Positions 1 through 64,000 of a DNA stretch of 64,000 nucleotides are shown here, in pieces. The notes below the pieces were generated by a model that saw only the letters and a program-made list of their open reading frames with translations, had not been told where the DNA came from and did no database searches. Within the stretch, counting starts at the first letter, position 1, and each line of letters starts with the position of its first letter. Source of the DNA: Caminibacter mediatlanticus TB-2 (GTDB lineage Bacteria > Campylobacterota > Campylobacteria > Campylobacterales > Nautiliaceae); NCBI RefSeq assembly GCF_005843985.1, contig NZ_CP040463.1:1104001-1168000 (forward strand). The letters run 5' to 3'. The translations under genes were made by a program, and so were the position numbers.

Positions 1-503
1 CCACTAACAACTACTCCTGTACTTAATCCAAAAAATTCATATAGTTTTCCCATTTCACTTGCATCTCTTTGTGCTAAGTAATCATTAACTGTTACTACAT
101 GAACACCTTTTCCTAAAATTGCATTTAAAACAACAGGCAAAGTTGCAACAAGTGTTTTACCTTCACCTGTTTTCATTTCTGCAATTTTTCCTTCGTGTAA
201 TACCATTCCACCTACAAGCTGGACATCATAATGTCTCATACCAAGTACTCTTTTACTTGCTTCTCTTGTCATAGCAAAAACATCATATAAATATTTATTT
301 AATGTTTCTTGTTCATCAGCTCCATTTTTAATTTCTTCTAATACTTTTTCTTTTATATTATTAAATTCTTTTTTTATTTCTTCATCACTCATTTTTTCAT
401 ATTTTGGTTCTAACTCATTAATTTTTTTTACTCTTGCAAAATATTTTTTAAGTTCTCTATCATTTTTTGTACCAAAAATTTTTCTTACTATATTTTTTAC
501 CAT
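1..503 (-). CDS. secA: Preprotein translocase ATPase SecA, N-terminal part
   Basis: Only the first 167 codons lie in the window; the rest runs off the left edge. The start at 503 gives [20 protein letters not shown], a normal SecA N-terminus. The motor segment with the Walker A motif MKTGEGKT is visible around residue 105, followed by [10 protein letters not shown]. SecA is the cytoplasmic ATPase that drives unfolded preproteins through SecYEG. It diverges from lolA across 48 bases, so two parts of the route to the outer membrane share one promoter region. Identification is firm from the motifs; the missing C-terminus cannot be judged. Confidence 0.95.
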
Positions 504-551
504 TAAAAGCCTTTAAAACTTTTTTGTTATAATATCATAAAAAGGAATTTT
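504..551. promoter_or_regulatory. Shared divergent promoter secA/lolA
   Basis: This 48-base gap holds one strong TATAAT at 528-533, read toward lolA. The same bases read on the other strand give ATATTATA, a usable -10 toward secA. The lolA ribosome site AAAGG is at 541-545. No clear -35 box is seen. The promoter call is inference from position and sequence. Confidence 0.5.
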
Positions 552-1043
552 ATGAGATTATTAGTTATTATGATAATGACATTATACTCATTTGCTCTGA
601 CACTTCCAAATAAATTTAGTTCTGAATTTATTCAAACGATTAACTCAAATGATAAAAACTTAACTTATAAAGGAAAAGTTTATTTAAATAATAATGAAAT
701 CGTATGGAAATATATTTATCCTAACAATAAAATAATCTGGGTAAAAGATAAAGTATATATATACGAACCAGACCTTGAACAACTAACAATCACAAAAAGA
801 AATAAATTATCACTAAGAGATATAGTAAAAAATGCTAAAAAAATAAAAAATAACCTCTATTTTAGTAAAGTAGAAAATAAAAAAATATACTTTATTTATG
901 ACAAAACATTAAAAAAACTATATTATAAAAATAATATTGGAAACAAAATTACAATAAAATTTTTTAATCAAAAAAATGATGTCAATAAATCGGTGTTTAA
1001 AATAAATTTACCAAAAGATATTGATATAATTTACCAAAATTAA
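552..1043 (+). CDS. lolA: Outer-membrane lipoprotein carrier protein LolA
   Basis: A periplasmic chaperone that carries lipoproteins from the LolCDE complex to the outer membrane. The 163-residue product starts with a short hydrophobic signal sequence ending near SFA (about residue 15). It then has the LolA pattern: FSSEFIQTI early, a YKGKVYLNNNEIVWKY strand pair at about 39-54, and IWVKDKVYIYEPDLEQLTI at about 61-79. Length is slightly short for LolA (usually 170-200). The ribosome site AAAGG sits seven bases before the ATG. The 3' end overlaps the convergent purN gene by four bases. Confidence 0.85.
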   Translation: MRLLVIMIMTLYSFALTLPNKFSSEFIQTINSNDKNLTYKGKVYLNNNEIVWKYIYPNNKIIWVKDKVYIYEPDLEQLTITKRNKLSLRDIVKNAKKIKNNLYFSKVENKKIYFIYDKTLKKLYYKNNIGNKITIKFFNQKNDVNKSVFKINLPKDIDIIYQN

Positions 1044-1555
1044 TCACACAACATCTCAATAACAGCAGGTAAAAATTTATGCTCTGCTTTTTTTAACTCT
1101 TTATGATATTCTTCAAAAGAACTAAACCTATTTGGGTTAATATGGTATTGCAAAATAATATCTCCACTATCAAGCTCAACATCTGCATAATGAATTGTAA
1201 TTCCACAAGATTTTTTAGCTTCAAAAGATATTTTATCAGCATTTAAACCTTTAAAATTTGGCAAGATACTTGGATGAAGATTAATAATTTTACCTTTAAA
1301 TTCCTCTATAATTTCTTTTGGTATTATTTTCAAATAACCAGCTAACACTATTAAATCTGGTTTTATTTGTTTTAATTTATTTAAAATTTCATTATGATTA
1401 TTACTTATTAATATTGGAGGTAGTTTTTTATTTTTTAGAGCATCTGAATCACTTCTATTTGTTATACCTAAAATAATTTTATAATTAGTTTGATTTTTTA
1501 AAAGATTTAAAAAATTACTTCCACCTTTTCCAAAAAAAACAACAACTTTTCTCAA
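1040..1555 (-). CDS. purN: Phosphoribosylglycinamide formyltransferase PurN
   Basis: Transfers a formyl group from 10-formyl-THF to GAR in purine synthesis. The 171-residue protein has the formyltransferase fold signatures: GKGGSNFLNLL at about 9-19, DLIVLAGYLKIIP at about 68-80, then INLHPSILPNFKG at about 91-103 with the catalytic His, and GITIHYADVELDSGDII at about 117-133 with the catalytic Asp. The start is TTG at 1555, supported by AAAAGG six bases upstream. It lies just downstream of tRNA-Leu on the same strand with no visible terminator between them, so co-transcription is possible. It is somewhat shorter than E. coli PurN (about 212). Confidence 0.9.
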   Translation of the reverse strand: MRKVVVFFGKGGSNFLNLLKNQTNYKIILGITNRSDSDALKNKKLPPILISNNHNEILNKLKQIKPDLIVLAGYLKIIPKEIIEEFKGKIINLHPSILPNFKGLNADKISFEAKKSCGITIHYADVELDSGDIILQYHINPNRFSSFEEYHKELKKAEHKFLPAVIEMLCD

Positions 1556-1581
1556 GATTTACCTTTTAGAAGATTTTGTAG

Positions 1582-1668
1582 TGGTGCGGCGGGGGGGACT
1601 CGAACCCCCACGGGCTTACGCCCACAAGACCCTCAATCTTGCGCGTCTACCAGTTCCGCCACCGCCGC
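1582..1668 (-). tRNA. tRNA-Leu (anticodon GAG)
   Basis: Read on the minus strand, this 87-base gene has a perfect 7-bp acceptor stem (GCGGCGG with CCGCCGC), discriminator A and an encoded CCA. The anticodon stem CAAGA/TCTTG encloses loop TTGAGGG, giving anticodon GAG (reads CUU/CUC Leu). The long variable arm GTGGGCGTAAGCCCGT is typical of leucine tRNA, and the T loop GTTCGAGTC is canonical. The high GC against the AT-rich background makes it stand out. Confidence 0.97.
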
Positions 1669-1679
1669 AAGCAAATGAA

Positions 1680-1685
1680 ATTATA
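1680..1685 (-). promoter_or_regulatory. -10 box of the tRNA-Leu promoter
   Basis: TATAAT on the minus strand, 11 bases before the mature tRNA 5' end, preceded by TTTTTTTTGC. Spacing fits a start a few bases before the tRNA. No clear -35 hexamer is seen. Confidence 0.55.
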
Positions 1686-1908
1686 GCAAAAAAATTCTAT
1701 TATATTAACGTTCATTAGATAAATATTATAAAAGAAAAAAATAAATACTTAAAATGAGAAAAAAATTGCAAATTTTAGTGTAGCAAAACCGTTAAAAAAA
1801 ATTCTATTTGAACGAAGTGAGTTAATGCTTTTTAGCTTTTACAAATGTTAAAAAATTTGCTCTTTTGTTGAGAAATTTTAAAAATCTGTCTCTTAAATTG
1901 AATTTACG
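1686..1908. other. AT-rich intergenic stretch with a long inverted repeat
   Basis: No gene is supported here. GCAAATTTT at 1768-1776 is exactly complementary to AAAATTTGC at 1852-1860. Between them is a less AT-rich patch with GAACGAAGTGAGTTAATGC. The arms could close a 93-base structured RNA or be chance in AT-rich DNA. I see no known riboswitch or ncRNA signature. Confidence 0.3.
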
Positions 1909-2343
1909 TTATATTAATAGTTTTAATCTATTTTCAATCTCTTCAATATCTTTTTTATCACATACACTTGTAATTTGGTCAATAAATAATCCTTTTTCTT
2001 TTTTTAAGAATGCTTTTAATATTTCTTCAAAATCATCAAATTTTAAAAAAGCATCAGGATTATTGTTTTTAGCATTTTTTATGATAAAATCAAGCATTCT
2101 AAAAAGCATATCTCTAACTAATAAATTCTCTTTTACAAATTTTTTTGCTTTTTCATTTTCACCTACTGAATATATTTGTAAATTAAAATGGTACTTAAGT
2201 TCATTTTTCATTTCACTTGCTAAATCAACTATCTCTTCAAAAAAAGGATTTGAATTATTAAAATCAAAGTTATCTCTTAAAAATTCCATTTTTTTAAAAA
2301 TATCTTTAATTTCTTTTTGGTGATTAATAATTGGTTTTAGCAT
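1909..2343 (-). CDS. Small helical protein of unknown function
   Basis: I do not recognise this 144-residue protein. It is almost entirely predicted-helical and charged, with no signal peptide or membrane segment. Scattered His and Glu residues (NHQKEI near the start, KYHFNLQIYSVGE at about 52-64) and the length loosely resemble hemerythrin-like four-helix proteins, but the full metal-ligand set is not evident. ATG start at 2343. It stands alone between purH and tRNA-Leu, all on the same strand. The plus-strand ORF over the same DNA is its antisense shadow. Confidence 0.65.
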   Translation of the reverse strand: MLKPIINHQKEIKDIFKKMEFLRDNFDFNNSNPFFEEIVDLASEMKNELKYHFNLQIYSVGENEKAKKFVKENLLVRDMLFRMLDFIIKNAKNNNPDAFLKFDDFEEILKAFLKKEKGLFIDQITSVCDKKDIEEIENRLKLLI

Positions 2344-2399
2344 TTTTATACTTTTTATAAGATGGAAAAAAGAAAAAACTTAACATAATAATTTTTCCA

Positions 2400-3914
2400 T
2401 TAATGTAAAAAGTGTCTTTTTCCTGTAAAATACATAGCAATTCCTGCTTCATTTGCAGCTTCAATTACTTCATCATCTCTTATAGACCCACCTGGCTGAA
2501 TTATTGCTTTTACTCCAACCTCAGCTGCATAATCTACACTATCTCTAAATGGAAAGAAAGCTTCACTTGCTAAACTACTACCTGTTATATCAAGTCCAAG
2601 TTGTTTAGCTTTTTCAACTGCACATCTTGTAGCATCTACCCTACTTGTCATTCCCATACCAATTGCTACCATTTGAGAATCTTTAACAAAAACTACACAA
2701 TTAGATTTTGTTAGAGCTGCAATTTTCCAAGCCATTTCTAAATCTTTTTTATCTTCTACGCAAATATTAGTTACACACTTAGCATTTGCTACCTCATCTT
2801 CTTCTACTTTATCTGCATCTTGAAACACAAATCCACCTTCAATATGTTTAAAATCACACATATCCCCTGGAATCTCAAGTTTTGCTTGACCTAAATCAAC
2901 AAGCTTTATTCTTTTTTTCTTCTCAAACACTTTCACTGCTTCATCTGTAATCTTTCCAGCAATTAAAACTTCAACAAAAATTTTATTAATTTCTTCCGCT
3001 AATTCCTTATCAACCACTCCATTTACAGCAACAACCCCTCCATATGCACTAATAGGGTCGCACTCTAATGCTTTTTGCCAAGTAGTAATTAGGTCCTCTT
3101 TTTTAGCAGCCCCACAAGGATTAGCATGTTTTATAATACTTATTGCCCCCTCTCCTAAACTTACAGCAATTTTAACTGCACCATTTATATCTGTTAAGTT
3201 ATTAAAACTAAGTTCGCCTTTTAAAACATTTAAATTATTATAAAAATCTTCAAATTCATATAAAGCCCCTCTTTGATGTGGATTTTCACCATATCTTGTA
3301 TTAAATACTTTTTTACCTACAATAAATTTTTTATCTCCAAATCCTTCGTTAAATCTCTCATTCATATAATTTGCAATCATACTATCATAAGCCGCGGTAT
3401 GTTCAAAAGCTTTTATCATTAAATCTCTTCTAAATTCAAATGTATCTTGTTTATTTTTAATAGCTTCAATTACTTTGTCATAATCATTTACATCAGTTAC
3501 AATTAATACATCTTTGAAGTTTTTAGCAGCACTTCTAACCATAGTAGGTCCGCCAATATCTATATTTTCAATAATTTCTTCAAAATCATCAGTTCTCTCA
3601 ATTGTCTCTTTAAATGGATATAAATTAACACAAACTAAATCAATTCTTTTAATTCCAAGTTTTTTTGCTTCTTCATCATCAACCCCACTTCTATATAAAA
3701 TCCCGCCATGAACATATGGATTAAGAGTTTTTACTCTTCCACCAAAACACTCAGGAAATTGTGTAACCTCACTAATATCAATAACTTTAATCCCATTTTC
3801 TTTTAAAATTTTTCTTGTTCCACCAGTTGAAATTATTTCAAATCCAAGAGATTCTAAATTTTTTGCAAATTCAACAATACCTGTTTTATCAGATACACTA
3901 AGCAATGCTCTCAT
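2400..3914 (-). CDS. purH: Bifunctional AICAR formyltransferase / IMP cyclohydrolase PurH
   Basis: Catalyses the last two steps to IMP. The N-terminal MGS-like cyclohydrolase domain starts [15 protein letters not shown], with ISTGGT at about 28-33 and a [14 protein letters not shown] block near 57. The transformylase domain carries [11 protein letters not shown] at about 260-270 and ends with the conserved [12 protein letters not shown] and [17 protein letters not shown] segments. The 504 residues match a slightly compact full-length PurH. It follows pgi on the same strand but has its own TATAAT at 3935-3940. Identification is firm. Confidence 0.97.
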
Positions 3915-3934
3915 TATTTTCCTTTTTTATTGAA

Positions 3935-3940
3935 ATTATA
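3935..3940 (-). promoter_or_regulatory. -10 box for purH
   Basis: TATAAT on the minus strand, about 20 bases before the purH ATG, with ribosome site AAAAAAGG between. It lies directly after the pgi stop codon. Function is inferred from sequence alone. Confidence 0.45.
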
Positions 3941-5140
3941 TCAATATTTACTTCTAAGTATCTTCTTACCTACCTCAACTCCTGGCTGATTATATGTATT
4001 AATACCAAGTAATACACCAACAAGAGATGTTAAAAGTTCAAAATATATTATTAATTTACCTACATTCTCATATGTTAGCTCTTTCATTTCTATCATATCA
4101 ACCGGCACTTTTTGCTGTTTTAATGCTTCATATGTTGCATCACACTCTTTATTTATAAGTTCAGCTAAATATGTCCCATTTACAAAATCTGTATCTTCAA
4201 GATAAGGAAGTAAAATATCTGGAATTTTAAGATTCACTCCAAAATTATCCACTTTTAAAAATGTAACAGTTTTATCTTTTTTTCCTTCCATAATAAGTTG
4301 TAAAAATGAGTGTTGGTCAATTGAACCAATTAAAGAAACAGGAGTTAAACCAACTCTTTCTTCATCTCTTTTTTTTCCTAAACTCTCACCCCAAAGTTGT
4401 ACAAACCATTTATTAAAATCTTCAAAAAAATCTCCATAACTAAATAAAACATTTACATTATATTTTTCTCTATTTTCATATAAAAATACTGCTTTTTTTA
4501 AGATATGGTCTTCTTTTCTTGCAAAAAAACCATCAATCATCTCTCTTGCACCACTTAATATCTCACTCACATCAACTCCTGCAACACTAAGTGGCACAAT
4601 TCCAACAGCACTTAAAACAGAAAATCTACCTCCTACATTACTTGGAACATTAAAAAATTTTAAATCATAATATTTTGCAAATTTTTCAAGTGGAGAATTT
4701 TTATCTGTTATAACTATTAAATTTTTATCTCTTTTAAAATCAAATCCAAAATATTCTACTACTTTTTTAAATATTGAAATAGTCTCAATAGTTTTACCTG
4801 ATTTTGAAACAAGAAAAAAAAGACTATCTCTTTTAATATTTTGTAATTTTCTTGATAATACAATTGGGTCAGGATTTTCTAAAAAATGCATCTTTTTTAT
4901 TTTAAACTTATCTTTAAACATAGAATAAATTGCTTTTGTCCCAAGTGAACTTCCCCCTATTCCAATTACAACAATTTCATTTGCATCAAAATTTATATCT
5001 CTTAGTAACTCTTTTGAAGTAAATGGCAAATCATAATAACCAGCAATTTTTTCTTCTTTTTCTTTAATTACTCCTTTAAATGCTTTTTCAATTAAATTTT
5101 CATCTTTTATATTAATATTTTCTAACAAAAATTTAATCAT
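3941..5140 (-). CDS. pgi: Glucose-6-phosphate isomerase
   Basis: Interconverts glucose-6-phosphate and fructose-6-phosphate in the cytoplasm. At 399 residues it belongs to the compact bacterial PGI group (E. coli enzyme about 550). Visible signatures are the sugar-phosphate site VSKSGKTIETISIF around 113-126, NVGGRFSVLSAVG near 170 (PGI signature 1), WGESLGKKRDEERVG with the catalytic Glu near 251, and DQHSFLQLIMEG near 275. It diverges from pfkA, the next glycolytic enzyme, across 43 bases, which suggests joint control of the pair. Confidence 0.95.
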   Translation of the reverse strand: MIKFLLENINIKDENLIEKAFKGVIKEKEEKIAGYYDLPFTSKELLRDINFDANEIVVIGIGGSSLGTKAIYSMFKDKFKIKKMHFLENPDPIVLSRKLQNIKRDSLFFLVSKSGKTIETISIFKKVVEYFGFDFKRDKNLIVITDKNSPLEKFAKYYDLKFFNVPSNVGGRFSVLSAVGIVPLSVAGVDVSEILSGAREMIDGFFARKEDHILKKAVFLYENREKYNVNVLFSYGDFFEDFNKWFVQLWGESLGKKRDEERVGLTPVSLIGSIDQHSFLQLIMEGKKDKTVTFLKVDNFGVNLKIPDILLPYLEDTDFVNGTYLAELINKECDATYEALKQQKVPVDMIEMKELTYENVGKLIIYFELLTSLVGVLLGINTYNQPGVEVGKKILRSKY

Positions 5141-5183
5141 CCTATTCCTTTTTTAGTGTTATAATACTAAAAAAAGGTTACAA
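5141..5183. promoter_or_regulatory. Shared divergent promoter pgi/pfkA
   Basis: TATAAT at 5160-5165 lies inside a near-palindrome: TTTTTTAGT on the left and ACTAAAAAA on the right. Both genes also have an AAAAGG-type ribosome site in the gap. The symmetry would let one melted region serve both directions. Inferred from sequence. Confidence 0.5.
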
Positions 5184-6149
5184 ATGAAAATCGCAATTCT
5201 TACAAGCGGTGGTGATTCATCAGGTATGAATGTAGCGATTAAAAGATTTGTTGAATATTCATATGAAAAAAATTTCACGCCTTATTTTATCTATGATGGA
5301 CTTGAAGGATTGATTGATGGAAAAATAAAAAAGGCTAATTATAAAGATGTTAGAGGAATAATTTGTAGAGGTGGGACAATTATTAGAAGTAGTAGGTCTA
5401 AAAGATGGTTTGATAAAGAGTATAGAAAAAAAGCTTATGAAAATTTAAAAAAACAGTCAATCGATGCTTTAATAATTTTAGGTGGAGATGGAAGTTTTAG
5501 AGCATTAAATGTTTTTTATAAAGAATTTAAAATTCCTTTTATTGGAATACCAGCTACTATTGATAATGATATAGCTTTAAATGAATACTCGATTGGTGTT
5601 GATACCGCTTTAAATGTAATAAGAAGTGCAATTGATGATATTAGAGACACTGCAAGTAGTTTTAGTAGAGCTTTTGTAATTGAAACAATGGGAAGAGAGT
5701 GTGGATACTTAGCCCTTATTAGTGCAATAAGCAACGGAGCAGAGATGTGTTTGATTCCTGAGATGTCTTATAATCTTGATAGATTAAAAGAGAAATATCT
5801 AAAAGAAATAAAAAATGGAAGAAACTATTTTTTAGCAATTGTTGCTGAGGGAGTTAAAAAAACTGAGTTTATTAAAGAGTGGTTTGAGAGAGAAATAGGG
5901 TTTGAAAGCAGAATAACAATTCTTGGCCATATTCAAAGAGGTGGAGCGCCTACAACAATAGAGAGATTAAGAGCAGTAGAGTTTATGAGCCTTGCCCTTG
6001 ATAATATAGAAAATAATCCAAATAAGATAGTAACATTTTGTGATGATAAGTTTATATTAAGAAATTTGGAAGAGATTATAAATTCTAAATATTCTCTTCC
6101 AAAAAAAGCACTTGAAATAGCTAAACCTTTAATGGGATTAGATGGATAA
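5184..6149 (+). CDS. pfkA: 6-phosphofructokinase (ATP type)
   Basis: Commits fructose-6-phosphate to glycolysis. The 321 residues match bacterial PfkA. Motifs: ILTSGGDSSGMNVAI at the N-terminus, GGDGSFRA around 99-106, PATIDNDI near 119-126 with the catalytic Asp, MGRECGYLA near 170 and ILGHIQRGGAPT near 245. GGDG with a small residue before TIDND favours ATP over pyrophosphate as phosphoryl donor (family knowledge; pyrophosphate enzymes usually have GGDD and KTIDND). The stop overlaps the start of the broken mtfA gene by eight bases, so the two were once translationally coupled. Confidence 0.93.
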   Translation: MKIAILTSGGDSSGMNVAIKRFVEYSYEKNFTPYFIYDGLEGLIDGKIKKANYKDVRGIICRGGTIIRSSRSKRWFDKEYRKKAYENLKKQSIDALIILGGDGSFRALNVFYKEFKIPFIGIPATIDNDIALNEYSIGVDTALNVIRSAIDDIRDTASSFSRAFVIETMGRECGYLALISAISNGAEMCLIPEMSYNLDRLKEKYLKEIKNGRNYFLAIVAEGVKKTEFIKEWFEREIGFESRITILGHIQRGGAPTTIERLRAVEFMSLALDNIENNPNKIVTFCDDKFILRNLEEIINSKYSLPKKALEIAKPLMGLDG

Positions 6150-6759
6150 ATTTAAAGAATTTTTAATTATTTTGTGGGGAGGATTTTTTTATATCTTTTG
6201 TTTGGGATAATTTTTTATACCAATTCCAAATAAGTTTGTTATTTTAAAAATATTTAAAACTTCTATTGTTTCAATACTTTTATAATTTTCCATTGTCCAT
6301 TTTCAATTTTCAATTGATATAATATATCCACATACAATTATTAAAGAAGAAAAAGGATATTTAAAAGAAAAGATATTAATAAGTGGAGAAGCTGTTAAAG
6401 ATATAGTTATACTCTCTTGGAATGAAATTAAAAGAGATTTAAAAACTCTAAAAAGAAACATAATAATTCACGAGTTTGCTCATATTTTAGATTTTGAAGA
6501 TGGAATTGCAGATGGCATTCCGCCTATGGATGAGAAAATGAGAAATGAATGGAAAAAAACTATTTTAGAAAAATATAAAGAATTAAATCATTCTCATCAC
6601 ATTTTTATTGACTCTTATGCCCTAACAAATGAAGCAGAATTTTTTGCAGTAATTAGCGAATATTTTTTTATGCAGCCAAAAAAATTAAAACTGCATTATC
6701 CTATAATTTACGATGAATTAAAAAAGTTTTATAAAATTGACACTATTAAATTAATTTAA
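6142..6759 (+). pseudogene. MtfA-type zinc peptidase gene, broken by deletion and stops
   Basis: One reading frame covers the remains of an MtfA/DUF980-like metallopeptidase. The start overlaps the pfkA stop and gives MDKFKEFLIILWGG, a membrane anchor, then an in-frame TAA at 6208 followed by FFIPIPNKFVILKIF. A second TAA at 6283 lies inside a heptanucleotide repeat. The catalytic part then resumes as IYPHTIIKEEKGYL, SGEAV, LSWNEI, the zinc motif HEFAHILDFEDG, ADGIPP, and NEAEFFAVISEYFF to a normal C-terminus. The N-terminal cytoplasmic portion is missing roughly 50-70 residues. A protein starting at 6526 would lack the HEFAH site, so no active enzyme is expected. Confidence 0.8.
6252..6323. 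repeat. Degenerate heptanucleotide repeat, copy 1
   Basis: A 72-base element whose right part is built from 7-base units such as ATTTTCC, ATTGTCC and ATTTTCA, ending ATTGATATAAT. About 62 of 72 positions match copy 2 at 21189-21260. It sits exactly where the mtfA-type gene lost its middle part. Confidence 0.75.
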
Positions 6760-6814
6760 GATTAATATAAGTATTAAGAGTTACAATTTACTAAAGAAAA
6801 TTAAAGGATTAAAA

Positions 6815-9478
6815 ATGCCTTTTAAAATAGAGAATATTAATAATTTATCCATAGAAGACACATTAAAACTTCTTAATACTTCAAAGGATGGTTTAAGCAG
6901 TGAAGAAGCTAAAAAAAGATTAAAAGAGTATGGATATAACGAAATTCCAGAATATAAAGAGCCTTTATGGCATAGAATTTTTAGAAGATTTTGGGGGCCA
7001 ATTCCTTGGATGATAGAAATTGCAGCTCTTTTAAGTGCTTTGGTTGGAAGATGGGAAGATTTTATAATTATTATGATAATGCTTTTTGTTAATGCATTTT
7101 TAGATTTTTATCAAGAACATAAAGCCCTAAATGCTCTTGAAGTATTAAAGAAAAAATTAGCAAGAAAATCAATTGTTTTAAGAGATGGAGAGTTTAAAGA
7201 AATTGAAGCAAAAGAATTAGTCCCAGGAGATATTATAAAAATAAAAATTGGTGACATTATTCCTGCTGATGTTAAACTTATTGAAGGAGATTTTATATCA
7301 GTTGACCAATCTGCCCTAACAGGAGAGAGCTTACCTGTAACTAAAAAGAAAGGAGATATAGCTTATTCAAATTCGATTGTAAAACAAGGTGAAATGATAG
7401 CAGTAGTAGTAGCTACTGGACTTAATACATATTTTGGTAAAACTGTAAAACTTGTAGCAAAAGCTGAGCAAAATCAAAGAAGTCACTTCCAACAAATGGT
7501 AATAAGAGTTGGAGACTTTTTAATTATTATTACAATTGTAATGGTTGCCATAATTATTTTTTATGGAATAAAAAGAGATGAAAATTTACCAGAACTTCTT
7601 GAATTTTCACTTGTTTTAACAGTTGCGGCAATTCCTGTGGCACTTCCAACAGTTTTAACAGTTGTTATGGCAATTGGTGCGCTTAATTTAGCTAAAAAAC
7701 AAGCTATTGTTTCAAGACTTGCAGCTATTGAAGAGATGGCAGGGGTGGATATATTATGTTCCGATAAAACAGGTACTCTAACTCAAAATAAAATGACAGT
7801 TGGTGAGCCTTTTGTAATAAAAAATCACTCTCTTGATGAGCTTTTTAAATACGCAGTATTTGCAAGTAAAAAAGAAAATAAAGACCCAATTGAAAAACCA
7901 ATTTTTGAGTATGTAGAAAAAAATAATATTAAAATCCCTTCTTTTAAATTAATCAAATTTATACCTTTTGACCCTGTTAGAAAAAGAACAGAAGCAGTTA
8001 TACAAATAGATAATAAACAAATAATTGCAACAAAAGGTGCTCCTCAAGTTATTATTGAACTTAGTAATTTAACAGATGAAGAAAAAAAATTAGTATATAA
8101 AAAAGTTGAAGAGTTTGCTGAAAATGGGTTTAGAACTCTTGGAGTAGCATATAAATTTGATGTAAATGAAAAATTTGAATTTGTAGGTCTTATTCCTCTA
8201 TATGACCCTCCAAGAGAGGATAGTAAAGAAGCAATAAAAGAAGCAAAAGAAAAAGGCGTTGAAGTTAAAATGGTTACAGGAGATAATGTTGCTGTTGCAA
8301 GATATATAGCTAAAATACTTGGGATTGGAGATAAAATTTATTCAATTAGAGAGCTTAAAAATGAAACTCATGATGAATATATTATATTAGCTGAGGTAAT
8401 TTCAAAAGCACTTCTTAAACAATTTAATTTAAGTGAAGAAGAGATAAAACAAAAAGTAAATGCAATAGTTAATGAAGTAAAAAAAGAAGTAGGAGAAAAA
8501 TTAATTAAAGGTAGTGTTAAAAGACATGAGAGTGAAATAATAAAAATAATTGAAGAGGCAAATGGATTTGCAGAAGTTTTTCCTGAGGATAAATATTTTA
8601 TTGTTGATGAATTACAAAAAGCAGACCATATTGTAGGTATGACAGGAGATGGAGTAAATGATGCTCCTGCTCTAAGAAAAGCAGATACTGGAATTGCTGT
8701 AAGTGGAGCTACTGATGCAGCAAGAGCTGCTGCTGATATTATATTACTTGCTCCAGGACTTAGAGTTATTATTGATGCTATAAAAGAAGCAAGAATTACA
8801 TTTGAGAGAATGAAAAGCTATACTATTTATAGAATTGCTGAAACTATTAGAGTTATTTTATTTATGACACTTGCAATTGTAATATTTAACTTTTATCCAA
8901 TTACAGCTTTAATGATTATTTTACTTGCACTTTTAAACGACATTCCAATTTTAGCAATTGCATATGATAATACAAAAATAGAAGAAAAACCTGTAAGATG
9001 GGATATGCATGAGATGCTTGTTTTATCAAGCTGGCTTGGAGTTGCAGGAGTTTTAAGTAGTTTTACTATTTTTTATATTATAATGGTATATATTCACGCA
9101 CATCCAGACAATCCATTTTTCCCTGCCCTACCAAATTGGGTTGATGTAAAAAATTATTCATCATTTTTAGCATTTGTCCAAAGTGCATTTTTTACAAAAC
9201 TTGTAATGGCAGGACATTGGACAATATTTAATACTCGTACAGCTGATTGGTTTTTCAAAAAACCATACCCAAGCAAAATTTTACTTTTTGCTTCTATCTC
9301 AACTGCATTTATTGGATTAATTATAGGAGTTTATGGTTTTAGACTTATAACTCCAATTGGATGGAAATGGGGATTATTTTTACTTGGATATACAATTGTA
9401 TGGTTTATTTTTAATGATTTTGTAAAAAGATTAGTAGTTAATTATTATAGAAAAGTAAAAGGAGTTAATGTTATATGA
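6815..9478 (+). CDS. Plasma-membrane-type H+-translocating P-type ATPase
   Basis: An 887-residue P-type (IIIA, Pma1-like) ATPase expected to export protons across the inner membrane. Order: actuator loop with LTGES near 168, phosphorylation site CSDKTGTLT near 315, nucleotide-binding KGAPQVI near 408, hinge MVTGDN near 490 and MTGDGVNDAPAL near 609. Membrane helices lie at about 60-95, 230-295 and six more after 660. Archaeal and fungal proton pumps share this arrangement. A Lys/Glu-rich stretch of about 75 residues between GDKIYS and EVFPEDK is longer than usual. The first gene of a five-gene operon; the next gene overlaps its stop by four bases. Confidence 0.9.
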   Translation: MPFKIENINNLSIEDTLKLLNTSKDGLSSEEAKKRLKEYGYNEIPEYKEPLWHRIFRRFWGPIPWMIEIAALLSALVGRWEDFIIIMIMLFVNAFLDFYQEHKALNALEVLKKKLARKSIVLRDGEFKEIEAKELVPGDIIKIKIGDIIPADVKLIEGDFISVDQSALTGESLPVTKKKGDIAYSNSIVKQGEMIAVVVATGLNTYFGKTVKLVAKAEQNQRSHFQQMVIRVGDFLIIITIVMVAIIIFYGIKRDENLPELLEFSLVLTVAAIPVALPTVLTVVMAIGALNLAKKQAIVSRLAAIEEMAGVDILCSDKTGTLTQNKMTVGEPFVIKNHSLDELFKYAVFASKKENKDPIEKPIFEYVEKNNIKIPSFKLIKFIPFDPVRKRTEAVIQIDNKQIIATKGAPQVIIELSNLTDEEKKLVYKKVEEFAENGFRTLGVAYKFDVNEKFEFVGLIPLYDPPREDSKEAIKEAKEKGVEVKMVTGDNVAVARYIAKILGIGDKIYSIRELKNETHDEYIILAEVISKALLKQFNLSEEEIKQKVNAIVNEVKKEVGEKLIKGSVKRHESEIIKIIEEANGFAEVFPEDKYFIVDELQKADHIVGMTGDGVNDAPALRKADTGIAVSGATDAARAAADIILLAPGLRVIIDAIKEARITFERMKSYTIYRIAETIRVILFMTLAIVIFNFYPITALMIILLALLNDIPILAIAYDNTKIEEKPVRWDMHEMLVLSSWLGVAGVLSSFTIFYIIMVYIHAHPDNPFFPALPNWVDVKNYSSFLAFVQSAFFTKLVMAGHWTIFNTRTADWFFKKPYPSKILLFASISTAFIGLIIGVYGFRLITPIGWKWGLFLLGYTIVWFIFNDFVKRLVVNYYRKVKGVNVI

Positions 9479-10689
9479 TTAATAGCGATTTAATTCATTT
9501 TTTAATAACTTCTCTTTTTTCTTTTTTAATTGGTTTAGAAATAAAAAGCTATACATTAAGTGTTAAAAAAGAATATCCATTAATTGGTTCTACTCGGACT
9601 TATCTATTTTTAGGGATGATTGGATTTGTCTCTTACAAAATATCAATATACTTTTATATAATGTTCTTCTTTACTTTTTCTATTCTATTTGCTCTTTTTT
9701 ATATACAAAAACTTAAAGAGCATAAAAGTTCAATTTTATTATTCTTAATTGCATCTTTGGTATATACTTTAGGACCTATTAGCATAATTTATCCTATCTG
9801 GATGATAGGAATAATATTTGTAATAATAGTTTTTGCTCTAAATTATAAAAAACTTTTAAAAAATTTTGCTGAAAATATAAATCAAGAAGAATTTGAAACT
9901 CTTGCTAAATTTGTTCTTTTAAGTTTAGTAATTTTACCTCTTCTTCCTAAAAAAAACATCCCTTTTTTAGATATTAGTTATTTTAAAATCTGGCTTGTAG
10001 TTGTAGTTGTTTCATCAATTTCATATTTAAGCTATATTGCTTCAAAATATATTTTTAAAAACAAAGGTTACTTACTTACAGGAATTTTAGGAGGTCTTTA
10101 TTCATCTACTGCAACAACAGTTGTTTTAGCAAAAAAAATAGATACTCAAAATATAAAAATTATTAATTCTGCAATTATTATTGCAACTGCTATGATGTAT
10201 ATTAGACTTTTGATTATTACTTTTATTTTTAATCAAAAAGTTGGAATGAAACTACTACTTCCTTTTTTAATATTAGCTTTTATTTCTATAATAATTTCCC
10301 TATTCCAATATAAAAAAGAAAACAATTATCCTAACATAACTGATAATAACCCACTTGAACTTGGAACAGCTTTTTTATTTGCTTTTCTTTTTATTTTAAT
10401 GATAGCTATTACTAAAATTGTAATTCTTCATTTTGGAAATTTAGGTCTTAAAGTATTATCTTTTATCGTTGGTTTTACTGATATTGACCCATTTATTTTA
10501 TCTCTTCTTACTGGAAAATATCATATAAATGAAACTTATATAGTAAGTGCAATTATAATAGCAAGTGGAAGTAATAATATTTTAAAAGGCATTTATGCTC
10601 TAATTTTTTCAAAAAATAAAGCAAAATTTTCAAGTATAGTTTTATTTTTACTTGGTATTATTAGTATAATTTATGCAATAAGGAGTTAA
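9475..10689 (+). CDS. DUF4010/MgtC-like integral membrane protein
   Basis: A 404-residue protein of about ten or more membrane helices. The N-terminus (residues about 8-130) resembles the MgtC/SapB fold, with FLIGLEIKSY early. The C-terminal half carries the DUF4010 hallmark GGLYSSTATTVVLAKK near 204-219 and a second conserved DIDPFILSLLTGK block near 337-349. Molecular function of the family is unknown; a transport or stress role is inference. Translationally coupled to the H+-ATPase upstream (ATGA overlap) and separated by one base from the LOG gene, so it probably acts with that pump. Confidence 0.8.
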   Translation: MINSDLIHFLITSLFSFLIGLEIKSYTLSVKKEYPLIGSTRTYLFLGMIGFVSYKISIYFYIMFFFTFSILFALFYIQKLKEHKSSILLFLIASLVYTLGPISIIYPIWMIGIIFVIIVFALNYKKLLKNFAENINQEEFETLAKFVLLSLVILPLLPKKNIPFLDISYFKIWLVVVVVSSISYLSYIASKYIFKNKGYLLTGILGGLYSSTATTVVLAKKIDTQNIKIINSAIIIATAMMYIRLLIITFIFNQKVGMKLLLPFLILAFISIIISLFQYKKENNYPNITDNNPLELGTAFLFAFLFILMIAITKIVILHFGNLGLKVLSFIVGFTDIDPFILSLLTGKYHINETYIVSAIIIASGSNNILKGIYALIFSKNKAKFSSIVLFLLGIISIIYAIRS

Positions 10690-10690
10690 T

Positions 10691-11569
10691 ATGTTACCAT
10701 GGCAAAAACCAAAATCAAAAGAAGAAGAACCAAAAGTAGATGAACTTCTTCAAAAAATCTTTAACTCACCTTCTTACAAACTTGCTATTGAAGATAAAGA
10801 TTTTTTACTCTCAGATGAAGCAAGAGGAGTAAGACTTCAGCTTGATTATTTAAAACCAGAAATAATAATGAAAAAATTTGGAATAAAAAATACAATTGTT
10901 GTATTTGGGTCTGCAAGAGTAAAAGAAAATAATACTGCACTAAAAGAGCTTGAAAAAATAAAAAAAGAGCTTGAAAAAAAACCATCAAAAGAACTTCTAA
11001 AAAAACTACGGATTGCTGAGAGTATGGTAGAAAAAAGTATATATTATGAAGAAGCAAGAGAATTTGGAAGGCTTGTTGGTAAATATAAAGGAACTCACAA
11101 TAACGAAGTAGTAATAATGACAGGAGGCGGTCCTGGAATTATGGAAGCAGCAAATAGAGGAGCGTATGAAGTAGGAGCTAAGTCTATTGGTCTTAATATT
11201 CAACTCCCTCATGAACAATTCCCAAATCCATATGTTACACCTGAGCTTTGTTTTCAATTTCATTATTTTGCTACAAGAAAAATGCATTTTTTGGAAAGAG
11301 CAATTGCCCTTGTTGTTTTTCCTGGTGGATTTGGAACTCTTGATGAATTATTTGAAACCCTCACACTAATTCAAACAAGAAAAAATAAAAAAATCCCTGT
11401 TGTTTTAATAGGAAAAGAGTATTGGCAAAAACTTATTAATTTTGAAATGTTAGTAAGTCATGGGATGATAGATAAAGAGGATTTAAAAATCTTTGTTTAT
11501 AAAGAAAATGCAAAAGATGCTTTTGAGTATATAAAAAACTGGTATGAAAATAAAAAGGAGATGGGATGA
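10691..11569 (+). CDS. LOG-family (TIGR00730-like) Rossmann protein, extended form
   Basis: A 292-residue LOG family member. Both family motifs are intact: GGGPGIMEAANRGA near 148 and PGGFGTLDELFETLTL near 217. Characterised LOG proteins release cytokinin-like bases from nucleoside 5'-monophosphates; the bacterial substrate here is unknown. The N-terminal extension of about 70 residues plus a charged Lys/Glu-rich insert (about 78-115) sets it apart from the short form at 35870. Placed between a DUF4010 membrane protein and PEP synthase, whose start it overlaps by four bases. Confidence 0.82.
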   Translation: MLPWQKPKSKEEEPKVDELLQKIFNSPSYKLAIEDKDFLLSDEARGVRLQLDYLKPEIIMKKFGIKNTIVVFGSARVKENNTALKELEKIKKELEKKPSKELLKKLRIAESMVEKSIYYEEAREFGRLVGKYKGTHNNEVVIMTGGGPGIMEAANRGAYEVGAKSIGLNIQLPHEQFPNPYVTPELCFQFHYFATRKMHFLERAIALVVFPGGFGTLDELFETLTLIQTRKNKKIPVVLIGKEYWQKLINFEMLVSHGMIDKEDLKIFVYKENAKDAFEYIKNWYENKKEMG

Positions 11570-13977
11570 AATATATAAAATGGTTTAAAGAAATTGGAAT
11601 TAAAGATGTTAATGCAGTTGGTGGAAAAAATGCAAGTTTAGGTGAGATGTATAATAATTTAACTCCTCTTGGAGTTAACGTTCCAAATGGATTTGCAGTA
11701 ACTGCAACAGCTTATAAACATTATCTTGATTATAATAATTTATGGGATAAACTCTCTGATTTATTTAAAGATTTCAATCCTGATGATATTGAGGAGTTAA
11801 AAGCCGTAGGAAAAGCTGCAAGAAGTATGATTATGGATGGAGAAATTCCTGATGATTTAAAAGATGAGATTTTCAAAGGTTATAAAGAATTAAAAAAAGA
11901 GTATGGTAAAGATGTTAGTTTAGCGGTTAGAAGTTCTGCTACTGCTGAGGATTCTCCTACTGCTTCATTTGCTGGGCAAAATGAAACATATTTAAACATA
12001 AAAGGTGAAGAAAATTTACTCCTTGCATATAAAATGTGTCTTGCAAGTAATTTTACTGATAGAAGTATAAGCTATAAATATACTCATAATTTTGACCCAC
12101 TAAAAGTTTATCTATCAGTAGTTATTATGAAAATGGTAAGAAGCGATTTAGCAAGTAGCGGTGTAATGTTTAGTATTGATACAGAAAGTGGTTTTAGAGA
12201 TGTAGTATTTATAAATGCTGCGTATGGTCTTGGAGAAAATGTAGTCCAAGGGACAATAAATCCAGATGCATTTTATGTCCATAAGCCTACCTATAAAAAA
12301 GGATACAAAGCTGTTTTAAAGAGAAAAAAAGGTGATAAAGAATTAATGATGGTGTTTAGTGAAAAACTTGAAAGGGCAAATTTAGCTGAACAATTTACAA
12401 AAAATATAAAAACACCAATTGAAAAGAAAATGAAATTTGCAATAACTGATGAAGAAGTATTAACACTTGCTAATTGGGCAATGCTTATTGAAGACCATTA
12501 TACAAATGTAAGAGGTACATATACTCCAATGGATATGGAATGGGCAAAAGATGGGGTTGATGGAAAATTATATATGGTACAAGCAAGACCTGAGACTGTA
12601 CATTCGCAAGAAAAGCTAACAGATTTTGAAATTTATAGACTTCTTGAAAAAAGCAAAGTATTACTTACAGGAAGCGCAGTTGGAGAAAAAATTGGAGCTG
12701 GAAGGGTTAAAATCCTAAAATCTATGGCAGAGGCTGATAAATTTAATGATGGTGATGTTTTAGTAGCACATACTACTTCTCCTGATTGGGAACCTGTTAT
12801 GAAAAAAGCAAGTGCTATTATTACCCAAACAGGTGGTAGGACATGTCATGCTGCAATAGTATCTCGTGAGCTTGGAAAACCAGCAGTTGTTGGTGCAAAA
12901 GATGCTATGAAAATTTTAAAAGAAGAAGAGGAAGTTACCGTTAGCTGTGCTGAGGGAGAAATTGGAAAAGTTTATGAAGGAATATTGAAATATAAAGTAG
13001 AAAAAGTAGATATCTCAAAACTTCCTCGTCCTAAAACAAAAATAATGATGAATCTTGGAAATCCAGAACTTGCATTTAGTTTAGCAAAACTACCAGTTGA
13101 TGGAATTGGTTTAGCCAGAATGGAATTTATTATTAATAACTATATAAAAGCTCATCCAATGGCAATTAAACATCCTGAAATGCTAAGTGAGAGTGAAAAG
13201 GCTTTAATAGATAAACTTTCTTTCCCATATGATGGTGATGCAGAAGACTTTTTTGTAAAAACACTTAGTGAAGGAGTTGCAACAATTGCAAGCAGTGTAT
13301 ATCCAAAAAAATGTATTGTAAGAATGAGTGACTTTAAATCGAATGAATATGCAAATTTACTTGGAGGAAGACATTTTGAACCAATTGAAGATAATCCAAT
13401 GATAGGATTTAGAGGTGCGGCAAGATATACACATCCAGCTTATAAAGAAGGATTTGAGCTTGAATGCAAAGCTATGAAAAGAGCTATAAAAGATATGGGA
13501 TTTGAAAATATTGTTTTAATGATTCCTTTTTGTAGAAGAATTGATGAAGCAAAAAGAGTTAAAAATGCCCTAATTCAAAATGGTCTTAGTGATGTAGAAG
13601 TTTACATGATGTGTGAAATACCAAGCAATGTTATTTTAATTGATGAATTTTTAGAAATTTATGATGGAATAAGTATTGGAACTAATGATTTAACTCAACT
13701 GACACTTGGAGTTGATAGAGATAGTGAAATTGTAGCTTTTGATTATTCAGAAATGGATGAAGCTGTAAAAAGAATGGTTAAAATGGCAGTTGAAGGAGCT
13801 AAAAGAAACAATAAATACAGTGGTCTTTGCGGACAAGCACCAAGCGATTATCCAGAATTTGCTGAGTTTCTCGTAAAGATTGGAATAGAAAGTATGAGTT
13901 TAAATCCTGATAGTGTTTTAAAAATTATAAAAGATATTGCTGAGATGGAAAATAATAGTAACTTAAAAGGTAAATAA
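11566..13977 (+). CDS. ppsA: Phosphoenolpyruvate synthase
   Basis: Converts pyruvate and ATP to PEP, AMP and phosphate, the entry to gluconeogenesis. The 803 residues show the usual order. An N-terminal ATP-binding domain begins VGGKNASLGEMY and has SLAVRSSATAEDSPTASFAGQ near 125. The swivelling His domain has TGGRTCHAAIVSRELG near 424. The C-terminal TIM barrel has SIGTNDLTQLTLGVDRD near 702 and GLCGQAPSDYPE near 758. The start overlaps the LOG gene (ATGA) and the stop abuts the next start. With pfkA nearby both directions of glycolysis are encoded here. Confidence 0.96.
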   Translation: MKYIKWFKEIGIKDVNAVGGKNASLGEMYNNLTPLGVNVPNGFAVTATAYKHYLDYNNLWDKLSDLFKDFNPDDIEELKAVGKAARSMIMDGEIPDDLKDEIFKGYKELKKEYGKDVSLAVRSSATAEDSPTASFAGQNETYLNIKGEENLLLAYKMCLASNFTDRSISYKYTHNFDPLKVYLSVVIMKMVRSDLASSGVMFSIDTESGFRDVVFINAAYGLGENVVQGTINPDAFYVHKPTYKKGYKAVLKRKKGDKELMMVFSEKLERANLAEQFTKNIKTPIEKKMKFAITDEEVLTLANWAMLIEDHYTNVRGTYTPMDMEWAKDGVDGKLYMVQARPETVHSQEKLTDFEIYRLLEKSKVLLTGSAVGEKIGAGRVKILKSMAEADKFNDGDVLVAHTTSPDWEPVMKKASAIITQTGGRTCHAAIVSRELGKPAVVGAKDAMKILKEEEEVTVSCAEGEIGKVYEGILKYKVEKVDISKLPRPKTKIMMNLGNPELAFSLAKLPVDGIGLARMEFIINNYIKAHPMAIKHPEMLSESEKALIDKLSFPYDGDAEDFFVKTLSEGVATIASSVYPKKCIVRMSDFKSNEYANLLGGRHFEPIEDNPMIGFRGAARYTHPAYKEGFELECKAMKRAIKDMGFENIVLMIPFCRRIDEAKRVKNALIQNGLSDVEVYMMCEIPSNVILIDEFLEIYDGISIGTNDLTQLTLGVDRDSEIVAFDYSEMDEAVKRMVKMAVEGAKRNNKYSGLCGQAPSDYPEFAEFLVKIGIESMSLNPDSVLKIIKDIAEMENNSNLKGK

Positions 13978-15375
13978 ATGAAACAAGCATATGAACAAAG
14001 CTTTGGAGCTGCAAAAGTTGTAACAGGTTCAGCTCATATTCTTGATACAGGAAAAAGCAAAATTTTAATTGATTGTGGAATGTTTCAAGGAGTTAATGAA
14101 CATTTAAATTACGCTCCTCTTGGATTTGACCCAAGAGAGATAGAAGCACTAATTATCACCCATGGTCATCTTGACCATGTTGGTAGAATTCCTCTGCTTT
14201 ACAAATATGGATTTAGAGGAAAAGTTTTTGCACATCCTGCAACATTTGATATTGCCAAAATTGTTTTGCTCGATAGTGCAAAATTACAAGAAGAAGAATA
14301 TCAAACAAGATATAAAAAAGCCCAAAGAAGAGGAAAAGAAAAATTTGTAAAAAAACCTCTTTATACAAGAGATGAAGTCAAAAAAATTTTTAAACAGATG
14401 AATAAAAAATATATTGATTACAATAAAAAATATAAAATAACAAAAGACATTAAAGCAACATTTAAAGATGCAGGCCATATTCTTGGAAGTAGTTTTGTAG
14501 AAATAGAGTTTGAAAATTTTGGCATACCAAAAAACATTGTATTTAGTGGGGATTTAGGAAATAAAAACAACGATATTTTACCAAAACCTCAAAAAGGCAA
14601 AATAGCTGATGCATTGTTTATTGAAAGTACGTATGGTGATAGAAATCATAAAAGTTTTGAAGAAAGTAAAGTTGAATTTAAAAAAACTATTGTTGAGACA
14701 CTTCTTAGCGGAGGAAATGTAATAATTCCAACGTTTGCAATTGAAAGGGCTCAGCAAATTCTTTGTATTTTAAAAGAGATGAGTATTGAAGGGTCACTTC
14801 CAAAAGACGCAAAAGTAATTTTAGACTCTCCTATGGCAAATAAAGTTACTGCTGTTTATAGAAAATGGAATAAACTTCTTAGAAAGAATTGTCAAAAATA
14901 TAAACACCATCCATTTGAATTTCCTCAATTAAATTTAATTAAAGATGTTGAAGAATCAAAAAAAATAAATAATATTATAAGAGGAGCAGTAATTATTGCA
15001 GGAAGTGGAATGTGTAATGGAGGAAGAATTCTACATCACTTAAAACACAGAATTTGGAATCCTAAAAATACAATTCTTTTTGTAGGATATCAAGCAAAAG
15101 GAACACTTGGAAGAGATATTATTGATGGAGCAAAATTTATAAAAATCTTTCATGAAGAAATTATTGTAAGAGCTAAAATTGTTACAATAAATGGATTTTC
15201 AGCTCATGCAGACCAAAAAGAATTACTTGAATGGATGAGCGAGTTTAAAAAACTTGATAGAATCTTTTTAATCCATGGAGAATATGATAAGCAGATTGTA
15301 TTTAAATCAGTAATTAAAAATTTTTTTAATAAAAAAGCCCATATTGTAAATTTAGGAGAGAAAATCTACTTATAA
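13978..15375 (+). CDS. Metallo-beta-lactamase/beta-CASP RNase-like protein
   Basis: A 465-residue protein of the CPSF73/YSH1-like beta-CASP group. Motifs in order: THGHLDHVGR near 60-69 (motif 2), DAGHILGSS near 162 (motif 3), SGDLG near 188 (motif 4), ESTYGDRNH near 212 (motif A), and FSAHADQKELLEW near 405, with a final HGE near 426. These bind two zinc ions and define RNA-processing nucleases in characterised relatives. No KH domain is present, unlike archaeal forms. A basic insert (about 98-155) separates motifs 2 and 3. Last gene of the H+-ATPase operon, ending one base from convergent purL. Substrate unknown. Confidence 0.87.
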   Translation: MKQAYEQSFGAAKVVTGSAHILDTGKSKILIDCGMFQGVNEHLNYAPLGFDPREIEALIITHGHLDHVGRIPLLYKYGFRGKVFAHPATFDIAKIVLLDSAKLQEEEYQTRYKKAQRRGKEKFVKKPLYTRDEVKKIFKQMNKKYIDYNKKYKITKDIKATFKDAGHILGSSFVEIEFENFGIPKNIVFSGDLGNKNNDILPKPQKGKIADALFIESTYGDRNHKSFEESKVEFKKTIVETLLSGGNVIIPTFAIERAQQILCILKEMSIEGSLPKDAKVILDSPMANKVTAVYRKWNKLLRKNCQKYKHHPFEFPQLNLIKDVEESKKINNIIRGAVIIAGSGMCNGGRILHHLKHRIWNPKNTILFVGYQAKGTLGRDIIDGAKFIKIFHEEIIVRAKIVTINGFSAHADQKELLEWMSEFKKLDRIFLIHGEYDKQIVFKSVIKNFFNKKAHIVNLGEKIYL

Positions 15376-17598
15376 TTATCTCTCCATTAATTCATCTGCT
15401 AAATCTTCAACTGCATTACTCATAATTTTAGGAAATGTATTAAAGTAGATATCTTTTGCTTTTTGTAATGGAATTTCAACATCATTAATTTTTATTTTTT
15501 CTCCACCTACACTTCCGATTTTTTCAAAATAAATACCTTTTTCTTTACATAATTTTTCAAATTCTTCTTCATTTTGAGGTTCAATCTCAACTAATGCCCT
15601 ACTTAAACTCTCAGAAAAGATATCTTTTTTATCATTCACTTTTATATTTAAATTAAGACCTTTATCACTAATACAAGCCCATTTATATGCAGCAATTGCA
15701 ATTCCACCAGTTGAGATATCTTTTGCACTCTCAATCAAATCACTTTGTAAAACTTCCCAAAGAATTAATTCTTTTTTAAAATCAACTTTTGGATGAATAC
15801 CAGCTACTTTATTAGCAAATGTTTTTAAATATAAACTTCCGCCAAATTCAGACTTTGTCTCTCCTAAAATATAAATGCTATTTCCTTCTTTTTTAAGCTC
15901 GCTACTTCTAAAACTATCCCCTACTCCAACCATTGCAATTTCAGGTGTAGGATATACCCCTTCTCCTTCATTCTCATTATAAAGTGAAACATTTCCACTA
16001 ACAACAGGAGTGTTAAGTTCTCTACAAGCTTCTTTTATCCCCTCACACGCTTCTTTAAACTGCCACATTATCTCTGGATTTTCTGGGTTTCCAAAATTTA
16101 GACAATCTGTAATTGCTTTTGGAGTTATTTTTTTAACTGCAACATTTCTACCTGTCTCCATTACAGCAGCAGCAGCTCCAAGACGAGGATTTATATAACA
16201 AAATCTGGCATTACAATCAGCACTCATACCTAAGAATTTATTATTTTCTTTAACCCATAAAACACTTCCATCAACTCTTTTTGTATCAACAGTTGAAGTC
16301 CCAACCATTGAATCATATTGTTCATAAATCCAAGCTTTATCTACAACTTCTGGCAATTTTATCATCTCTTCAAATGCTTTTTGAAGTTCTATTTCTGGAA
16401 TTTCAATATTTTTAATCTCTTTTAGATATTCAGGCTCTTTTACAGGGCGACATAGCTCTGGTGCTTCATCAGTAATTGGACCTACTGGTACTTCTGCTAC
16501 TTTCTCTCCATGCCAATATAATTCAACTACACCACTATCAGTAACTTCTCCAATTACCTCAGCATCAAGGTCATATTTTTTAAATATCTCAATTACTTTA
16601 TCTTCATATCCTTTTTTAGCACAAATAAGCATTCTCTCTTGACTTTCACTAAGCATAAGCTCATATGGATTCATACCTTCTTCCCTCATAGGCACTTTAT
16701 CAAGATACATTTTTAGCCCACTTCCACTTTTACTTGCCATCTCAAATGATGAAGAAGTAAGCCCAGCTGCTCCCATATCTTGAATTCCAACAATATAGTC
16801 AGTTTTAAATAACTCTAAACACGCTTCCATTAATAGTTTTTCAGTAAATGGGTCTCCTACTTGGACTGTTGGTCTTTGGTCTTCATCTCCTTCTTTAAAA
16901 CTATCACTACTCATAACAGCACCACCTAAACCATCTCTTCCTGTTTTACTTCCCACATAAATTACAGGATTTCCAACTCCCTCAGCCTTAGCGTAAAAAA
17001 TCTCGTCTTGCTTACAAATTCCAAGAGAAAAAGCATTAACTAAAATATTTCCTTTATAACTATCTTCAAATGCAGTCTCTCCTCCAATGGTAGGTACACC
17101 AACACAGTTTCCATATCCAGCAATACCAGCTACAACTCCGCTTAATAAATGTTTATGAAGTTTTGCTATTTCATCATTACTTTCAATATGAGCAAATCTA
17201 ATTGCATTTAAATTAGCAACTGGTCTTGCTCCCATTGTAAAAACATCTCTCAAAATTCCTCCAACTCCTGTTGCAGCACCTTGATATGGTTCAATAAAAC
17301 TTGGATGATTATGACTCTCCATTTTAAAAACAGCTGCCATGTTACCGCCAATATCAATAACTCCTGCATTCTCACCTGGTCCTTGAATAACCCAAGGAGC
17401 CTCTGTTGGAAAACCTTTTAAATAAATCTTACTTGATTTATAACTACAATGCTCACTCCACATTGCAGAAAAAATCCCAAGTTCTACTAAATTAGGTTCT
17501 CTTCCTAAAATTTTCACGATATGTTCATAATCTTCTTTACTTAATTTATGCTGAGCTAAAATTTCATCTAATTTACTTTTATCAATCTCATAAGCCAT
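15376..17598 (-). CDS. purL: Phosphoribosylformylglycinamidine synthase subunit PurL
   Basis: ATP-dependent synthetase of the fourth purine step; the small PurL form (740 residues) that works with separate PurS and PurQ, neither of which is in this window. Motifs: [10 protein letters not shown] near 49, [10 protein letters not shown] near 75, [23 protein letters not shown] near 92-114, [10 protein letters not shown] near 227 and [15 protein letters not shown] near 273. The second half repeats the fold, with [11 protein letters not shown] near 540. It converges directly on the beta-CASP gene. Identification is firm. Confidence 0.97.
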
Positions 17599-17627
17599 AT
17601 GATGCCTTTTTTATTTGAATTTTACCA

Positions 17628-18590
17628 TTAAATTGATATATTCTCAATATCAATGTTTTTTGTTTTTGGTGCTATTTTTGTTAAAAGTTTTAATTTAAAT
17701 AAAGAATTGCACTTTGGACATCTACTTGAATAAATAGGAAAGATATTTTTACAATTTTCACAAATATATTCAAATTCAAGTTCAGCTAAATTAGGGGGAA
17801 GATATTTTAACACTTCTATTTCAAAAGGAGATTTAATATTACACTTTTTTAATTTTTTTGCTGCTAAAATATCACAAAACTTATCATTATCTGGAATATC
17901 ACTTCTATAAAAATATAAATCTAAATCTTCATATTTGTCTAATATTTCATATGCTTTTTTAGGATTGGTTTTAAATAAATAAATTACATACTCTTTTTTA
18001 ATAAAAGGATATTCTTTATAAATATCTTCAAAACTTTTATATTTTTTACACAATTCTTTATTACAATTATTAAAAAGTTTAATTAATGCATTTGCCTTTT
18101 CATCTTTTAACTCTTCTCCTAATTCTTCAAATATTTCAATAATATCTATAATTTCTTCAAAATTATTTAATTTTTCATCAATCAAAATTAAAAGTTTTAA
18201 AGCTTCTTTATCTCGAGGATGGACTTTTAATACTTTATAAATTATGTTTCTTGCTTTTTCTAAAAATCCTGCTTTAAAATAAAGATATGCAATTTTTTTT
18301 AAAATTTCTGAAGAGTTATTTTGTTTTTGAATTAAAAAATATATTTTTAAAGCTTTTTCATAATCCCCTTTTATTTCATAAGCCTTAGCAAGCATAAGTA
18401 AAGCATTTAAAGAATTATTATCTATATTTAATTCTTCAATTTCTATAAAATCAAAATCTTTTAATAATTTATTAATTTCTTTTTGTTTTAGATGTTCTCT
18501 TACTTTACCAAGTGTAATAGTTATTATTATTGTTATCAATACTATTGTAAAAAAAGCAATAACACTAAATAAAGGGTCTTTATAATCCAA
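17628..18590 (-). CDS. Membrane-anchored TPR protein with C-terminal zinc ribbon, LapB-like
   Basis: A 320-residue protein. Residues about 8-28 form one membrane helix, followed by TPR-like helical pairs (about 60-240) and a C-terminal rubredoxin-like metal site, CENCKNIFPIYSSRCPKCN, near 280. That order (N-terminal anchor, TPRs, CxxC-CxxC) matches LapB/YciM, which controls LPS synthesis through FtsH and LpxC in gamma-proteobacteria. The same role here is inference. The start is TTG at 18590, backed by AAAAAAGG nine bases upstream; it diverges from dnaG across only 29 bases. Confidence 0.7.
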   Translation of the reverse strand: MDYKDPLFSVIAFFTIVLITIIITITLGKVREHLKQKEINKLLKDFDFIEIEELNIDNNSLNALLMLAKAYEIKGDYEKALKIYFLIQKQNNSSEILKKIAYLYFKAGFLEKARNIIYKVLKVHPRDKEALKLLILIDEKLNNFEEIIDIIEIFEELGEELKDEKANALIKLFNNCNKELCKKYKSFEDIYKEYPFIKKEYVIYLFKTNPKKAYEILDKYEDLDLYFYRSDIPDNDKFCDILAAKKLKKCNIKSPFEIEVLKYLPPNLAELEFEYICENCKNIFPIYSSRCPKCNSLFKLKLLTKIAPKTKNIDIENISI

Positions 18591-18619
18591 ACTATTTCCT
18601 TTTTTAGTATAATATCAAA
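18591..18619. promoter_or_regulatory. Minimal divergent promoter lapB-like/dnaG
   Basis: Only 29 bases separate the two start codons. TATAAT at 18608-18613 ends six bases before the dnaG ATG, so transcription would start at or next to that ATG. There is no ribosome site for dnaG in the gap; the lapB-like gene has AAAAAAGG. Sequence inference. Confidence 0.5.
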
Positions 18620-20257
18620 ATGATAAGTAAAGAATCTATTGAAAATTTAAAAAGTATTATTGATATTGTTGATGTTATTAGTAATTATATCGAATTAAAA
18701 AAAACTGGAAGTAATTATAAAGCATTATGTCCTTTTCATAGTGAAAAAACTCCATCATTTGTAGTCTCACCTGCAAAACAAATTTATCACTGTTTTGGAT
18801 GTGGTGCAAGTGGAGATGCTATTAAATTTATAATGGAAATTGAAAAACTTTCATATAAAGAAGCTATTGAAAAATTAGCCACAATGTATAATTTTAAATT
18901 AACTTATACATCAAATAATAATTTTTTATCCATTGATTTATTAGAAAAAGTTAATAACTTTTATAAAGGCGAACTTTATAAACAAAAAGAAGCCTATGAG
19001 TACCTTAAACAAAGGGGCCTGTTTGATTCAACAATAGAAAAATTTGAACTTGGATATGCACCTGAGAGCGCTAAACAATTAAAATTTTTTAAAGATGCAA
19101 ATTTAAATAAAAAAGAACTAATTAATCTTGGAGTATTAGTAGAAAATGGAGATTATCCAAGATTAATTCAAAGAATAACCTTTCCTATATTTTCTCAAAG
19201 TGGAAAAATTATTGCATTTGGCGGAAGAACAATTACAAATCATCCAGCAAAATATATAAATTTTACTAATACTAAAATTTTTAATAAGTCTAAAACATTT
19301 TATGGACTAAACTTTGCAAGAGAACATATTTTAAGACAAAAAGAAGCAATAATAGTAGAAGGATATATGGATGTTATAATGCTACATCAAGCAGGAATTG
19401 AAAATTCTATTGCAACTCTTGGTACAGCCCTAACAAAAGAACATCTACCAATATTAAAAAAAATAAATCCAAAAGTAAAAATCGCATATGACTCTGATTT
19501 AGCTGGAATTAATGCTGCAATTAAAGCATCAAAACTATTATTTAGTGATTTTTTTGATGGAGGAGTTGTATTATTCCCTGAAAACCTTGACCCTGCTGAT
19601 GTTGTTAAAAGTGGAGGTGAAATTAATAAATTTTTTGAAAATGAAATTCCTTTTAGTGATTTTATAATTGATTTTACAATAAAAAAATATAATATAAAAA
19701 ATGTTTTAGAAAAGAAAAAAGCAATTGATGAGTTTAAAGAATATATTGCAAGTTTACCTGAAATATTAAAAGAAGATTTTTCTATAAAAGTTTCACAAAG
19801 ACTACAAATATCCCCTAATATGTTAAAAGCAAAGTCAAAACACACTATCTCTCATACTCAAAATATTAATTTAAATAAAAAAATAGATGTTGCAGAAGCA
19901 AGCATTATTAAAACATTATATGAAAATAAAGAATGGATGGATAATATTGTAGAATATTTATCTCCTGAAATGTTTAATACACATAAAGAAGAGTTACAAT
20001 TAGTATATCAAGAAGATTTTGAAAATCCAAAACTACTTGATATTGTATTAAGAGATGATATAATGACCTTAGATTATGATACATTAAAAAAACAGATTAT
20101 TAGATTATTAATTCCATATTATCGAAATAAATTAATTCAAATTAGATTTGATAATTCAATAAATAGCGATGAAAAAGCACATTTAATGAAAATAATAAAT
20201 TACAAATTAAAAGAACTAAAAAAAGGAAAGTTAGTTGAAAGCACTCTCACTTTTTAG
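18620..20257 (+). CDS. dnaG: DNA primase DnaG
   Basis: Makes RNA primers at the replication fork. The 545-residue protein has the N-terminal CHC2 zinc finger (CPFHSEKTPSF near 38, YHCFGCGASGDA near 56). Next is the RNA polymerase domain with FGGRTI near 199, then the TOPRIM core VEGYMDVIMLHQAG near 248 and ATLGTALTKEH near 266, with YDSDLAG near 290. The C-terminal helicase-binding part is present but diverged. There is no Shine-Dalgarno sequence upstream and the TATAAT is unusually close, suggesting a leaderless mRNA. Its end overlaps the next gene by 23 bases. Confidence 0.95.
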   Translation: MISKESIENLKSIIDIVDVISNYIELKKTGSNYKALCPFHSEKTPSFVVSPAKQIYHCFGCGASGDAIKFIMEIEKLSYKEAIEKLATMYNFKLTYTSNNNFLSIDLLEKVNNFYKGELYKQKEAYEYLKQRGLFDSTIEKFELGYAPESAKQLKFFKDANLNKKELINLGVLVENGDYPRLIQRITFPIFSQSGKIIAFGGRTITNHPAKYINFTNTKIFNKSKTFYGLNFAREHILRQKEAIIVEGYMDVIMLHQAGIENSIATLGTALTKEHLPILKKINPKVKIAYDSDLAGINAAIKASKLLFSDFFDGGVVLFPENLDPADVVKSGGEINKFFENEIPFSDFIIDFTIKKYNIKNVLEKKKAIDEFKEYIASLPEILKEDFSIKVSQRLQISPNMLKAKSKHTISHTQNINLNKKIDVAEASIIKTLYENKEWMDNIVEYLSPEMFNTHKEELQLVYQEDFENPKLLDIVLRDDIMTLDYDTLKKQIIRLLIPYYRNKLIQIRFDNSINSDEKAHLMKIINYKLKELKKGKLVESTLTF

Positions 20258-21194
20258 CGGTGGTCTTGATAGCTTACTTGCAATTAAATTAATTCAAGAC
20301 CAAGGAATTGAAGTAGAAGGATTGTATATAAATATAGGATTTGAATCAAATAAAGAAAAAATAAAATACCTTCAAGAAGTAGCAAATAAACACAATTTTA
20401 AATTAACTGTTATAGATGCAAGAGATGAATATATAAAAAAAATACTTTTTAATCCTGTTTATGGATATGGAAAAAATTTTAATCCATGTATTGATTGTCA
20501 CGCTTTTATGATAAGAAAAGCAAAAGAGTATATGAAAAAAAGTAATGCTAAATTTATAATAAGTGGAGAAGTTGTTGGACAAAGACCAATGAGCCAAAGG
20601 CTTCCAGCATTAAATGCTGTAAATAAATTAAGTGAAGCAAATGGTCTAATTTTAAGACCACTGAGTGCAAAACTACTTCCTCCTACAATTCCTGAAATAA
20701 AAGGATGGGTAGATAGAGAAAAACTTCTTGATATTAGCGGAAGAGATAGAAAAAGACAATTAGCCCTTGCTAAAAAATATAATTTAGAAGACTTTGAATC
20801 TCCAAGTGGAGGATGTCTGCTTACAGATATCAATTTTGCAAAAAGACTAAAAGATTATCATAAATATTTAGAATTAACTCCTAATGAAATAGACATTTTA
20901 AAAGCTGGAAGACATTTTAACATTGAAGGATATAAAATTATTATTTCAAGAAATAAAGATGAAAATGAAGTATTAAAAAATTATTCTGGTAAAATCTTTT
21001 TAAAAATGTTTATTGATAAGCCAGGCCCTATTGGATTAATTCAAAAAAATACTCCTGAAAATATAAAACAGATTGCTGCTGATATGATGGTTAGTTATAC
21101 TAAATTTGATGAAGCTGATATAAAAATAGACAATAAAATATATAAAGGTTACAAAAAAGATAAAAAAGAATTTGCAAAATTTTTAATTATTTAA
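20235..21194 (+). CDS. MnmA/ThiI-like PP-loop ATPase with C-terminal NFACT-R-like domain
   Basis: A 319-residue protein beginning with a PP-loop, LFSGGLDSLLAIKL, as in tRNA-thiolating adenylating enzymes and argininosuccinate synthase relatives. Next come NPCIDCHAFMIRKAKEY near 77 and SGEVVGQRPMSQR near 110. The pair of Cys after NP, and CLL near 193, resemble the sulfur-relay cysteines of MnmA. The C-terminal 90 residues contain AGRHFNIEGYKIIISRNKDEN, a DUF814/NFACT-R-type pattern. A tRNA thiolation role is inferred, not shown. It overlaps dnaG; its stop begins repeat copy 2. Confidence 0.72.
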   Translation: MKALSLFSGGLDSLLAIKLIQDQGIEVEGLYINIGFESNKEKIKYLQEVANKHNFKLTVIDARDEYIKKILFNPVYGYGKNFNPCIDCHAFMIRKAKEYMKKSNAKFIISGEVVGQRPMSQRLPALNAVNKLSEANGLILRPLSAKLLPPTIPEIKGWVDREKLLDISGRDRKRQLALAKKYNLEDFESPSGGCLLTDINFAKRLKDYHKYLELTPNEIDILKAGRHFNIEGYKIIISRNKDENEVLKNYSGKIFLKMFIDKPGPIGLIQKNTPENIKQIAADMMVSYTKFDEADIKIDNKIYKGYKKDKKEFAKFLII

Positions 21195-21260
21195 AACTTC
21201 CATTATTCCAAAACTTTCATAATTTTCCATTATCCATTTTTCATTCTCAATTGATATTAT
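21189..21260. repeat. Degenerate heptanucleotide repeat, copy 2
   Basis: Fills the gap between two convergent genes, overlapping both stop codons. It contains units ATTTTCC, ATTATCC, ATTTTTC and ATTCTCA and ends ATTGATATTAT. About 62 of 72 positions match copy 1 at 6252-6323. I see no stable hairpin, so it is not an obvious intrinsic terminator. Confidence 0.75.
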
Positions 21261-23032
21261 TTAATATAACCATTATCAACTAAATAATTATAAATTTTAC
21301 TAACAATTCCCCCAGCTGCACTTCCTCCATGACCTCCATGTTCAATTAAAACTGTTACAACAAATTGAGGATTTTTATACGGTCCATATGTGGTAAGCCA
21401 AGCGTGGGAGCGATGAAAGTATTTAAGTTCATCTTCTCTTTTTCTCTTTTTAACTTCTTGTGGTATTGAATAAACCTGAGCTGTTCCTGTTTTTCCTGCG
21501 ATAGTTATTTTAGTATTAATATGCCTTGTTGCAGTACCTCCTGGTGAATTACAAACTTCCCACATTCCTTTTCTTATCATCCATAAATTTTTCTTTTCTT
21601 TATAATTTAATACATCTTTTATAATTGGCTTAGTTACATTATTATCTATTTGTTTAACTACAAAAGGTTTAGGCAATTTACCAGAAGCAATTAAAGCAGT
21701 ATTTACTGCAACTTGAATAGGAGTTGCTAAAAAATATCCTTGCCCTATTACAGCATTTAATGTCTCTCCTATAAACCAAGGTTGATGATACTTTTTTGCT
21801 TTCCACTCTTTATTTGGAACAATTCCTTTTTTTTCATTTGGCAGGTCAATTCCTGTTTTTTTACCAAATCCCATCTTTTTTAAATTCTCAGCAATATAAT
21901 CAATTCCAAGTTTAAGTCCTATTTTATAAAAATAGACATCAACACTTCTTTTAATTGCTTTAAACACATCAGTTGGACCATGCCCACCTAACTTCCAATC
22001 TCTAAATTTTCTATTTCCAATCTCAACATATGGACCACAAAAAATTTTTTGCCAAGGATTCCATTTGCCACTTGCAATAGCAATTAATGCTTCAGCAGGC
22101 TTTACAGTAGAGCCTGGTGGATAAAGACCGCTTACAGGCTTATTTAATAAAGGATTATATATATTATGTGATAGTTCATTCCATTTTTTATAAGAAATTC
22201 CTTTTACAAACAAATTATTATCATAACTTGGAACACTAACTAATGCTAAAATTTCGCCATTAGTTCTCATGACTACCACTGCACCTTTTTTATTTTCACT
22301 CTCAAGCAAGTCATATATAAATTTTTGAAGTTTAGTATCTATACTTAAAATTATTTTGTGAGAAATTGGTTCTTTAATATCTAAAACTTTTAATATTTTA
22401 TTTCTTGCATTAACAATTACTTTTTTTTCCCCTAAACTTCCCTGCAAAATATTATCATAATATCTCTCTACTCCTCTTTTACCAGATATTTGAGTATAAG
22501 TAATAACTTTATTTCGTTGTAAATCTTTTTTATTTGCTTTTGAAACATATCCTAAAACATTTGATAAATAAAACTTATATGGATATTTTCTAAGATAAGT
22601 TGGCTCAAACCTTATATTCCCATCTTGAGAGAGGATAGGTTCTATTTTATAGACTAAATCCTCAGGTAAATACGTAAGAATTGGTATGTTTTTATTATTA
22701 TAAGGTGAATTATTTTTTTTATATTCTTGATACATTTTACTTAAATTACTATCAGGTATCAAAGCAATAATATTTTGTAATGTTTGATTTAATTCATTTT
22801 CTTTCAAATGAGGTTTTATTGTAAGGTTAAATCTTAGTTCATTTAATGCCACAGGATTATTGTCTCTATCATAAATTATTCCTCTAACAGGAGGAATTGG
22901 TATAGTTTTTGTCATATTTTTTTGTGACAGTTTATTATATTCTTGATAAGAAACTATACTAAGATTATAAACTCTATAAATAATTACTGAAAAAAATAGA
23001 AAAATTACAATTATAACGATATTGGTTCGCAC
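21257..23032 (-). CDS. mrdA: Penicillin-binding protein 2 (peptidoglycan transpeptidase)
   Basis: The elongasome transpeptidase. The 591-residue protein has one N-terminal membrane helix (about 4-24), a dimerisation domain with PPVRGIIYDRDNNPVA near 47, and the transpeptidase domain with the active-site GSTVK near 307, SVD near 363 and KTGTAQ near 506. The start is GTG at 23032. It overlaps the upstream small membrane gene by 22 bases. Position at the head of an envelope gene run is shared with other Campylobacterota. Identification is firm. Confidence 0.94.
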   Translation of the reverse strand: MRTNIVIIVIFLFFSVIIYRVYNLSIVSYQEYNKLSQKNMTKTIPIPPVRGIIYDRDNNPVALNELRFNLTIKPHLKENELNQTLQNIIALIPDSNLSKMYQEYKKNNSPYNNKNIPILTYLPEDLVYKIEPILSQDGNIRFEPTYLRKYPYKFYLSNVLGYVSKANKKDLQRNKVITYTQISGKRGVERYYDNILQGSLGEKKVIVNARNKILKVLDIKEPISHKIILSIDTKLQKFIYDLLESENKKGAVVVMRTNGEILALVSVPSYDNNLFVKGISYKKWNELSHNIYNPLLNKPVSGLYPPGSTVKPAEALIAIASGKWNPWQKIFCGPYVEIGNRKFRDWKLGGHGPTDVFKAIKRSVDVYFYKIGLKLGIDYIAENLKKMGFGKKTGIDLPNEKKGIVPNKEWKAKKYHQPWFIGETLNAVIGQGYFLATPIQVAVNTALIASGKLPKPFVVKQIDNNVTKPIIKDVLNYKEKKNLWMIRKGMWEVCNSPGGTATRHINTKITIAGKTGTAQVYSIPQEVKKRKREDELKYFHRSHAWLTTYGPYKNPQFVVTVLIEHGGHGGSAAGGIVSKIYNYLVDNGYIK

Positions 23033-23442
23033 TTAAATATCCTAATTAAGGTAATATCAATAGAAAGATTATATAAAAGATAAATTAAAACAATATTATT
23101 AACTCCAAAAACTGTAATTAATACTAAATATATTATAAAACTTGCAATTATTGGTTTATAAACAGGATTAAACCATTCGTCGATAAATTTAAAAATATAC
23201 ATCTTAAATAATACTAATAACAAAAAAAGTATAAATAAATTAAAAATATTTAGTTTATGTAAAATGGAAAATATAGAAATATAAAATAGTGCTATCAAAA
23301 AATTTTCACACAAAAAAGCTATTGTAAATAATAGCGGTGCAAAATAAAACTCACTATTAAAAATAGCAATTAAAAACCAAAAAATTAGTTTTATAAATAT
23401 GTAATAAGTGCTATTTCGTTGCAACTTGGAAAAAATTTGCAT
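23011..23442 (-). CDS. Small integral membrane protein, possible MreD-like
   Basis: About 143 residues with five hydrophobic helices and little else. Position directly upstream of mrdA (22-base overlap) and the size suggest an MreD-type elongasome membrane subunit, but no MreD motif is convincing, so this is inference. ATG at 23442 gives MQIFSKLQRNS; an upstream in-frame codon at 23460 is possible. Either way the 5' end overlaps the acetyltransferase gene by about 50 bases, which is long, so the true start may be the TTG seven codons in. Confidence 0.65.
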   Translation of the reverse strand: MQIFSKLQRNSTYYIFIKLIFWFLIAIFNSEFYFAPLLFTIAFLCENFLIALFYISIFSILHKLNIFNLFILFLLLVLFKMYIFKFIDEWFNPVYKPIIASFIIYLVLITVFGVNNIVLIYLLYNLSIDITLIRIFKCEPISL

Positions 23443-23846
23443 TTTATACAATCCGCCCATATTTTTTTATCAGGTACTGCTTCTTTTTGAATTTCTACAA
23501 AACCTAATTTTTCAAAAAACTCTTTTTTATATGTTAAAACTAAAACTTCTTTTAATCCTAATTCTTTTGCTTCTTTTAAAAGATTTCTTACTAACTCTTT
23601 TCCTATTCCTTTTAATTGATATTCTTTATTTACTGCTAAGGAGCGAATTTCTCCTAAATATGGAGAATATATATGTAAAGCACCAACTCCTATTGGTCTT
23701 TTTTTATCATACACTATTTGATATGAGCGAATATTAGTTGCTATCTCATCATCACTTCTATTTAAAATTATCCCTTCATCAACATAAGGTTTTAATACTG
23801 TTTTTATATCTATAATTTCTCTAAGAGTTGGTTTGATTATTTTCAT
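23391..23846 (-). CDS. GNAT acetyltransferase, short ArgA-like
   Basis: A 151-residue GNAT protein with the acetyl-CoA loop NKEYQLKGIGKELVRNLL near 74 and FEKLGFVEI near 112. The C-terminus KKIWADCIKCKFFPSCNEIAL carries three Cys in the arrangement seen in stand-alone short N-acetylglutamate synthases, the first step of arginine synthesis. That function is inferred from the tail. I prefer the ATG at 23846, seven bases after GGGGAA, over the upstream one at 23867. It overlaps engB by 26 bases. Confidence 0.8.
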   Translation of the reverse strand: MKIIKPTLREIIDIKTVLKPYVDEGIILNRSDDEIATNIRSYQIVYDKKRPIGVGALHIYSPYLGEIRSLAVNKEYQLKGIGKELVRNLLKEAKELGLKEVLVLTYKKEFFEKLGFVEIQKEAVPDKKIWADCIKCKFFPSCNEIALITYL

Positions 23847-24414
23847 AATTTCCCCATAAAATCTCATTAATTTTTTCTTTAACTTTATCTATACCTCTTT
23901 TTTTAAGATTTGAAACAAATAATGCTTCAGGATATTTTTGTTTAAGTTTTGCAAGTTCACTTTGTTTTAATTTGTCTATTTTGGTAAATACAGTAAGTAT
24001 TTGCTGGTCTTTTCTTAAAAATGATTTTAAATATTCATCAACATTATTATCAATATCCAAATCAGGGTGTCTTGCATCTCTTAAATGAATAAAAAGTTTT
24101 ATGTTGTATCTATTTTTTAAAAACTCATCCAAATTTTTACCCCAATCTTTAAGCATAGATTTACTAACCTTTGCATATCCAAATCCAGGTAAATCTACTA
24201 ATACATATTTTTTACCTTTATCTTCTATCTCAAAAAAGTTTATAAGCTTAGTTTTACCAGGAGTTGAAGAAACTTTTGCTATTTTTTGATTTGTAAAAGT
24301 ATTTAAAAAACTACTTTTTCCTACATTACTTCTACCAAGCAAAGCAACTTCTGTAAAATTAGGCTCTATTGCTTCTTTTATCGTAGGGGCTGATTTTATA
24401 AATTTTACTTTCAT
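23821..24414 (-). CDS. engB: Ribosome biogenesis GTPase EngB (YsxC/YihA)
   Basis: A 197-residue essential GTPase of large-subunit assembly. G1 GRSNVGKSSFLN near 28, G2 STPGKT near 54, G3 DLPGFGYAK near 74, G4 FTKIDK near 140 and G5 VSN near 169 are all present. Length is normal. The ATG overlaps the lptA stop by four bases and the 3' end overlaps the acetyltransferase gene. Identification is firm. Confidence 0.95.
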   Translation of the reverse strand: MKVKFIKSAPTIKEAIEPNFTEVALLGRSNVGKSSFLNTFTNQKIAKVSSTPGKTKLINFFEIEDKGKKYVLVDLPGFGYAKVSKSMLKDWGKNLDEFLKNRYNIKLFIHLRDARHPDLDIDNNVDEYLKSFLRKDQQILTVFTKIDKLKQSELAKLKQKYPEALFVSNLKKRGIDKVKEKINEILWGNYENNQTNS

Positions 24415-24863
24415 TCATCTACCTTTATAATTATATTTACTGGTTTTTTATTACCTTCTACTTCAATGTTCTTTGTAATCCTATTAATTTTTATTATATC
24501 TCCACTTATACTTTCATTCGTTTCTATCTTTTTGATAAAAGCATTGCCATTTAAAATAATTTCTCCTGTCATTAACAAATAAGTTAATTTATCCGTTTTT
24601 CCTTTATATGTAGAGTTTTCATCCATTTTAAAAATAAATCTAACATTTCCAATTGCTATATATTTTATTGGTTTTTTATTTTTATTAAAATATACAATTA
24701 ATTCATTACATAATATATTATCACTTCTTTTTGTAGCATTAACATCACCTTTAAAAATGCTTTCTAATTTCTTAGAATCATAATTAAAAAACTTACTTGT
24801 AATTTTTAGTTCTGCTGAAATTAAAAAACTAACAACCGCAAATAAATATATTATTTTTTTCAT
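24411..24863 (-). CDS. lptA: LPS transport periplasmic protein LptA
   Basis: A 150-residue OstA-like protein with an N-terminal signal sequence (cleavage likely near ISAELK, residue 17). A beta-strand-rich repeat follows, including FKGDVNATKRSDNILCNELIVYF near 38 and NVRFIFKMDENSTYKGKTDKL near 73. LptA forms the periplasmic bridge carrying LPS from LptBFG-C to LptD. It sits between lptC and engB with four-base overlaps on both sides, so it is translated as a coupled unit. Confidence 0.87.
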   Translation of the reverse strand: MKKIIYLFAVVSFLISAELKITSKFFNYDSKKLESIFKGDVNATKRSDNILCNELIVYFNKNKKPIKYIAIGNVRFIFKMDENSTYKGKTDKLTYLLMTGEIILNGNAFIKKIETNESISGDIIKINRITKNIEVEGNKKPVNIIIKVDE

Positions 24864-25360
24864 TTATCTACCTTTATAAAATATTTAATATTTGTAGCAT
24901 AAATATTTTTGTCTTTATCAACTTTAAAACTATCACCAAAACCTTTATAATTAGTAGAATGCACTTTAAATTTTTTTCCTTTTAAAATTTTTGATTTTTG
25001 ATTATAAATAGCAAAATTTGTTGTTAAATTATATTCATCATTAATATATTTAACATCAAAACCTTTAATAATAGGCTTTGTATATTCAGCTTTTTTTGAA
25101 AATAGCTTATATTTTTCTATTAAATTATTTAAATACAAATTATCAACTAAAAGCTTATTTTTAAAAATTTCTAATCTCGTAAAATTTCCATATTTTGTAA
25201 GATTATTTTCATAAAAATAATAAATACCTTTATAAATTATTGTAGGAATTATATCATTTTTTGTTTTACCTTCTTTTTTTTTAGGATTTTGCTCAAAAAG
25301 AGGAAACAGAGTAATAATTAAAACTAAAAAGACAAATAATAAATATTTTATTTTACCCAT
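24860..25360 (-). CDS. lptC: LPS export protein LptC-like
   Basis: A 166-residue protein with a single N-terminal membrane helix (about 4-20) and a beta-rich periplasmic part. Sequence conservation in this family is low. The call rests on the anchor, size, the strands near ILKGKKFKVHSTNYKGFGDSF, and location between kdsC and lptA, where LptC lies in many Gram-negatives. It overlaps kdsC by 13 bases. Confidence 0.75.
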   Translation of the reverse strand: MGKIKYLLFVFLVLIITLFPLFEQNPKKKEGKTKNDIIPTIIYKGIYYFYENNLTKYGNFTRLEIFKNKLLVDNLYLNNLIEKYKLFSKKAEYTKPIIKGFDVKYINDEYNLTTNFAIYNQKSKILKGKKFKVHSTNYKGFGDSFKVDKDKNIYATNIKYFIKVDK

Positions 25361-25845
25361 AAATCTAAAAACTTCTCATATAAATTTTCTTTTTTTAAAA
25401 TTAACTCTATCATTTCAGCCACTGCACCTTCTCCGCCTCTTTTATTTAGAGGATATTTTACATATTCATATATAAAACTATTAGCATCACTTGGTGCAAA
25501 CGTATTATTAGTAAGTTTCATCATAGAATAATCATTCATATCATCACCAATAATAGCAACATTTTCCATACTTACACCTAAAATTTCTATAATCTCTTTT
25601 AGCGCTTCTTGTTTATTTTTAATACCTTGTCTTACATAAGTTATATTTAACTCTTTTGCTCTTCTATCTACAATTTTGGATATCCTACCTGTAATGATTG
25701 CACTTTTTTTACCTAAATCATTCCAAGATTTAATCATTAAACCATCTTTTATATTAAATGCTTTTAATTCTTCTCCCTCATTACCATAATAAATTTTTCC
25801 ATCTGTTAAAGTGCCATCTACATCTATTACAATTAATTCTATCAT
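25348..25845 (-). CDS. kdsC: 3-deoxy-D-manno-octulosonate 8-phosphate phosphatase KdsC
   Basis: A 165-residue C0-type HAD phosphatase that dephosphorylates KDO-8-P for LPS inner core. The nucleophile motif VDVDGTLTDGKIYYG is near the start, SAIITGRIS (motif II) near 52, K at about 80, and AIIGDDMNDYSMM near 98. I place the start at 25845 (MIELIVIDVDG), six bases after AAGGG, rather than five codons upstream. It follows hisB by 17 bases and leads into lptC. Confidence 0.9.
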   Translation of the reverse strand: MIELIVIDVDGTLTDGKIYYGNEGEELKAFNIKDGLMIKSWNDLGKKSAIITGRISKIVDRRAKELNITYVRQGIKNKQEALKEIIEILGVSMENVAIIGDDMNDYSMMKLTNNTFAPSDANSFIYEYVKYPLNKRGGEGAVAEMIELILKKENLYEKFLDLWVK

Positions 25846-25862
25846 TTTTTTACCCTTCATAT

Positions 25863-26432
25863 TTATAATATTCCTTTAGTAGAAGGAATGCCACTTTCTC
25901 TATAAGTTAGAGCTCTTCTTAGAGCAATTGCGAATGATTTAAAAGCACTCTCAACAATATGATGTTTATTAGTCCCCCTTTTATAAATTATATGGGCAGC
26001 AATTTTAAAATTAAATACAAGTGATTTAAAAAACTCTTCTACTAATTCTAAATCAAAATCTCTAATAGCTCCTTCTCTTGGCATTTCATAAACTAAATAT
26101 GCTCTACCTCCAATATCTAAATCAACCTCAACTGCTGCTTCATCTAAAATTGCAACTGCATTTGAAAATCTTTCAATATTTTTTATTGGAAACACTTCAT
26201 TATTTAAAGCCTGACCGAGTACTATTCCAACATCTTCAACAGTATGGTGGTAATCAACTTCAATATCACCTTCACAATATATGTCAATATCAATACCACT
26301 ATGTTTTGAAAATGTTTCTAACATATGGTCAAAAAAACCAATCCCTGTGGAAATATTATTTTTACCTGTACCCTTAATATTTACTTTTACTTCAATTTTT
26401 GTCTCTTTTGTTTCTCTTTTTATTTCTGTCAT
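25863..26432 (-). CDS. hisB: Imidazoleglycerol-phosphate dehydratase
   Basis: Histidine pathway dehydratase, monofunctional (189 residues), without the phosphatase domain seen in enteric HisB. Metal-binding motifs are clear: GFFDHMLETFSKH near 32, DYHHTVEDVGI near 65, RGTNKHHIVESAFKSFA near 153, and the C-terminal STKGIL. It lies inside an envelope operon one base after rlpA, a placement by history rather than pathway. Identification is firm. Confidence 0.96.
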   Translation of the reverse strand: MTEIKRETKETKIEVKVNIKGTGKNNISTGIGFFDHMLETFSKHSGIDIDIYCEGDIEVDYHHTVEDVGIVLGQALNNEVFPIKNIERFSNAVAILDEAAVEVDLDIGGRAYLVYEMPREGAIRDFDLELVEEFFKSLVFNFKIAAHIIYKRGTNKHHIVESAFKSFAIALRRALTYRESGIPSTKGIL

Positions 26433-26433
26433 T

Positions 26434-27111
26434 TTAATCTCCTATAATAAATCCACTTATTTTATTTTCTATCATAAATTTTTTTGCTTCATTATATGTT
26501 TTAAATCCTGTTATATAAACTTTATAAAATCTTCCAATCTTTAATACAGCAGTATTATATCCTAAATTTTTATATCTATTAGACAATACTATTGCACCAT
26601 TTTTATTAATAAATGCTCCTATTTGAACTTTAAAGCCTGTTACATAATTTTTTCCTTTAAATCCAATAACTTTAATAATAACAGGAGCAGTACCAGTCAC
26701 ATCAAGACCAATTTTTTTACCAGCTGCATAACTTAAATCTATAATTCTTCCTTTAATAAAAGGACCTCTATCATTAATTCTAACAATTACACTTTTATTA
26801 TTATTTAAATTTGTAACTTTCACTATTGTATTCATAGGTAGTGTCTTATGAGCCGCAGTATATGCATACATATTATAAATTTCTCCATTACTTGTATATC
26901 TTCCATGAAAGTCAGGTCCATACCAACTTGCAATTCCTCTTTGACTCCATCCAATATTTACTGAATTCATAGGAAAATACATTTGACCATTTATTGAATA
27001 AGGTTTTTTTGTTGGAATGGTAGCATATGGTGTATTATAAACTTTTGTTACATACTCTTTTGTTGAACAACCTATTAATAAAAAATAAATAATTAATAAA
27101 AAATATTTCAT
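26434..27111 (-). CDS. rlpA: Septal ring lytic transglycosylase RlpA-like lipoprotein
   Basis: A 225-residue outer-membrane lipoprotein: lipobox LIGC near 12-15, then a double-psi beta-barrel with GIASWYGPDFHGRYTSNGE near 58, HKTLPMNTIVKVTN near 88 and RINDRGPFIKGRIIDLSYAA near 110 with the catalytic Asp. A C-terminal SPOR-like domain (about 155-225) should bind denuded glycan strands at the septum. Next to mltD, another lytic enzyme. Identification is strong. Confidence 0.92.
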   Translation of the reverse strand: MKYFLLIIYFLLIGCSTKEYVTKVYNTPYATIPTKKPYSINGQMYFPMNSVNIGWSQRGIASWYGPDFHGRYTSNGEIYNMYAYTAAHKTLPMNTIVKVTNLNNNKSVIVRINDRGPFIKGRIIDLSYAAGKKIGLDVTGTAPVIIKVIGFKGKNYVTGFKVQIGAFINKNGAIVLSNRYKNLGYNTAVLKIGRFYKVYITGFKTYNEAKKFMIENKISGFIIGD

Positions 27112-27119
27112 TAATCCCC

Positions 27120-28457
27120 TTATAATTTCTGAGGTATTTTTATTACTTCTCCAACCCTTATAATATTACTTTTTAATCTATTAATTCTTTTAATTTTTTT
27201 ATAAGAAACTCCAAATTTTAAAGCAATTTTATTTAAAGTATCACCTGGTTTTACTTTATATTTTACAAACCTCTCATTTAGAGGAATTATTAATTTTTGA
27301 TTTACTCTTAAATATTTTCCAAGTTTATTATAATCTTTTATCATTTTTACTTTAATTCCATACATTTTTGCAATTTTTAATAATGTATCACCCTTTTTTA
27401 CTTTATAGACATATAAAAATCTACCTTTTGATTTAAAATGTGTTTTAAAAAAAGCAAGTTTTTTATACGGAATATAAATATAATATTTATAAGGAGGTGT
27501 AAAAGAGTATTTTAATTGCATATTTTTTTTTCTAAGATTTTTATAATTTATATTTAAAAATCTTGCAACATAGTACAAAGAAGTCCCAGGTGATACATTT
27601 ACCCTAACAAATTCAGGTGTTACACCACTATTTAGAATATAAGAGTTTGAATATTTTAAAAACTCATCATTACTAAATAAAAAGCTAAGAGCTAAAACTT
27701 TTAAAATATAATCTCTTGTCTCTTTTGGTAAATATTGTCTTTTTAAACCTTTTTGAAACCTTAATAAGTCTTCTAAATCTATTTGGATGTAGTCTAATTT
27801 TTTATATAACTTATATAAAGGTAAAAATTTTTTTCTTCCTTCTCTTTGATAATCTCTTATTATTTTTCTATATTCTTTAATTCTCTTATCTTTTTTACAT
27901 TTTTTTCCTAATTTTTCACATAATTTATCTACTTTTGCCCTTACTACTGCTTCTACAACTCTTGCCTCACCTGCATTATAAGCCATTACAGCTAAATACC
28001 ATTTACCAAAAAATTTATGTAAATATTTTAAATATTCAATTGCAGCTTTTGTAGATTTTATTGGGTCTCTTCTCTCATCTACATACTCATCAATTTTTAA
28101 TCCAAATTTTTTTGCAGTTGAAGGCATAAACTGCCAAAGCCCTGTTGCTTTTTTATGAGATTTAGCATTTAAGGTAAAATAACTCTCAGCCATAGCAACT
28201 GAGATTAAAGGTGAAGGAATGTTTGATTTTAAAATACTTTTCCTAATAATAGGAAGTATATCATATCCATTTTCTAAAATATTTATAAAATATCTTTTTT
28301 TTCGATAGTAATATTCATCATATTTTTCTTTAAGAGGTTTATAATATAAAAAGCCTTCATTTATATCTAATGCTCTTAAAACATTTAAATTATTTTGATT
28401 TAAAATATCAGCAAATAAAAAAATATTAAAAATAAAAATAAATAAAAATTTTTTCAT
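27120..28457 (-). CDS. mltD: Membrane-bound lytic murein transglycosylase D with LysM repeats
   Basis: A 445-residue periplasmic transglycosylase. After a signal sequence (about 1-16) comes an SLT/GH23 domain with the catalytic Glu in AMAESYFTLNAKSHKKATG near 88-106, LWQFMPSTAKKFGL near 107 and AYNAGEARVVEA near 159. The C-terminus holds two clear LysM modules (about 350-393 and 400-443) and a weaker one before them. The stop lies eight bases from rlpA and the start overlaps tatD by four. It cleaves and remodels peptidoglycan. Confidence 0.92.
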   Translation of the reverse strand: MKKFLFIFIFNIFLFADILNQNNLNVLRALDINEGFLYYKPLKEKYDEYYYRKKRYFINILENGYDILPIIRKSILKSNIPSPLISVAMAESYFTLNAKSHKKATGLWQFMPSTAKKFGLKIDEYVDERRDPIKSTKAAIEYLKYLHKFFGKWYLAVMAYNAGEARVVEAVVRAKVDKLCEKLGKKCKKDKRIKEYRKIIRDYQREGRKKFLPLYKLYKKLDYIQIDLEDLLRFQKGLKRQYLPKETRDYILKVLALSFLFSNDEFLKYSNSYILNSGVTPEFVRVNVSPGTSLYYVARFLNINYKNLRKKNMQLKYSFTPPYKYYIYIPYKKLAFFKTHFKSKGRFLYVYKVKKGDTLLKIAKMYGIKVKMIKDYNKLGKYLRVNQKLIIPLNERFVKYKVKPGDTLNKIALKFGVSYKKIKRINRLKSNIIRVGEVIKIPQKL

Positions 28458-29203
28458 ATATTAAATAACCTTCTTGCATTTTTTGTTGTAATCTCTTCTA
28501 CATCTTCTTTTGATACATCCCAAAGCTCAGCAATCTTATCTCTTACTAATATTGTGTAATATGGCTCATTCTTTTTACCTCTATATGGATGTGGTGTCAA
28601 ATATGGTGAATCAGTTTCTATTATTACCTTATCTTTTGGAATTTCAGGAAATACTTCTACTAATTTTCTTGCATTTTTAAAAGTAATAACACCACCTATT
28701 CCATAATAAAATCTATCACTAAAATCCAACAATTGATGTGCTGCATTAAAACAATGAAAAACACCTCTAATCTCTGGATGAGATTTTATAATCTCATAAC
28801 TATCTGCTGTTGCTTCTCTTATATGGACTATAATAGGTTTATTAAATTCTTTTGCTATATTAATTTGTCTATGAAATAGTTCAATTTGTTTTTTTTGTTT
28901 ATCTTTGTCTTTTACCCAATGATAATCAAGACCTATTTCACCAACAGCAACACATTTTGGATGAGTAATATAATCAAGTAATAATTTATCATCATACTTT
29001 TCTATATCAACAGGATGAACTCCAACAGCAAAATATATATTATTATATTTTTCTGATAATTTAATAGCCCTATTTAAATCACTTGGGTCTGCTGCTGGAA
29101 TTATAAATTTTTCAACACCTACTTCTTTTGCCCTTTTTATTACCTCATCTATATCATCAATAAATTTTTGATTATCTAAATGGGTATGGGTATCAATTAT
29201 CAT
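28454..29203 (-). CDS. tatD: TatD-family metal-dependent DNase
   Basis: A 249-residue TIM-barrel hydrolase. MIIDTHTHLDNQKF at the start gives the HxH metal site; GEIGLDYHW near 89 gives Glu; HIREA near 125, FHCFN near 150 and ETDSPYLTPHPYRGKKNEP near 195 complete the metal set. I choose ATG at 29203, ten bases after AAAAAGG, over an upstream in-frame codon at 29245 that adds 14 unconserved residues. It diverges from the malic enzyme gene. Confidence 0.92.
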   Translation of the reverse strand: MIIDTHTHLDNQKFIDDIDEVIKRAKEVGVEKFIIPAADPSDLNRAIKLSEKYNNIYFAVGVHPVDIEKYDDKLLLDYITHPKCVAVGEIGLDYHWVKDKDKQKKQIELFHRQINIAKEFNKPIIVHIREATADSYEIIKSHPEIRGVFHCFNAAHQLLDFSDRFYYGIGGVITFKNARKLVEVFPEIPKDKVIIETDSPYLTPHPYRGKKNEPYYTILVRDKIAELWDVSKEDVEEITTKNARRLFNI

Positions 29204-29259
29204 GGATTTATAACCTTTTTTATTTTTTAAATATAATTCTATCAAAAAAAGGTTAATGT
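29204..29259. promoter_or_regulatory. Shared divergent promoter tatD/malic enzyme
   Basis: TATAAT at 29232-29237 points to the malic enzyme, which has ribosome site AAAAAAAGG. On the other strand TATATT overlaps the same bases and is followed by AAAAAAGG for tatD. Inferred from sequence. Confidence 0.45.
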
Positions 29260-30573
29260 ATGTCTAAAACAACTATTACAAAAGAAGAAGCATTAAAATA
29301 TCATTCAACTCCTATCCCTGGAAAAACAGCAATACAAATAACAAAACCTGTAAATAATAGTAAAGATTTATCTCTTGCATATACACCTGGTGTTGCATAT
29401 CCCTGTTTAGAAATAGATAAAAATGAAGAATTAGCTTATAAGTATACAAATAAATCAAACTTAGTAGCTGTTATTACTGATTCAACTGCTGTTTTAGGAC
29501 TTGGTGAGTTAAAACCAGTAGCAGGAAAACCTGTAATGGAAGGTAAAGCTGTTTTATTTAAAAAATTTGCATACATTGATGCCTTTGATATTGAATTAAA
29601 TGTACATTCTATTGACGAAATAGTAAATGTAATAAGTGCAATATCTCCAACATTTGGAGGCATAAATTTAGAAGATATAAAAGCTCCAAAATGTTTCGAA
29701 ATTGAAAAAAGATTACAAAAACTTTGCAATATACCAATTTTTCATGATGACCAACACGGAACAGCTATTATATCTGCTGCTGCAATCATAAATGGTTGCG
29801 AAATAACAGGAAAAAAACTTGATGAAATTAAAGTAGTAATCATAGGAGCTGGCGCAGCAGGAATTGCAGCAGCAGAGATGTATAAAGCAATAGGAATTAA
29901 TAATATAATTTTAGTTGATAGTAAAGGTGCCGTTACAACAAAACGATGTGATTTAAATGAATATAAACAAAAATTTGCTGTAAATGAAAACATTACTACC
30001 TTAGAAGAAGCAATTAAAAATGCTGATGTAGTTATAGGAAATTCAGTTGCAAATTGCATAACACCTGATATGGTAAAAAAATTAAATAAAAATGCTATGC
30101 TTTTTGTTATGTCAAATCCAGACCCTGAAATAAAACCTGAACTTGCAAGAGAAGTTAGAGATGATTTAATTATTGCAACAGGTAGAAGCGATTATCCAAA
30201 TCAAATTAATAATGTATTAGGTTTCCCTTTTATATTTAGAGGCGCATTAGATACATATGCAAAAGAAATAAATATGCAAATGAAAATTGCAGCGTGCTTC
30301 TCATTAGCAAATTTAGCAAAAAAATCATGCCCTTTTTATGTAAAAAAAGCTTATAATGAAATAGAATTAAGATTTGGAAAAGATTATATTTTGCCAAAGC
30401 CTTTTGATAGAAGAGTATTTGTTGATGTATCAGTTGCAGTTGCTAAAGCTTCAATTGAAAGTGGAGTATCAAGAATAAAAGTAGACAACATTGACAAATG
30501 GATAGAAGAATATAAATTACATTTGATAAAAACACTCAAAGAAAAAGAAGGAATTGATTATTTTGAGTGTTAA
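29260..30573 (+). CDS. maeB: Malic enzyme (oxaloacetate-decarboxylating)
   Basis: Oxidatively decarboxylates malate to pyruvate, probably with NADP. The 437-residue form lacks the phosphotransacetylase domain of enteric MaeB. Visible: catalytic Tyr in LAYTPGVAYPCLEI near 38, Lys in LGELKPVAGKPVMEGKA near 78-94, metal ligands EDIKAPKCFEIE near 133 and FHDDQHGTAII near 157, and the dinucleotide fold VIIGAGAAGIAAAEM near 190. Together with ppsA it supplies a malate to PEP route. Its stop is immediately adjacent to the convergent pseudogene. Confidence 0.93.
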   Translation: MSKTTITKEEALKYHSTPIPGKTAIQITKPVNNSKDLSLAYTPGVAYPCLEIDKNEELAYKYTNKSNLVAVITDSTAVLGLGELKPVAGKPVMEGKAVLFKKFAYIDAFDIELNVHSIDEIVNVISAISPTFGGINLEDIKAPKCFEIEKRLQKLCNIPIFHDDQHGTAIISAAAIINGCEITGKKLDEIKVVIIGAGAAGIAAAEMYKAIGINNIILVDSKGAVTTKRCDLNEYKQKFAVNENITTLEEAIKNADVVIGNSVANCITPDMVKKLNKNAMLFVMSNPDPEIKPELAREVRDDLIIATGRSDYPNQINNVLGFPFIFRGALDTYAKEINMQMKIAACFSLANLAKKSCPFYVKKAYNEIELRFGKDYILPKPFDRRVFVDVSVAVAKASIESGVSRIKVDNIDKWIEEYKLHLIKTLKEKEGIDYFEC

Positions 30574-30885
30574 TTATTTTTTAACTTCTCCTATTTTCTT
30601 TTCTATTGACTTTATTTTTTGAGTGAGTCTATTTGATTTATTTTTTCTTATATCCATTTTTATTGTTGTATAAACTCTATTACAATCTTTTTCTAATTAC
30701 TTATATGCATTATTTATAATTTGTGTAGCTTCTTCTATTATATCAACCTCAAAAATTGTACCCATTGGTGTTAGTTGATAATTTATATTGCTTTCTTTAA
30801 ACATTTTTATAATTCTACTAACATACTCACTTACACTCTCCCCTTTATCTGTTGGAAACATAGCAAATTCAACTAATACACTCAT
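30574..30885 (-). pseudogene. MTH1187/YkoF-type thiamine-binding family gene with an in-frame TAA
   Basis: The frame from ATG 30885 gives MSVLVEFAMFPTDKGESVSE and the MGTIFEVD segment typical of MTH1187-family proteins. It ends at TAA 30697-30699 after 62 residues. Past that stop the same frame continues LEKDCNRVYTTIKMDIRKNK to a stop at 30574-30576, which is the normal C-terminal half (RVYTTIK and a closing KIKSIEKKIG helix). Total 103 codons, the family's usual length. One base substitution explains the lesion. Members bind thiamine or related pyrimidines; whether this copy makes anything is unknown. Five bases after the membrane gene upstream. Confidence 0.82.
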
Positions 30886-30890
30886 TAGTT

Positions 30891-31577
30891 CTACTTTGTA
30901 AAAATATTTTTAATAATCCAACCAAATAATAATGGTAATAATATTAAATTTAACAAAAATTTTGAAAAATAGACAATCGATAAATTTATAAATGCATTTA
31001 ATATATTTTCACTATTTTTTATATAAAATTTTATTTTTTCTTTCAATGATGAAATATTTGAGATATTATTGTCAGTTTTTGTTTTTATTAATACTTTTTC
31101 ATATTTATCAATTGATGGTTTAAAAATTTTATCATCTAAATAACTACTACTAATAGCACTAAAAGGAATAAATAATCTTAAAATTATTAATATCATTAAA
31201 AAACTTTTTACTAATTTACTTTCTTTAAAAAAATAAACAATAAATAAAATTAAAAAAATAAAAAATATAATATTAAATTTTGAAATTTCGTATATTATTT
31301 TTTCTGCTCCTAAAACCCATAAAGAAAGTGTAATCATATCTGAAAATCTCTCAATGGCATCATTAATTGGGTCTAATACCTGTCCAAGTGCAATATTAGC
31401 ATCAACACCTATTCCAAAACTAATACTACTCTCTTGCAAAGTTGAAATCATTCCGTTAAAACTTCTAACAATAGCATACGTAAAAAATGCCTGTTTTAAG
31501 GAGTTATTAATATATTCATTGGCAAATCTATCATATAAAGGAGTTGATAAATATATCAACAAAACAAATAAGGGCAA
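30891..31577 (-). CDS. Conserved-type integral membrane protein, unknown function, doubtful 5' end
   Basis: A 228-residue frame with about five membrane helices (near 1-10, 85-115, 122-140, 195-225) and a conserved-looking block ANIALGQVLDPINDAIERFSDMI near 59. I cannot assign a function. No ATG suits the start: the listed start is a TTG without a ribosome site. An ATG at 31632 in another frame gives MKYIKIFNI then stops; dropping one base from the run near 31605 would join it to NNKNLKKIILPLF and this frame. Either the start is unusual or the gene is frameshifted. Confidence 0.6.
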   Translation of the reverse strand: MPLFVLLIYLSTPLYDRFANEYINNSLKQAFFTYAIVRSFNGMISTLQESSISFGIGVDANIALGQVLDPINDAIERFSDMITLSLWVLGAEKIIYEISKFNIIFFIFLILFIVYFFKESKLVKSFLMILIILRLFIPFSAISSSYLDDKIFKPSIDKYEKVLIKTKTDNNISNISSLKEKIKFYIKNSENILNAFINLSIVYFSKFLLNLILLPLLFGWIIKNIFTK

Positions 31578-31671
31578 AATAATTTTTTTTAAATTTTTAT
31601 TGTTAAATATTAAATATTTTAATATATTTCATCCTTTTTATTTTATATTATTTAACATAATAATTTTTCTA

Positions 31672-32577
31672 TTAACTAACAAACTTTCCACTTCTTTTTC
31701 TATCTGCTTCCATAATTTCAATTTCTCTCGCTCCACTTACAACTATTCCATCATCATATCTATAATCTAAATCTTTGTTTTTATTTGGATAATCAACTGC
31801 ATTTAAGATAACCTTTATTGCATTTATTCTTGCAAGATGTTTATTATCACTTCTAATTACGGTCCAAGGAGCATAATGAGTATGAGTTGCTTTTAACATT
31901 TTATATTTCATTTCTGTAAATTCATCCCATTTATCCTGAGCTTGTAAATCTATTTCACTTAACTTCCATTGTCTAAGCGGGTCTTTTCTTCGTTTTTCAA
32001 ATCTTCTTGCTTGTTCTTCTTTTGAAATTGAAAGATATATTTTTACTAATATAGTCTCTTCCATTACAAGAGATTTCTCAAACATTGGACACTCTTGCAT
32101 AAAAACTCTATATTGCTCAGGCGTACAAAATCCAAAAACAGGCTCTACCATCGCTCTATTATACCAACTTCTATCAAAAAAAACTATTTCTCCTCCTCTT
32201 GGAAATTGCTCTACATATCGTTGAAAATACCACTGAGTTTTTTGAACATCACTTGGCTTTCCAAGAGCTACCACTCTATAATGCTTTTCATTCATATATC
32301 TAACAATCCTTCTAATAGTACCACCTTTTCCAGCTGCATCTCTGCCTTCAAATAAAACTATCATTCTTAAATTTTTCTCTTCTAAATAACTTTGCATTTT
32401 TATAAGTTCTGCTTGATAAGGTTTTAGCTCTTGTTCTTGAAGGTATTTTCTAATAGCTTTTTTATTAACTCTTTTTAATTCCATATATTCATTAATTAAA
32501 TCATTTAACCTCATTTTTTTATTACCAACTAAAACATACTCGGGATTATATAACTCATTTATATTAATTTTTTCCAT
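31672..32577 (-). CDS. ppk2: Polyphosphate kinase 2
   Basis: Transfers phosphate between polyphosphate and nucleotides. The 301-residue protein has the PPK2 Walker A VLFEGRDAAGKGGTIRR near 74-90, the lid-side KPSDVQKTQWYFQRYVEQFPRGGEIVFFDRSWYNRAMVEPVFGF region (about 102-148, with Walker B FFDRSWYNR), and RRKDPLRQWKLSEID near 197. Single-domain, class I size. Preference for ADP or GDP cannot be told from sequence. It heads a minus-strand set with the membrane protein and thiamine-family gene and diverges from the ParA gene. Confidence 0.93.
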   Translation of the reverse strand: MEKININELYNPEYVLVGNKKMRLNDLINEYMELKRVNKKAIRKYLQEQELKPYQAELIKMQSYLEEKNLRMIVLFEGRDAAGKGGTIRRIVRYMNEKHYRVVALGKPSDVQKTQWYFQRYVEQFPRGGEIVFFDRSWYNRAMVEPVFGFCTPEQYRVFMQECPMFEKSLVMEETILVKIYLSISKEEQARRFEKRRKDPLRQWKLSEIDLQAQDKWDEFTEMKYKMLKATHTHYAPWTVIRSDNKHLARINAIKVILNAVDYPNKNKDLDYRYDDGIVVSGAREIEIMEADRKRSGKFVS

Positions 32578-32624
32578 TGAAACTCCCCTAAGTTTTTGAT
32601 ATTATACTAAAAAAGGTAATCTTT
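32578..32624. promoter_or_regulatory. Shared divergent promoter ppk2/parA-like
   Basis: Minus-strand TATAAT at 32601-32606 points to ppk2; the opposite reading TATTAT at 32600-32605 points to the ParA gene. ParA has AAAAAAGG, ppk2 has GGGGAG. Inferred from sequence. Confidence 0.5.
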
Positions 32625-33224
32625 ATGATTATAAGTATATCAAACATTAAAGGTGGTGTTGGAAAAACAACAACTGCTGTAAACTTAGCAACAATCGCCT
32701 CATTACAAGGTATTAAAACACTGCTAATTGATGCTGATATACAAAAAGCATGTAAAATTTTTTTTCAAATACAACAAATAAATAACAATTTTTATAAGAC
32801 AGAGTATAAAGATTTATACATATTAGAAGATAGAAATCCTAAAAACTTATCTAAAAATTATGATTTAATTATCATAGACTTACCAGCTGGTATGAATAAA
32901 AAAATTAAAAACTGTATAAATAAAAGTGATTTAATAATAATACCAACAACTCCATCAATTTTAGCACTTAATACTTATAATCAATTAGTTAATTACGAAA
33001 TAAAAAATGCAAGAATATTATTAAATAACGTAGAAAAAAAAGAAACTCATAAAAAAGTTGTAGAGTTAATATTAAAACTCCCTAAATCTCAATACTTTCG
33101 TTCATATATTCCAAAAAGTGAACATATTGAAAATATGCCTTTTTTACAAAAAAATATATTTAAAATTGCACCAAACTCCCATATAACAAAAGCATATAAA
33201 AAAATATTAGAAGAAATTATTTAA
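32625..33224 (+). CDS. Orphan ParA/MinD-family ATPase
   Basis: A 199-residue deviant Walker ATPase: ISNIKGGVGKTTTAVNLA at 6-23, IDADIQKA near 37 and IIIDLPAG near 86. Compact ParA size, without the N-terminal DNA-binding extension. ParA proteins position plasmids, chromosomes or protein complexes by ATP-dependent surface gradients. There is no ParB or obvious partner next to it: upstream is ppk2 on the other strand and downstream a convergent polyprenyl synthase overlapping by four bases. Cargo unknown. Confidence 0.82.
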   Translation: MIISISNIKGGVGKTTTAVNLATIASLQGIKTLLIDADIQKACKIFFQIQQINNNFYKTEYKDLYILEDRNPKNLSKNYDLIIIDLPAGMNKKIKNCINKSDLIIIPTTPSILALNTYNQLVNYEIKNARILLNNVEKKETHKKVVELILKLPKSQYFRSYIPKSEHIENMPFLQKNIFKIAPNSHITKAYKKILEEII

Positions 33225-34084
33225 TATTTTCTTTCAACTATTTTATCTGCTATGTTTTCAAGTTTAGTTATTTTATAATCTTTAATAGCATCTTTTGCTT
33301 CTTCAACTAAATTTTTTGCTTCGAAATAACATTTTTCTAAAACACCATATTTTTTCATTAATTCTCTTATCCATTCAATTTCATCATTAGATAATTTCTT
33401 TTTATAAAGAGATATTAATTTTTCTTTTTCTTTATCATTTACTTTTTCAAAAAGATATATAAAAGGCAAAGTGGTTTTACCTTCATAAAAGTCATGCATT
33501 GATGGTTTTCCAATAGTTTTAGAATCTTGTGTTATATCTAACAAATCATCTATAATCTGAAAAGCTATTCCAATATTTCTTCCATAAGTACCAAATTTTT
33601 CTACATCATAATTTGATAAAAATGCACTGGCTTTACAACTTGCTTCAATTAAACTTGCAGTTTTTTTATAAATCATTTGCATATATTTATCTTTATCTAA
33701 ATTAATATTTTTACTAAGTTTTACATCTTCAAGCTCGCCTTCTGATAATAATCTAACAGCATTTGAAATAATTTTAGCAACTTCTTTATCAAAATCTACT
33801 AAATCATAAAAACAAGTCGAATAAATAATATCTCCAAGCATTACAGCTGTAAAATCTCCATATTTTGCATTAATAGATTTTACTCCTCTTCTTGTGTCAG
33901 CTTCATCTATTACATCATCATGAAGCAAACTTGCAAGATGAATCCCCTCTACTATTGCAGCAAGTTTTTTAGCATTAGGATTAATTATTGTAATAATTTT
34001 CCCTCTTATTCCTTTGCCTTTTTTTATATCTTTATATTCTTCATATTTTTCAAATCTTTTATCTAATATATCTAAAAAATTCAT
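33221..34084 (-). CDS. ispB: Polyprenyl diphosphate synthase, long-chain type
   Basis: A 287-residue trans-prenyl transferase. The first Asp-rich motif is LLHDDVIDEADTRRG near 53-67 and the second is IDDLLDITQDSKTIGKP near 178. AVMLGDIIYSTCF near 79 and the small residues before the first motif resemble octaprenyl-type enzymes that make quinone side chains rather than farnesyl synthase. Exact chain length is inference. The start overlaps the next upstream gene by four bases. Confidence 0.85.
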   Translation of the reverse strand: MNFLDILDKRFEKYEEYKDIKKGKGIRGKIITIINPNAKKLAAIVEGIHLASLLHDDVIDEADTRRGVKSINAKYGDFTAVMLGDIIYSTCFYDLVDFDKEVAKIISNAVRLLSEGELEDVKLSKNINLDKDKYMQMIYKKTASLIEASCKASAFLSNYDVEKFGTYGRNIGIAFQIIDDLLDITQDSKTIGKPSMHDFYEGKTTLPFIYLFEKVNDKEKEKLISLYKKKLSNDEIEWIRELMKKYGVLEKCYFEAKNLVEEAKDAIKDYKITKLENIADKIVERKY

Positions 34085-34464
34085 TCTTTACCTTTAAAAT
34101 TAACTTTTACCCCTTTTTTATTAAATAAGTATATCTTAAAAGTAGCATTTTCATCATTAAAACTATCAAATTTAATCCAAAAATAAGGAAATGGCTCTAC
34201 TAAATCTGTAATTTTTACTTTAAAACTATTAACTGGATAATTTTTATATAATTCAATGTGATGTGGAAAATTATCATATATATAAATAACTGTCAATACA
34301 TCATTTTTATATAGTGTCCACCACAATATAAATGAATGAGAAAAATTTTTATAATATACATCAAATACTGCCTTCTCATCTTTTTTTAAAGTAAGAGTAT
34401 ATGGAAAATTAATATAAGTAGAAAAAAGAAAAATAGGAAGAAAAATAATAAAAAATTTATTCAT
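34081..34464 (-). CDS. Small exported protein of unknown function
   Basis: A 127-residue product with an N-terminal hydrophobic signal (about 2-18) and a beta-rich, aromatic-rich remainder such as FSHSFILWWTLYKNDVLTVIYIYDNFPHH near 41. I do not recognise a family. Probably periplasmic. It overlaps the DUF2018 gene upstream and the polyprenyl synthase gene downstream, so it is part of a coupled trio. Confidence 0.7.
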   Translation of the reverse strand: MNKFFIIFLPIFLFSTYINFPYTLTLKKDEKAVFDVYYKNFSHSFILWWTLYKNDVLTVIYIYDNFPHHIELYKNYPVNSFKVKITDLVEPFPYFWIKFDSFNDENATFKIYLFNKKGVKVNFKGKE

Positions 34465-34723
34465 TTTTAGTCAAAATATTTGCCATTGAATGAATATATA
34501 AATCTTGTTCAGTTTCTTCAAGTAAATCTGACTTATTAAAATAAATTTCATTTATTTTCTGCTCAACTTCATCACCATAACACTCTTCCGCTAAAATTTC
34601 AAGCGCTGCGAGCCTCTTAAACACATCTTCAAGCTCTTCAATTACTAAATTTTTATTTGCATGATAAACAATCTCAAAAAATTTATCTCTTGGTGTTTTA
34701 TTTTCATCAAATGGGTCAAACAT
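34457..34723 (-). CDS. DUF2018 family protein
   Basis: An 88-residue acidic helical protein starting MFDPFDENKTPRDKFFEI, the typical opening of the DUF2018 family known from Campylobacter and relatives. Function is unknown. I choose ATG 34723, preceded by AAAGGAGAA, over one at 34753 that adds ten residues overlapping the ribosome site. Upstream lie two identical 15-base direct repeats that may control it. Confidence 0.8.
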   Translation of the reverse strand: MFDPFDENKTPRDKFFEIVYHANKNLVIEELEDVFKRLAALEILAEECYGDEVEQKINEIYFNKSDLLEETEQDLYIHSMANILTKNE

Positions 34724-34768
34724 AACTTCTCCTTTTTTTTCGTAATTTAACATATTTTTTTATTTTTT

Positions 34769-34806
34769 CAATATTTTTACTAATTTTTTTCCAATATTTT
34801 TACTAA
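34769..34806. promoter_or_regulatory. Pair of 15-base direct repeats upstream of the DUF2018 gene
   Basis: CAATATTTTTACTAA occurs at 34769-34783 and again, identical, at 34792-34806, 23 bases apart start to start (about two helical turns). They lie 46-83 bases before the DUF2018 start. Spacing and identity suggest a tandem operator for an unknown regulator; in DNA this AT-rich, chance is a real alternative. Confidence 0.4.
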
Positions 34807-34895
34807 ATATTCTCATTAAAGTATTACTTATATAGTATAAATTAAATTTTTAAAAAATTTTTTATAGTTCAAATATTATTAACATAATATAATTT

Positions 34896-35267
34896 CTATT
34901 TATATTTAGAGACAAATTTTAAAGAAACTGAATTAATACAATATCTAAGTCCTGTTGGAGATGGTCCATCGCCAAAAAGATGTCCTAAGTGTGCCTTACA
35001 ATTTGCACACATAACCTCCACTCTTACCATTCCTCCACTAAAATCAGGACCTTCTAAAATTTCTCCAATACTTATATAAAAACTTGGCCAACCTGTACCA
35101 CTATCAAATTTATGTTCACTACTAAAAAGTGGACTCTCACAACATTTACATAAATAAATTCCAGCTTCTTTATTATCCCAATATTCATTATTAAAAGCAG
35201 GTTCAGTTCCTTTATTACAAATTACATACTTTTCAAATTCAGCTAATTTATTTTTACACTCACACAT
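34896..35267 (-). CDS. msrB: Peptide methionine-R-sulfoxide reductase MsrB
   Basis: Repairs oxidised methionine (R form). The 123-residue protein has the zinc CxxC pairs (CKCCES near 42 and [10 protein letters not shown] near 87), [11 protein letters not shown] near 54 and the catalytic Cys in [12 protein letters not shown] near 110. I use ATG 35267, six bases after AAAGG, instead of 35291. No msrA is next to it. It diverges from recR. Confidence 0.93.
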
Positions 35268-35316
35268 TTTATTCCTTTGATATAATTTCATACATTTTAT
35301 CTAAATTAGGAGCAAA
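35268..35316. promoter_or_regulatory. Shared divergent promoter msrB/recR
   Basis: A single TATAAT at 35281-35286 read toward recR; ATTATATC is its reverse toward msrB. recR has AGGAG, msrB has AAAGG. Inferred from sequence. Confidence 0.45.
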
Positions 35317-35886
35317 ATGAAAGATTTAAAAAGTATTCAAAATTTAATAGAAATTTTAGAAGAATTACCAAGTATAGGAAAAAAAAGTGCCACAAGACTT
35401 GCCCTTAGTTTAGCAAAAGATAAATTTAAAGCTTTAAAACTTGCTAATGCAATAGAAGAAGTAGTAAGCAAAGTTAGTGAATGTAAGGAGTGTGGAAATT
35501 TTAGCGAACATGAAATATGTGAAATTTGCGATAATCCAAATAGAGATAAAACATTAGCAATAGTAGAAACACCAAAAGATATAATGATTATTGAAGAAAG
35601 TGGCGTTTATAATGGGTATTATTTTGTATTAAATCATCTTGATGATGAAAATTTACAAAAAATAAGAGAAATAATAAAAAATAAAAATATTAAAGAAATA
35701 ATTTTTGCATTTCCACCATCAATTGAAAGTGAAGCAAGGTGTTTATATTTAGAAGACAAACTAAAAGATTTAGAAGTTGAGTTTTCACAAATTGCCCAAG
35801 GTGTACCAACGGGAGTTCATTTTGAAAATGTAGACATTAATTCTCTTGCAAAGGCTATAAAACTTAGATTTAAAATCTCTTCTTAA
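35317..35886 (+). CDS. recR: Recombination mediator RecR
   Basis: DNA repair protein of the RecFOR pathway, 189 residues. Helix-hairpin-helix LPSIGKKSATRLALSL at 15-30, four-Cys zinc finger CKECGNFSEHEICEIC at 55-70, then a TOPRIM segment with AIVETPKDIMIIEESGVYNG near 82 and RIAQGVPTG-like IAQGVPTGVHFENVD near 165. The C-terminus overlaps the convergent LOG gene by 17 bases. Identification is firm. Confidence 0.94.
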   Translation: MKDLKSIQNLIEILEELPSIGKKSATRLALSLAKDKFKALKLANAIEEVVSKVSECKECGNFSEHEICEICDNPNRDKTLAIVETPKDIMIIEESGVYNGYYFVLNHLDDENLQKIREIIKNKNIKEIIFAFPPSIESEARCLYLEDKLKDLEVEFSQIAQGVPTGVHFENVDINSLAKAIKLRFKISS

Positions 35887-36361
35887 ACTCTTCTAAATTT
35901 TTATAAATTTCAATATCTTTTAATCTTTCTTTTGGAATAAAATTATAATTTTCTAAATTTTCATATCCAATAAGACAAATTCTTATATTATACCCAAGTC
36001 CATATTTTAAAGCCCAAACCATAAATAATTCATTTAATGTACCAATGCTTCCTTTTTGAATAATAAAAACTTCACTCCCCTCTATTAAAAGTTTTAATCT
36101 CTCATACAAATCATTTGCAACTATTTTATTTGTTAAATATGGATTTTTATCTCTAATATCTTCAAATTGTTTTAAAGTAATTCCAATAACTTCTCCTCCT
36201 TCCTCTCTAACTCCTCTACTAACAGCTTCCATTAATCCACCATATCCTCCACACTTAACAATATACCCTTTTTTAGCTAAAAACTTACCAAGTTCAATGC
36301 CCTCTTTATATAATCTTTCATCTTCAACTTTTGAAGCTCCAAATGTTGTAGCAAATTTCAT
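35870..36361 (-). CDS. Short LOG-like Rossmann protein (TIGR00725 type)
   Basis: A 163-residue relative of LOG and the molybdenum cofactor carrier-like group. GGYGGLMEAVSRGVREEGG near 39-57 is intact, but the second motif is KGSIGTLNELFMVW near 104, departing from PGGxGTxxE in the first three positions. The catalytic Glu position remains. Whether it hydrolyses nucleotides or only binds one is open. It overlaps the unknown gene upstream by one base. Confidence 0.75.
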   Translation of the reverse strand: MKFATTFGASKVEDERLYKEGIELGKFLAKKGYIVKCGGYGGLMEAVSRGVREEGGEVIGITLKQFEDIRDKNPYLTNKIVANDLYERLKLLIEGSEVFIIQKGSIGTLNELFMVWALKYGLGYNIRICLIGYENLENYNFIPKERLKDIEIYKNLEEFKKRF

Positions 36362-36810
36362 TAAACTTCCTTTAACTCATCTCTATGCGGTTTCCAACAC
36401 TCATTAAAAAACTTATTTTCACTTTTTAATACTTTTTCATCACATTTATTAATAATATTTTTAGCCCACTCTTCAATCTTTTTTCCTATTTCTTCTCCAA
36501 ATCTAATAAAAACAGCTCTTTTATAATCATCACTTGTATAAACTTTTCCTCCAACATATGGAAGTCCATCTAATGATTGTAGTTTAAAAATTTCAAATGT
36601 TTTATCATCTAATAATTTTTCACCTTTATAAGTTTTAAAAACCTCTTCTTTTTCTTTTTCAACTCTTTTTTTATAAGATAAATTTTTAAAAATTGCATAT
36701 TTTGTAGCTTCTGCAATTCCTATTGCTTCTGCTATATCATTATCAAACCCAAGTTTCATTGCTCTAAATTTTTGAAGAGCTGCCATTTTAGGAAATCTAT
36801 TTATTTTCAT
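36361..36810 (-). CDS. Unknown 149-residue soluble protein
   Basis: I do not recognise this protein. It is mixed helical, opens MKINRFPKMAALQKFRAMKL with several AEAIGIAEATKYAIF residues near 27, and has no signal or membrane helix. Two C-terminal Cys (KCDEK near 121, ECWKPHRDE near 134) could matter. It overlaps YchJ upstream by 14 bases and a LOG protein downstream by one, so it is part of a small coupled cluster. Confidence 0.7.
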   Translation of the reverse strand: MKINRFPKMAALQKFRAMKLGFDNDIAEAIGIAEATKYAIFKNLSYKKRVEKEKEEVFKTYKGEKLLDDKTFEIFKLQSLDGLPYVGGKVYTSDDYKRAVFIRFGEEIGKKIEEWAKNIINKCDEKVLKSENKFFNECWKPHRDELKEV

Positions 36811-37198
36811 TTTCGACCCCTTTTACATAATACCACTTATCTTCTTTAATAAAATAACTTCTCTCTTGCATTATAAAATCATCAATATAAGCTCTAAATT
36901 CAACAAATGCTTCATTTTCATTTTCTACAAAATCTATAATTTCTAATTTTTTAAAATCACTTTTTGAAAAATCTCTTATACTTTCTATCCATTTTTGCAT
37001 ATTTTTTTCATAATAGGGAGAAATTTTATGAGTAGTTTTTATAATATATTTATAATCACCCACTGCATAAGCAGAATATCTACTTTTCATTAAACATAAA
37101 GCATTTTTAGGATTAGCTCCTTTATGATATTTTAAACAACAATTTTTATATTTTAAGCCACTTCCGCAAGGACATTTTGAATTTTTAGAAATTTTCAT
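36797..37198 (-). CDS. ychJ: YchJ-type SEC-C motif protein (UPF0225)
   Basis: A 133-residue protein with the SEC-C zinc motif at its start, CPCGSGLKYKNCCLKYHKG, and the YchJ domain block LMKSRYSAYAVGDYKYIIKTTH near 37. The C-terminus VEFRAYIDD and WYYVKGV fits an NTF2-like fold. Function is not established. The start at 37198 overlaps the stop of the hydroxylase-like frame (ATGTAATATGA region), showing the pair is translationally coupled. Confidence 0.85.
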   Translation of the reverse strand: MKISKNSKCPCGSGLKYKNCCLKYHKGANPKNALCLMKSRYSAYAVGDYKYIIKTTHKISPYYEKNMQKWIESIRDFSKSDFKKLEIIDFVENENEAFVEFRAYIDDFIMQERSYFIKEDKWYYVKGVENENK

Positions 37199-37853
37199 AT
37201 TACATCCCACCATTTAACAATAGCAAATCTTTTTCCTTTTTTTACCTCAAAAACTTTATGAGCAAAAAGTCCATGTGATGGAAATACTATCATCATTCCT
37301 ATTTTCGGTTTTAAAATAACTCTTTTATTATTATAATACCTCAAATGACAAAATTCAATCTCTCCTCCTAAAAAATCTTCATTTAAAAAAAGAAGAGTTG
37401 TTAATTTTCTTTCACTTCTTACAACTTTATACCCAACAATATGATTATTTTTCATTATAACACTCGCATTATCAGCATGACAATTATAATGTCCTCCTTC
37501 TTTATATTCTAATATTTGAATATCTGTACCCTTTAATAAAGAAACTCCAAAAAATTTTTCAATATCATTTTTATATTTATTTATTCTTTTATGAAATAAT
37601 TCTCTTAGCTTATCTGTTGGATTATGCAAAATAGTTTTTCTAATACTTTCATTCAAGTTATTATTTGAAATTATTTTTGCTTTATATTTTTTTTATCTAA
37701 ACTATTAATTATTTCATGACATTCATTTTTACTTAAAAAGTTATTAATTATTAAAAATGGATACTCATTATAAAAAGAAGCCAAGGGAAATTTGTCAAAA
37801 GGCAAATTAAAAACTTCTTCCTTTGCATATATTTTTTGACTAATAAAGACCAT
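37195..37853 (-). pseudogene. 2-oxoglutarate/Fe(II) prolyl-hydroxylase-like gene with a frameshift
   Basis: Two frames make one protein. The first, from 37853, holds the N-terminal FPLIIINNFLS-type block (YPFLIINNFLSKNECHEII) and ends at IKQK. The second continues KAKIISNNNLNESIRKTILH and carries the iron site GHYNCHADN, then PSHGLFAHKVF with the distal His and KGKRFAIVKWW. The break is in a run of eight T (A on the coding strand) at 37687-37694; nine would give one frame with SLDKKKYKAKII. Either a real mutation, a phase-variable tract or a read error. Members hydroxylate proline or other residues with 2-oxoglutarate and O2. Confidence 0.82.
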
Positions 37854-37862
37854 AGGGCCTCC

Positions 37863-39524
37863 TTAGTCAAATTCATAATATGCGTTTTCTCCTTTTGATT
37901 TCAAAACTTTGTTAATTGTAATTCCACCTTTTGTATAAATTATATTTAATGGCAATTTTTCATCATATTTTATTAAATTTTTATCAAAATTTTTTTCAAC
38001 AAAACTTAACATAATATTATTACTATCTGGATTTATATATAAAAATTCATCTCTTTCAAATTGAGAATTAAGAGCTTTTAAATATTTTGCTGTAACTATT
38101 TCAAATGGTTTTTGTTGATAATTAAAATCTTTACTTAAAAAATGAAATTTTTTATCATTTGTTAAAAATCCATCACTATAAGGAGGTTTATTAAAAATTT
38201 TTTTTCTATACAATGTTTCATTTACTTTTTCTAATTCACTTTTATTAAGTATTTCATTTATATACCACTCTTCCTCTTTTAACCCATCAAAACTAAAAGC
38301 ATCAAAAAGAAATTTTGTAAGTTCATATTCACTAATACACTCTTTATTATTCATTTTCCATTTTTCATTGTTCATTATTCTAATGTATTCATCAAAATAA
38401 CTACCTCTAATATCTTTTTTTTCATAAAAATCTTTTGTAGGAATAAAAAGTTTAGCAATTTTTGCACTCTCATCATAATATTTACCAAAAACTATTGTTG
38501 TTTTTTCCTTTAATTTCTCCCATTCATTTCTATTTACAAAACTAACAAGAGGATTAGCACCTTGAATAAAAATAACATCAAAATCATCTAAATTAATATC
38601 AAAAAGAGCAATTTCATTTTTATGAGAAATATCTATTGGATTATAAATCCCATAATTACTACTTCCAAGAAATGCAACACCACTATCTTTTTTGCCAAAA
38701 TAATCCAACATAAAAAAAAGTGAATCTATTGCTGCTGTTGTTTTATAACACTCTTTACATTTTGCAACTCCAAGACCAGTTAATACAACAGCACCATCTT
38801 TTATAAATTCCAATAAATTTTCTACTTCTTCAAAACTAACCCCAATTTTTTTTAATAATTCTTCTTTTGAATATGAAAAAACTATTTCTTTAAACTTATT
38901 AAACCCTACTCCATCTTTTCTTTTAATTAAATTTCTTTCAATTACCATTTGAGATAGTAAAATCGCTAAATAAAAATCACTATTTGGTTTTACTTGTAAA
39001 AAATTATCTGAGTTTTTAGCAGTTTTACTCTCAATTGCATCAATAGTAAAAATCTTTTTATTTTTTATTAAAGGCAAAAGATGAATATTTGTAACATACG
39101 GATTTCTACCCCAAATTAGAACTTTTTTTGTATTTTTAATTATCCAAGTTGGAAGAATTAAACTTTTACCTCTTGTATAATTAATCCCCCTCTCTCCAAT
39201 TCCATCGCATGTAGACCCTACTCCAAATGTAGCACCATACTTTTCAAAAAAAAGCTTTGTAATATTTTGCATTATGCCCATATGACCTGAGCCTTTTATA
39301 AACAAAACTTTTTTTGGCTCAGTTTTTTTTAATATATCAACTAATCTATTTAAAGCATAACTTAACATAATATTTTTTCCATTAAATTTAGGAAGGGATT
39401 CTTTTTTATATTTAAAGTAGTTGTTTAACTTATAACAAAGATATGGAGTAATTCCATACCCTTTTATTTTATTATCTTCTATTCTAACTTGACAGGCATC
39501 GTAGCAATCAAGAGGACAAAACAT
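37863..39524 (-). CDS. Molybdopterin oxidoreductase-family protein, compact
   Basis: A 553-residue member of the formate dehydrogenase/DMSO reductase family. MFCPLDCYDACQVRIEDNKI at the start has three Cys (C-x3-C-x3-C) for an iron-sulfur cluster, then YTRGKSLILPTWII near 120 and WGRNPYVTNIHLLP near 137; IFIQGANPLVSF near 316 binds the cofactor. The C-terminal domain is short (typical length 650-800). Residues about 382-393 (MNNEKWKMNN) are encoded by heptanucleotide repeat copy 3. No electron-transfer subunits adjoin it; substrate unknown. It overlaps ychF by one base. Confidence 0.78.
   Translation of the reverse strand: MFCPLDCYDACQVRIEDNKIKGYGITPYLCYKLNNYFKYKKESLPKFNGKNIMLSYALNRLVDILKKTEPKKVLFIKGSGHMGIMQNITKLFFEKYGATFGVGSTCDGIGERGINYTRGKSLILPTWIIKNTKKVLIWGRNPYVTNIHLLPLIKNKKIFTIDAIESKTAKNSDNFLQVKPNSDFYLAILLSQMVIERNLIKRKDGVGFNKFKEIVFSYSKEELLKKIGVSFEEVENLLEFIKDGAVVLTGLGVAKCKECYKTTAAIDSLFFMLDYFGKKDSGVAFLGSSNYGIYNPIDISHKNEIALFDINLDDFDVIFIQGANPLVSFVNRNEWEKLKEKTTIVFGKYYDESAKIAKLFIPTKDFYEKKDIRGSYFDEYIRIMNNEKWKMNNKECISEYELTKFLFDAFSFDGLKEEEWYINEILNKSELEKVNETLYRKKIFNKPPYSDGFLTNDKKFHFLSKDFNYQQKPFEIVTAKYLKALNSQFERDEFLYINPDSNNIMLSFVEKNFDKNLIKYDEKLPLNIIYTKGGITINKVLKSKGENAYYEFD
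38346..38380. repeat. Degenerate heptanucleotide repeat, copy 3 (coding)
   Basis: Five consecutive 7-base units in strict phase: ATTATTC, ATTTTCC, ATTTTTC, ATTGTTC and ATTATTC. The units belong to the same series as copies 1, 2 and 4. It lies inside the molybdopterin oxidoreductase gene and reads as MNNEKWKMNN there. Confidence 0.7.
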
Positions 39525-40618
39525 TACACATTAAACCTAAAATGCATAATATCTCCATCCTGGACAACATAATCTTTACCTTCAAGCCTCATTTTTCCAG
39601 CCTCTTTTGCACCCTGTTCGCCACCATATTTAATAAAATCTTCATAACTAATAACCTCCGCTCTAATAAATCCTTTTTCAAAATCTGTATGAATTACTCC
39701 TGCTGCTTGCGGTGCTTTTGTCCCTTTAACTATTGTCCAGCTTCTAACTTCTACTTTTCCTGCAGTAAAATAACTTATTAAATTTAATTTTTCATATGCT
39801 TTTTTAATGATTTGCTCTAACCCACTCTCTTTTGCTCCAAGACTCTCTAAAAATTCATGTCTTTCTTCATCACTCATATCAACCATCTCTTCTTCAATTT
39901 TTGCACAAAGTTTTATTACTTCTCTATTATGTTTAGCTGCATATTCTTTTAGAGCTTTTACATATTCATTATCCTCAGCTAATCCATCCTCATCCACATT
40001 TGCTCCATAAAAAATCTCTTTATTTGTTAAAAAGTTAAGTTCACGCTCTAAAATTTTAAATCCATCTTCATCTTTTTTAGGATAAGTACTAACAGGATTT
40101 CCATCAGCTAACCACTCCATTAAATCCTCAGCAATTTCAAGTTGAGCTTTTGCTTCTTTACTTCCTTTTGCTTGTTTAGTTAGTCTATTTATTCTCTTTT
40201 CAAGCGTTTGAATATCTGCATAAAGTAATTCTTGTTCAATTATTTCAACATCTCTAATTGGGTCAACACTATTTTCAACATGAATAACATTTGGGTCATC
40301 AAAACATCTTACCATATGTAAAATAATGTCTGTCTCACGTATATTTGCTAAAAACTGATTTCCAAGTCCTTCTCCTTTGCTTGCACCTTTAACAAGCCCA
40401 GCAATATCTACAAATTCTATTGTTGAATATTGAATTCTCTCAGGTTTTACTATTTTTGCAAGAGCTTCTATTCTCTCATCTGGTACTGGCACAACAGCTT
40501 TATTAGGCTCAATTGTACAAAATGGAAAATTAGCAGCTTCTGCGTTTTGAGTTTTAGTTAGTGCATTAAATGTAGTAGATTTTCCAACATTTGGAAGTCC
40601 AACAATTCCAACTTTCAT
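39524..40618 (-). CDS. ychF: Ribosome-binding ATPase YchF
   Basis: A 364-residue Obg-like P-loop ATPase that binds ribosomes and acts in stress responses. G1 GLPNVGKSTTFNAL at 6-19, DIAGLVKGASKGEGLGNQFL near 71-90, and the C-terminal TGS-like domain ending GKDYVVQDGDIMHFRFNV. Length is exact for the family. Its ribosome site lies in an inverted repeat reaching back to the stop of the upstream gene, with its own TATAAT in the loop. Confidence 0.96.
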   Translation of the reverse strand: MKVGIVGLPNVGKSTTFNALTKTQNAEAANFPFCTIEPNKAVVPVPDERIEALAKIVKPERIQYSTIEFVDIAGLVKGASKGEGLGNQFLANIRETDIILHMVRCFDDPNVIHVENSVDPIRDVEIIEQELLYADIQTLEKRINRLTKQAKGSKEAKAQLEIAEDLMEWLADGNPVSTYPKKDEDGFKILERELNFLTNKEIFYGANVDEDGLAEDNEYVKALKEYAAKHNREVIKLCAKIEEEMVDMSDEERHEFLESLGAKESGLEQIIKKAYEKLNLISYFTAGKVEVRSWTIVKGTKAPQAAGVIHTDFEKGFIRAEVISYEDFIKYGGEQGAKEAGKMRLEGKDYVVQDGDIMHFRFNV

Positions 40619-40661
40619 TAAATTCCTTTTTAGTTGGAATTATATCAAAAAGAGGAATTTA
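40619..40661 (-). promoter_or_regulatory. Inverted repeat over ychF ribosome site with internal TATAAT
   Basis: TAAATTCC at 40619-40626 plus TTTTT pairs with AAAAA and GGAATTTA at 40647-40661 (two-base bulge). In a transcript reading through from the TraF-like gene, the stem would bury the ychF ribosome site AAAAAGG. The loop holds a minus-strand TATAAT at 40639-40644, so transcripts starting there would lack the upstream arm. Mechanism is inference. Confidence 0.4.
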
Positions 40662-41942
40662 TCCTCCCCACCTTGAAAGAAGAGCTAAATTTACTTTAAA
40701 GTATCTTGGAATAGAATTTCCATTATATGTTCCTGATTTAGTAGCCATTTCTCCAGCTATATCTAGCTGAAACCATTTAAGACCGAGACCTAATCCAGCA
40801 GTTAAAATCAATCCTTCATCATCTTCTGCCATATTATACATTGCACCCCCTCTTAAACTAAACCAACTTTGATGCAAGTCTATACCTCCACCAATATATT
40901 GAGATTTATAACCTGGAATTAAAGTAGAGTTTTGTGTTAAATCTATATCCATAGCTAATGTTAAAAAATCATTATAATCAATAGCTACACCACTTCTAAT
41001 CATAGGCTTTATTGTATATTCACTCCCATCATAAAATTTTAATTTTGGAGAATTTAAATATTTTCCAACAATTCCTGCTTTGAAATCATCTTTACTAATT
41101 AAAAATCCTAAATCTACTCCATAAGTCGATGAAGTTTTAGAATTGTCTGTTAAAGAATTTCTTAAAGTATCTTCATCTGAATCAATAGCAATTTTATTCA
41201 TATAAGTATAACCTTGAATATATTTCAAATTAATACCTATACTAATATCTATATTATTTGCATTTATAGTATTTGCATAACTAATTGGAACTTCTGCAAT
41301 TCCAATTCCTTTTATATTCAAATAAGTTAAATTATTATCTAATGCATATTCTAATGAATATTTTTCATATGTTTCTTTATCAGTTGCTCCATATGTATCT
41401 GTTTTTGGATAATAATAATAGTATCCTCCATTTTCCTCATCTTTAAATATTAAATATAAATGTTTTCTATCAATATGAGCATTAGCGCTTAAATCACCAA
41501 TCCCATATACACCTAATGCAAAATGTGAAACTTGAATACTAAATTCAGCTGTTGGCAAAACTTCAAAACCATTTCCTTGTGATAATTTATATAATTGTTT
41601 TAAAGCGTCTTGAATATGTTCAATATCAGTTTTATCATTAGTACCACTAAAAGGTGCATGATTTTTAATATTATCAATTGTTTCAGTTAATTTATCTTCA
41701 TTTGCAAGTTTATCAATTGGATTTATTAAATTTATTTCTCTTATTCCTATACCGGTACTTAAACTAATCTCTGTTGTATATCTATTTTTTGCAAGTAATG
41801 CTGGATTATAATAAGCAGCAGCACTTCCACTTGCACTAGCTACTCCTGCTCCTCCTATTCCTATTGACCTAAAACCAAGAGGTTGAAATTCAAAAGAAAA
41901 AGCTATAGCACTTATACAACATATTCCTATTAATTTTTTCAT
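40659..41942 (-). CDS. TraF-like / outer-membrane barrel protein
   Basis: A 427-residue exported protein: signal sequence about 1-16, then FQPLGFRSIGIGGAGVASASGSAAAYYNPALLAKNRY near 19-55, the opening shared by the TraF_2 family and FadL-like barrels. Beta-strand-rich to the end, which closes with the aromatic strand YFKVNLALLSRW. It is probably an outer-membrane barrel. The conjugation name does not imply a conjugative element, and none is seen. Last of three envelope genes; nine bases from the next barrel gene. Confidence 0.7.
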   Translation of the reverse strand: MKKLIGICCISAIAFSFEFQPLGFRSIGIGGAGVASASGSAAAYYNPALLAKNRYTTEISLSTGIGIREINLINPIDKLANEDKLTETIDNIKNHAPFSGTNDKTDIEHIQDALKQLYKLSQGNGFEVLPTAEFSIQVSHFALGVYGIGDLSANAHIDRKHLYLIFKDEENGGYYYYYPKTDTYGATDKETYEKYSLEYALDNNLTYLNIKGIGIAEVPISYANTINANNIDISIGINLKYIQGYTYMNKIAIDSDEDTLRNSLTDNSKTSSTYGVDLGFLISKDDFKAGIVGKYLNSPKLKFYDGSEYTIKPMIRSGVAIDYNDFLTLAMDIDLTQNSTLIPGYKSQYIGGGIDLHQSWFSLRGGAMYNMAEDDEGLILTAGLGLGLKWFQLDIAGEMATKSGTYNGNSIPRYFKVNLALLSRWGG

Positions 41943-41951
41943 CCTTTCTCC

Positions 41952-42806
41952 TTATTTAAAATTCCAAGTAATTTGCAATCCTCCTCTTGCTACTCTTGTA
42001 ATATTTGTTGGCCAAATAACTAATTGATCTTTATATGTTTTAGTATCACCGTCTCTATACATATATGAATATCCAGCATATAAACCTAATTCTAATCCTT
42101 TATAAAACGAATAACCAATATAAAAAGATGTATCAACATTGTATCCTTTTGCTTTAGTAAATGTGAGGTCTGGTGCTTTTGTATTTTTTACATTTTGATA
42201 AACAGGATAACCACCTACAATAGAGTATTTAAGCCTAAAACCTTTACCTGCTGTGTTACTTTCAAACCAATAACCTAAATCAATCATTGCTGAAGCAGAA
42301 GTTTCTTCAACTAATTCTGTTGTTTGAACATCCGGATTATTATATCTTTTAAAATTATTTAAAATATAATTAAAACCAAATGCTATTCTATGTTGATTAG
42401 TTAGTTTATAATGAAGTAAAAATCTCATCGAGTTACTCATAATAGTTGCATAATTAGTTATAATAGTATTACCTTCACCTCTATCAATCCATTTTTCAGT
42501 AGTTTGATTAGGTTTTAAGGTAGAAATAAAATCCATAGATAAATCCCATTTAGGAGAAAATCTTACTATTCCACCGCTCATATATACGGGTGAAGTAACA
42601 TTAATTTTAGATTTTACAGCAACAGATTGTCCAGGTAAATACGTTTTATCTCCAACAATATATGCATTTTTAAAAGTATAAATAAATTTCTCACTATACT
42701 GAAAATTTTCAGCTCCAATTATAAAATAACTATAACCATTAAAGCTATTAATATTTGATGCTAATAATATTCCTGTGGCGATCAAACTTAAAGTTATTTT
42801 TTTCAT
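41952..42806 (-). CDS. Putative outer-membrane beta-barrel protein
   Basis: A 284-residue exported protein with a signal sequence (about 1-17), many alternating hydrophobic strands rich in Tyr, and a final VARGGLQITWNFK whose terminal strand ends in aromatic plus K rather than F. Segments such as LLHYKLTNQHRIAFGFNYIL near 129 and LELGLYAGYSYMYR near 238 look like transmembrane hairpins. I do not recognise the family. It lies between the lipoprotein and the TraF-like gene with gaps of about ten bases; the three look co-transcribed. Confidence 0.65.
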   Translation of the reverse strand: MKKITLSLIATGILLASNINSFNGYSYFIIGAENFQYSEKFIYTFKNAYIVGDKTYLPGQSVAVKSKINVTSPVYMSGGIVRFSPKWDLSMDFISTLKPNQTTEKWIDRGEGNTIITNYATIMSNSMRFLLHYKLTNQHRIAFGFNYILNNFKRYNNPDVQTTELVEETSASAMIDLGYWFESNTAGKGFRLKYSIVGGYPVYQNVKNTKAPDLTFTKAKGYNVDTSFYIGYSFYKGLELGLYAGYSYMYRDGDTKTYKDQLVIWPTNITRVARGGLQITWNFK

Positions 42807-42817
42807 CCTATCTCCTT

Positions 42818-44842
42818 TTATTGAATTTCACATTGAGTTGATGAATTTGAATCACTAAAATAATTTTTAATTTCTTTTATATTATCTCTTACAAATCTAT
42901 TTAATGCATAATTAATTTTGTCTCTTGTATAACCATTATTTTTAACTACATCAATTAAATCTTGAAAAGTATCTTTATTTTCCTTTGGCATTCTTCTAAA
43001 CATATCTACAATATCATAACTATCAACTAAAACCATTTGAGTTGAGGAGTTTACTTCATTAGCAATTAAATTTTCTCTTGTTACATCATAAATTCTATAA
43101 CTTTTGCAAACTTGAGGAATATAAATTGAATCATTATTATCTAAGCTATATGTATAAATAATTCCATTATCATCAGTTGCAGAATATTTTCCTTCATTAA
43201 AATTAGCATTTTTAATAATTATTGGTTCTTCACAATTCCAATTTGTAGTATCATTACCCTCAATAGTACATTTTTGTACTTCATAATAACCTGGTAAAGT
43301 AGTTATTTTATCATATTCTCTAATAATACTATTTTCATCACAAGTACTATCACTTGGACAATATGCAAGAATTCTATAAAAAATATTACCTGCTAATTTA
43401 GCAGCACTTTCGAATTGGTCTACATTATTAGAGCTAATTTGAGGTACATAGTTTAATTGATTATTTAATATAGTATTATTAGTAATATTTTGTTCTAATT
43501 CAGTTATTGGGACAGTTGTATCAGCGTTATCTATATTACTTGATAAATTAACATCAATTGGATCTTCAATATTTTCTGTTATAAATGAATATGTATTATT
43601 AACATTACTTTGAGTTAATAACGAAGTATTATTATTATCCACTATATCTTTTATAATCGCAGCAGCTTTTAAAATTTTATCATTATAATAAGTTTTTATT
43701 TCTGTTGCATTATTTTCATATGAAATTACATCTTTTAAAGCACCTCTTTTATCTAAAATTGCACTTTCAACAGTTGTAATATTAGAAATTATTAAATTAG
43801 GCTGTATTGATGGTGTAATTTTATTAGTAAAATTTAAAGAACTTAGCAAAGATTTAACACTCATTGTACTTGTAAGTTTTATATGATCTTTTGTAGCTTC
43901 AAATAATAATATTCTATTAATATTATCAGAATTATTTAACTCTTTTAATTGATTATCATCTAACTCAATTATAAAATTACCATTTTCTCCTGTCTCAATT
44001 CCATCCAAAAAAGTTTCATTATTATCAGCCCATTTAATAATAACATTCGCATTAGAAATTTTCTCATCAAATACAAGTCCTAAAAATTGAACTGTTTTAG
44101 GATTTTGTTGTTGTTCAATCTCATTAATAATATTTTCAGTATCTGTCGATTTTAGATTAATAAAAACTAATCCAAATAATGCAGGATTTTGTTGAGATTT
44201 TACAGTAACTTCCTCAGAAATTTTAGAAACATTAAAATCATTTTCATTTTTTATAACATCTCTTAATGTATCAATAAATTTTAATTTATTTGCAACTACT
44301 CCATTACTCATAGCTGAAAGTATAATTGCATTAACTTTTCTCGCTTTATCTAAGAGATTATTATCTAAAGTTGGATCTTTAAACAAATCGTCTTTAGTTA
44401 ATCCTAATTTTTTAGCAGTTTCTTCTAACTCAGTTTCATTTGCATCAGCTACTAATGTTGTTAAAGGAGTAACAACAAAATTATTATCATTATTAACATA
44501 GGAAGTATTTAAAACTAATGGAAATGTTTGTTTAATATTAGTCCCATTAATTTCACCATTAACAGCCATAATATATTTTGGTTTACTAACACAATTTTTT
44601 AAAACATACTCTCCATTTCCAACTTCTATTGATGAATTACATTCTGGTGCAGTTACTTTAGCATTTACAATGCTATCATCTACTACTTTTACAGTATAAT
44701 CTTTATATTCTACATTTACCTGTTGTGCTTGAAAAACATTAGGTTGAGAGTACTCAATATTAGAATCACTAATACTACTATTTTCTCCACATCCAATAAA
44801 AAATGCAGTTATTAAAGAAAAATATAAATACCTCTTCTTCAT
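42818..44842 (-). CDS. Large lipoprotein of unknown function
   Basis: A 674-residue protein with a lipobox FFIGC at about 14-18. Asp/Asn/Thr-rich with strand-rich domains; the part near 55-100 (DDSIVNAKVTAPECNSSIEVG) and near 250-310 resemble transthyretin-like or carboxypeptidase-regulatory repeats. A C-terminal Cys-containing region (CPSDSTCDENS near 490, CTIEGNDTTNWNCEEP near 520) may form disulfides. Asn runs and weak conservation suggest surface exposure. No catalytic motif seen. First gene of the envelope trio. Confidence 0.65.
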   Translation of the reverse strand: MKKRYLYFSLITAFFIGCGENSSISDSNIEYSQPNVFQAQQVNVEYKDYTVKVVDDSIVNAKVTAPECNSSIEVGNGEYVLKNCVSKPKYIMAVNGEINGTNIKQTFPLVLNTSYVNNDNNFVVTPLTTLVADANETELEETAKKLGLTKDDLFKDPTLDNNLLDKARKVNAIILSAMSNGVVANKLKFIDTLRDVIKNENDFNVSKISEEVTVKSQQNPALFGLVFINLKSTDTENIINEIEQQQNPKTVQFLGLVFDEKISNANVIIKWADNNETFLDGIETGENGNFIIELDDNQLKELNNSDNINRILLFEATKDHIKLTSTMSVKSLLSSLNFTNKITPSIQPNLIISNITTVESAILDKRGALKDVISYENNATEIKTYYNDKILKAAAIIKDIVDNNNTSLLTQSNVNNTYSFITENIEDPIDVNLSSNIDNADTTVPITELEQNITNNTILNNQLNYVPQISSNNVDQFESAAKLAGNIFYRILAYCPSDSTCDENSIIREYDKITTLPGYYEVQKCTIEGNDTTNWNCEEPIIIKNANFNEGKYSATDDNGIIYTYSLDNNDSIYIPQVCKSYRIYDVTRENLIANEVNSSTQMVLVDSYDIVDMFRRMPKENKDTFQDLIDVVKNNGYTRDKINYALNRFVRDNIKEIKNYFSDSNSSTQCEIQ

Positions 44843-44892
44843 TCTTTCTCCTTTTATTTAATTTAATGATATTTTAACAAAAAAAAGAAAAA

Positions 44893-46263
44893 TTAAAAAT
44901 TTTGAAGTAGAGAAACTAAACTATCAACTCCAAATCCGCTTGCCCCATAAGGATTGTATCCCCACTCTTTCTCAACAAATGCAGGACCTGCTATATCTAA
45001 ATGAACCCATTTATTTTTATTTTCTTCTTCAATAAACTCACTTAAAAATAATCCAGCAGTTAATGCTCCCCCATATCTGCTTGATGCAATATTGCAAATA
45101 TCTGCTACATTACTTTTTAAAAGCTTTGGTAAATATTTATTAAAAGGAAGATATGCAAAATGTTCTCCTCTACTCTTACCTGTTTTTATTACTTTTTCGA
45201 TAATTTCTTTATTAAATCCCATAACTCCAGCAGTATATTCACCAAGTCCAACTACACAAGCACCAGTTAGTGTTGCTAAATCAAAAATATAATCAAATTC
45301 TTTAATATTCTCTTGTGCATAGCACAAGCAATCCGCTAAAACTAATCTTCCCTCAGCGTCAGTATTTCTAACTTCAATAGTTTTTCCATTTTTAGCTTTT
45401 AATACATCATCAGGCTTATAAGCATTACCACCTATCATATTCTCTGTTGCTCCTAAAATTGCATGAACTTCTACATCAATACCTAATTCACTAATAACTT
45501 TAATCACTCCAAGGACTGTTACAGCACCTGATTTATCAGCTTTCATTGTAACCATATAATCACTCGGTTTTAGACTAAGCCCTCCACTATCATAAGTTAA
45601 GCCTTTTCCAACTAATACGATTTTTTTCTTAGGACTTTTAGGCTTATAAATTAGATGAATAAGTCTTGGTGGATGAGCACTTGCTTTGCTAACAGCATAA
45701 AATGCATTATATCCATTTTCAAGTAGATAATTTTCATCAAAAATTTTGCATTCAAGTCTATTTTCTTTTGCAACTTCCTCAGCAATACTTGCTAATTTTG
45801 CAGGAGTTAACTCATCTGGCATAGAATTTATAATATTTCTTACAAAATTAATAGTATTCGCTCTAATTTGTGCTTCTTTAATAATCTCATCAAAATCTCT
45901 TTTTGAATTAATTGCAATAGTTTTTATAGGATGTTTTGCTTTTTTAGATTTATATTTATCAAATTCATAATCTCCTAAAAGAAATCCTTCAAAAAAACTT
46001 AAAAGTAAATCTTTATCTTTTGTATTAGGAGGAGTAATTTCAACGCTTTCAAATTTATAATTTTTAAGTAATTTAATTATTTTAGAAGTTGCAATTTTTA
46101 AATTTTCACTATTAATCTCATCAATTCCTACATAAATTCTTTTTCTATCAGGTAAAACTAAAACTTCACCATCTTTTCCTTCAAAACCATACTCTTCAAA
46201 TTTTTTGCTTCCATTTACTACAATTTCAGCTTTAACTTCACCTTTTCCTTTAATAAATCTCAT
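44893..46263 (-). CDS. pepA: Leucyl aminopeptidase, M17 family
   Basis: A 456-residue two-zinc aminopeptidase. The M17 signatures are VGKGLTYDSGGLSLKP near 218-233, MKADKSGAVTVLG near 240, and NTDAEGRLVLADCL near 299-312 with the metal ligands and catalytic Arg. The N-terminal domain is short and variable, as in Campylobacter PepA. It overlaps the DedA gene by four bases and ends a long minus-strand run. Confidence 0.95.
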   Translation of the reverse strand: MRFIKGKGEVKAEIVVNGSKKFEEYGFEGKDGEVLVLPDRKRIYVGIDEINSENLKIATSKIIKLLKNYKFESVEITPPNTKDKDLLLSFFEGFLLGDYEFDKYKSKKAKHPIKTIAINSKRDFDEIIKEAQIRANTINFVRNIINSMPDELTPAKLASIAEEVAKENRLECKIFDENYLLENGYNAFYAVSKASAHPPRLIHLIYKPKSPKKKIVLVGKGLTYDSGGLSLKPSDYMVTMKADKSGAVTVLGVIKVISELGIDVEVHAILGATENMIGGNAYKPDDVLKAKNGKTIEVRNTDAEGRLVLADCLCYAQENIKEFDYIFDLATLTGACVVGLGEYTAGVMGFNKEIIEKVIKTGKSRGEHFAYLPFNKYLPKLLKSNVADICNIASSRYGGALTAGLFLSEFIEEENKNKWVHLDIAGPAFVEKEWGYNPYGASGFGVDSLVSLLQNF

Positions 46264-46907
46264 TTATCCTCCTTTTTGTCAATATAATATAAAATACTAA
46301 AAACAGTTATAACAAAAATAACAGCTATATATGGATGAGCTTTTAACCATTTAAGTATTGCTAATAACTCTTCTCCAAAATAATAACTTGGAATAATAGT
46401 TAAACTTGCCCAAACAAAAGCAGAAATTAAATTAATAATAGCAAATTTTTTTGCATCATATCCTACAAGACCTATTGTCATTGGAATAATTGTTCTCATA
46501 CCATAAATAAATCTCTGAAAGAAAATAACCCATCCTCCATATTTTCTAAGAAGTAATCTTGCTTTTGCAAATTTTCTTTTATGTTTATGAAATTCATCTA
46601 AAATCCAACTTTTATTCCATCTTCCAAGATAAAAATAAATTTGGTCGCCTATAAAACCTCCAATTGCAGCAACTACTATTGCAACCCATAAATTCATATG
46701 ACCTGTATGAGATAATATCCCAGCCATTACAAGACCAGTTTCACCTTCTAATATTGACCAGAAAAAAAGTATAATGTAACCATATTTTTGTAAAAGATGT
46801 ATTAAGTTTTCCTCACTAAAAAAATCTTTTATTGAACTAAAATCAAATCCATACAAAAAAGATGAAAATATAAAAATTATTCCTATAATAAAAAAGAAGT
46901 TTTTCAT
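46260..46907 (-). CDS. DedA-family membrane protein
   Basis: A 215-residue inner-membrane protein with about five helices. The DedA core is visible: [19 protein letters not shown] near 55, [15 protein letters not shown] near 83, and [21 protein letters not shown] near 130-150 with the conserved Arg residues. DedA proteins recycle undecaprenyl-phosphate or other lipids across the membrane; which one applies here is unknown. Four-base overlaps with trpB and pepA. Confidence 0.87.
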
Positions 46908-48100
46908 TTAATATCCAAAATTTGTTTTGCTTGCATCATATCTTTATCTCCTCTTCCTGAGAGATTAATTATTACTAATTTATCTTTAATATCAGATAAT
47001 TTTTTCAGATAAGCAACAGCATGAGCACTCTCAAATGCTGGAATAATTCCTTCACTTTGACTTAACCAAACAAATGCATCAAGTGCTTCTTTATCTGTTA
47101 TATAATCATATTTTATATTACCTTTTTCAAAGTGAAAAGCATGTTCTGGTCCAATACCTGGATAATCAAGACCTGCACTAATTGAATGAGCTTCAAGAAT
47201 TTGTCCATCTTCATCTTGAAGCAAATAACTCATTTGACCATGTAAAACACCAGGACTTCCTGCATTTAAACTTGCCCCATGTTTTCCACTCTCAATACCA
47301 AGACCACCAGCTTCTATTCCTATACATGTTACATTTTCTTCTTCTAAAAAATGAGAAAAAATCCCCATTGCATTACTACCACCACCAATACATGCAATAA
47401 CATAATCAGGTAATCTATTTTCTTTTTTTAATATTTGAGCTTTTGCTTCATATCCAATAATTGCTTGAAAATCTCTAACCATCATTGGATATGGATGAGG
47501 GCCTGCAACAGTTCCTATTACATAAAATGTATCTCTGGCATTTGTTACCCAATATCTAATAGCTTCATTCATAGCATCTTTAAGTGTTTTGCTTCCACTT
47601 TTTACTGGATGTACTTTTGCACCAAGAAGTTTCATTCTAAAAACATTTAATTCTTGTCTTTTTACATCTTTCTCACCCATAAATATTTCACATTCAAGTC
47701 CAAGAAGAGCAGCTGCTGTTGCAGTAGCAACTCCATGCTGACCAGCTCCTGTTTCTGCTATTACTCTTTTTTTACCCATTTTTTTAGCAAGCAAAACTTG
47801 ACCTATTGTATTATTAACTTTATGAGCACCAGTATGATTTAAATCTTCTCTTTTTAGATAAATTTTTGCATTCAACTCTTTACTTAAATTTGGAGCAAAA
47901 TACAGTCCTGTTGGTCTACCAATATACTCTTTGTAATAATAATCCATCTCTTTCCAAAACTTTTTATCAAAACGTATATCTTTATAAAAATCTTCAAGTT
48001 CTAATAATACCGGCATTAATGTCTCAGGTACAAATCTTCCTCCAAATTTATCAAAATGACCTCTCTCATCTGGGTCATAAATTGGTTTTGGAATATACAT
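46904..48100 (-). CDS. trpB: Tryptophan synthase beta subunit
   Basis: PLP enzyme joining indole and serine. Visible: the N-terminal [14 protein letters not shown], the PLP-lysine in [18 protein letters not shown] near 82-100, [19 protein letters not shown] near 107-125, and [13 protein letters not shown] near 227. I use ATG 48100, after AAAGGATAGTG, over the GTG one codon upstream. trpA is absent here, and trpE lies far off at 62391, so the trp genes are split. Confidence 0.95.
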
Positions 48101-48109
48101 CACTATCCT

Positions 48110-48637
48110 TTAATATTTTGCAATTGAATCTACTTTAATTCCTAAATCTCTAATTTTTTTAGCCCCATCTAAAAAAGTAAGTTCTATTACAAACCCAGCA
48201 GCAACTACTATGCCTCCAATCTTTTGAATTAATTTAACTGCTGCTTCTGCTGTTCCACCTGTTGCAATTAAATCATCCACAAGCAAAATTTTAGGATTTT
48301 TAATATCCTTAAAAGCATCAATATGAATTTCAATTTCATCAAATCCATATTCAAGTGCATATTTTTCAGATACTGTAGTATATGGAAGTTTACCTTTTTT
48401 TCTTAAAGGTACAAATCCTTTATTTATTGCATATGCAATTGCGCTACCAAAAATAAAACCTCTACTTTCAATTCCACAAACAAAATCTATATCTTTATAT
48501 TTCTTTGCAAAATAATCAATTACTTCTTTAAAAACTTCTGCATTATTTAAAAGTGTAGTTATGTCTTTAAAAATAATCCCTTTTTTTGGATAATCAGGAA
48601 TATCCCTGATTACCTTTTTTACTTTCTCTTCAAGCAT
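48110..48637 (-). CDS. apt: Adenine phosphoribosyltransferase
   Basis: Salvages adenine to AMP. The 175-residue protein has the type I PRT loop [19 protein letters not shown] near 119-137, [15 protein letters not shown] near 13 and [15 protein letters not shown] near 53. Length is normal. It overlaps efp by one base and sits just before trpB in the long run. Confidence 0.95.
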
Positions 48638-49200
48638 TATTTTACTTTCTCTAAATATTCACCACTTCTTGTATCAACTTTTATTTTATCACCTTCAACT
48701 ATATGACAAGGCACTGTTACAATTGCTCCTGTTTCAAGTTTTGCTGGTTTTCTACAAGCCCCACTTCTATCTCTATTACTTACAGGTTGAGTTTCAATTA
48801 CTTCTAATTCTACCTGCATTGGAAGTTCTACTCCAATTACTTTTCCATTATGAAATAATATATCAACTTCCATACCTTCAAGTAAGAAATCTTTACTTTC
48901 TTCAAAAACTTTTACATCAACAGGTAACATTTCAAATGTTTCCTTATCCATAAAATAATAAATATCTCCTTCATTATAAGAATATTGATATTTTCTTCTC
49001 TCCAAATTTGGCTCATCTGCTTTATCACCAGCATGAAATGTTTTCTCAATAACTCTTCCATCAATTAAGTTTTTAAGTTTAGTCCTAACAAATGCTGCAC
49101 CTTTTCCAGGTTTTACATGATGATATTCAATAATTTTATAAGGAATTCCATCAAGTTCAATATTTAAATATTTTTTTAAATCACTCATTGAATAAGCCAT
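48637..49200 (-). CDS. efp: Translation elongation factor P
   Basis: Relieves ribosome stalling at polyproline. The 187-residue protein has the three OB-like domains, with the loop [18 protein letters not shown] near 28-45. The tip residue of the loop is Lys (PGKG), the form modified by beta-lysylation or similar in other bacteria; no modifying enzyme is in this window. AAAGGAG precedes ATG 49200 by five bases. Confidence 0.96.
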
Positions 49201-49212
49201 AATTTCTCCTTT

Positions 49213-50781
49213 TTAAATTTCTGCATATGCAACACTTAGTGCTGCTTTAAGTTTTTTTAGTTCATTTAAAACTTCTTCATTAACATCATTATCAACAATT
49301 ATTACAGCCATTGCTTGACATTCTTTATTTCTACCAAGTCTAAAATCTGCAATATTAATATTATGTTTTGCAAGAGTCATACCAACTTCTCCAATCACAC
49401 CTGGAACATCAGTGTTTTTAAAGAAAATCATTTTACCTTTTGGCTCAAACTCTAAATCAAATCCTTTAAATTCAACTACTCTTGGATGATTTTCTAACAT
49501 TGTACCACTAATTGAATATTCACCTTCATCAGTTAATACTTTTATTTGAACTAAATTTTTGTAAGTTTCATTTTTTTCTTTTTTAACTTCTGTTTCAATT
49601 CCTTTTTCCTCAGCTAAAACTAACGCATTAACATAATTTACATTATCAGTAATATTTTTTAAAAGTCCAACTAACGAAAAAGTAAGAACTGATTTTTCTT
49701 CGTTTGAAATATCACCACTTAAACTAACTTTTACTTTTTTGATTGGTTTCTTAATAATTTGTGAGAGTAAATAGCTCATTTTTTGAGCAAGTTCTAAATA
49801 TTTTATTACCCACTCAGGTGTATTTGCTGTATTAATAGGAAGATTTAGAGCATTTGGATAACTACTACCTCTTAAAGCCTCTATTATAGCTTCTGCTGCT
49901 TGAATTGCAATTCTTTGTTGCGATTCTTTTGTATTTGCTCCAATGTGTGGAGTTACTGATGTGTTTTCTAGCTCGAAAAATGGATGTTCAGTTACAGGTT
50001 CTTTTTCAAAAACATCTATACCAAGCCATCTTATTTTTCCTGATTTAAGCCCTTCATAAACATCATTTTCATTATAAAGACCACCTCTTGCACAATTTAT
50101 TAAAACTACTCCATCTTTCATTTTTTCAATCTCTTTTTTTGTAATCATATTGATAGTCTCAGGAGTTTTTGGAGTATGTATTGTTATAAAATCACACTTT
50201 AATATTTCATCAAAATCTGTTGTATATTTACATCCTAAATCAGTAGCTTTACTTGGGTCAATATAAGGGTCATAAGCAATTACATCCATTTCTAATGCTT
50301 TTGCTCTAATCCCAACTCTACTTCCAATATTTCCAAATCCTATAATCCCAAGTTTTTTTCCAGCAAGTTCGATTCCAAGCCATTTTTCTCTATTCCATTC
50401 ATGTTCTTTTTTTAGATTCCATACTGCATTTGTAAAACTTCTTGCAGCTGTCAGTAGATGTGCCATTGTAAGCTCTACTGCTGCAAGAGTATTTGCAGTT
50501 GGAATGTTCATAACAATAATTCCTCTTTTAGAACAAGCCTCTATATCAACATTATCTACTCCAACACCAGCCCTAACAATAGCTTTTAATTTTTTTGCAT
50601 GAGATAAAAACTTCTCATCAACAGGAGTAGGACTTCTTGTAATAACACCATCAGCATCTTCAATTATTTTTAATAACTCATCTTTTGGAGTTTTACTTGC
50701 ATCAACTACTTCAATATCTTTTGCTTTTTTCAAAATCTCAACTCCAGCTGGATGTATTGGGTCACAAATTACAGCTTTCAT
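49213..50781 (-). CDS. serA: D-3-phosphoglycerate dehydrogenase
   Basis: First step of serine synthesis. 522 residues of the long SerA type: substrate domain, NAD fold with LGIIGFGNIGSRVGIRAKA near 141, catalytic Arg in NCARGGLYNE near 229, HPFF and TPHIGANTKES near 275, then an allosteric substrate-binding domain and a C-terminal ACT domain (about 445-522). The ACT domain implies serine feedback. It starts one base from the upstream unknown gene. Confidence 0.95.
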   Translation of the reverse strand: MKAVICDPIHPAGVEILKKAKDIEVVDASKTPKDELLKIIEDADGVITRSPTPVDEKFLSHAKKLKAIVRAGVGVDNVDIEACSKRGIIVMNIPTANTLAAVELTMAHLLTAARSFTNAVWNLKKEHEWNREKWLGIELAGKKLGIIGFGNIGSRVGIRAKALEMDVIAYDPYIDPSKATDLGCKYTTDFDEILKCDFITIHTPKTPETINMITKKEIEKMKDGVVLINCARGGLYNENDVYEGLKSGKIRWLGIDVFEKEPVTEHPFFELENTSVTPHIGANTKESQQRIAIQAAEAIIEALRGSSYPNALNLPINTANTPEWVIKYLELAQKMSYLLSQIIKKPIKKVKVSLSGDISNEEKSVLTFSLVGLLKNITDNVNYVNALVLAEEKGIETEVKKEKNETYKNLVQIKVLTDEGEYSISGTMLENHPRVVEFKGFDLEFEPKGKMIFFKNTDVPGVIGEVGMTLAKHNINIADFRLGRNKECQAMAVIIVDNDVNEEVLNELKKLKAALSVAYAEI

Positions 50782-51219
50782 TTAAATCCTTTGCTTTATT
50801 TTTTGAATTTTAACTTTAAAATTATACTCTTTAAAAAGATTTAATATCTTTTCAGCTTCATTTAAATTTCTAAAAAGGATATAAATTTTACTTCCATTTT
50901 TATTTTCTACTAATGAATAAATTAAATTATTATTTTTTAATATCGTTTTTATATTAAAAAGTTCAAACCTATCATTAATATTAACAATTACTTTATAGAC
51001 ATACACATATTTATAATTCCTAAAATCAATATGCATTGCCATTATTTTGGCAGGAAAATTGTAAATAACAGGTGTTTTTATTTGTTCTTTTTTTAAATTT
51101 TCAATTTTTTTTAAATTTTGATTATTATTAAAACTAATTTGTGGTTTTGAAATATTAACATAAATTATTACTAAAATAGATAAAGTTATAAAAAATAAAA
51201 AAGAGATGAAAATTTTCAT
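50782..51219 (-). CDS. Single-pass membrane protein of unknown function
   Basis: A 145-residue protein with one N-terminal membrane helix (about 3-22) and a periplasmic part of about 120 residues. The C-terminal alpha-beta pattern (GSKIYILFRNLNEAEKILNLF near 106) resembles a SPOR-like fold but lacks clear hallmarks. I do not recognise it. It overlaps rpsA by four bases and abuts serA, in a run otherwise filled by housekeeping genes. Confidence 0.7.
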   Translation of the reverse strand: MKIFISFLFFITLSILVIIYVNISKPQISFNNNQNLKKIENLKKEQIKTPVIYNFPAKIMAMHIDFRNYKYVYVYKVIVNINDRFELFNIKTILKNNNLIYSLVENKNGSKIYILFRNLNEAEKILNLFKEYNFKVKIQKIKQRI

Positions 51220-52376
51220 TCTGAAAGTTTGATTTTATTACCATTCATTTCAATAATCTTACCAACAAATTCATCTCCAATTTTGTATTCGTTATTATAA
51301 TCTTCTTTTCTAACAAGTGCTTCAATATCTCCTAAGTCTATAAACATACCAAAATCAGTAATATATTTAACTTTACCTTTTACCTCATCGCCAATATTAT
51401 TATTTTTTGCAAATGCCTCATAAGGGTCTGGCAAAGCATCTTTTCTTGAAACAATAACCTTATTTTCTTCTGGTGAAATTGTGATTACTTTAAATTCCAT
51501 CTTATCACCAATTTCAAAAATATCACTTGCCTTTTCACCTTTTTTAAATGAAGCAAATTTATTTGGCATTAATACACTAATTCCATCAACCTCAACAAAT
51601 GCCCCAACATTTATAAATTTAGTAATTATACCTACAACAATATCACCTACTTTATATTTTTTTGCAAATTCTTCTGCAGGTTTAGTTAAAAGATTTTTTC
51701 TTGTAACTCTTAGTTTTTCTTCTTCAGGATTAATTTCAACTATTTCTACTTCAATCTCTTCTCCTAATGTTAAATCATTTTTACCATCCCAATTAATTTC
51801 GCTAATATGTAAAAATCCTTCAACTCCATTTCCTAAGTCAACAAATGCTCCATAATCTGTAATATGAGAAACCGTTACTTTGATTCTATCACCTGGATTT
51901 AAGTCTTTTACTTCTTCCCAAGGATTAGGTAATACTTTTTTTATAGAAAATACTCTTCTATCAGGGTCAATTAATATAACTTCAATTTCATCACCCTCAT
52001 CAAAATACTTTTTATGGTCTATTTTTCTATAAAAAATTTCATCTCTTGGGACAAATCCACTAATACCATTAATATCTATTACTAATCCACTTGGTTTTAC
52101 TTTTACAACTTTTGCATTAACAATTTTATCTTTTAAGTTTTCAATCTCTTTTTTAACATCATTCAAATAAGCTTTTCTATCTACTACAACTGAATTTTGT
52201 TTAAACTCTTTTACTTTTGCTTTTATAGTTTTACCAACTACACTTTCATCTTCTTTAAGGCCACTAAGACTTTTTGGTAAAAAAAACTCAACCCCATCTT
52301 TTCTACCTACAAATCCACCTTTTATAATTTTATCAATTTGAAACTCTACTACATCACCAATTTTTAAATTATTCAT
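51216..52376 (-). CDS. rpsA: Ribosomal protein S1, five-domain form
   Basis: A 386-residue S1-repeat protein. Five repeats are visible, at about 3-70, 80-155, 160-240, 248-330 and 335-386. The third is the most canonical (SHITDYGAFVDLGNGVEGFLHISEI). The last is short. E. coli S1 has six repeats and 557 residues, so this form is compact. I choose ATG 52376, which overlaps the ispH stop, over an in-frame codon at 52418 adding 14 residues inside ispH. Following ispH is the usual Campylobacterota order. It binds mRNA on the 30S subunit. Confidence 0.88.
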   Translation of the reverse strand: MNNLKIGDVVEFQIDKIIKGGFVGRKDGVEFFLPKSLSGLKEDESVVGKTIKAKVKEFKQNSVVVDRKAYLNDVKKEIENLKDKIVNAKVVKVKPSGLVIDINGISGFVPRDEIFYRKIDHKKYFDEGDEIEVILIDPDRRVFSIKKVLPNPWEEVKDLNPGDRIKVTVSHITDYGAFVDLGNGVEGFLHISEINWDGKNDLTLGEEIEVEIVEINPEEEKLRVTRKNLLTKPAEEFAKKYKVGDIVVGIITKFINVGAFVEVDGISVLMPNKFASFKKGEKASDIFEIGDKMEFKVITISPEENKVIVSRKDALPDPYEAFAKNNNIGDEVKGKVKYITDFGMFIDLGDIEALVRKEDYNNEYKIGDEFVGKIIEMNGNKIKLSE

Positions 52377-53203
52377 GTCACTTCCTTTATTTTTGAGATT
52401 ATTTTTTCTACAAGCCACTCTGGCGTTGAAGCACCAGCACTAATACCACAAATTCTTTTATTTTTGAACCAATTTTTATTGATTTCACTTTCATCTTCTA
52501 CTAAATAACTTTCACAATTTTCTTTTGCAATATTATATAGCTGCTTTGTATTAGAAGAATTTTTACCACCAATAATAATCATTATATCTGCTTCTTGGCT
52601 TAATTCTCTTACTGCATCTTGATTTTCAAAAGTAGCATTACAAATAGTATTAAAAACTCTTACTTCCTTATAATTTTTAATTAAGTAATTGGTGATTTTT
52701 AGATAATCTTCAATTTTTCTTGTAGTTTGAGCAACAACTGCAATTTTTTCATGAAGTCTTATATTTTCTAATTCATTAGGAGATAAAACAACATAAACTC
52801 TATTATGAACAGAGTAACTCATAACTCCTTTTATTTCTGGATGATTTTTATCTCCAAAAATCACTATATCATATCCACTTCTACTCATCTCTTCTACTAT
52901 TTCTTGTGGTTTTTTTACAAAAGGACAAGTTGCATCAATAATTTCTACATTTTTTTCTTTTAATTTTTCTAAGTTATTTTTAGGAATACCGTGTGTTCTT
53001 ACTATTACTCGTTTTATATTTTTATCAATATTCTCTAACGAATCTACAAACTTTACATTATAGTTTTTTGCAAGCCTTTCAATTTCAAGAGGATTATGAA
53101 TTAAAGGACCAAGAGTTACTGCATTTTTTGAACTCTCAGCAATTTCAACTGCCCTTTTTACTCCAAAACAAAACCCATAACTTTTTGCTTTTTTAATCAA
53201 CAT
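52373..53203 (-). CDS. ispH: 4-hydroxy-3-methylbut-2-enyl diphosphate reductase
   Basis: Last enzyme of the MEP isoprenoid pathway, a 276-residue 4Fe-4S protein. The three cluster cysteines are in [12 protein letters not shown] near 9, [11 protein letters not shown] near 91 and [12 protein letters not shown] near 184. The catalytic Glu region around VAQTTRK near 152 is intact. It overlaps aroA by 11 bases and rpsA by four. Confidence 0.96.
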
Positions 53204-54488
53204 CCATTATCCTATATTTAGCAACTTTACTTAAAAGTTTAAAAAAGTTAGGAAACGACGTATTAATACACTCAGCCTGTTGTATCTTCATACCTGATAA
53301 AATACCAAGTATAGCAAAGCTCATAGCTATTCTATGGTCACCAAAAGAATCGATTAATGCACTTTTTACATCTCCTCCTATAATCTCATATCCATCTTCA
53401 AATTCTTTTGCCTCAACTCCGCATTTTTTGAGATTTTCAACTACTGCTTTTATTCTATCACTCTCTTTTACTCGAAGTTCTTTTGCTCCTCTTACAATAC
53501 TTTTACCATGAGCAACTGCCATTGCCATTGCAAGAGCTGGAAGTTCATCAATAAGCCAAGGAATATTATTACTAACTTCTACTGCTTGTAATTGATTTCC
53601 TTTTACAACAATATCTCCAATTGGCTCATATTTATCCTCTTTTAAAATATATTCTATTGTAGCCCCCATTTTTTCTAATACTTTATATGCTTCAATACGT
53701 GTTTGATTTAAAGTAACATTTTTAATTATTGCAGTAGAGTTAGTAATTGCAGCAGCCACCGCAAAGAAAAATGCACTACTTGGGTCATTTGGAACAGTTA
53801 TATTTAACGGATTTAATTTCTCTTTTAATGGAGCAATATTAACTCTCCATTTTCCATTTTCCATTTTACATTCAATATCTGCTCCCATACCTTTTAGCAT
53901 TCTCTCAGTGTGATCTCTACTTAAAAATGGTTCTATATATGTTGAAATATCATTTGTATTTAAAGCTGCAAGAATCATAGCAGATTTTACTTGAGCAGAT
54001 GCTATTTTACTTTCATATTTAAATGATTTTAATTTACCTCCTCTAATAGAAAGAGGAGCTAAATTTGCATTTTCTCTTCCATCAATTTTCGCTCCAATAC
54101 TAATTAAAGGAGCTGAAATCCTTTTCATTGGTCTTCTTCTTAAATATTCATCACCAGTTAACACAAAAAAACCATCAACTCCTGCTAACAATCCTGAATA
54201 AATTCTTATAGTAGTCCCACTATTGCCACAATATAAAACATCATCAGCTTCTTTTATCTTTTTAGGAGCAATTATTTTTATAACATCACCATTATCCTCT
54301 ATTTTCGCTCCAAGTTTTTTTGCAATTTCAAGTGAATTTAGAGTATCTTCTGCTCTTAAATAATTCTTAATAATATTTTCTCCATTAGTTAAAAGTGAAA
54401 AAATGGCACATCTATGAGAAATAGATTTATCAGCATCAACCAAAAACTCTTCATTAAATTGCTTACCACTAAAAACTTCCAAAATCAT
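53193..54488 (-). CDS. aroA: 3-phosphoshikimate 1-carboxyvinyltransferase (EPSP synthase)
   Basis: Shikimate pathway enzyme, 431 residues. [17 protein letters not shown] near 17, [18 protein letters not shown] near 85, and [11 protein letters not shown] near 117 form the substrate site; [15 protein letters not shown] near 235 and [10 protein letters not shown] near 340 follow. Residues about 205-216 ([10 protein letters not shown]) are encoded by heptanucleotide repeat copy 4, in a loop between two strands of the second domain. Overlaps pheT by four bases. Confidence 0.95.
53842..53876. repeat. Degenerate heptanucleotide repeat, copy 4 (coding)
   Basis: Five 7-base units in phase, ACTCTCC, ATTTTCC, ATTTTCC, ATTTTAC and ATTCAAT, inside aroA. 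The central units are identical to each other and to a unit of copies 1-3. Translated on the minus strand it gives KMENGKW. Confidence 0.65.
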
Positions 54489-56731
54489 CTAAGCTTAATT
54501 CCTTTTTCTGCTAAACTTTTTAAAATTTTCTCCATTATATCATTAATTTCATTTTCTTGTAAAGTCTTATTCGCTTGAATTATAAATCTAATTGTTAAAG
54601 AATTGTTATCACCTAAGTCATATATATCTATTGGATAAAATTCTCTCAGTTCTTTAATATTTAAATTATCAATAATTTTTTTAACTTCTAAATAACTTAT
54701 ATTCTTATCTACTACTAAGCTTAAATCTCTTGTTACTTTTGGAAATTTTATAATATCTTTTGCTTCTTTTTTCTCTTTACTTAAAATATCTAAGTTGATT
54801 TCTGCAAAATAAGTATCATCAATATCAAAATCTTTTGCAATTTTTGGATGAAGTTTTGCTACTACTCCAATATTTTTTCCATCTTTTATAATTTTAGCAT
54901 TTTGATATGGATGGGCAATTGGATGATAATCATTTTCAACTAATTCAAAATCTCCAACTACTTGTGATAATTTATCAACAATAAATTTAAAATCTACTTT
55001 ATTTGGCTTTCCATGATTTTTTGGATTTTCATAATCAGCAAAACCATTTACTACAAAAGCAATTTTTCTAAATTCTTCTCTTTTTTTATTATAAACACTT
55101 CCTTGACTAAAAAGATAGATTCTTTTATATCCATTTGCTTTATTAAATTTAATATCATCTAAAAGTTGTAATAATAAAGTAGTCCTTAGAGTGTTTAATT
55201 CATTTGCAATTGGATTTAATAAATCTAAATTATCATCTAATACCTCAAATCCATATTTTTTAAGTCTTTCTTTATTATCAAATACAAAATGAATAGCTTC
55301 ATAAAAACCATTGCTCACAGATTTTAGTTTTATTTCTCTTATAAAATCAATATTTTTAATAGTTTTATTTGTTCTATCTTTTTCAACAAACTCTAATGGT
55401 CTGTTTGGAATTTTATCTATTCCATAAACTCTCAAAACTTCTTCTGCAATATCTTGGATATTTTCAATATCACTTCTAAATGAAGGAATTTTTACTTTAA
55501 TATTTTCATCATCTATATTTACAATTTCAAAACTTAATTTTTTAAGAATTTCTACAATCTCTTTTTCCTCAATCTCAAAACCAATAATTTCATTAATTTC
55601 TTCAATATTAACATTAATAATTTTTTCTTTTAATTCAATTTGTAAATCAATATCTCCACTAAAAAGTGGAAGATTTATTTCATTTAAAAAATAGTTTGCT
55701 CCAAATTTTAAATTAGTATCACTTCCTCTACTTGCTCTATAAAAATATTCATCTGTTTTTAAATTATTTAAAAATACAACCTCACTTACATATTTTGGGT
55801 CAATATAATTTGCATTAATTATATATTTTTTATTTTCTTCAATATTTATTTCATTTCTAATTCCAACTAAATATTTACCATAACATTTAAAAATATCTAT
55901 ACCATTTTCATTTTCTAATTCAATCTCTCCTATATTTCCACCAACTAATAAAACTCCTGTTGCATGCATTGCATATTTAACATAAGAATCAAACACATCT
56001 TTACTTTCAACTTCTACTAATGCAAGTCTATAATCTATTTTTAATTTTCTATTTATTTTACCTTCAAATGCTCTAATATAATGAGAAGATTTTTTAGCCT
56101 CATTTTTTATTATATTTACAACTCTACCAATTCCTTCTGGCATCTCTTCAAAAGAAAAGTCAAAATTTTTTAAATCTCTATTTAATCCAGCACTAAGTTC
56201 TCTTGCTATACCTTTAATAGAAAAACAATCTCCTCTATTTGCAGTAATTCCAAGTTCAATTATTTCATCATTTAAATATTTACCTGCATATTCTCCTATT
56301 TTTAACTTACCAAGAGAATTATCTAAAACTAAAATTCCCTCATGAAAATCAGGAAGCCCAATCTCTCTTGCTGCACATATCATTCCAAAACTATCAATTC
56401 CTCTAAGTTTTGCTTTTTTTATCTTAAAATTTCCTGGTAAAATTGCACCAACTTTTGCTACAACTACAAACTGACCAGCCGCTACATTACTTGCTCCACA
56501 TACAATTTGTAAAACTTCATCTCCAACATTTACTTTACATAAATTAAGTTTATCCGCATTTGGATGTTTTTCACACTCAACAACTTCACCTATTACAACA
56601 TTTTGAGGTATTTCAATTTTTTTATAACCTTCAACTTCTTGACCTATTCTATTTAATATATCAATAATTTCTTTTGTTGAAATACCATCTAAATCGATAA
56701 ATTCTTCAAGCCATTTTCTTGTCACTATCAT
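54485..56731 (-). CDS. pheT: Phenylalanyl-tRNA synthetase beta subunit
   Basis: 748 residues, the large subunit of the alpha2-beta2 enzyme. An EMAP-like tRNA-binding domain lies near 40-150 ([20 protein letters not shown]), then the B3/4 editing region, B5 domain ([17 protein letters not shown] near 390) and the FDX-ACB anticodon-binding C-terminus ([18 protein letters not shown] near 660). Length is slightly shorter than E. coli (795). Four-base overlaps with pheS and aroA. Confidence 0.95.
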
Positions 56732-57714
56732 TTGAACTGCTCCATTAGTCTAATATCTCCCTCATACATACTTCTTAAGTCATTAATTTTATTTAAAAGC
56801 ATTGCAAATCTCTCAACACCAAGCCCAAAAGCATATCCACTAACATTTTCATACCCAACAGCCCTAAATACATTAGGATCAACTACCCCACATCCTAAAA
56901 CTTCAAGCCATCCTGTTTGAGAACAAACTCTACATCCTTTACCTTCACAAAAGATACAGCTAATATCAACCTCAGCACTAGGTTCGGTAAATGGGAAAAA
57001 TGAAGGTCTAAATCTAACTTTAACATCTCCAAACATATGGACTAAAAAACTCTCTAAAATAAATTTTAAATTCGCAAAACTAACTTTTCCTTTTTCATCA
57101 ACAACAAGTCCTTCTACTTGATGAAACATAGGAGTATGAGTTAAATCATAATCTCTTCTAAATACAGCACCTGGACTTATCATTCTAATTGGTGGTTTTT
57201 GAGAAAGCATTGTGCGAATTTGAACAGGTGAAGTATGAGTCCTAAGTAAGTTTCCATCTTTAAAATAAAAGGTATCTTGCATATCTCTTGCTGGATGATA
57301 TTTTGGAAGATTAAGAGCCTCAAAATTATGAAAATCGTCTTCTACTAATGGACCTTCTTCTACTGAAAAGTTCATTCTAACAAAAAAATCTATTATTTTA
57401 TTCATTGTATCAGTTATCGGATGAATTGCACCAGTTGATTTTGGATTAAAAAGTGTAACATCAATTTTTTCAAGCTTTAATTTCTCTTCAAGAAGTTTTT
57501 CTTCAAGTTCTTGCTTTTTTTTAGCAATTAATTCAATTGCTTTTTCTTTTAATTCATTAAGTTCTTTTGCAACTTTTTTCTTTTCCTCAGGAGCAATATT
57601 TTTAAGTTCTTTAAATTTTTGAGTGATTATTCCATTTTTACCAAGAAGTTTAACTCTAATCTTTTCAAGCTCATCTAAACTTAGAGCATTTTTAATCTCA
57701 CTTAAATCCACCAA
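56728..57714 (-). CDS. pheS: Phenylalanyl-tRNA synthetase alpha subunit
   Basis: 328 residues, class II catalytic subunit. The N-terminal coiled coil (about 1-90, Lys/Glu rich) binds tRNA. Motif 2 is [22 protein letters not shown] near 180-201 and motif 3 is [20 protein letters not shown] near 293. [19 protein letters not shown] near 251 carries four Cys, as in other bacterial PheS. First gene of the long minus-strand run; it diverges from the HIT gene. Confidence 0.96.
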
Positions 57715-57763
57715 GTCTCCTTAAAATTTTTGGATATAATACCAAAAAAAAAGGAGGCTTTCA
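57715..57763. promoter_or_regulatory. Shared divergent promoter pheS/HIT
   Basis: TATAAT at 57735-57740 toward the HIT gene sits inside TTGG/CCAA half-sites (TTTTTGG and CCAAAAA). The HIT gene has AAGGAGG; pheS has AAGGAGAC. Twelve minus-strand genes depend on this region unless internal promoters exist. Sequence inference. Confidence 0.5.
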
Positions 57764-58102
57764 ATGGATTGTATTTTCTGTAAAATTGTAAAAGGTGAAA
57801 TTCCAAGTAAAAAAGTTTTAGAAAATGATAAGTTTTTAGCTTTTTATGATATAAACCCAATTGCACCAATTCATGTATTAATAATCCCAAAAGAGCATTT
57901 TGAAAAATTTGATGAAACACCAGAAGATATTATGCCTGAAATGGCTAAATTTATTAAAGAAGTTGCAAAAGAGTTAAAAATCAGTGATTATAGATTAATA
58001 ACTAACAATGGAAAAAATGCAGGACAAGAAGTATTTCATTTACATATTCATTTAGTAAGTAATCCCAATGGAAAATTAATTTGGCCAAAACTTGCAAAAT
58101 AA
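57764..58102 (+). CDS. HIT-family nucleotide hydrolase (HinT-like)
   Basis: A 112-residue purine nucleoside phosphoramidase-like protein: CIFCKIVKGEIPSKKVLEND at the start and the histidine triad HLHIHLVS near 95-102 (HxHxHxx). Length and the Cys pair fit the HinT branch. Next to pheS in other Campylobacterota as well. Followed after nine bases by nfo. Confidence 0.92.
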   Translation: MDCIFCKIVKGEIPSKKVLENDKFLAFYDINPIAPIHVLIIPKEHFEKFDETPEDIMPEMAKFIKEVAKELKISDYRLITNNGKNAGQEVFHLHIHLVSNPNGKLIWPKLAK

Positions 58103-58111
58103 GGAGATATA

Positions 58112-58954
58112 TTGAGATATATTGGAGCTCATGTTAGTGCAGCGGGTGGAGTAGAAAATGCTGTTAAAAATGCAAAAGAGATTAATGCTAATGGCTTTGC
58201 TTTATTTACAAAAAACCAAAGACAATGGAATGCAAAACCACTTAACGAAAAATCTATAAAAAAATTTAAAGAGTTAATGGAGGAACATGGATTTAATGCT
58301 GATAGTGTTTTACCACATGATAGTTATTTAATAAATTTAGGTCATCCAGAAATTGAAAAAAGAGAAAAATCTCTTAATGCGTTTATAGATGAAGCAAGAA
58401 GAGTTGAAGAGTTAGGACTTAAATACCTTAATTTTCATCCAGGAAGTCATTTAAAAAAAATCAGTGAAGAAGAGTGTCTTAATTTAATTATTGAGAGTGT
58501 AAATTCTGCAATAAAAGAGACTGATAGTTGTATCTTCGTTCTTGAAACAACAGCAGGACAAGGAAGTAATCTTGGATATAAGTTTGAGCATTTAGCGTAT
58601 ATTATTGATGGAGTTGAAGATAAAGAAAGAATTGGAGTATGTATTGATACAGCTCATATTTTTGCAGCTGGATATGATATTCGCTCAAAAGAAGCTTATG
58701 ATAAAACAATGCAAGAATTTGATGAAATTATTGGATTTAAGTATTTAAAAGGAATGCATATAAATGATTCAAAAGCCAAATTTGCAAGTCGAGTTGATAG
58801 ACACCACTCTCTTGGAAAAGGAGAGATTGGACTTGATGCCTTTAAATTCATAATGCAAGATAAAAGAATTGATAATATCCCTTTAATACTTGAAACAATC
58901 GAACCAGAAATTTGGGAAGAAGAAATAAAATTACTTAGAAGTTTTGAAATTTAA
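58112..58954 (+). CDS. nfo: Endonuclease IV (AP endonuclease)
   Basis: A 280-residue zinc TIM-barrel enzyme that cleaves DNA at abasic sites. [14 protein letters not shown] at the start, [11 protein letters not shown] near 69, NFHPGSHL near 109, [15 protein letters not shown] near 145-159, [15 protein letters not shown] near 179, [16 protein letters not shown] near 215-230 and ILETIEP near 263 give the full metal-ligand set. The start is TTG at 58112 after AAGGAG. Confidence 0.95.
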
Positions 58955-58998
58955 ATGTCATTATTTGATTATAAAATTATATTTTAAAAAGGCAACAG

Positions 58999-60267
58999 AT
59001 GTATAAATATTTACATATATATGAATCACCAAAACTTAGTGGAAGTGTAAAAATAAGTGGAGCTAAAAATGCAGCACTTCCTCTTATTGCTTCGACAATT
59101 ATCTCAAATTCTACTTCAAAAATTAAAAATGTCCCTAATGTTGCTGATGTTAAAACTTTGCTAAAACTTCTTAATAATTTAGGAGCTGAATATAGTTTTA
59201 ATAATAACGAATTAGAAATTAATACAAAAAAAATAAATAAAACTACTGCTATTTATGAAATTGTAAAAACAATGAGAGCATCTATTTTAGTTTTAGGACC
59301 TCTTCTTGCAAGATTTGGAGAATGTAGAGTTTCACTTCCTGGTGGATGTGCAATTGGAGCAAGACCTGTTGATTTGCATTTAAAAGCACTTGAATTAATG
59401 GGAGCAGATATTAAAATAGAGGGCGGATATATACATGCAAGTGGGAAATTAAAAGGTACTGAAATTATTTTTGATAAAGTAACCGTAACAGGTACTGAAA
59501 ATATTATAATGGCTGCAAGTTTAGCAAAAGGAAAAACTACAATTATTAATGCTGCAAAAGAGCCTGAAGTAGTACAATTATGTGAAGTTTTGAAAAACTC
59601 AGGAGTTGATATTAAAGGAATAGGTAGTGATGAAATTGAAATTTATGGTACAAATTATGAATTAATTAATTTTAAAGAATTTGAAATAATTCCAGATAGA
59701 ATAGAAGCTGGTACATATCTTGCAGCAGGAGCAATAACAAATTCAAAAATTACAGTTGAGAATGTCGAACCAGAGCATATCTCATCTATCTTATTAAAAC
59801 TAAAAACAATGGGCTTTGGTATTGAAATAAATAAAAATAAAGTTACTATAAATCCAGCAAATGAAATTAAACCTGTTAATATTTCAACAACAGAATATCC
59901 AGGTTTTCCTACTGATATGCAAGCTCAGTTTATGGCTATTGCTACTCAGTCAAATGGAGTTAGTACAATAGAAGAGAGACTATTTGAAAATAGATTTATG
60001 CATGTACCTGAACTTAATAGACTTGGAGCAAATATTAAAATTCAAGGCAAAATAGCTACTGTATATGGACCTACAAAATTAATTGGAGCTGATGTTATGG
60101 CTACTGACCTTAGAGCAAGTTCTGCTCTTGTATTAGCTGGACTTATAGCAAAAGGTGAAACAAAAGTTCATAGAATTTATCATTTATTTAGAGGGTATGA
60201 AAATCTAATAGAAAAATTTACAACTCTTGGAGCAAAAATGGAGTTAAAAGAAGAGCCTTTACCTTAA
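58999..60267 (+). CDS. murA: UDP-N-acetylglucosamine 1-carboxyvinyltransferase MurA
   Basis: First committed step of peptidoglycan synthesis, 422 residues. [13 protein letters not shown] at 20-32, [16 protein letters not shown] near 93, and the catalytic Cys in [15 protein letters not shown] near 117-131, the fosfomycin target. [13 protein letters not shown] near 302 and [15 protein letters not shown] near 328 follow. The C-terminus overlaps convergent aroE by nine bases. TATAAAATT with AAAAAGG lies in the short gap upstream. Confidence 0.96.
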
Positions 60268-61026
60268 AATTTCAAAATATATATCAGCCACCTCTTTTTT
60301 GTTTAATTTTTTATTTAAAAATAGTTCCATTGCTAATACTCCTTGATATACTAACATATCAAGACCTGTTTTAAATAAAAGATTATATTTTTTAGCTTCT
60401 TTTAAAAACAAAGTCTCTTTTCCATAAATAACATCTACACAAAATTTTGCATTTTTAAATAATTTTTCTATTATCTCTTTTGGAGTTGGTAACACTTCTT
60501 CGCTAAGCCCAGCAGAAGTAGTATTGATAATTAAATCAAAGTCAAATTCATTAATATTATCCCAAGTGTAAGTTTTTAATCCTTTTTTTTCAAAATATTC
60601 AAATCTATTTTTAGAACGATTAAGAATAGTTGGATTTTTGAGTACTAAGCTTATAGCTTTTGCAGTCCCACCTGCTCCAATTATCAAAGGCTTTTTATAA
60701 TCAAACTCCTTGATTGCTTCTTTAAATCCTGGTGCATCTGTGTTATAACCAATAATTTTATTATTTTCTAAAAGCAAAGTATTTACAGCTTTTATTTCTT
60801 TTGCAATTCCTTTTACTTCATCACATAATTTATAAGCCCACTCTTTATGAGGAACTGTTACATTTGCACCTTTTAATTTCAAATTTTTAAATTTTTCAAT
60901 AATTTTACTTCCATCTTCTAATTTATATCTTCCATAACACTCTTTAATACCACTTTTTTTAAAAAAATAATTATGCATAAGAGGTGATTTTGAATGACTC
61001 ACAGGATTACCAAAAATTGCATACAT
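60259..61026 (-). CDS. aroE: Shikimate dehydrogenase
   Basis: Reduces 3-dehydroshikimate with NADPH. The 255-residue protein has [14 protein letters not shown] at 6-19, [11 protein letters not shown] near 55-65 with the catalytic Lys, NTDAPGF near 95 and the Rossmann loop [15 protein letters not shown] near 115. The NRSKNRF segment near 137 is the NADPH phosphate site. It lies four bases from the STAS-CheX gene. Confidence 0.94.
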
Positions 61027-61030
61027 TTTC

Positions 61031-62404
61031 CTACCTTGTCAAATAAAAATAAAATTCTTCATCATTAAAATAAAATTTAACTTCAATTCCTTGTTTATTA
61101 ATTACAATATTTTTTAATTCTTTTAAATTTTCAAAAACTTTTGGTAAAGTTAAATTAATATCTATATCATGTTTTTCAAGTTCCAGTTTAACATTACCTA
61201 CTATAATATTAGCAAACTCTCCTATCATATCAACTAACTCTTCTTTTGTTTTAAACTCTTCTCCTATTAAAATTTTACTTATATTTTTAGATAAGTTTTC
61301 ACTAAAAATTAATATTAAAACTCCATCTAAATCACCATAAAATCCAATTGAACTTGCAATTAAATCTTCTCTACTTGTATCAACATTTACCTCTTTTAAA
61401 TTTGGCTTTTCTTTTTTAGATTTAACACCTGTTAACATTTCAATTGTATAAATTGTAGCATTAACAAAAAATGGTAAAATTTTTATAAAATCTTTTGTAA
61501 TTTTTCTACTTTTTTTATAAATCGCACTACTACTTTTTAATACCTCTTTTAATTCTTTTGAATTCAAAAATTCATCTTCGTCTTTAAAAAATATAAAACC
61601 AACTGCTTCTAAATCTTTGATTAAACTTGGTTGAATATTCTTTTTACTAAGCCCTATTATTGAAATCATCGCTCCATATTCAGCTGCTTCAACTCCAAGC
61701 TTTGATAAAAACCTTACTGCATGGACATTCATTCCTTTAACATTATTCATATCAAAAACAAATGCTTTAAATCCAATTAGTAAATTTCTTCTAAAATATT
61801 CTATATCAAATTTCTTTAATACATTTGCATCTAAAAATCCATTAAAATAAAAATAGATAATATCATTTTTCATAACAGCCATTACTCTATCGGAAATTTT
61901 AGAAATAAAAGATTTTTTAATCACTATCGCATCACTATTTCCTATATCTTCCTCGGAATTAACTACATATGGAGTAATACCTTTTTTAACTAAATTAAAT
62001 ATAAGCATATTTTTATTTTGTTCATCATCAACTAAAAGATAAACATCGTTTTGAGGTATAAAGTCTTCATAACAAAAAATTTTCATAATTTCTTCATTCT
62101 CAAAATAGTTAAAATAACAATTTTCTAAATTATTTAAAATTGTATAAATATTATTATTTGCATTAAAAATTGCACAATTTATATCTTTTTTGTATAAACT
62201 TTCAAAAATATCATTCAAAAACCTAATAGCATTCATATTTGCACTTATAATTTTAGAAAAATCAACAGCAACACATTTTGTGTTTTTTTTCTCCATCATA
62301 TTAATATCTAATGGAGTTATCATCTCCCCTACATAATTTGAATCCAAAAAACCTTGTGGTTTATAAATAATCTTATTCCCTATTACATTTTTAAGAATTG
62401 CCAT
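61031..62404 (-). CDS. Double STAS domain protein with C-terminal CheX-like phosphatase domain
   Basis: A 457-residue fusion. Residues about 45-110 and about 200-275 look like two degenerate STAS (anti-anti-sigma) domains, each with the VDFSKI or VFDMNNVKGMN strand and a following NAIRFL or HAVRFLSKLG helix. The C-terminus (about 300-457) is CheX-like: KTKEELVDMIGEFANIIVGNVK near 395 contains the catalytic E-x2-N of CheX phosphatases acting on CheY-P. A role in chemotaxis is inference. It overlaps trpE by 14 bases. Confidence 0.72.
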   Translation of the reverse strand: MAILKNVIGNKIIYKPQGFLDSNYVGEMITPLDINMMEKKNTKCVAVDFSKIISANMNAIRFLNDIFESLYKKDINCAIFNANNNIYTILNNLENCYFNYFENEEIMKIFCYEDFIPQNDVYLLVDDEQNKNMLIFNLVKKGITPYVVNSEEDIGNSDAIVIKKSFISKISDRVMAVMKNDIIYFYFNGFLDANVLKKFDIEYFRRNLLIGFKAFVFDMNNVKGMNVHAVRFLSKLGVEAAEYGAMISIIGLSKKNIQPSLIKDLEAVGFIFFKDEDEFLNSKELKEVLKSSSAIYKKSRKITKDFIKILPFFVNATIYTIEMLTGVKSKKEKPNLKEVNVDTSREDLIASSIGFYGDLDGVLILIFSENLSKNISKILIGEEFKTKEELVDMIGEFANIIVGNVKLELEKHDIDINLTLPKVFENLKELKNIVINKQGIEVKFYFNDEEFYFYLTR

Positions 62405-63800
62405 TTAATTCCTTAAGTGTAGCAACTAATGCACCAAGTTTATTATTAACTTCTTTATATTCAAGCTCAGGTTTTGAATCAGCCACAATTCCAGCTCCTG
62501 CTTGAAATATGACTTCATCTCCTTTAATTAAAGCACTTCTTATAGTAATTGCACTATCCATATTCCCATCAAAACCAAAATATCCTACACTTCCAGCATA
62601 ATATCCTCTTTTAATACCTTCATATTTAGCAATTAACTCCATAGCTTTAATCTTAGGTGCTCCTGTCATAGTCCCTGCTGTAAATGTAGCTTTAAATAAA
62701 TCAAACATATCAAATTTACTATCAAGCTCTCCTACTACATCACTTACCATATGCATTACATGAGAATATCTCTCAACTCTCATTATTTCAGGCACTTTAA
62801 CACTTCCAGCCTTAGCAACTCTTCCTACATCATTTCTTCCTAAATCAACAAGCATTATATGTTCAGCAACCTCTTTTGGGTCATTTATCATATCTTTTTC
62901 TAATTCTAAATCTTTTTTTAGACTCTCTCCTCTTTTTCTTGTCCCTGCAATTGGTCTTAAAAGAATCATTCCATCATTAAGTCTTACCATTACCTCAGGG
63001 GAACTTCCAATAATAGCAAAATCATCAATATCTAAATAAAAAAGATAAGGAGAAGGATTTTTACTTCTAAGCTTCCTATAAAAAGAGAGTCTATCAACTT
63101 TTGCTTTTACTTTTAATCTATTAGATAAAACTATTTGAAAAATATCACCATTTTTAATATTTTCTTTTGCATTATTAACCATTTCAAAAAATTTTTCTTT
63201 ACTAAAAATAAATTTAGGCTCCTCTATAATTTCTGCTTTTTTTAAAGGGAAGTGTTTATATGAAGAGTTGATTAAGTCCCTAATAACATAAAGCAACTTT
63301 TCATACTTTTTATCATTAATTATAATAGTGAGTTCTGAAAATTTATGAGAATACCCAATTACAATTTTTGGTCTTATCATATAAAAATCAGGTATATTAA
63401 TTTCATCTTTTAAATTATCCATAACTTTTTTTAAAACAGGTTCAAAAATTTTCACCATATCATATCCAATATATCCTACAAATCCATCAACAAAACCAAT
63501 TTTTAATGTTTTTGATAATTCTCTATATTTATCAAAATCAATTTTTAAATAATATTTCTTTAAAAAAGTAAAAGGGTCTTCACTTAAAACTTGCTCAATC
63601 TCTCCATCAAAATAATGTGTTTTATAATCTTTGTAAAATATTTTTTCTTTTTCACCTATAAAGATAAATGAATAATTACCATCACTATTATTTATTACAC
63701 TCTCAAGTAAGAAAAGCTTTTCATTTTTAAATAGTTCTTTTAACTTGTTATAAATTGCAATTATTGAAAACTCATCTACTAAAAATTTATCATAAACCAT
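62391..63800 (-). CDS. trpE: Anthranilate synthase component I
   Basis: A 469-residue chorismate-utilising enzyme. The N-terminal LLESVINN near 33 is the tryptophan-binding LLES motif, favouring TrpE over PabB. The catalytic domain has GDIFQIVLSNRL near 218, PSPYLFYLDIDDFAIIGSSPE near 247, RPIAGTRKRGES near 279, HIMLVDLGRNDVGRV near 311 and GTMTGAPKIKAM near 373. trpG is not adjacent. It overlaps both the SPOR gene upstream and the STAS-CheX gene downstream. Confidence 0.9.
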   Translation of the reverse strand: MVYDKFLVDEFSIIAIYNKLKELFKNEKLFLLESVINNSDGNYSFIFIGEKEKIFYKDYKTHYFDGEIEQVLSEDPFTFLKKYYLKIDFDKYRELSKTLKIGFVDGFVGYIGYDMVKIFEPVLKKVMDNLKDEINIPDFYMIRPKIVIGYSHKFSELTIIINDKKYEKLLYVIRDLINSSYKHFPLKKAEIIEEPKFIFSKEKFFEMVNNAKENIKNGDIFQIVLSNRLKVKAKVDRLSFYRKLRSKNPSPYLFYLDIDDFAIIGSSPEVMVRLNDGMILLRPIAGTRKRGESLKKDLELEKDMINDPKEVAEHIMLVDLGRNDVGRVAKAGSVKVPEIMRVERYSHVMHMVSDVVGELDSKFDMFDLFKATFTAGTMTGAPKIKAMELIAKYEGIKRGYYAGSVGYFGFDGNMDSAITIRSALIKGDEVIFQAGAGIVADSKPELEYKEVNNKLGALVATLKELNGNS

Positions 63801-64000
63801 TTTTCACCTTGAAAATAAATGCATTTTGAGTTATTTTTGCTTTTACTTTATTTAAGGCTTTTTTAGCTTCTTTTTTATATTTAAATGGACCAATTAAAAT
63901 TTTTGTGACTTTAATATTATTTCCATTCTTATTTATTGTTGTATGATAAAACTTATAATTAAATCCTTGTTTTTTAATAATTTCTAAAAACTTAGGATTA
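63790..64000 (-). CDS. SPOR-domain protein, C-terminal part
   Basis: The last 70 residues of a gene entering from the right edge. They form a SPOR-like repeat: IIKKQGFNYKFYHTT, then VTKILIGPFKYKKEAKKALNKV, the typical VxVGPF and KxEAxxxLxKV pattern, and ending FIFKVKNGL. SPOR domains bind denuded peptidoglycan at division sites. The stop overlaps the trpE start by 11 bases. Too short for the ORF list, but the frame is open to the edge. Confidence 0.8.
   Translation of the reverse strand, partial: NPKFLEIIKKQGFNYKFYHTTINKNGNNIKVTKILIGPFKYKKEAKKALNKVKAKITQNAFIFKVKNGL

Follow-up and report, generated by a model that had tools for sequence, protein, structure and literature searches.

The 64,000-nucleotide window, the whole stretch of DNA analysed here (coordinates are window positions unless a genome position or an L-numbered locus is given), belongs to a genome of 1,685,887 bases that is assembled as one contig and was rated 100% complete by the tool used. 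It contains an intact pfkA gene followed by the remains of mtfA, a peptidase M90 gene, with a short repeat-bearing element inside the mtfA frame (Table 1). When the frame was translated with X at its stops, it matched Peptidase_M90 (PF06167) with an E value of 3.2e-42 and 145 bits, but over profile positions 93–243 only; ATLF gave a weaker match, below that model's cut-off. This remnant is the one PF06167 match in the whole genome.

The mtfA start (ATG 6142) overlaps the pfkA stop by 8 nt in the sequence ATGGATAA, an overlap present in this genome only, among those seen. Translation from this start gives MDKFKEFLIILWGGFFYIFCLG followed by the first of two in-frame stops; the second precedes a C-terminal frame that is open over more than 140 codons and retains both the HExxH zinc motif, as HEFAH, and the C-terminal domain. 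With two stops and about 90 codons gone, mtfA is not a complete ORF with an N-terminal region. The initial annotation had described the frame in these terms (a start coupled to pfkA, two stops, a missing middle and a preserved catalytic C terminus), and both the translation and the PF06167 match bear it out. Past the second stop, the first in-frame ATG, GTG or TTG lies 3′ of HEFAH; the HEFAH-bearing C terminus cannot be made from a normal start codon, and no working peptidase is therefore expected. If an unusual start were used, the intact and open remainder of the gene might still yield a functional C-terminal form of MtfA, but the lack of any in-frame ATG, GTG or TTG between the second stop and HEFAH argues against it, as does the occurrence of the short form in none of the 14 other host-family genomes that have mtfA (the host family being the bacterial family to which this genome belongs). 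We regard such a variant as extremely improbable; relatives sharing the short form had been named beforehand as a counter-observation, and the search of 21 genomes revealed none. It is likely that mtfA is a pseudogene in which a 102-bp, non-autonomous element of the MITE kind, with a four-unit heptad array, stands in the frame in place of about 90 codons.

Table 1 Features of the pfkA–mtfA locus (window positions).
Feature	Position	Strand	Details
pfkA, intact, 321 aa	5184..6149	+	PF00365, E 2.3e-98; stop overlaps mtfA start (ATGGATAA)
mtfA (peptidase M90) remnant frame, likely a pseudogene	6142..6759	+	Translation, PF06167, alignment of relatives; in-frame stops TAA 6208-6210 and TAA 6283-6285
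mtfA N-terminal part, ~25 codons	6142..6217	+	Own frameshift and stop TAA 6208-6210; left edge approximate
Left flanking triplet TTA	6215..6217	.	Element alignment
MITE-like element, 102 bp	6218..6319	+	Ends TACCAATT / AATTGATA (consensus AATTGGTA); brings TAA 6283-6285
Heptad array, four TTKTCMA units, within element	6286..6313	+	
Right flanking triplet TAA, unlike left	6320..6322	.	Element alignment
mtfA C-terminal part, open	6322..6759	+	HEFAH 6469-6483; no ATG/GTG/TTG before ATG 6526

The heptad array, which reads TTTTCCA TTGTCCA TTTTCAA TTTTCAA, forms the 3′ part of the element. A longer sequence is common to the flanks of several heptad arrays, and a 106-base element query found 46 places in the genome at E values up to 10, 23 of which are strong (at least 77 bp and at least 82% identity; L046–L068, window copy included). 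Terminal inverted repeats, TACCAATT...AATTGGTA, are visible in 26 aligned rows, and the end motif TWATACCAATT occurs at 41 genome places, compared with 6 for a reversed control. The repeat had been said to occupy the exact position of the missing segment; the position holds, but the array is only one end of a larger element. In the version first put forward, the heptad array itself inserted or expanded in mtfA, with no larger element involved. Element-free arrays are indeed common in the host family, also within genes, but at mtfA a further 68 bases 5′ of the array match other copies (94% over the 106-base query) and both inverted ends are present, and we consider an array-only event very unlikely.

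The element is probably mobile, about 100 bases long and present in many copies in this genome; its ends, size and copy number suggest the label MITE-like. Mechanically called ORFs place the other aligned copies in intergenic DNA, within short and doubtful ORFs or across a gene end. Among the matches listed, the only further host-family genome with long element matches was G016, from another genus, which has three. Flanking triplets were readable at both ends in 17 copies (9 of the 26 rows, cut or unclear, were left out, and for L050, L065 and L067 a manual reading was used). Equal triplets were found in 11 of these 17 copies (permutation p = 0.066), in 11 of the 15 flanked by TWA at each end (p = 0.12) and in 11 of 17 once the two G016 copies flanked in this way were added to these 15 (p = 0.27); target duplication, which is not significant in any of the three counts, was rejected as proof of transposition. 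No autonomous partner was present among the 41 end matches, which cover the exact 11-base end only, and one facing pair of ends 4.4 kb apart (225865 and 230274) had no element-like sequence behind the ends. Folding of the minus strand as RNA gave z = −2.72, with 2 of 200 shuffles as good, and folding of the plus strand as DNA gave z = −1.14, with 25 of 200 as good. Searches for exact matches returned none for the element core in genome_contigs (two patterns) or viral_contigs and none for the 30-base heptad array in viral_contigs, collections from which near genomes may be omitted. At one locus (L148, C1:7700-8500), two copies in the same orientation are separated by about 40 bp. At four others (L048, L049, L060 and L062), a neighbouring ORF extends into the element's 3′ end and terminates within it, and the element may therefore have replaced gene ends.

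Prokaryotic MITEs, as described in a published review (PMC10969869), are likewise short, non-coding and present in many copies with inverted ends, inserted for the most part in intergenic DNA, with one copy here in a gene; what differs is that one end of this element carries a heptad array and that our search turned up no transposase partner. The 2009 genome paper on Nautilia profundicola (PMC2628731) describes no typical transposons and one potential transposase in that species, and C. mediatlanticus as having no other identifiable transposases.

We compared mtfA across 21 host-family genomes, this one included. The gene is whole in 14 of the 20 others, with matches that run from profile position 5–25 to 243 without stops; the element is absent from these genes, and in the alignment their proteins cover the segment lost here. 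In the relatives, I/V-Y-P stands at residue index 115 or 117, and the left edge of the scar lies near codon 25, which puts the loss at about 90 codons (~270 bp). At the right edge, where the element is followed by TAATATATCCACATACA, the sequence joins the I/V-Y-P codons of the relatives directly, as judged by eye. The left edge, GGGATAATTTTTTA, resembles GAAATAATTGATTA of L045 at 10 of 14 positions by eye; the likeness to relatives reaches this edge but is less sharp than on the right, and the deletion edge is blurred. A PF06167 match is absent from 6 of the 20 other genomes, including two 99%-complete ones from this genus, and the gene is therefore dispensable.

The initial annotation had placed the insertion or deletion after formation of the pfkA–mtfA pair. 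Gene order in the relatives speaks against an old coupled unit: mtfA lies directly 3′ of a crcB-like gene in all 10 loci examined (of 14 fetched), and it follows pfkA at none of the 12 pfkA loci examined by eye (pfkA was matched in 13 relatives, and the weak G010 match was left out). In this genome, crcB, named through PF02537 here and through a shared N terminus in the relatives, is followed by four tRNA genes and not by mtfA. Because mtfA neighbours crcB in the relatives and pfkA here only, we infer from gene order that it was relocated, moving, before or after the element arrived, from an ancestral place behind crcB to its place behind pfkA. Intact mtfA genes without the element do exist in relatives, but at the loci examined they lie behind crcB and not behind pfkA. 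An assembly error or chimeric join could also place mtfA behind pfkA, a position unseen in relatives and beside a repeat. However, the genome is a single, complete contig, an element of about 100 bp is rather short to mislead an assembler, and the place where mtfA meets pfkA is not at the element; such an artefact is very improbable.

Host homology ends near both edges of the element, and because the deletion is bounded by it, the deletion is probably element-linked. Two routes can be proposed. Two copies may have entered mtfA, one at a TTA site and the other at a TAA site some 270 bp away, and recombination between them would then have left one copy with unlike flanking triplets and removed the middle of the gene. 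Alternatively, a single copy may have moved one of its ends, removing the adjacent stretch of mtfA. Either route would yield one whole element, unlike triplets and a deletion ending at the element's edges. We rejected the unlike triplets as proof of two-copy recombination, as those of L054, L059 and L067 are unlike too, and offer that route as an interpretation.

The deletion could instead have come first, or separately, with the element inserting later at or near the breakpoint in a dead gene. The 5′ part of mtfA has its own frameshift and stop, such that its decay is not solely the element's doing; the two same-genus genomes that lack a match mark the gene as dispensable; and the unlike triplets of the window copy would fit as well. 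This order of events nevertheless requires a coincidence, as host homology ends so close to both element edges, and we think it unlikely. An element-linked deletion accords with the part of the initial annotation that proposed insertion of an element and loss of the middle, which the intact genes of 14 of 20 relatives support; the heptad repeat alone as the insert gives way to the 102-bp element. The loss of mtfA is ordinary gene decay, by a new MITE-like family, and for mtfA itself the import is small: a dispensable gene was apparently moved, invaded and lost.

A metabolic meaning had also been suggested for the loss of mtfA beside pfkA. In E. coli, MtfA acts with Mlc and ptsG in the enteric circuit. 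The two genes share a family (PF06167) and an HExxH-type motif, but here mtfA is broken and the genome has no PTS EIIC domain (PF02378; the control was positive in 7 of 14 named genomes). The enteric ptsG circuit is therefore without a target in this genome, and the glucose-uptake reading is not applicable.

Arrays of TTKTCMA also occur in the host family without the 102-bp element. With up to one mismatch, a 16-mer heptad pattern gave 192 matches in this genome, compared with 19 for a control pattern built from the reversed unit, and a 23-mer pattern gave 76 compared with 1; the array at mtfA is not a product of chance. We scanned 397 genomes of the phylum, 9 of them from the host family, with the 23-mer pattern (up to one mismatch). 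Matches were found in 8 of the 9 host-family genomes (3 to 76 each; none in G003) and in 8 of the 388 others, with only 1–2 each, whereas the reversed control matched once in this genome, twice in G016 and 20 times in six outside genomes (at most 11 in one). Simple AT-rich drift was rejected as the source of the heptads, as controls are lower overall, here and among orthologues (31 versus 12, below), although in G017 taken by itself the count of arrays with four or more units is 5 against 3 for the control, and the control reaches 11 outside the family.

We surveyed the position of arrays relative to mechanically called ORFs in the window and in 38 stretches that had been chosen for a match and are thus non-random (6 of the 38 had no three-unit array). 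Of 50 arrays, 30 lie fully in ORFs of at least 60 aa, 11 overlap an ORF end and 9 fall between ORFs; among the 30, the encoded peptide is of the MENGKWK type in 24 and of the FSIFHF type in 6. Further arrays in the window lie in frame in ORFs of 553 aa (38354-38374) and 431 aa (53850-53870; AroA-like, with the peptide CKMENGKW), and another lies between ORFs (21223-21250). Arrays of 21 nt leave genes open, as 7 and 3 have no common factor and none of the six frames of the repeat contains a stop.

Segments of eleven array-bearing proteins, named from resemblance as AroA, RnhB, MurE, GalE, RecJ, KdtA, U32, UbiD, MqnD, UvrC and NadE, were compared with four genomes, giving 44 orthologue segments. 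By reading, an array stands in the same loop in 25 of the 44, one of which, UvrC in G001, has weak two-unit pieces only; for the U32 protein, arrays were present in 0 of 4 segments. Overall, the orthologue segments hold 31 arrays, compared with 12 for the reversed unit. In loci of array-bearing proteins, 122.5 kb in total, there are 24 arrays with four units or more (control, 4); 38.3 kb of loci picked without regard to arrays hold 2 (control, 0). Many arrays lie in frame in the variable loops of conserved enzymes, and several genera often carry them at the same loop. The unit itself varies between species: G018 prefers C at base 3 (TTCTCMA over TTTTCMA) in 22 of 34 units, compared with 16 of 94 here (p = 6e-7), the latter taken from a hand list of 23 arrays, with units within an array not independent; counted by array, the preference is 6 of 8 compared with 4 of 23 (p = 0.006). 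It is seen in G018 at separate loci, for example L211, L216 and L228.

The heptads are the unusual feature: direct repeats, open in all frames, placed in enzyme loops and varying by species. The loop arrays and the species-specific unit hint at an active writing or homogenising process. A speculative proposal, which we judge unlikely, is that TTKTCMA arrays are being written or homogenised in the host family by a live, sequence-specific process acting at permissive places. Such permissive places would comprise variable enzyme loops, intergenic DNA and the end of the MITE-like element in mtfA. Preference for one unit variant throughout the genome of a species would be consistent with copying from a single template, for example a small RNA serving a reverse transcriptase, or else with steady gene conversion among arrays. 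Should arrays be written into the loops of enzymes and held uniform inside one species, they would be a source of new protein loops, and the process, if real, would be DNA writing by no known agent.

Short tandem 7-base repeats scattered in genomes are familiar from cyanobacteria as STRR heptanucleotide repeats. According to one report (PMC4679880), the TAACTGA heptamers of Beggiatoaceae, Cyanobacteria and Bacteroidetes are, like the heptads here, dispersed 7-base arrays suspected of mobility and with no known mechanism, but they are mostly intergenic, lie upstream of start codons and contain stops in one orientation. Here, the unit is TTKTCMA, (TTTTCCA)n is free of stops in all frames and arrays often lie inside conserved enzymes (30 of the 50 in the chosen stretches are within ORFs), which sets them apart from the TAACTGA type. 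Rickettsia palindromic elements, as described in the review on MITEs (PMC10969869), are similarly in-frame DNA elements inside unrelated genes, but they are palindromes of about 150 bp, whereas heptad arrays are non-palindromic direct repeats of 21–63 bp. Titles and abstract beginnings in the open-access literature yielded no prior description of the heptad or the element in this bacterial family.

At two loci, named by resemblance, the ATG with which an ORF begins lies inside a heptad array: L192 1274-1301 (PyrE-like, MENGQLKMEN) and L203 1245-1279 (NadE-like, MENGQWKMSNEKW). The densest spot seen was L189 4135-4281, where two arrays near the N terminus of a 196-aa ORF together hold 14 heptad units.
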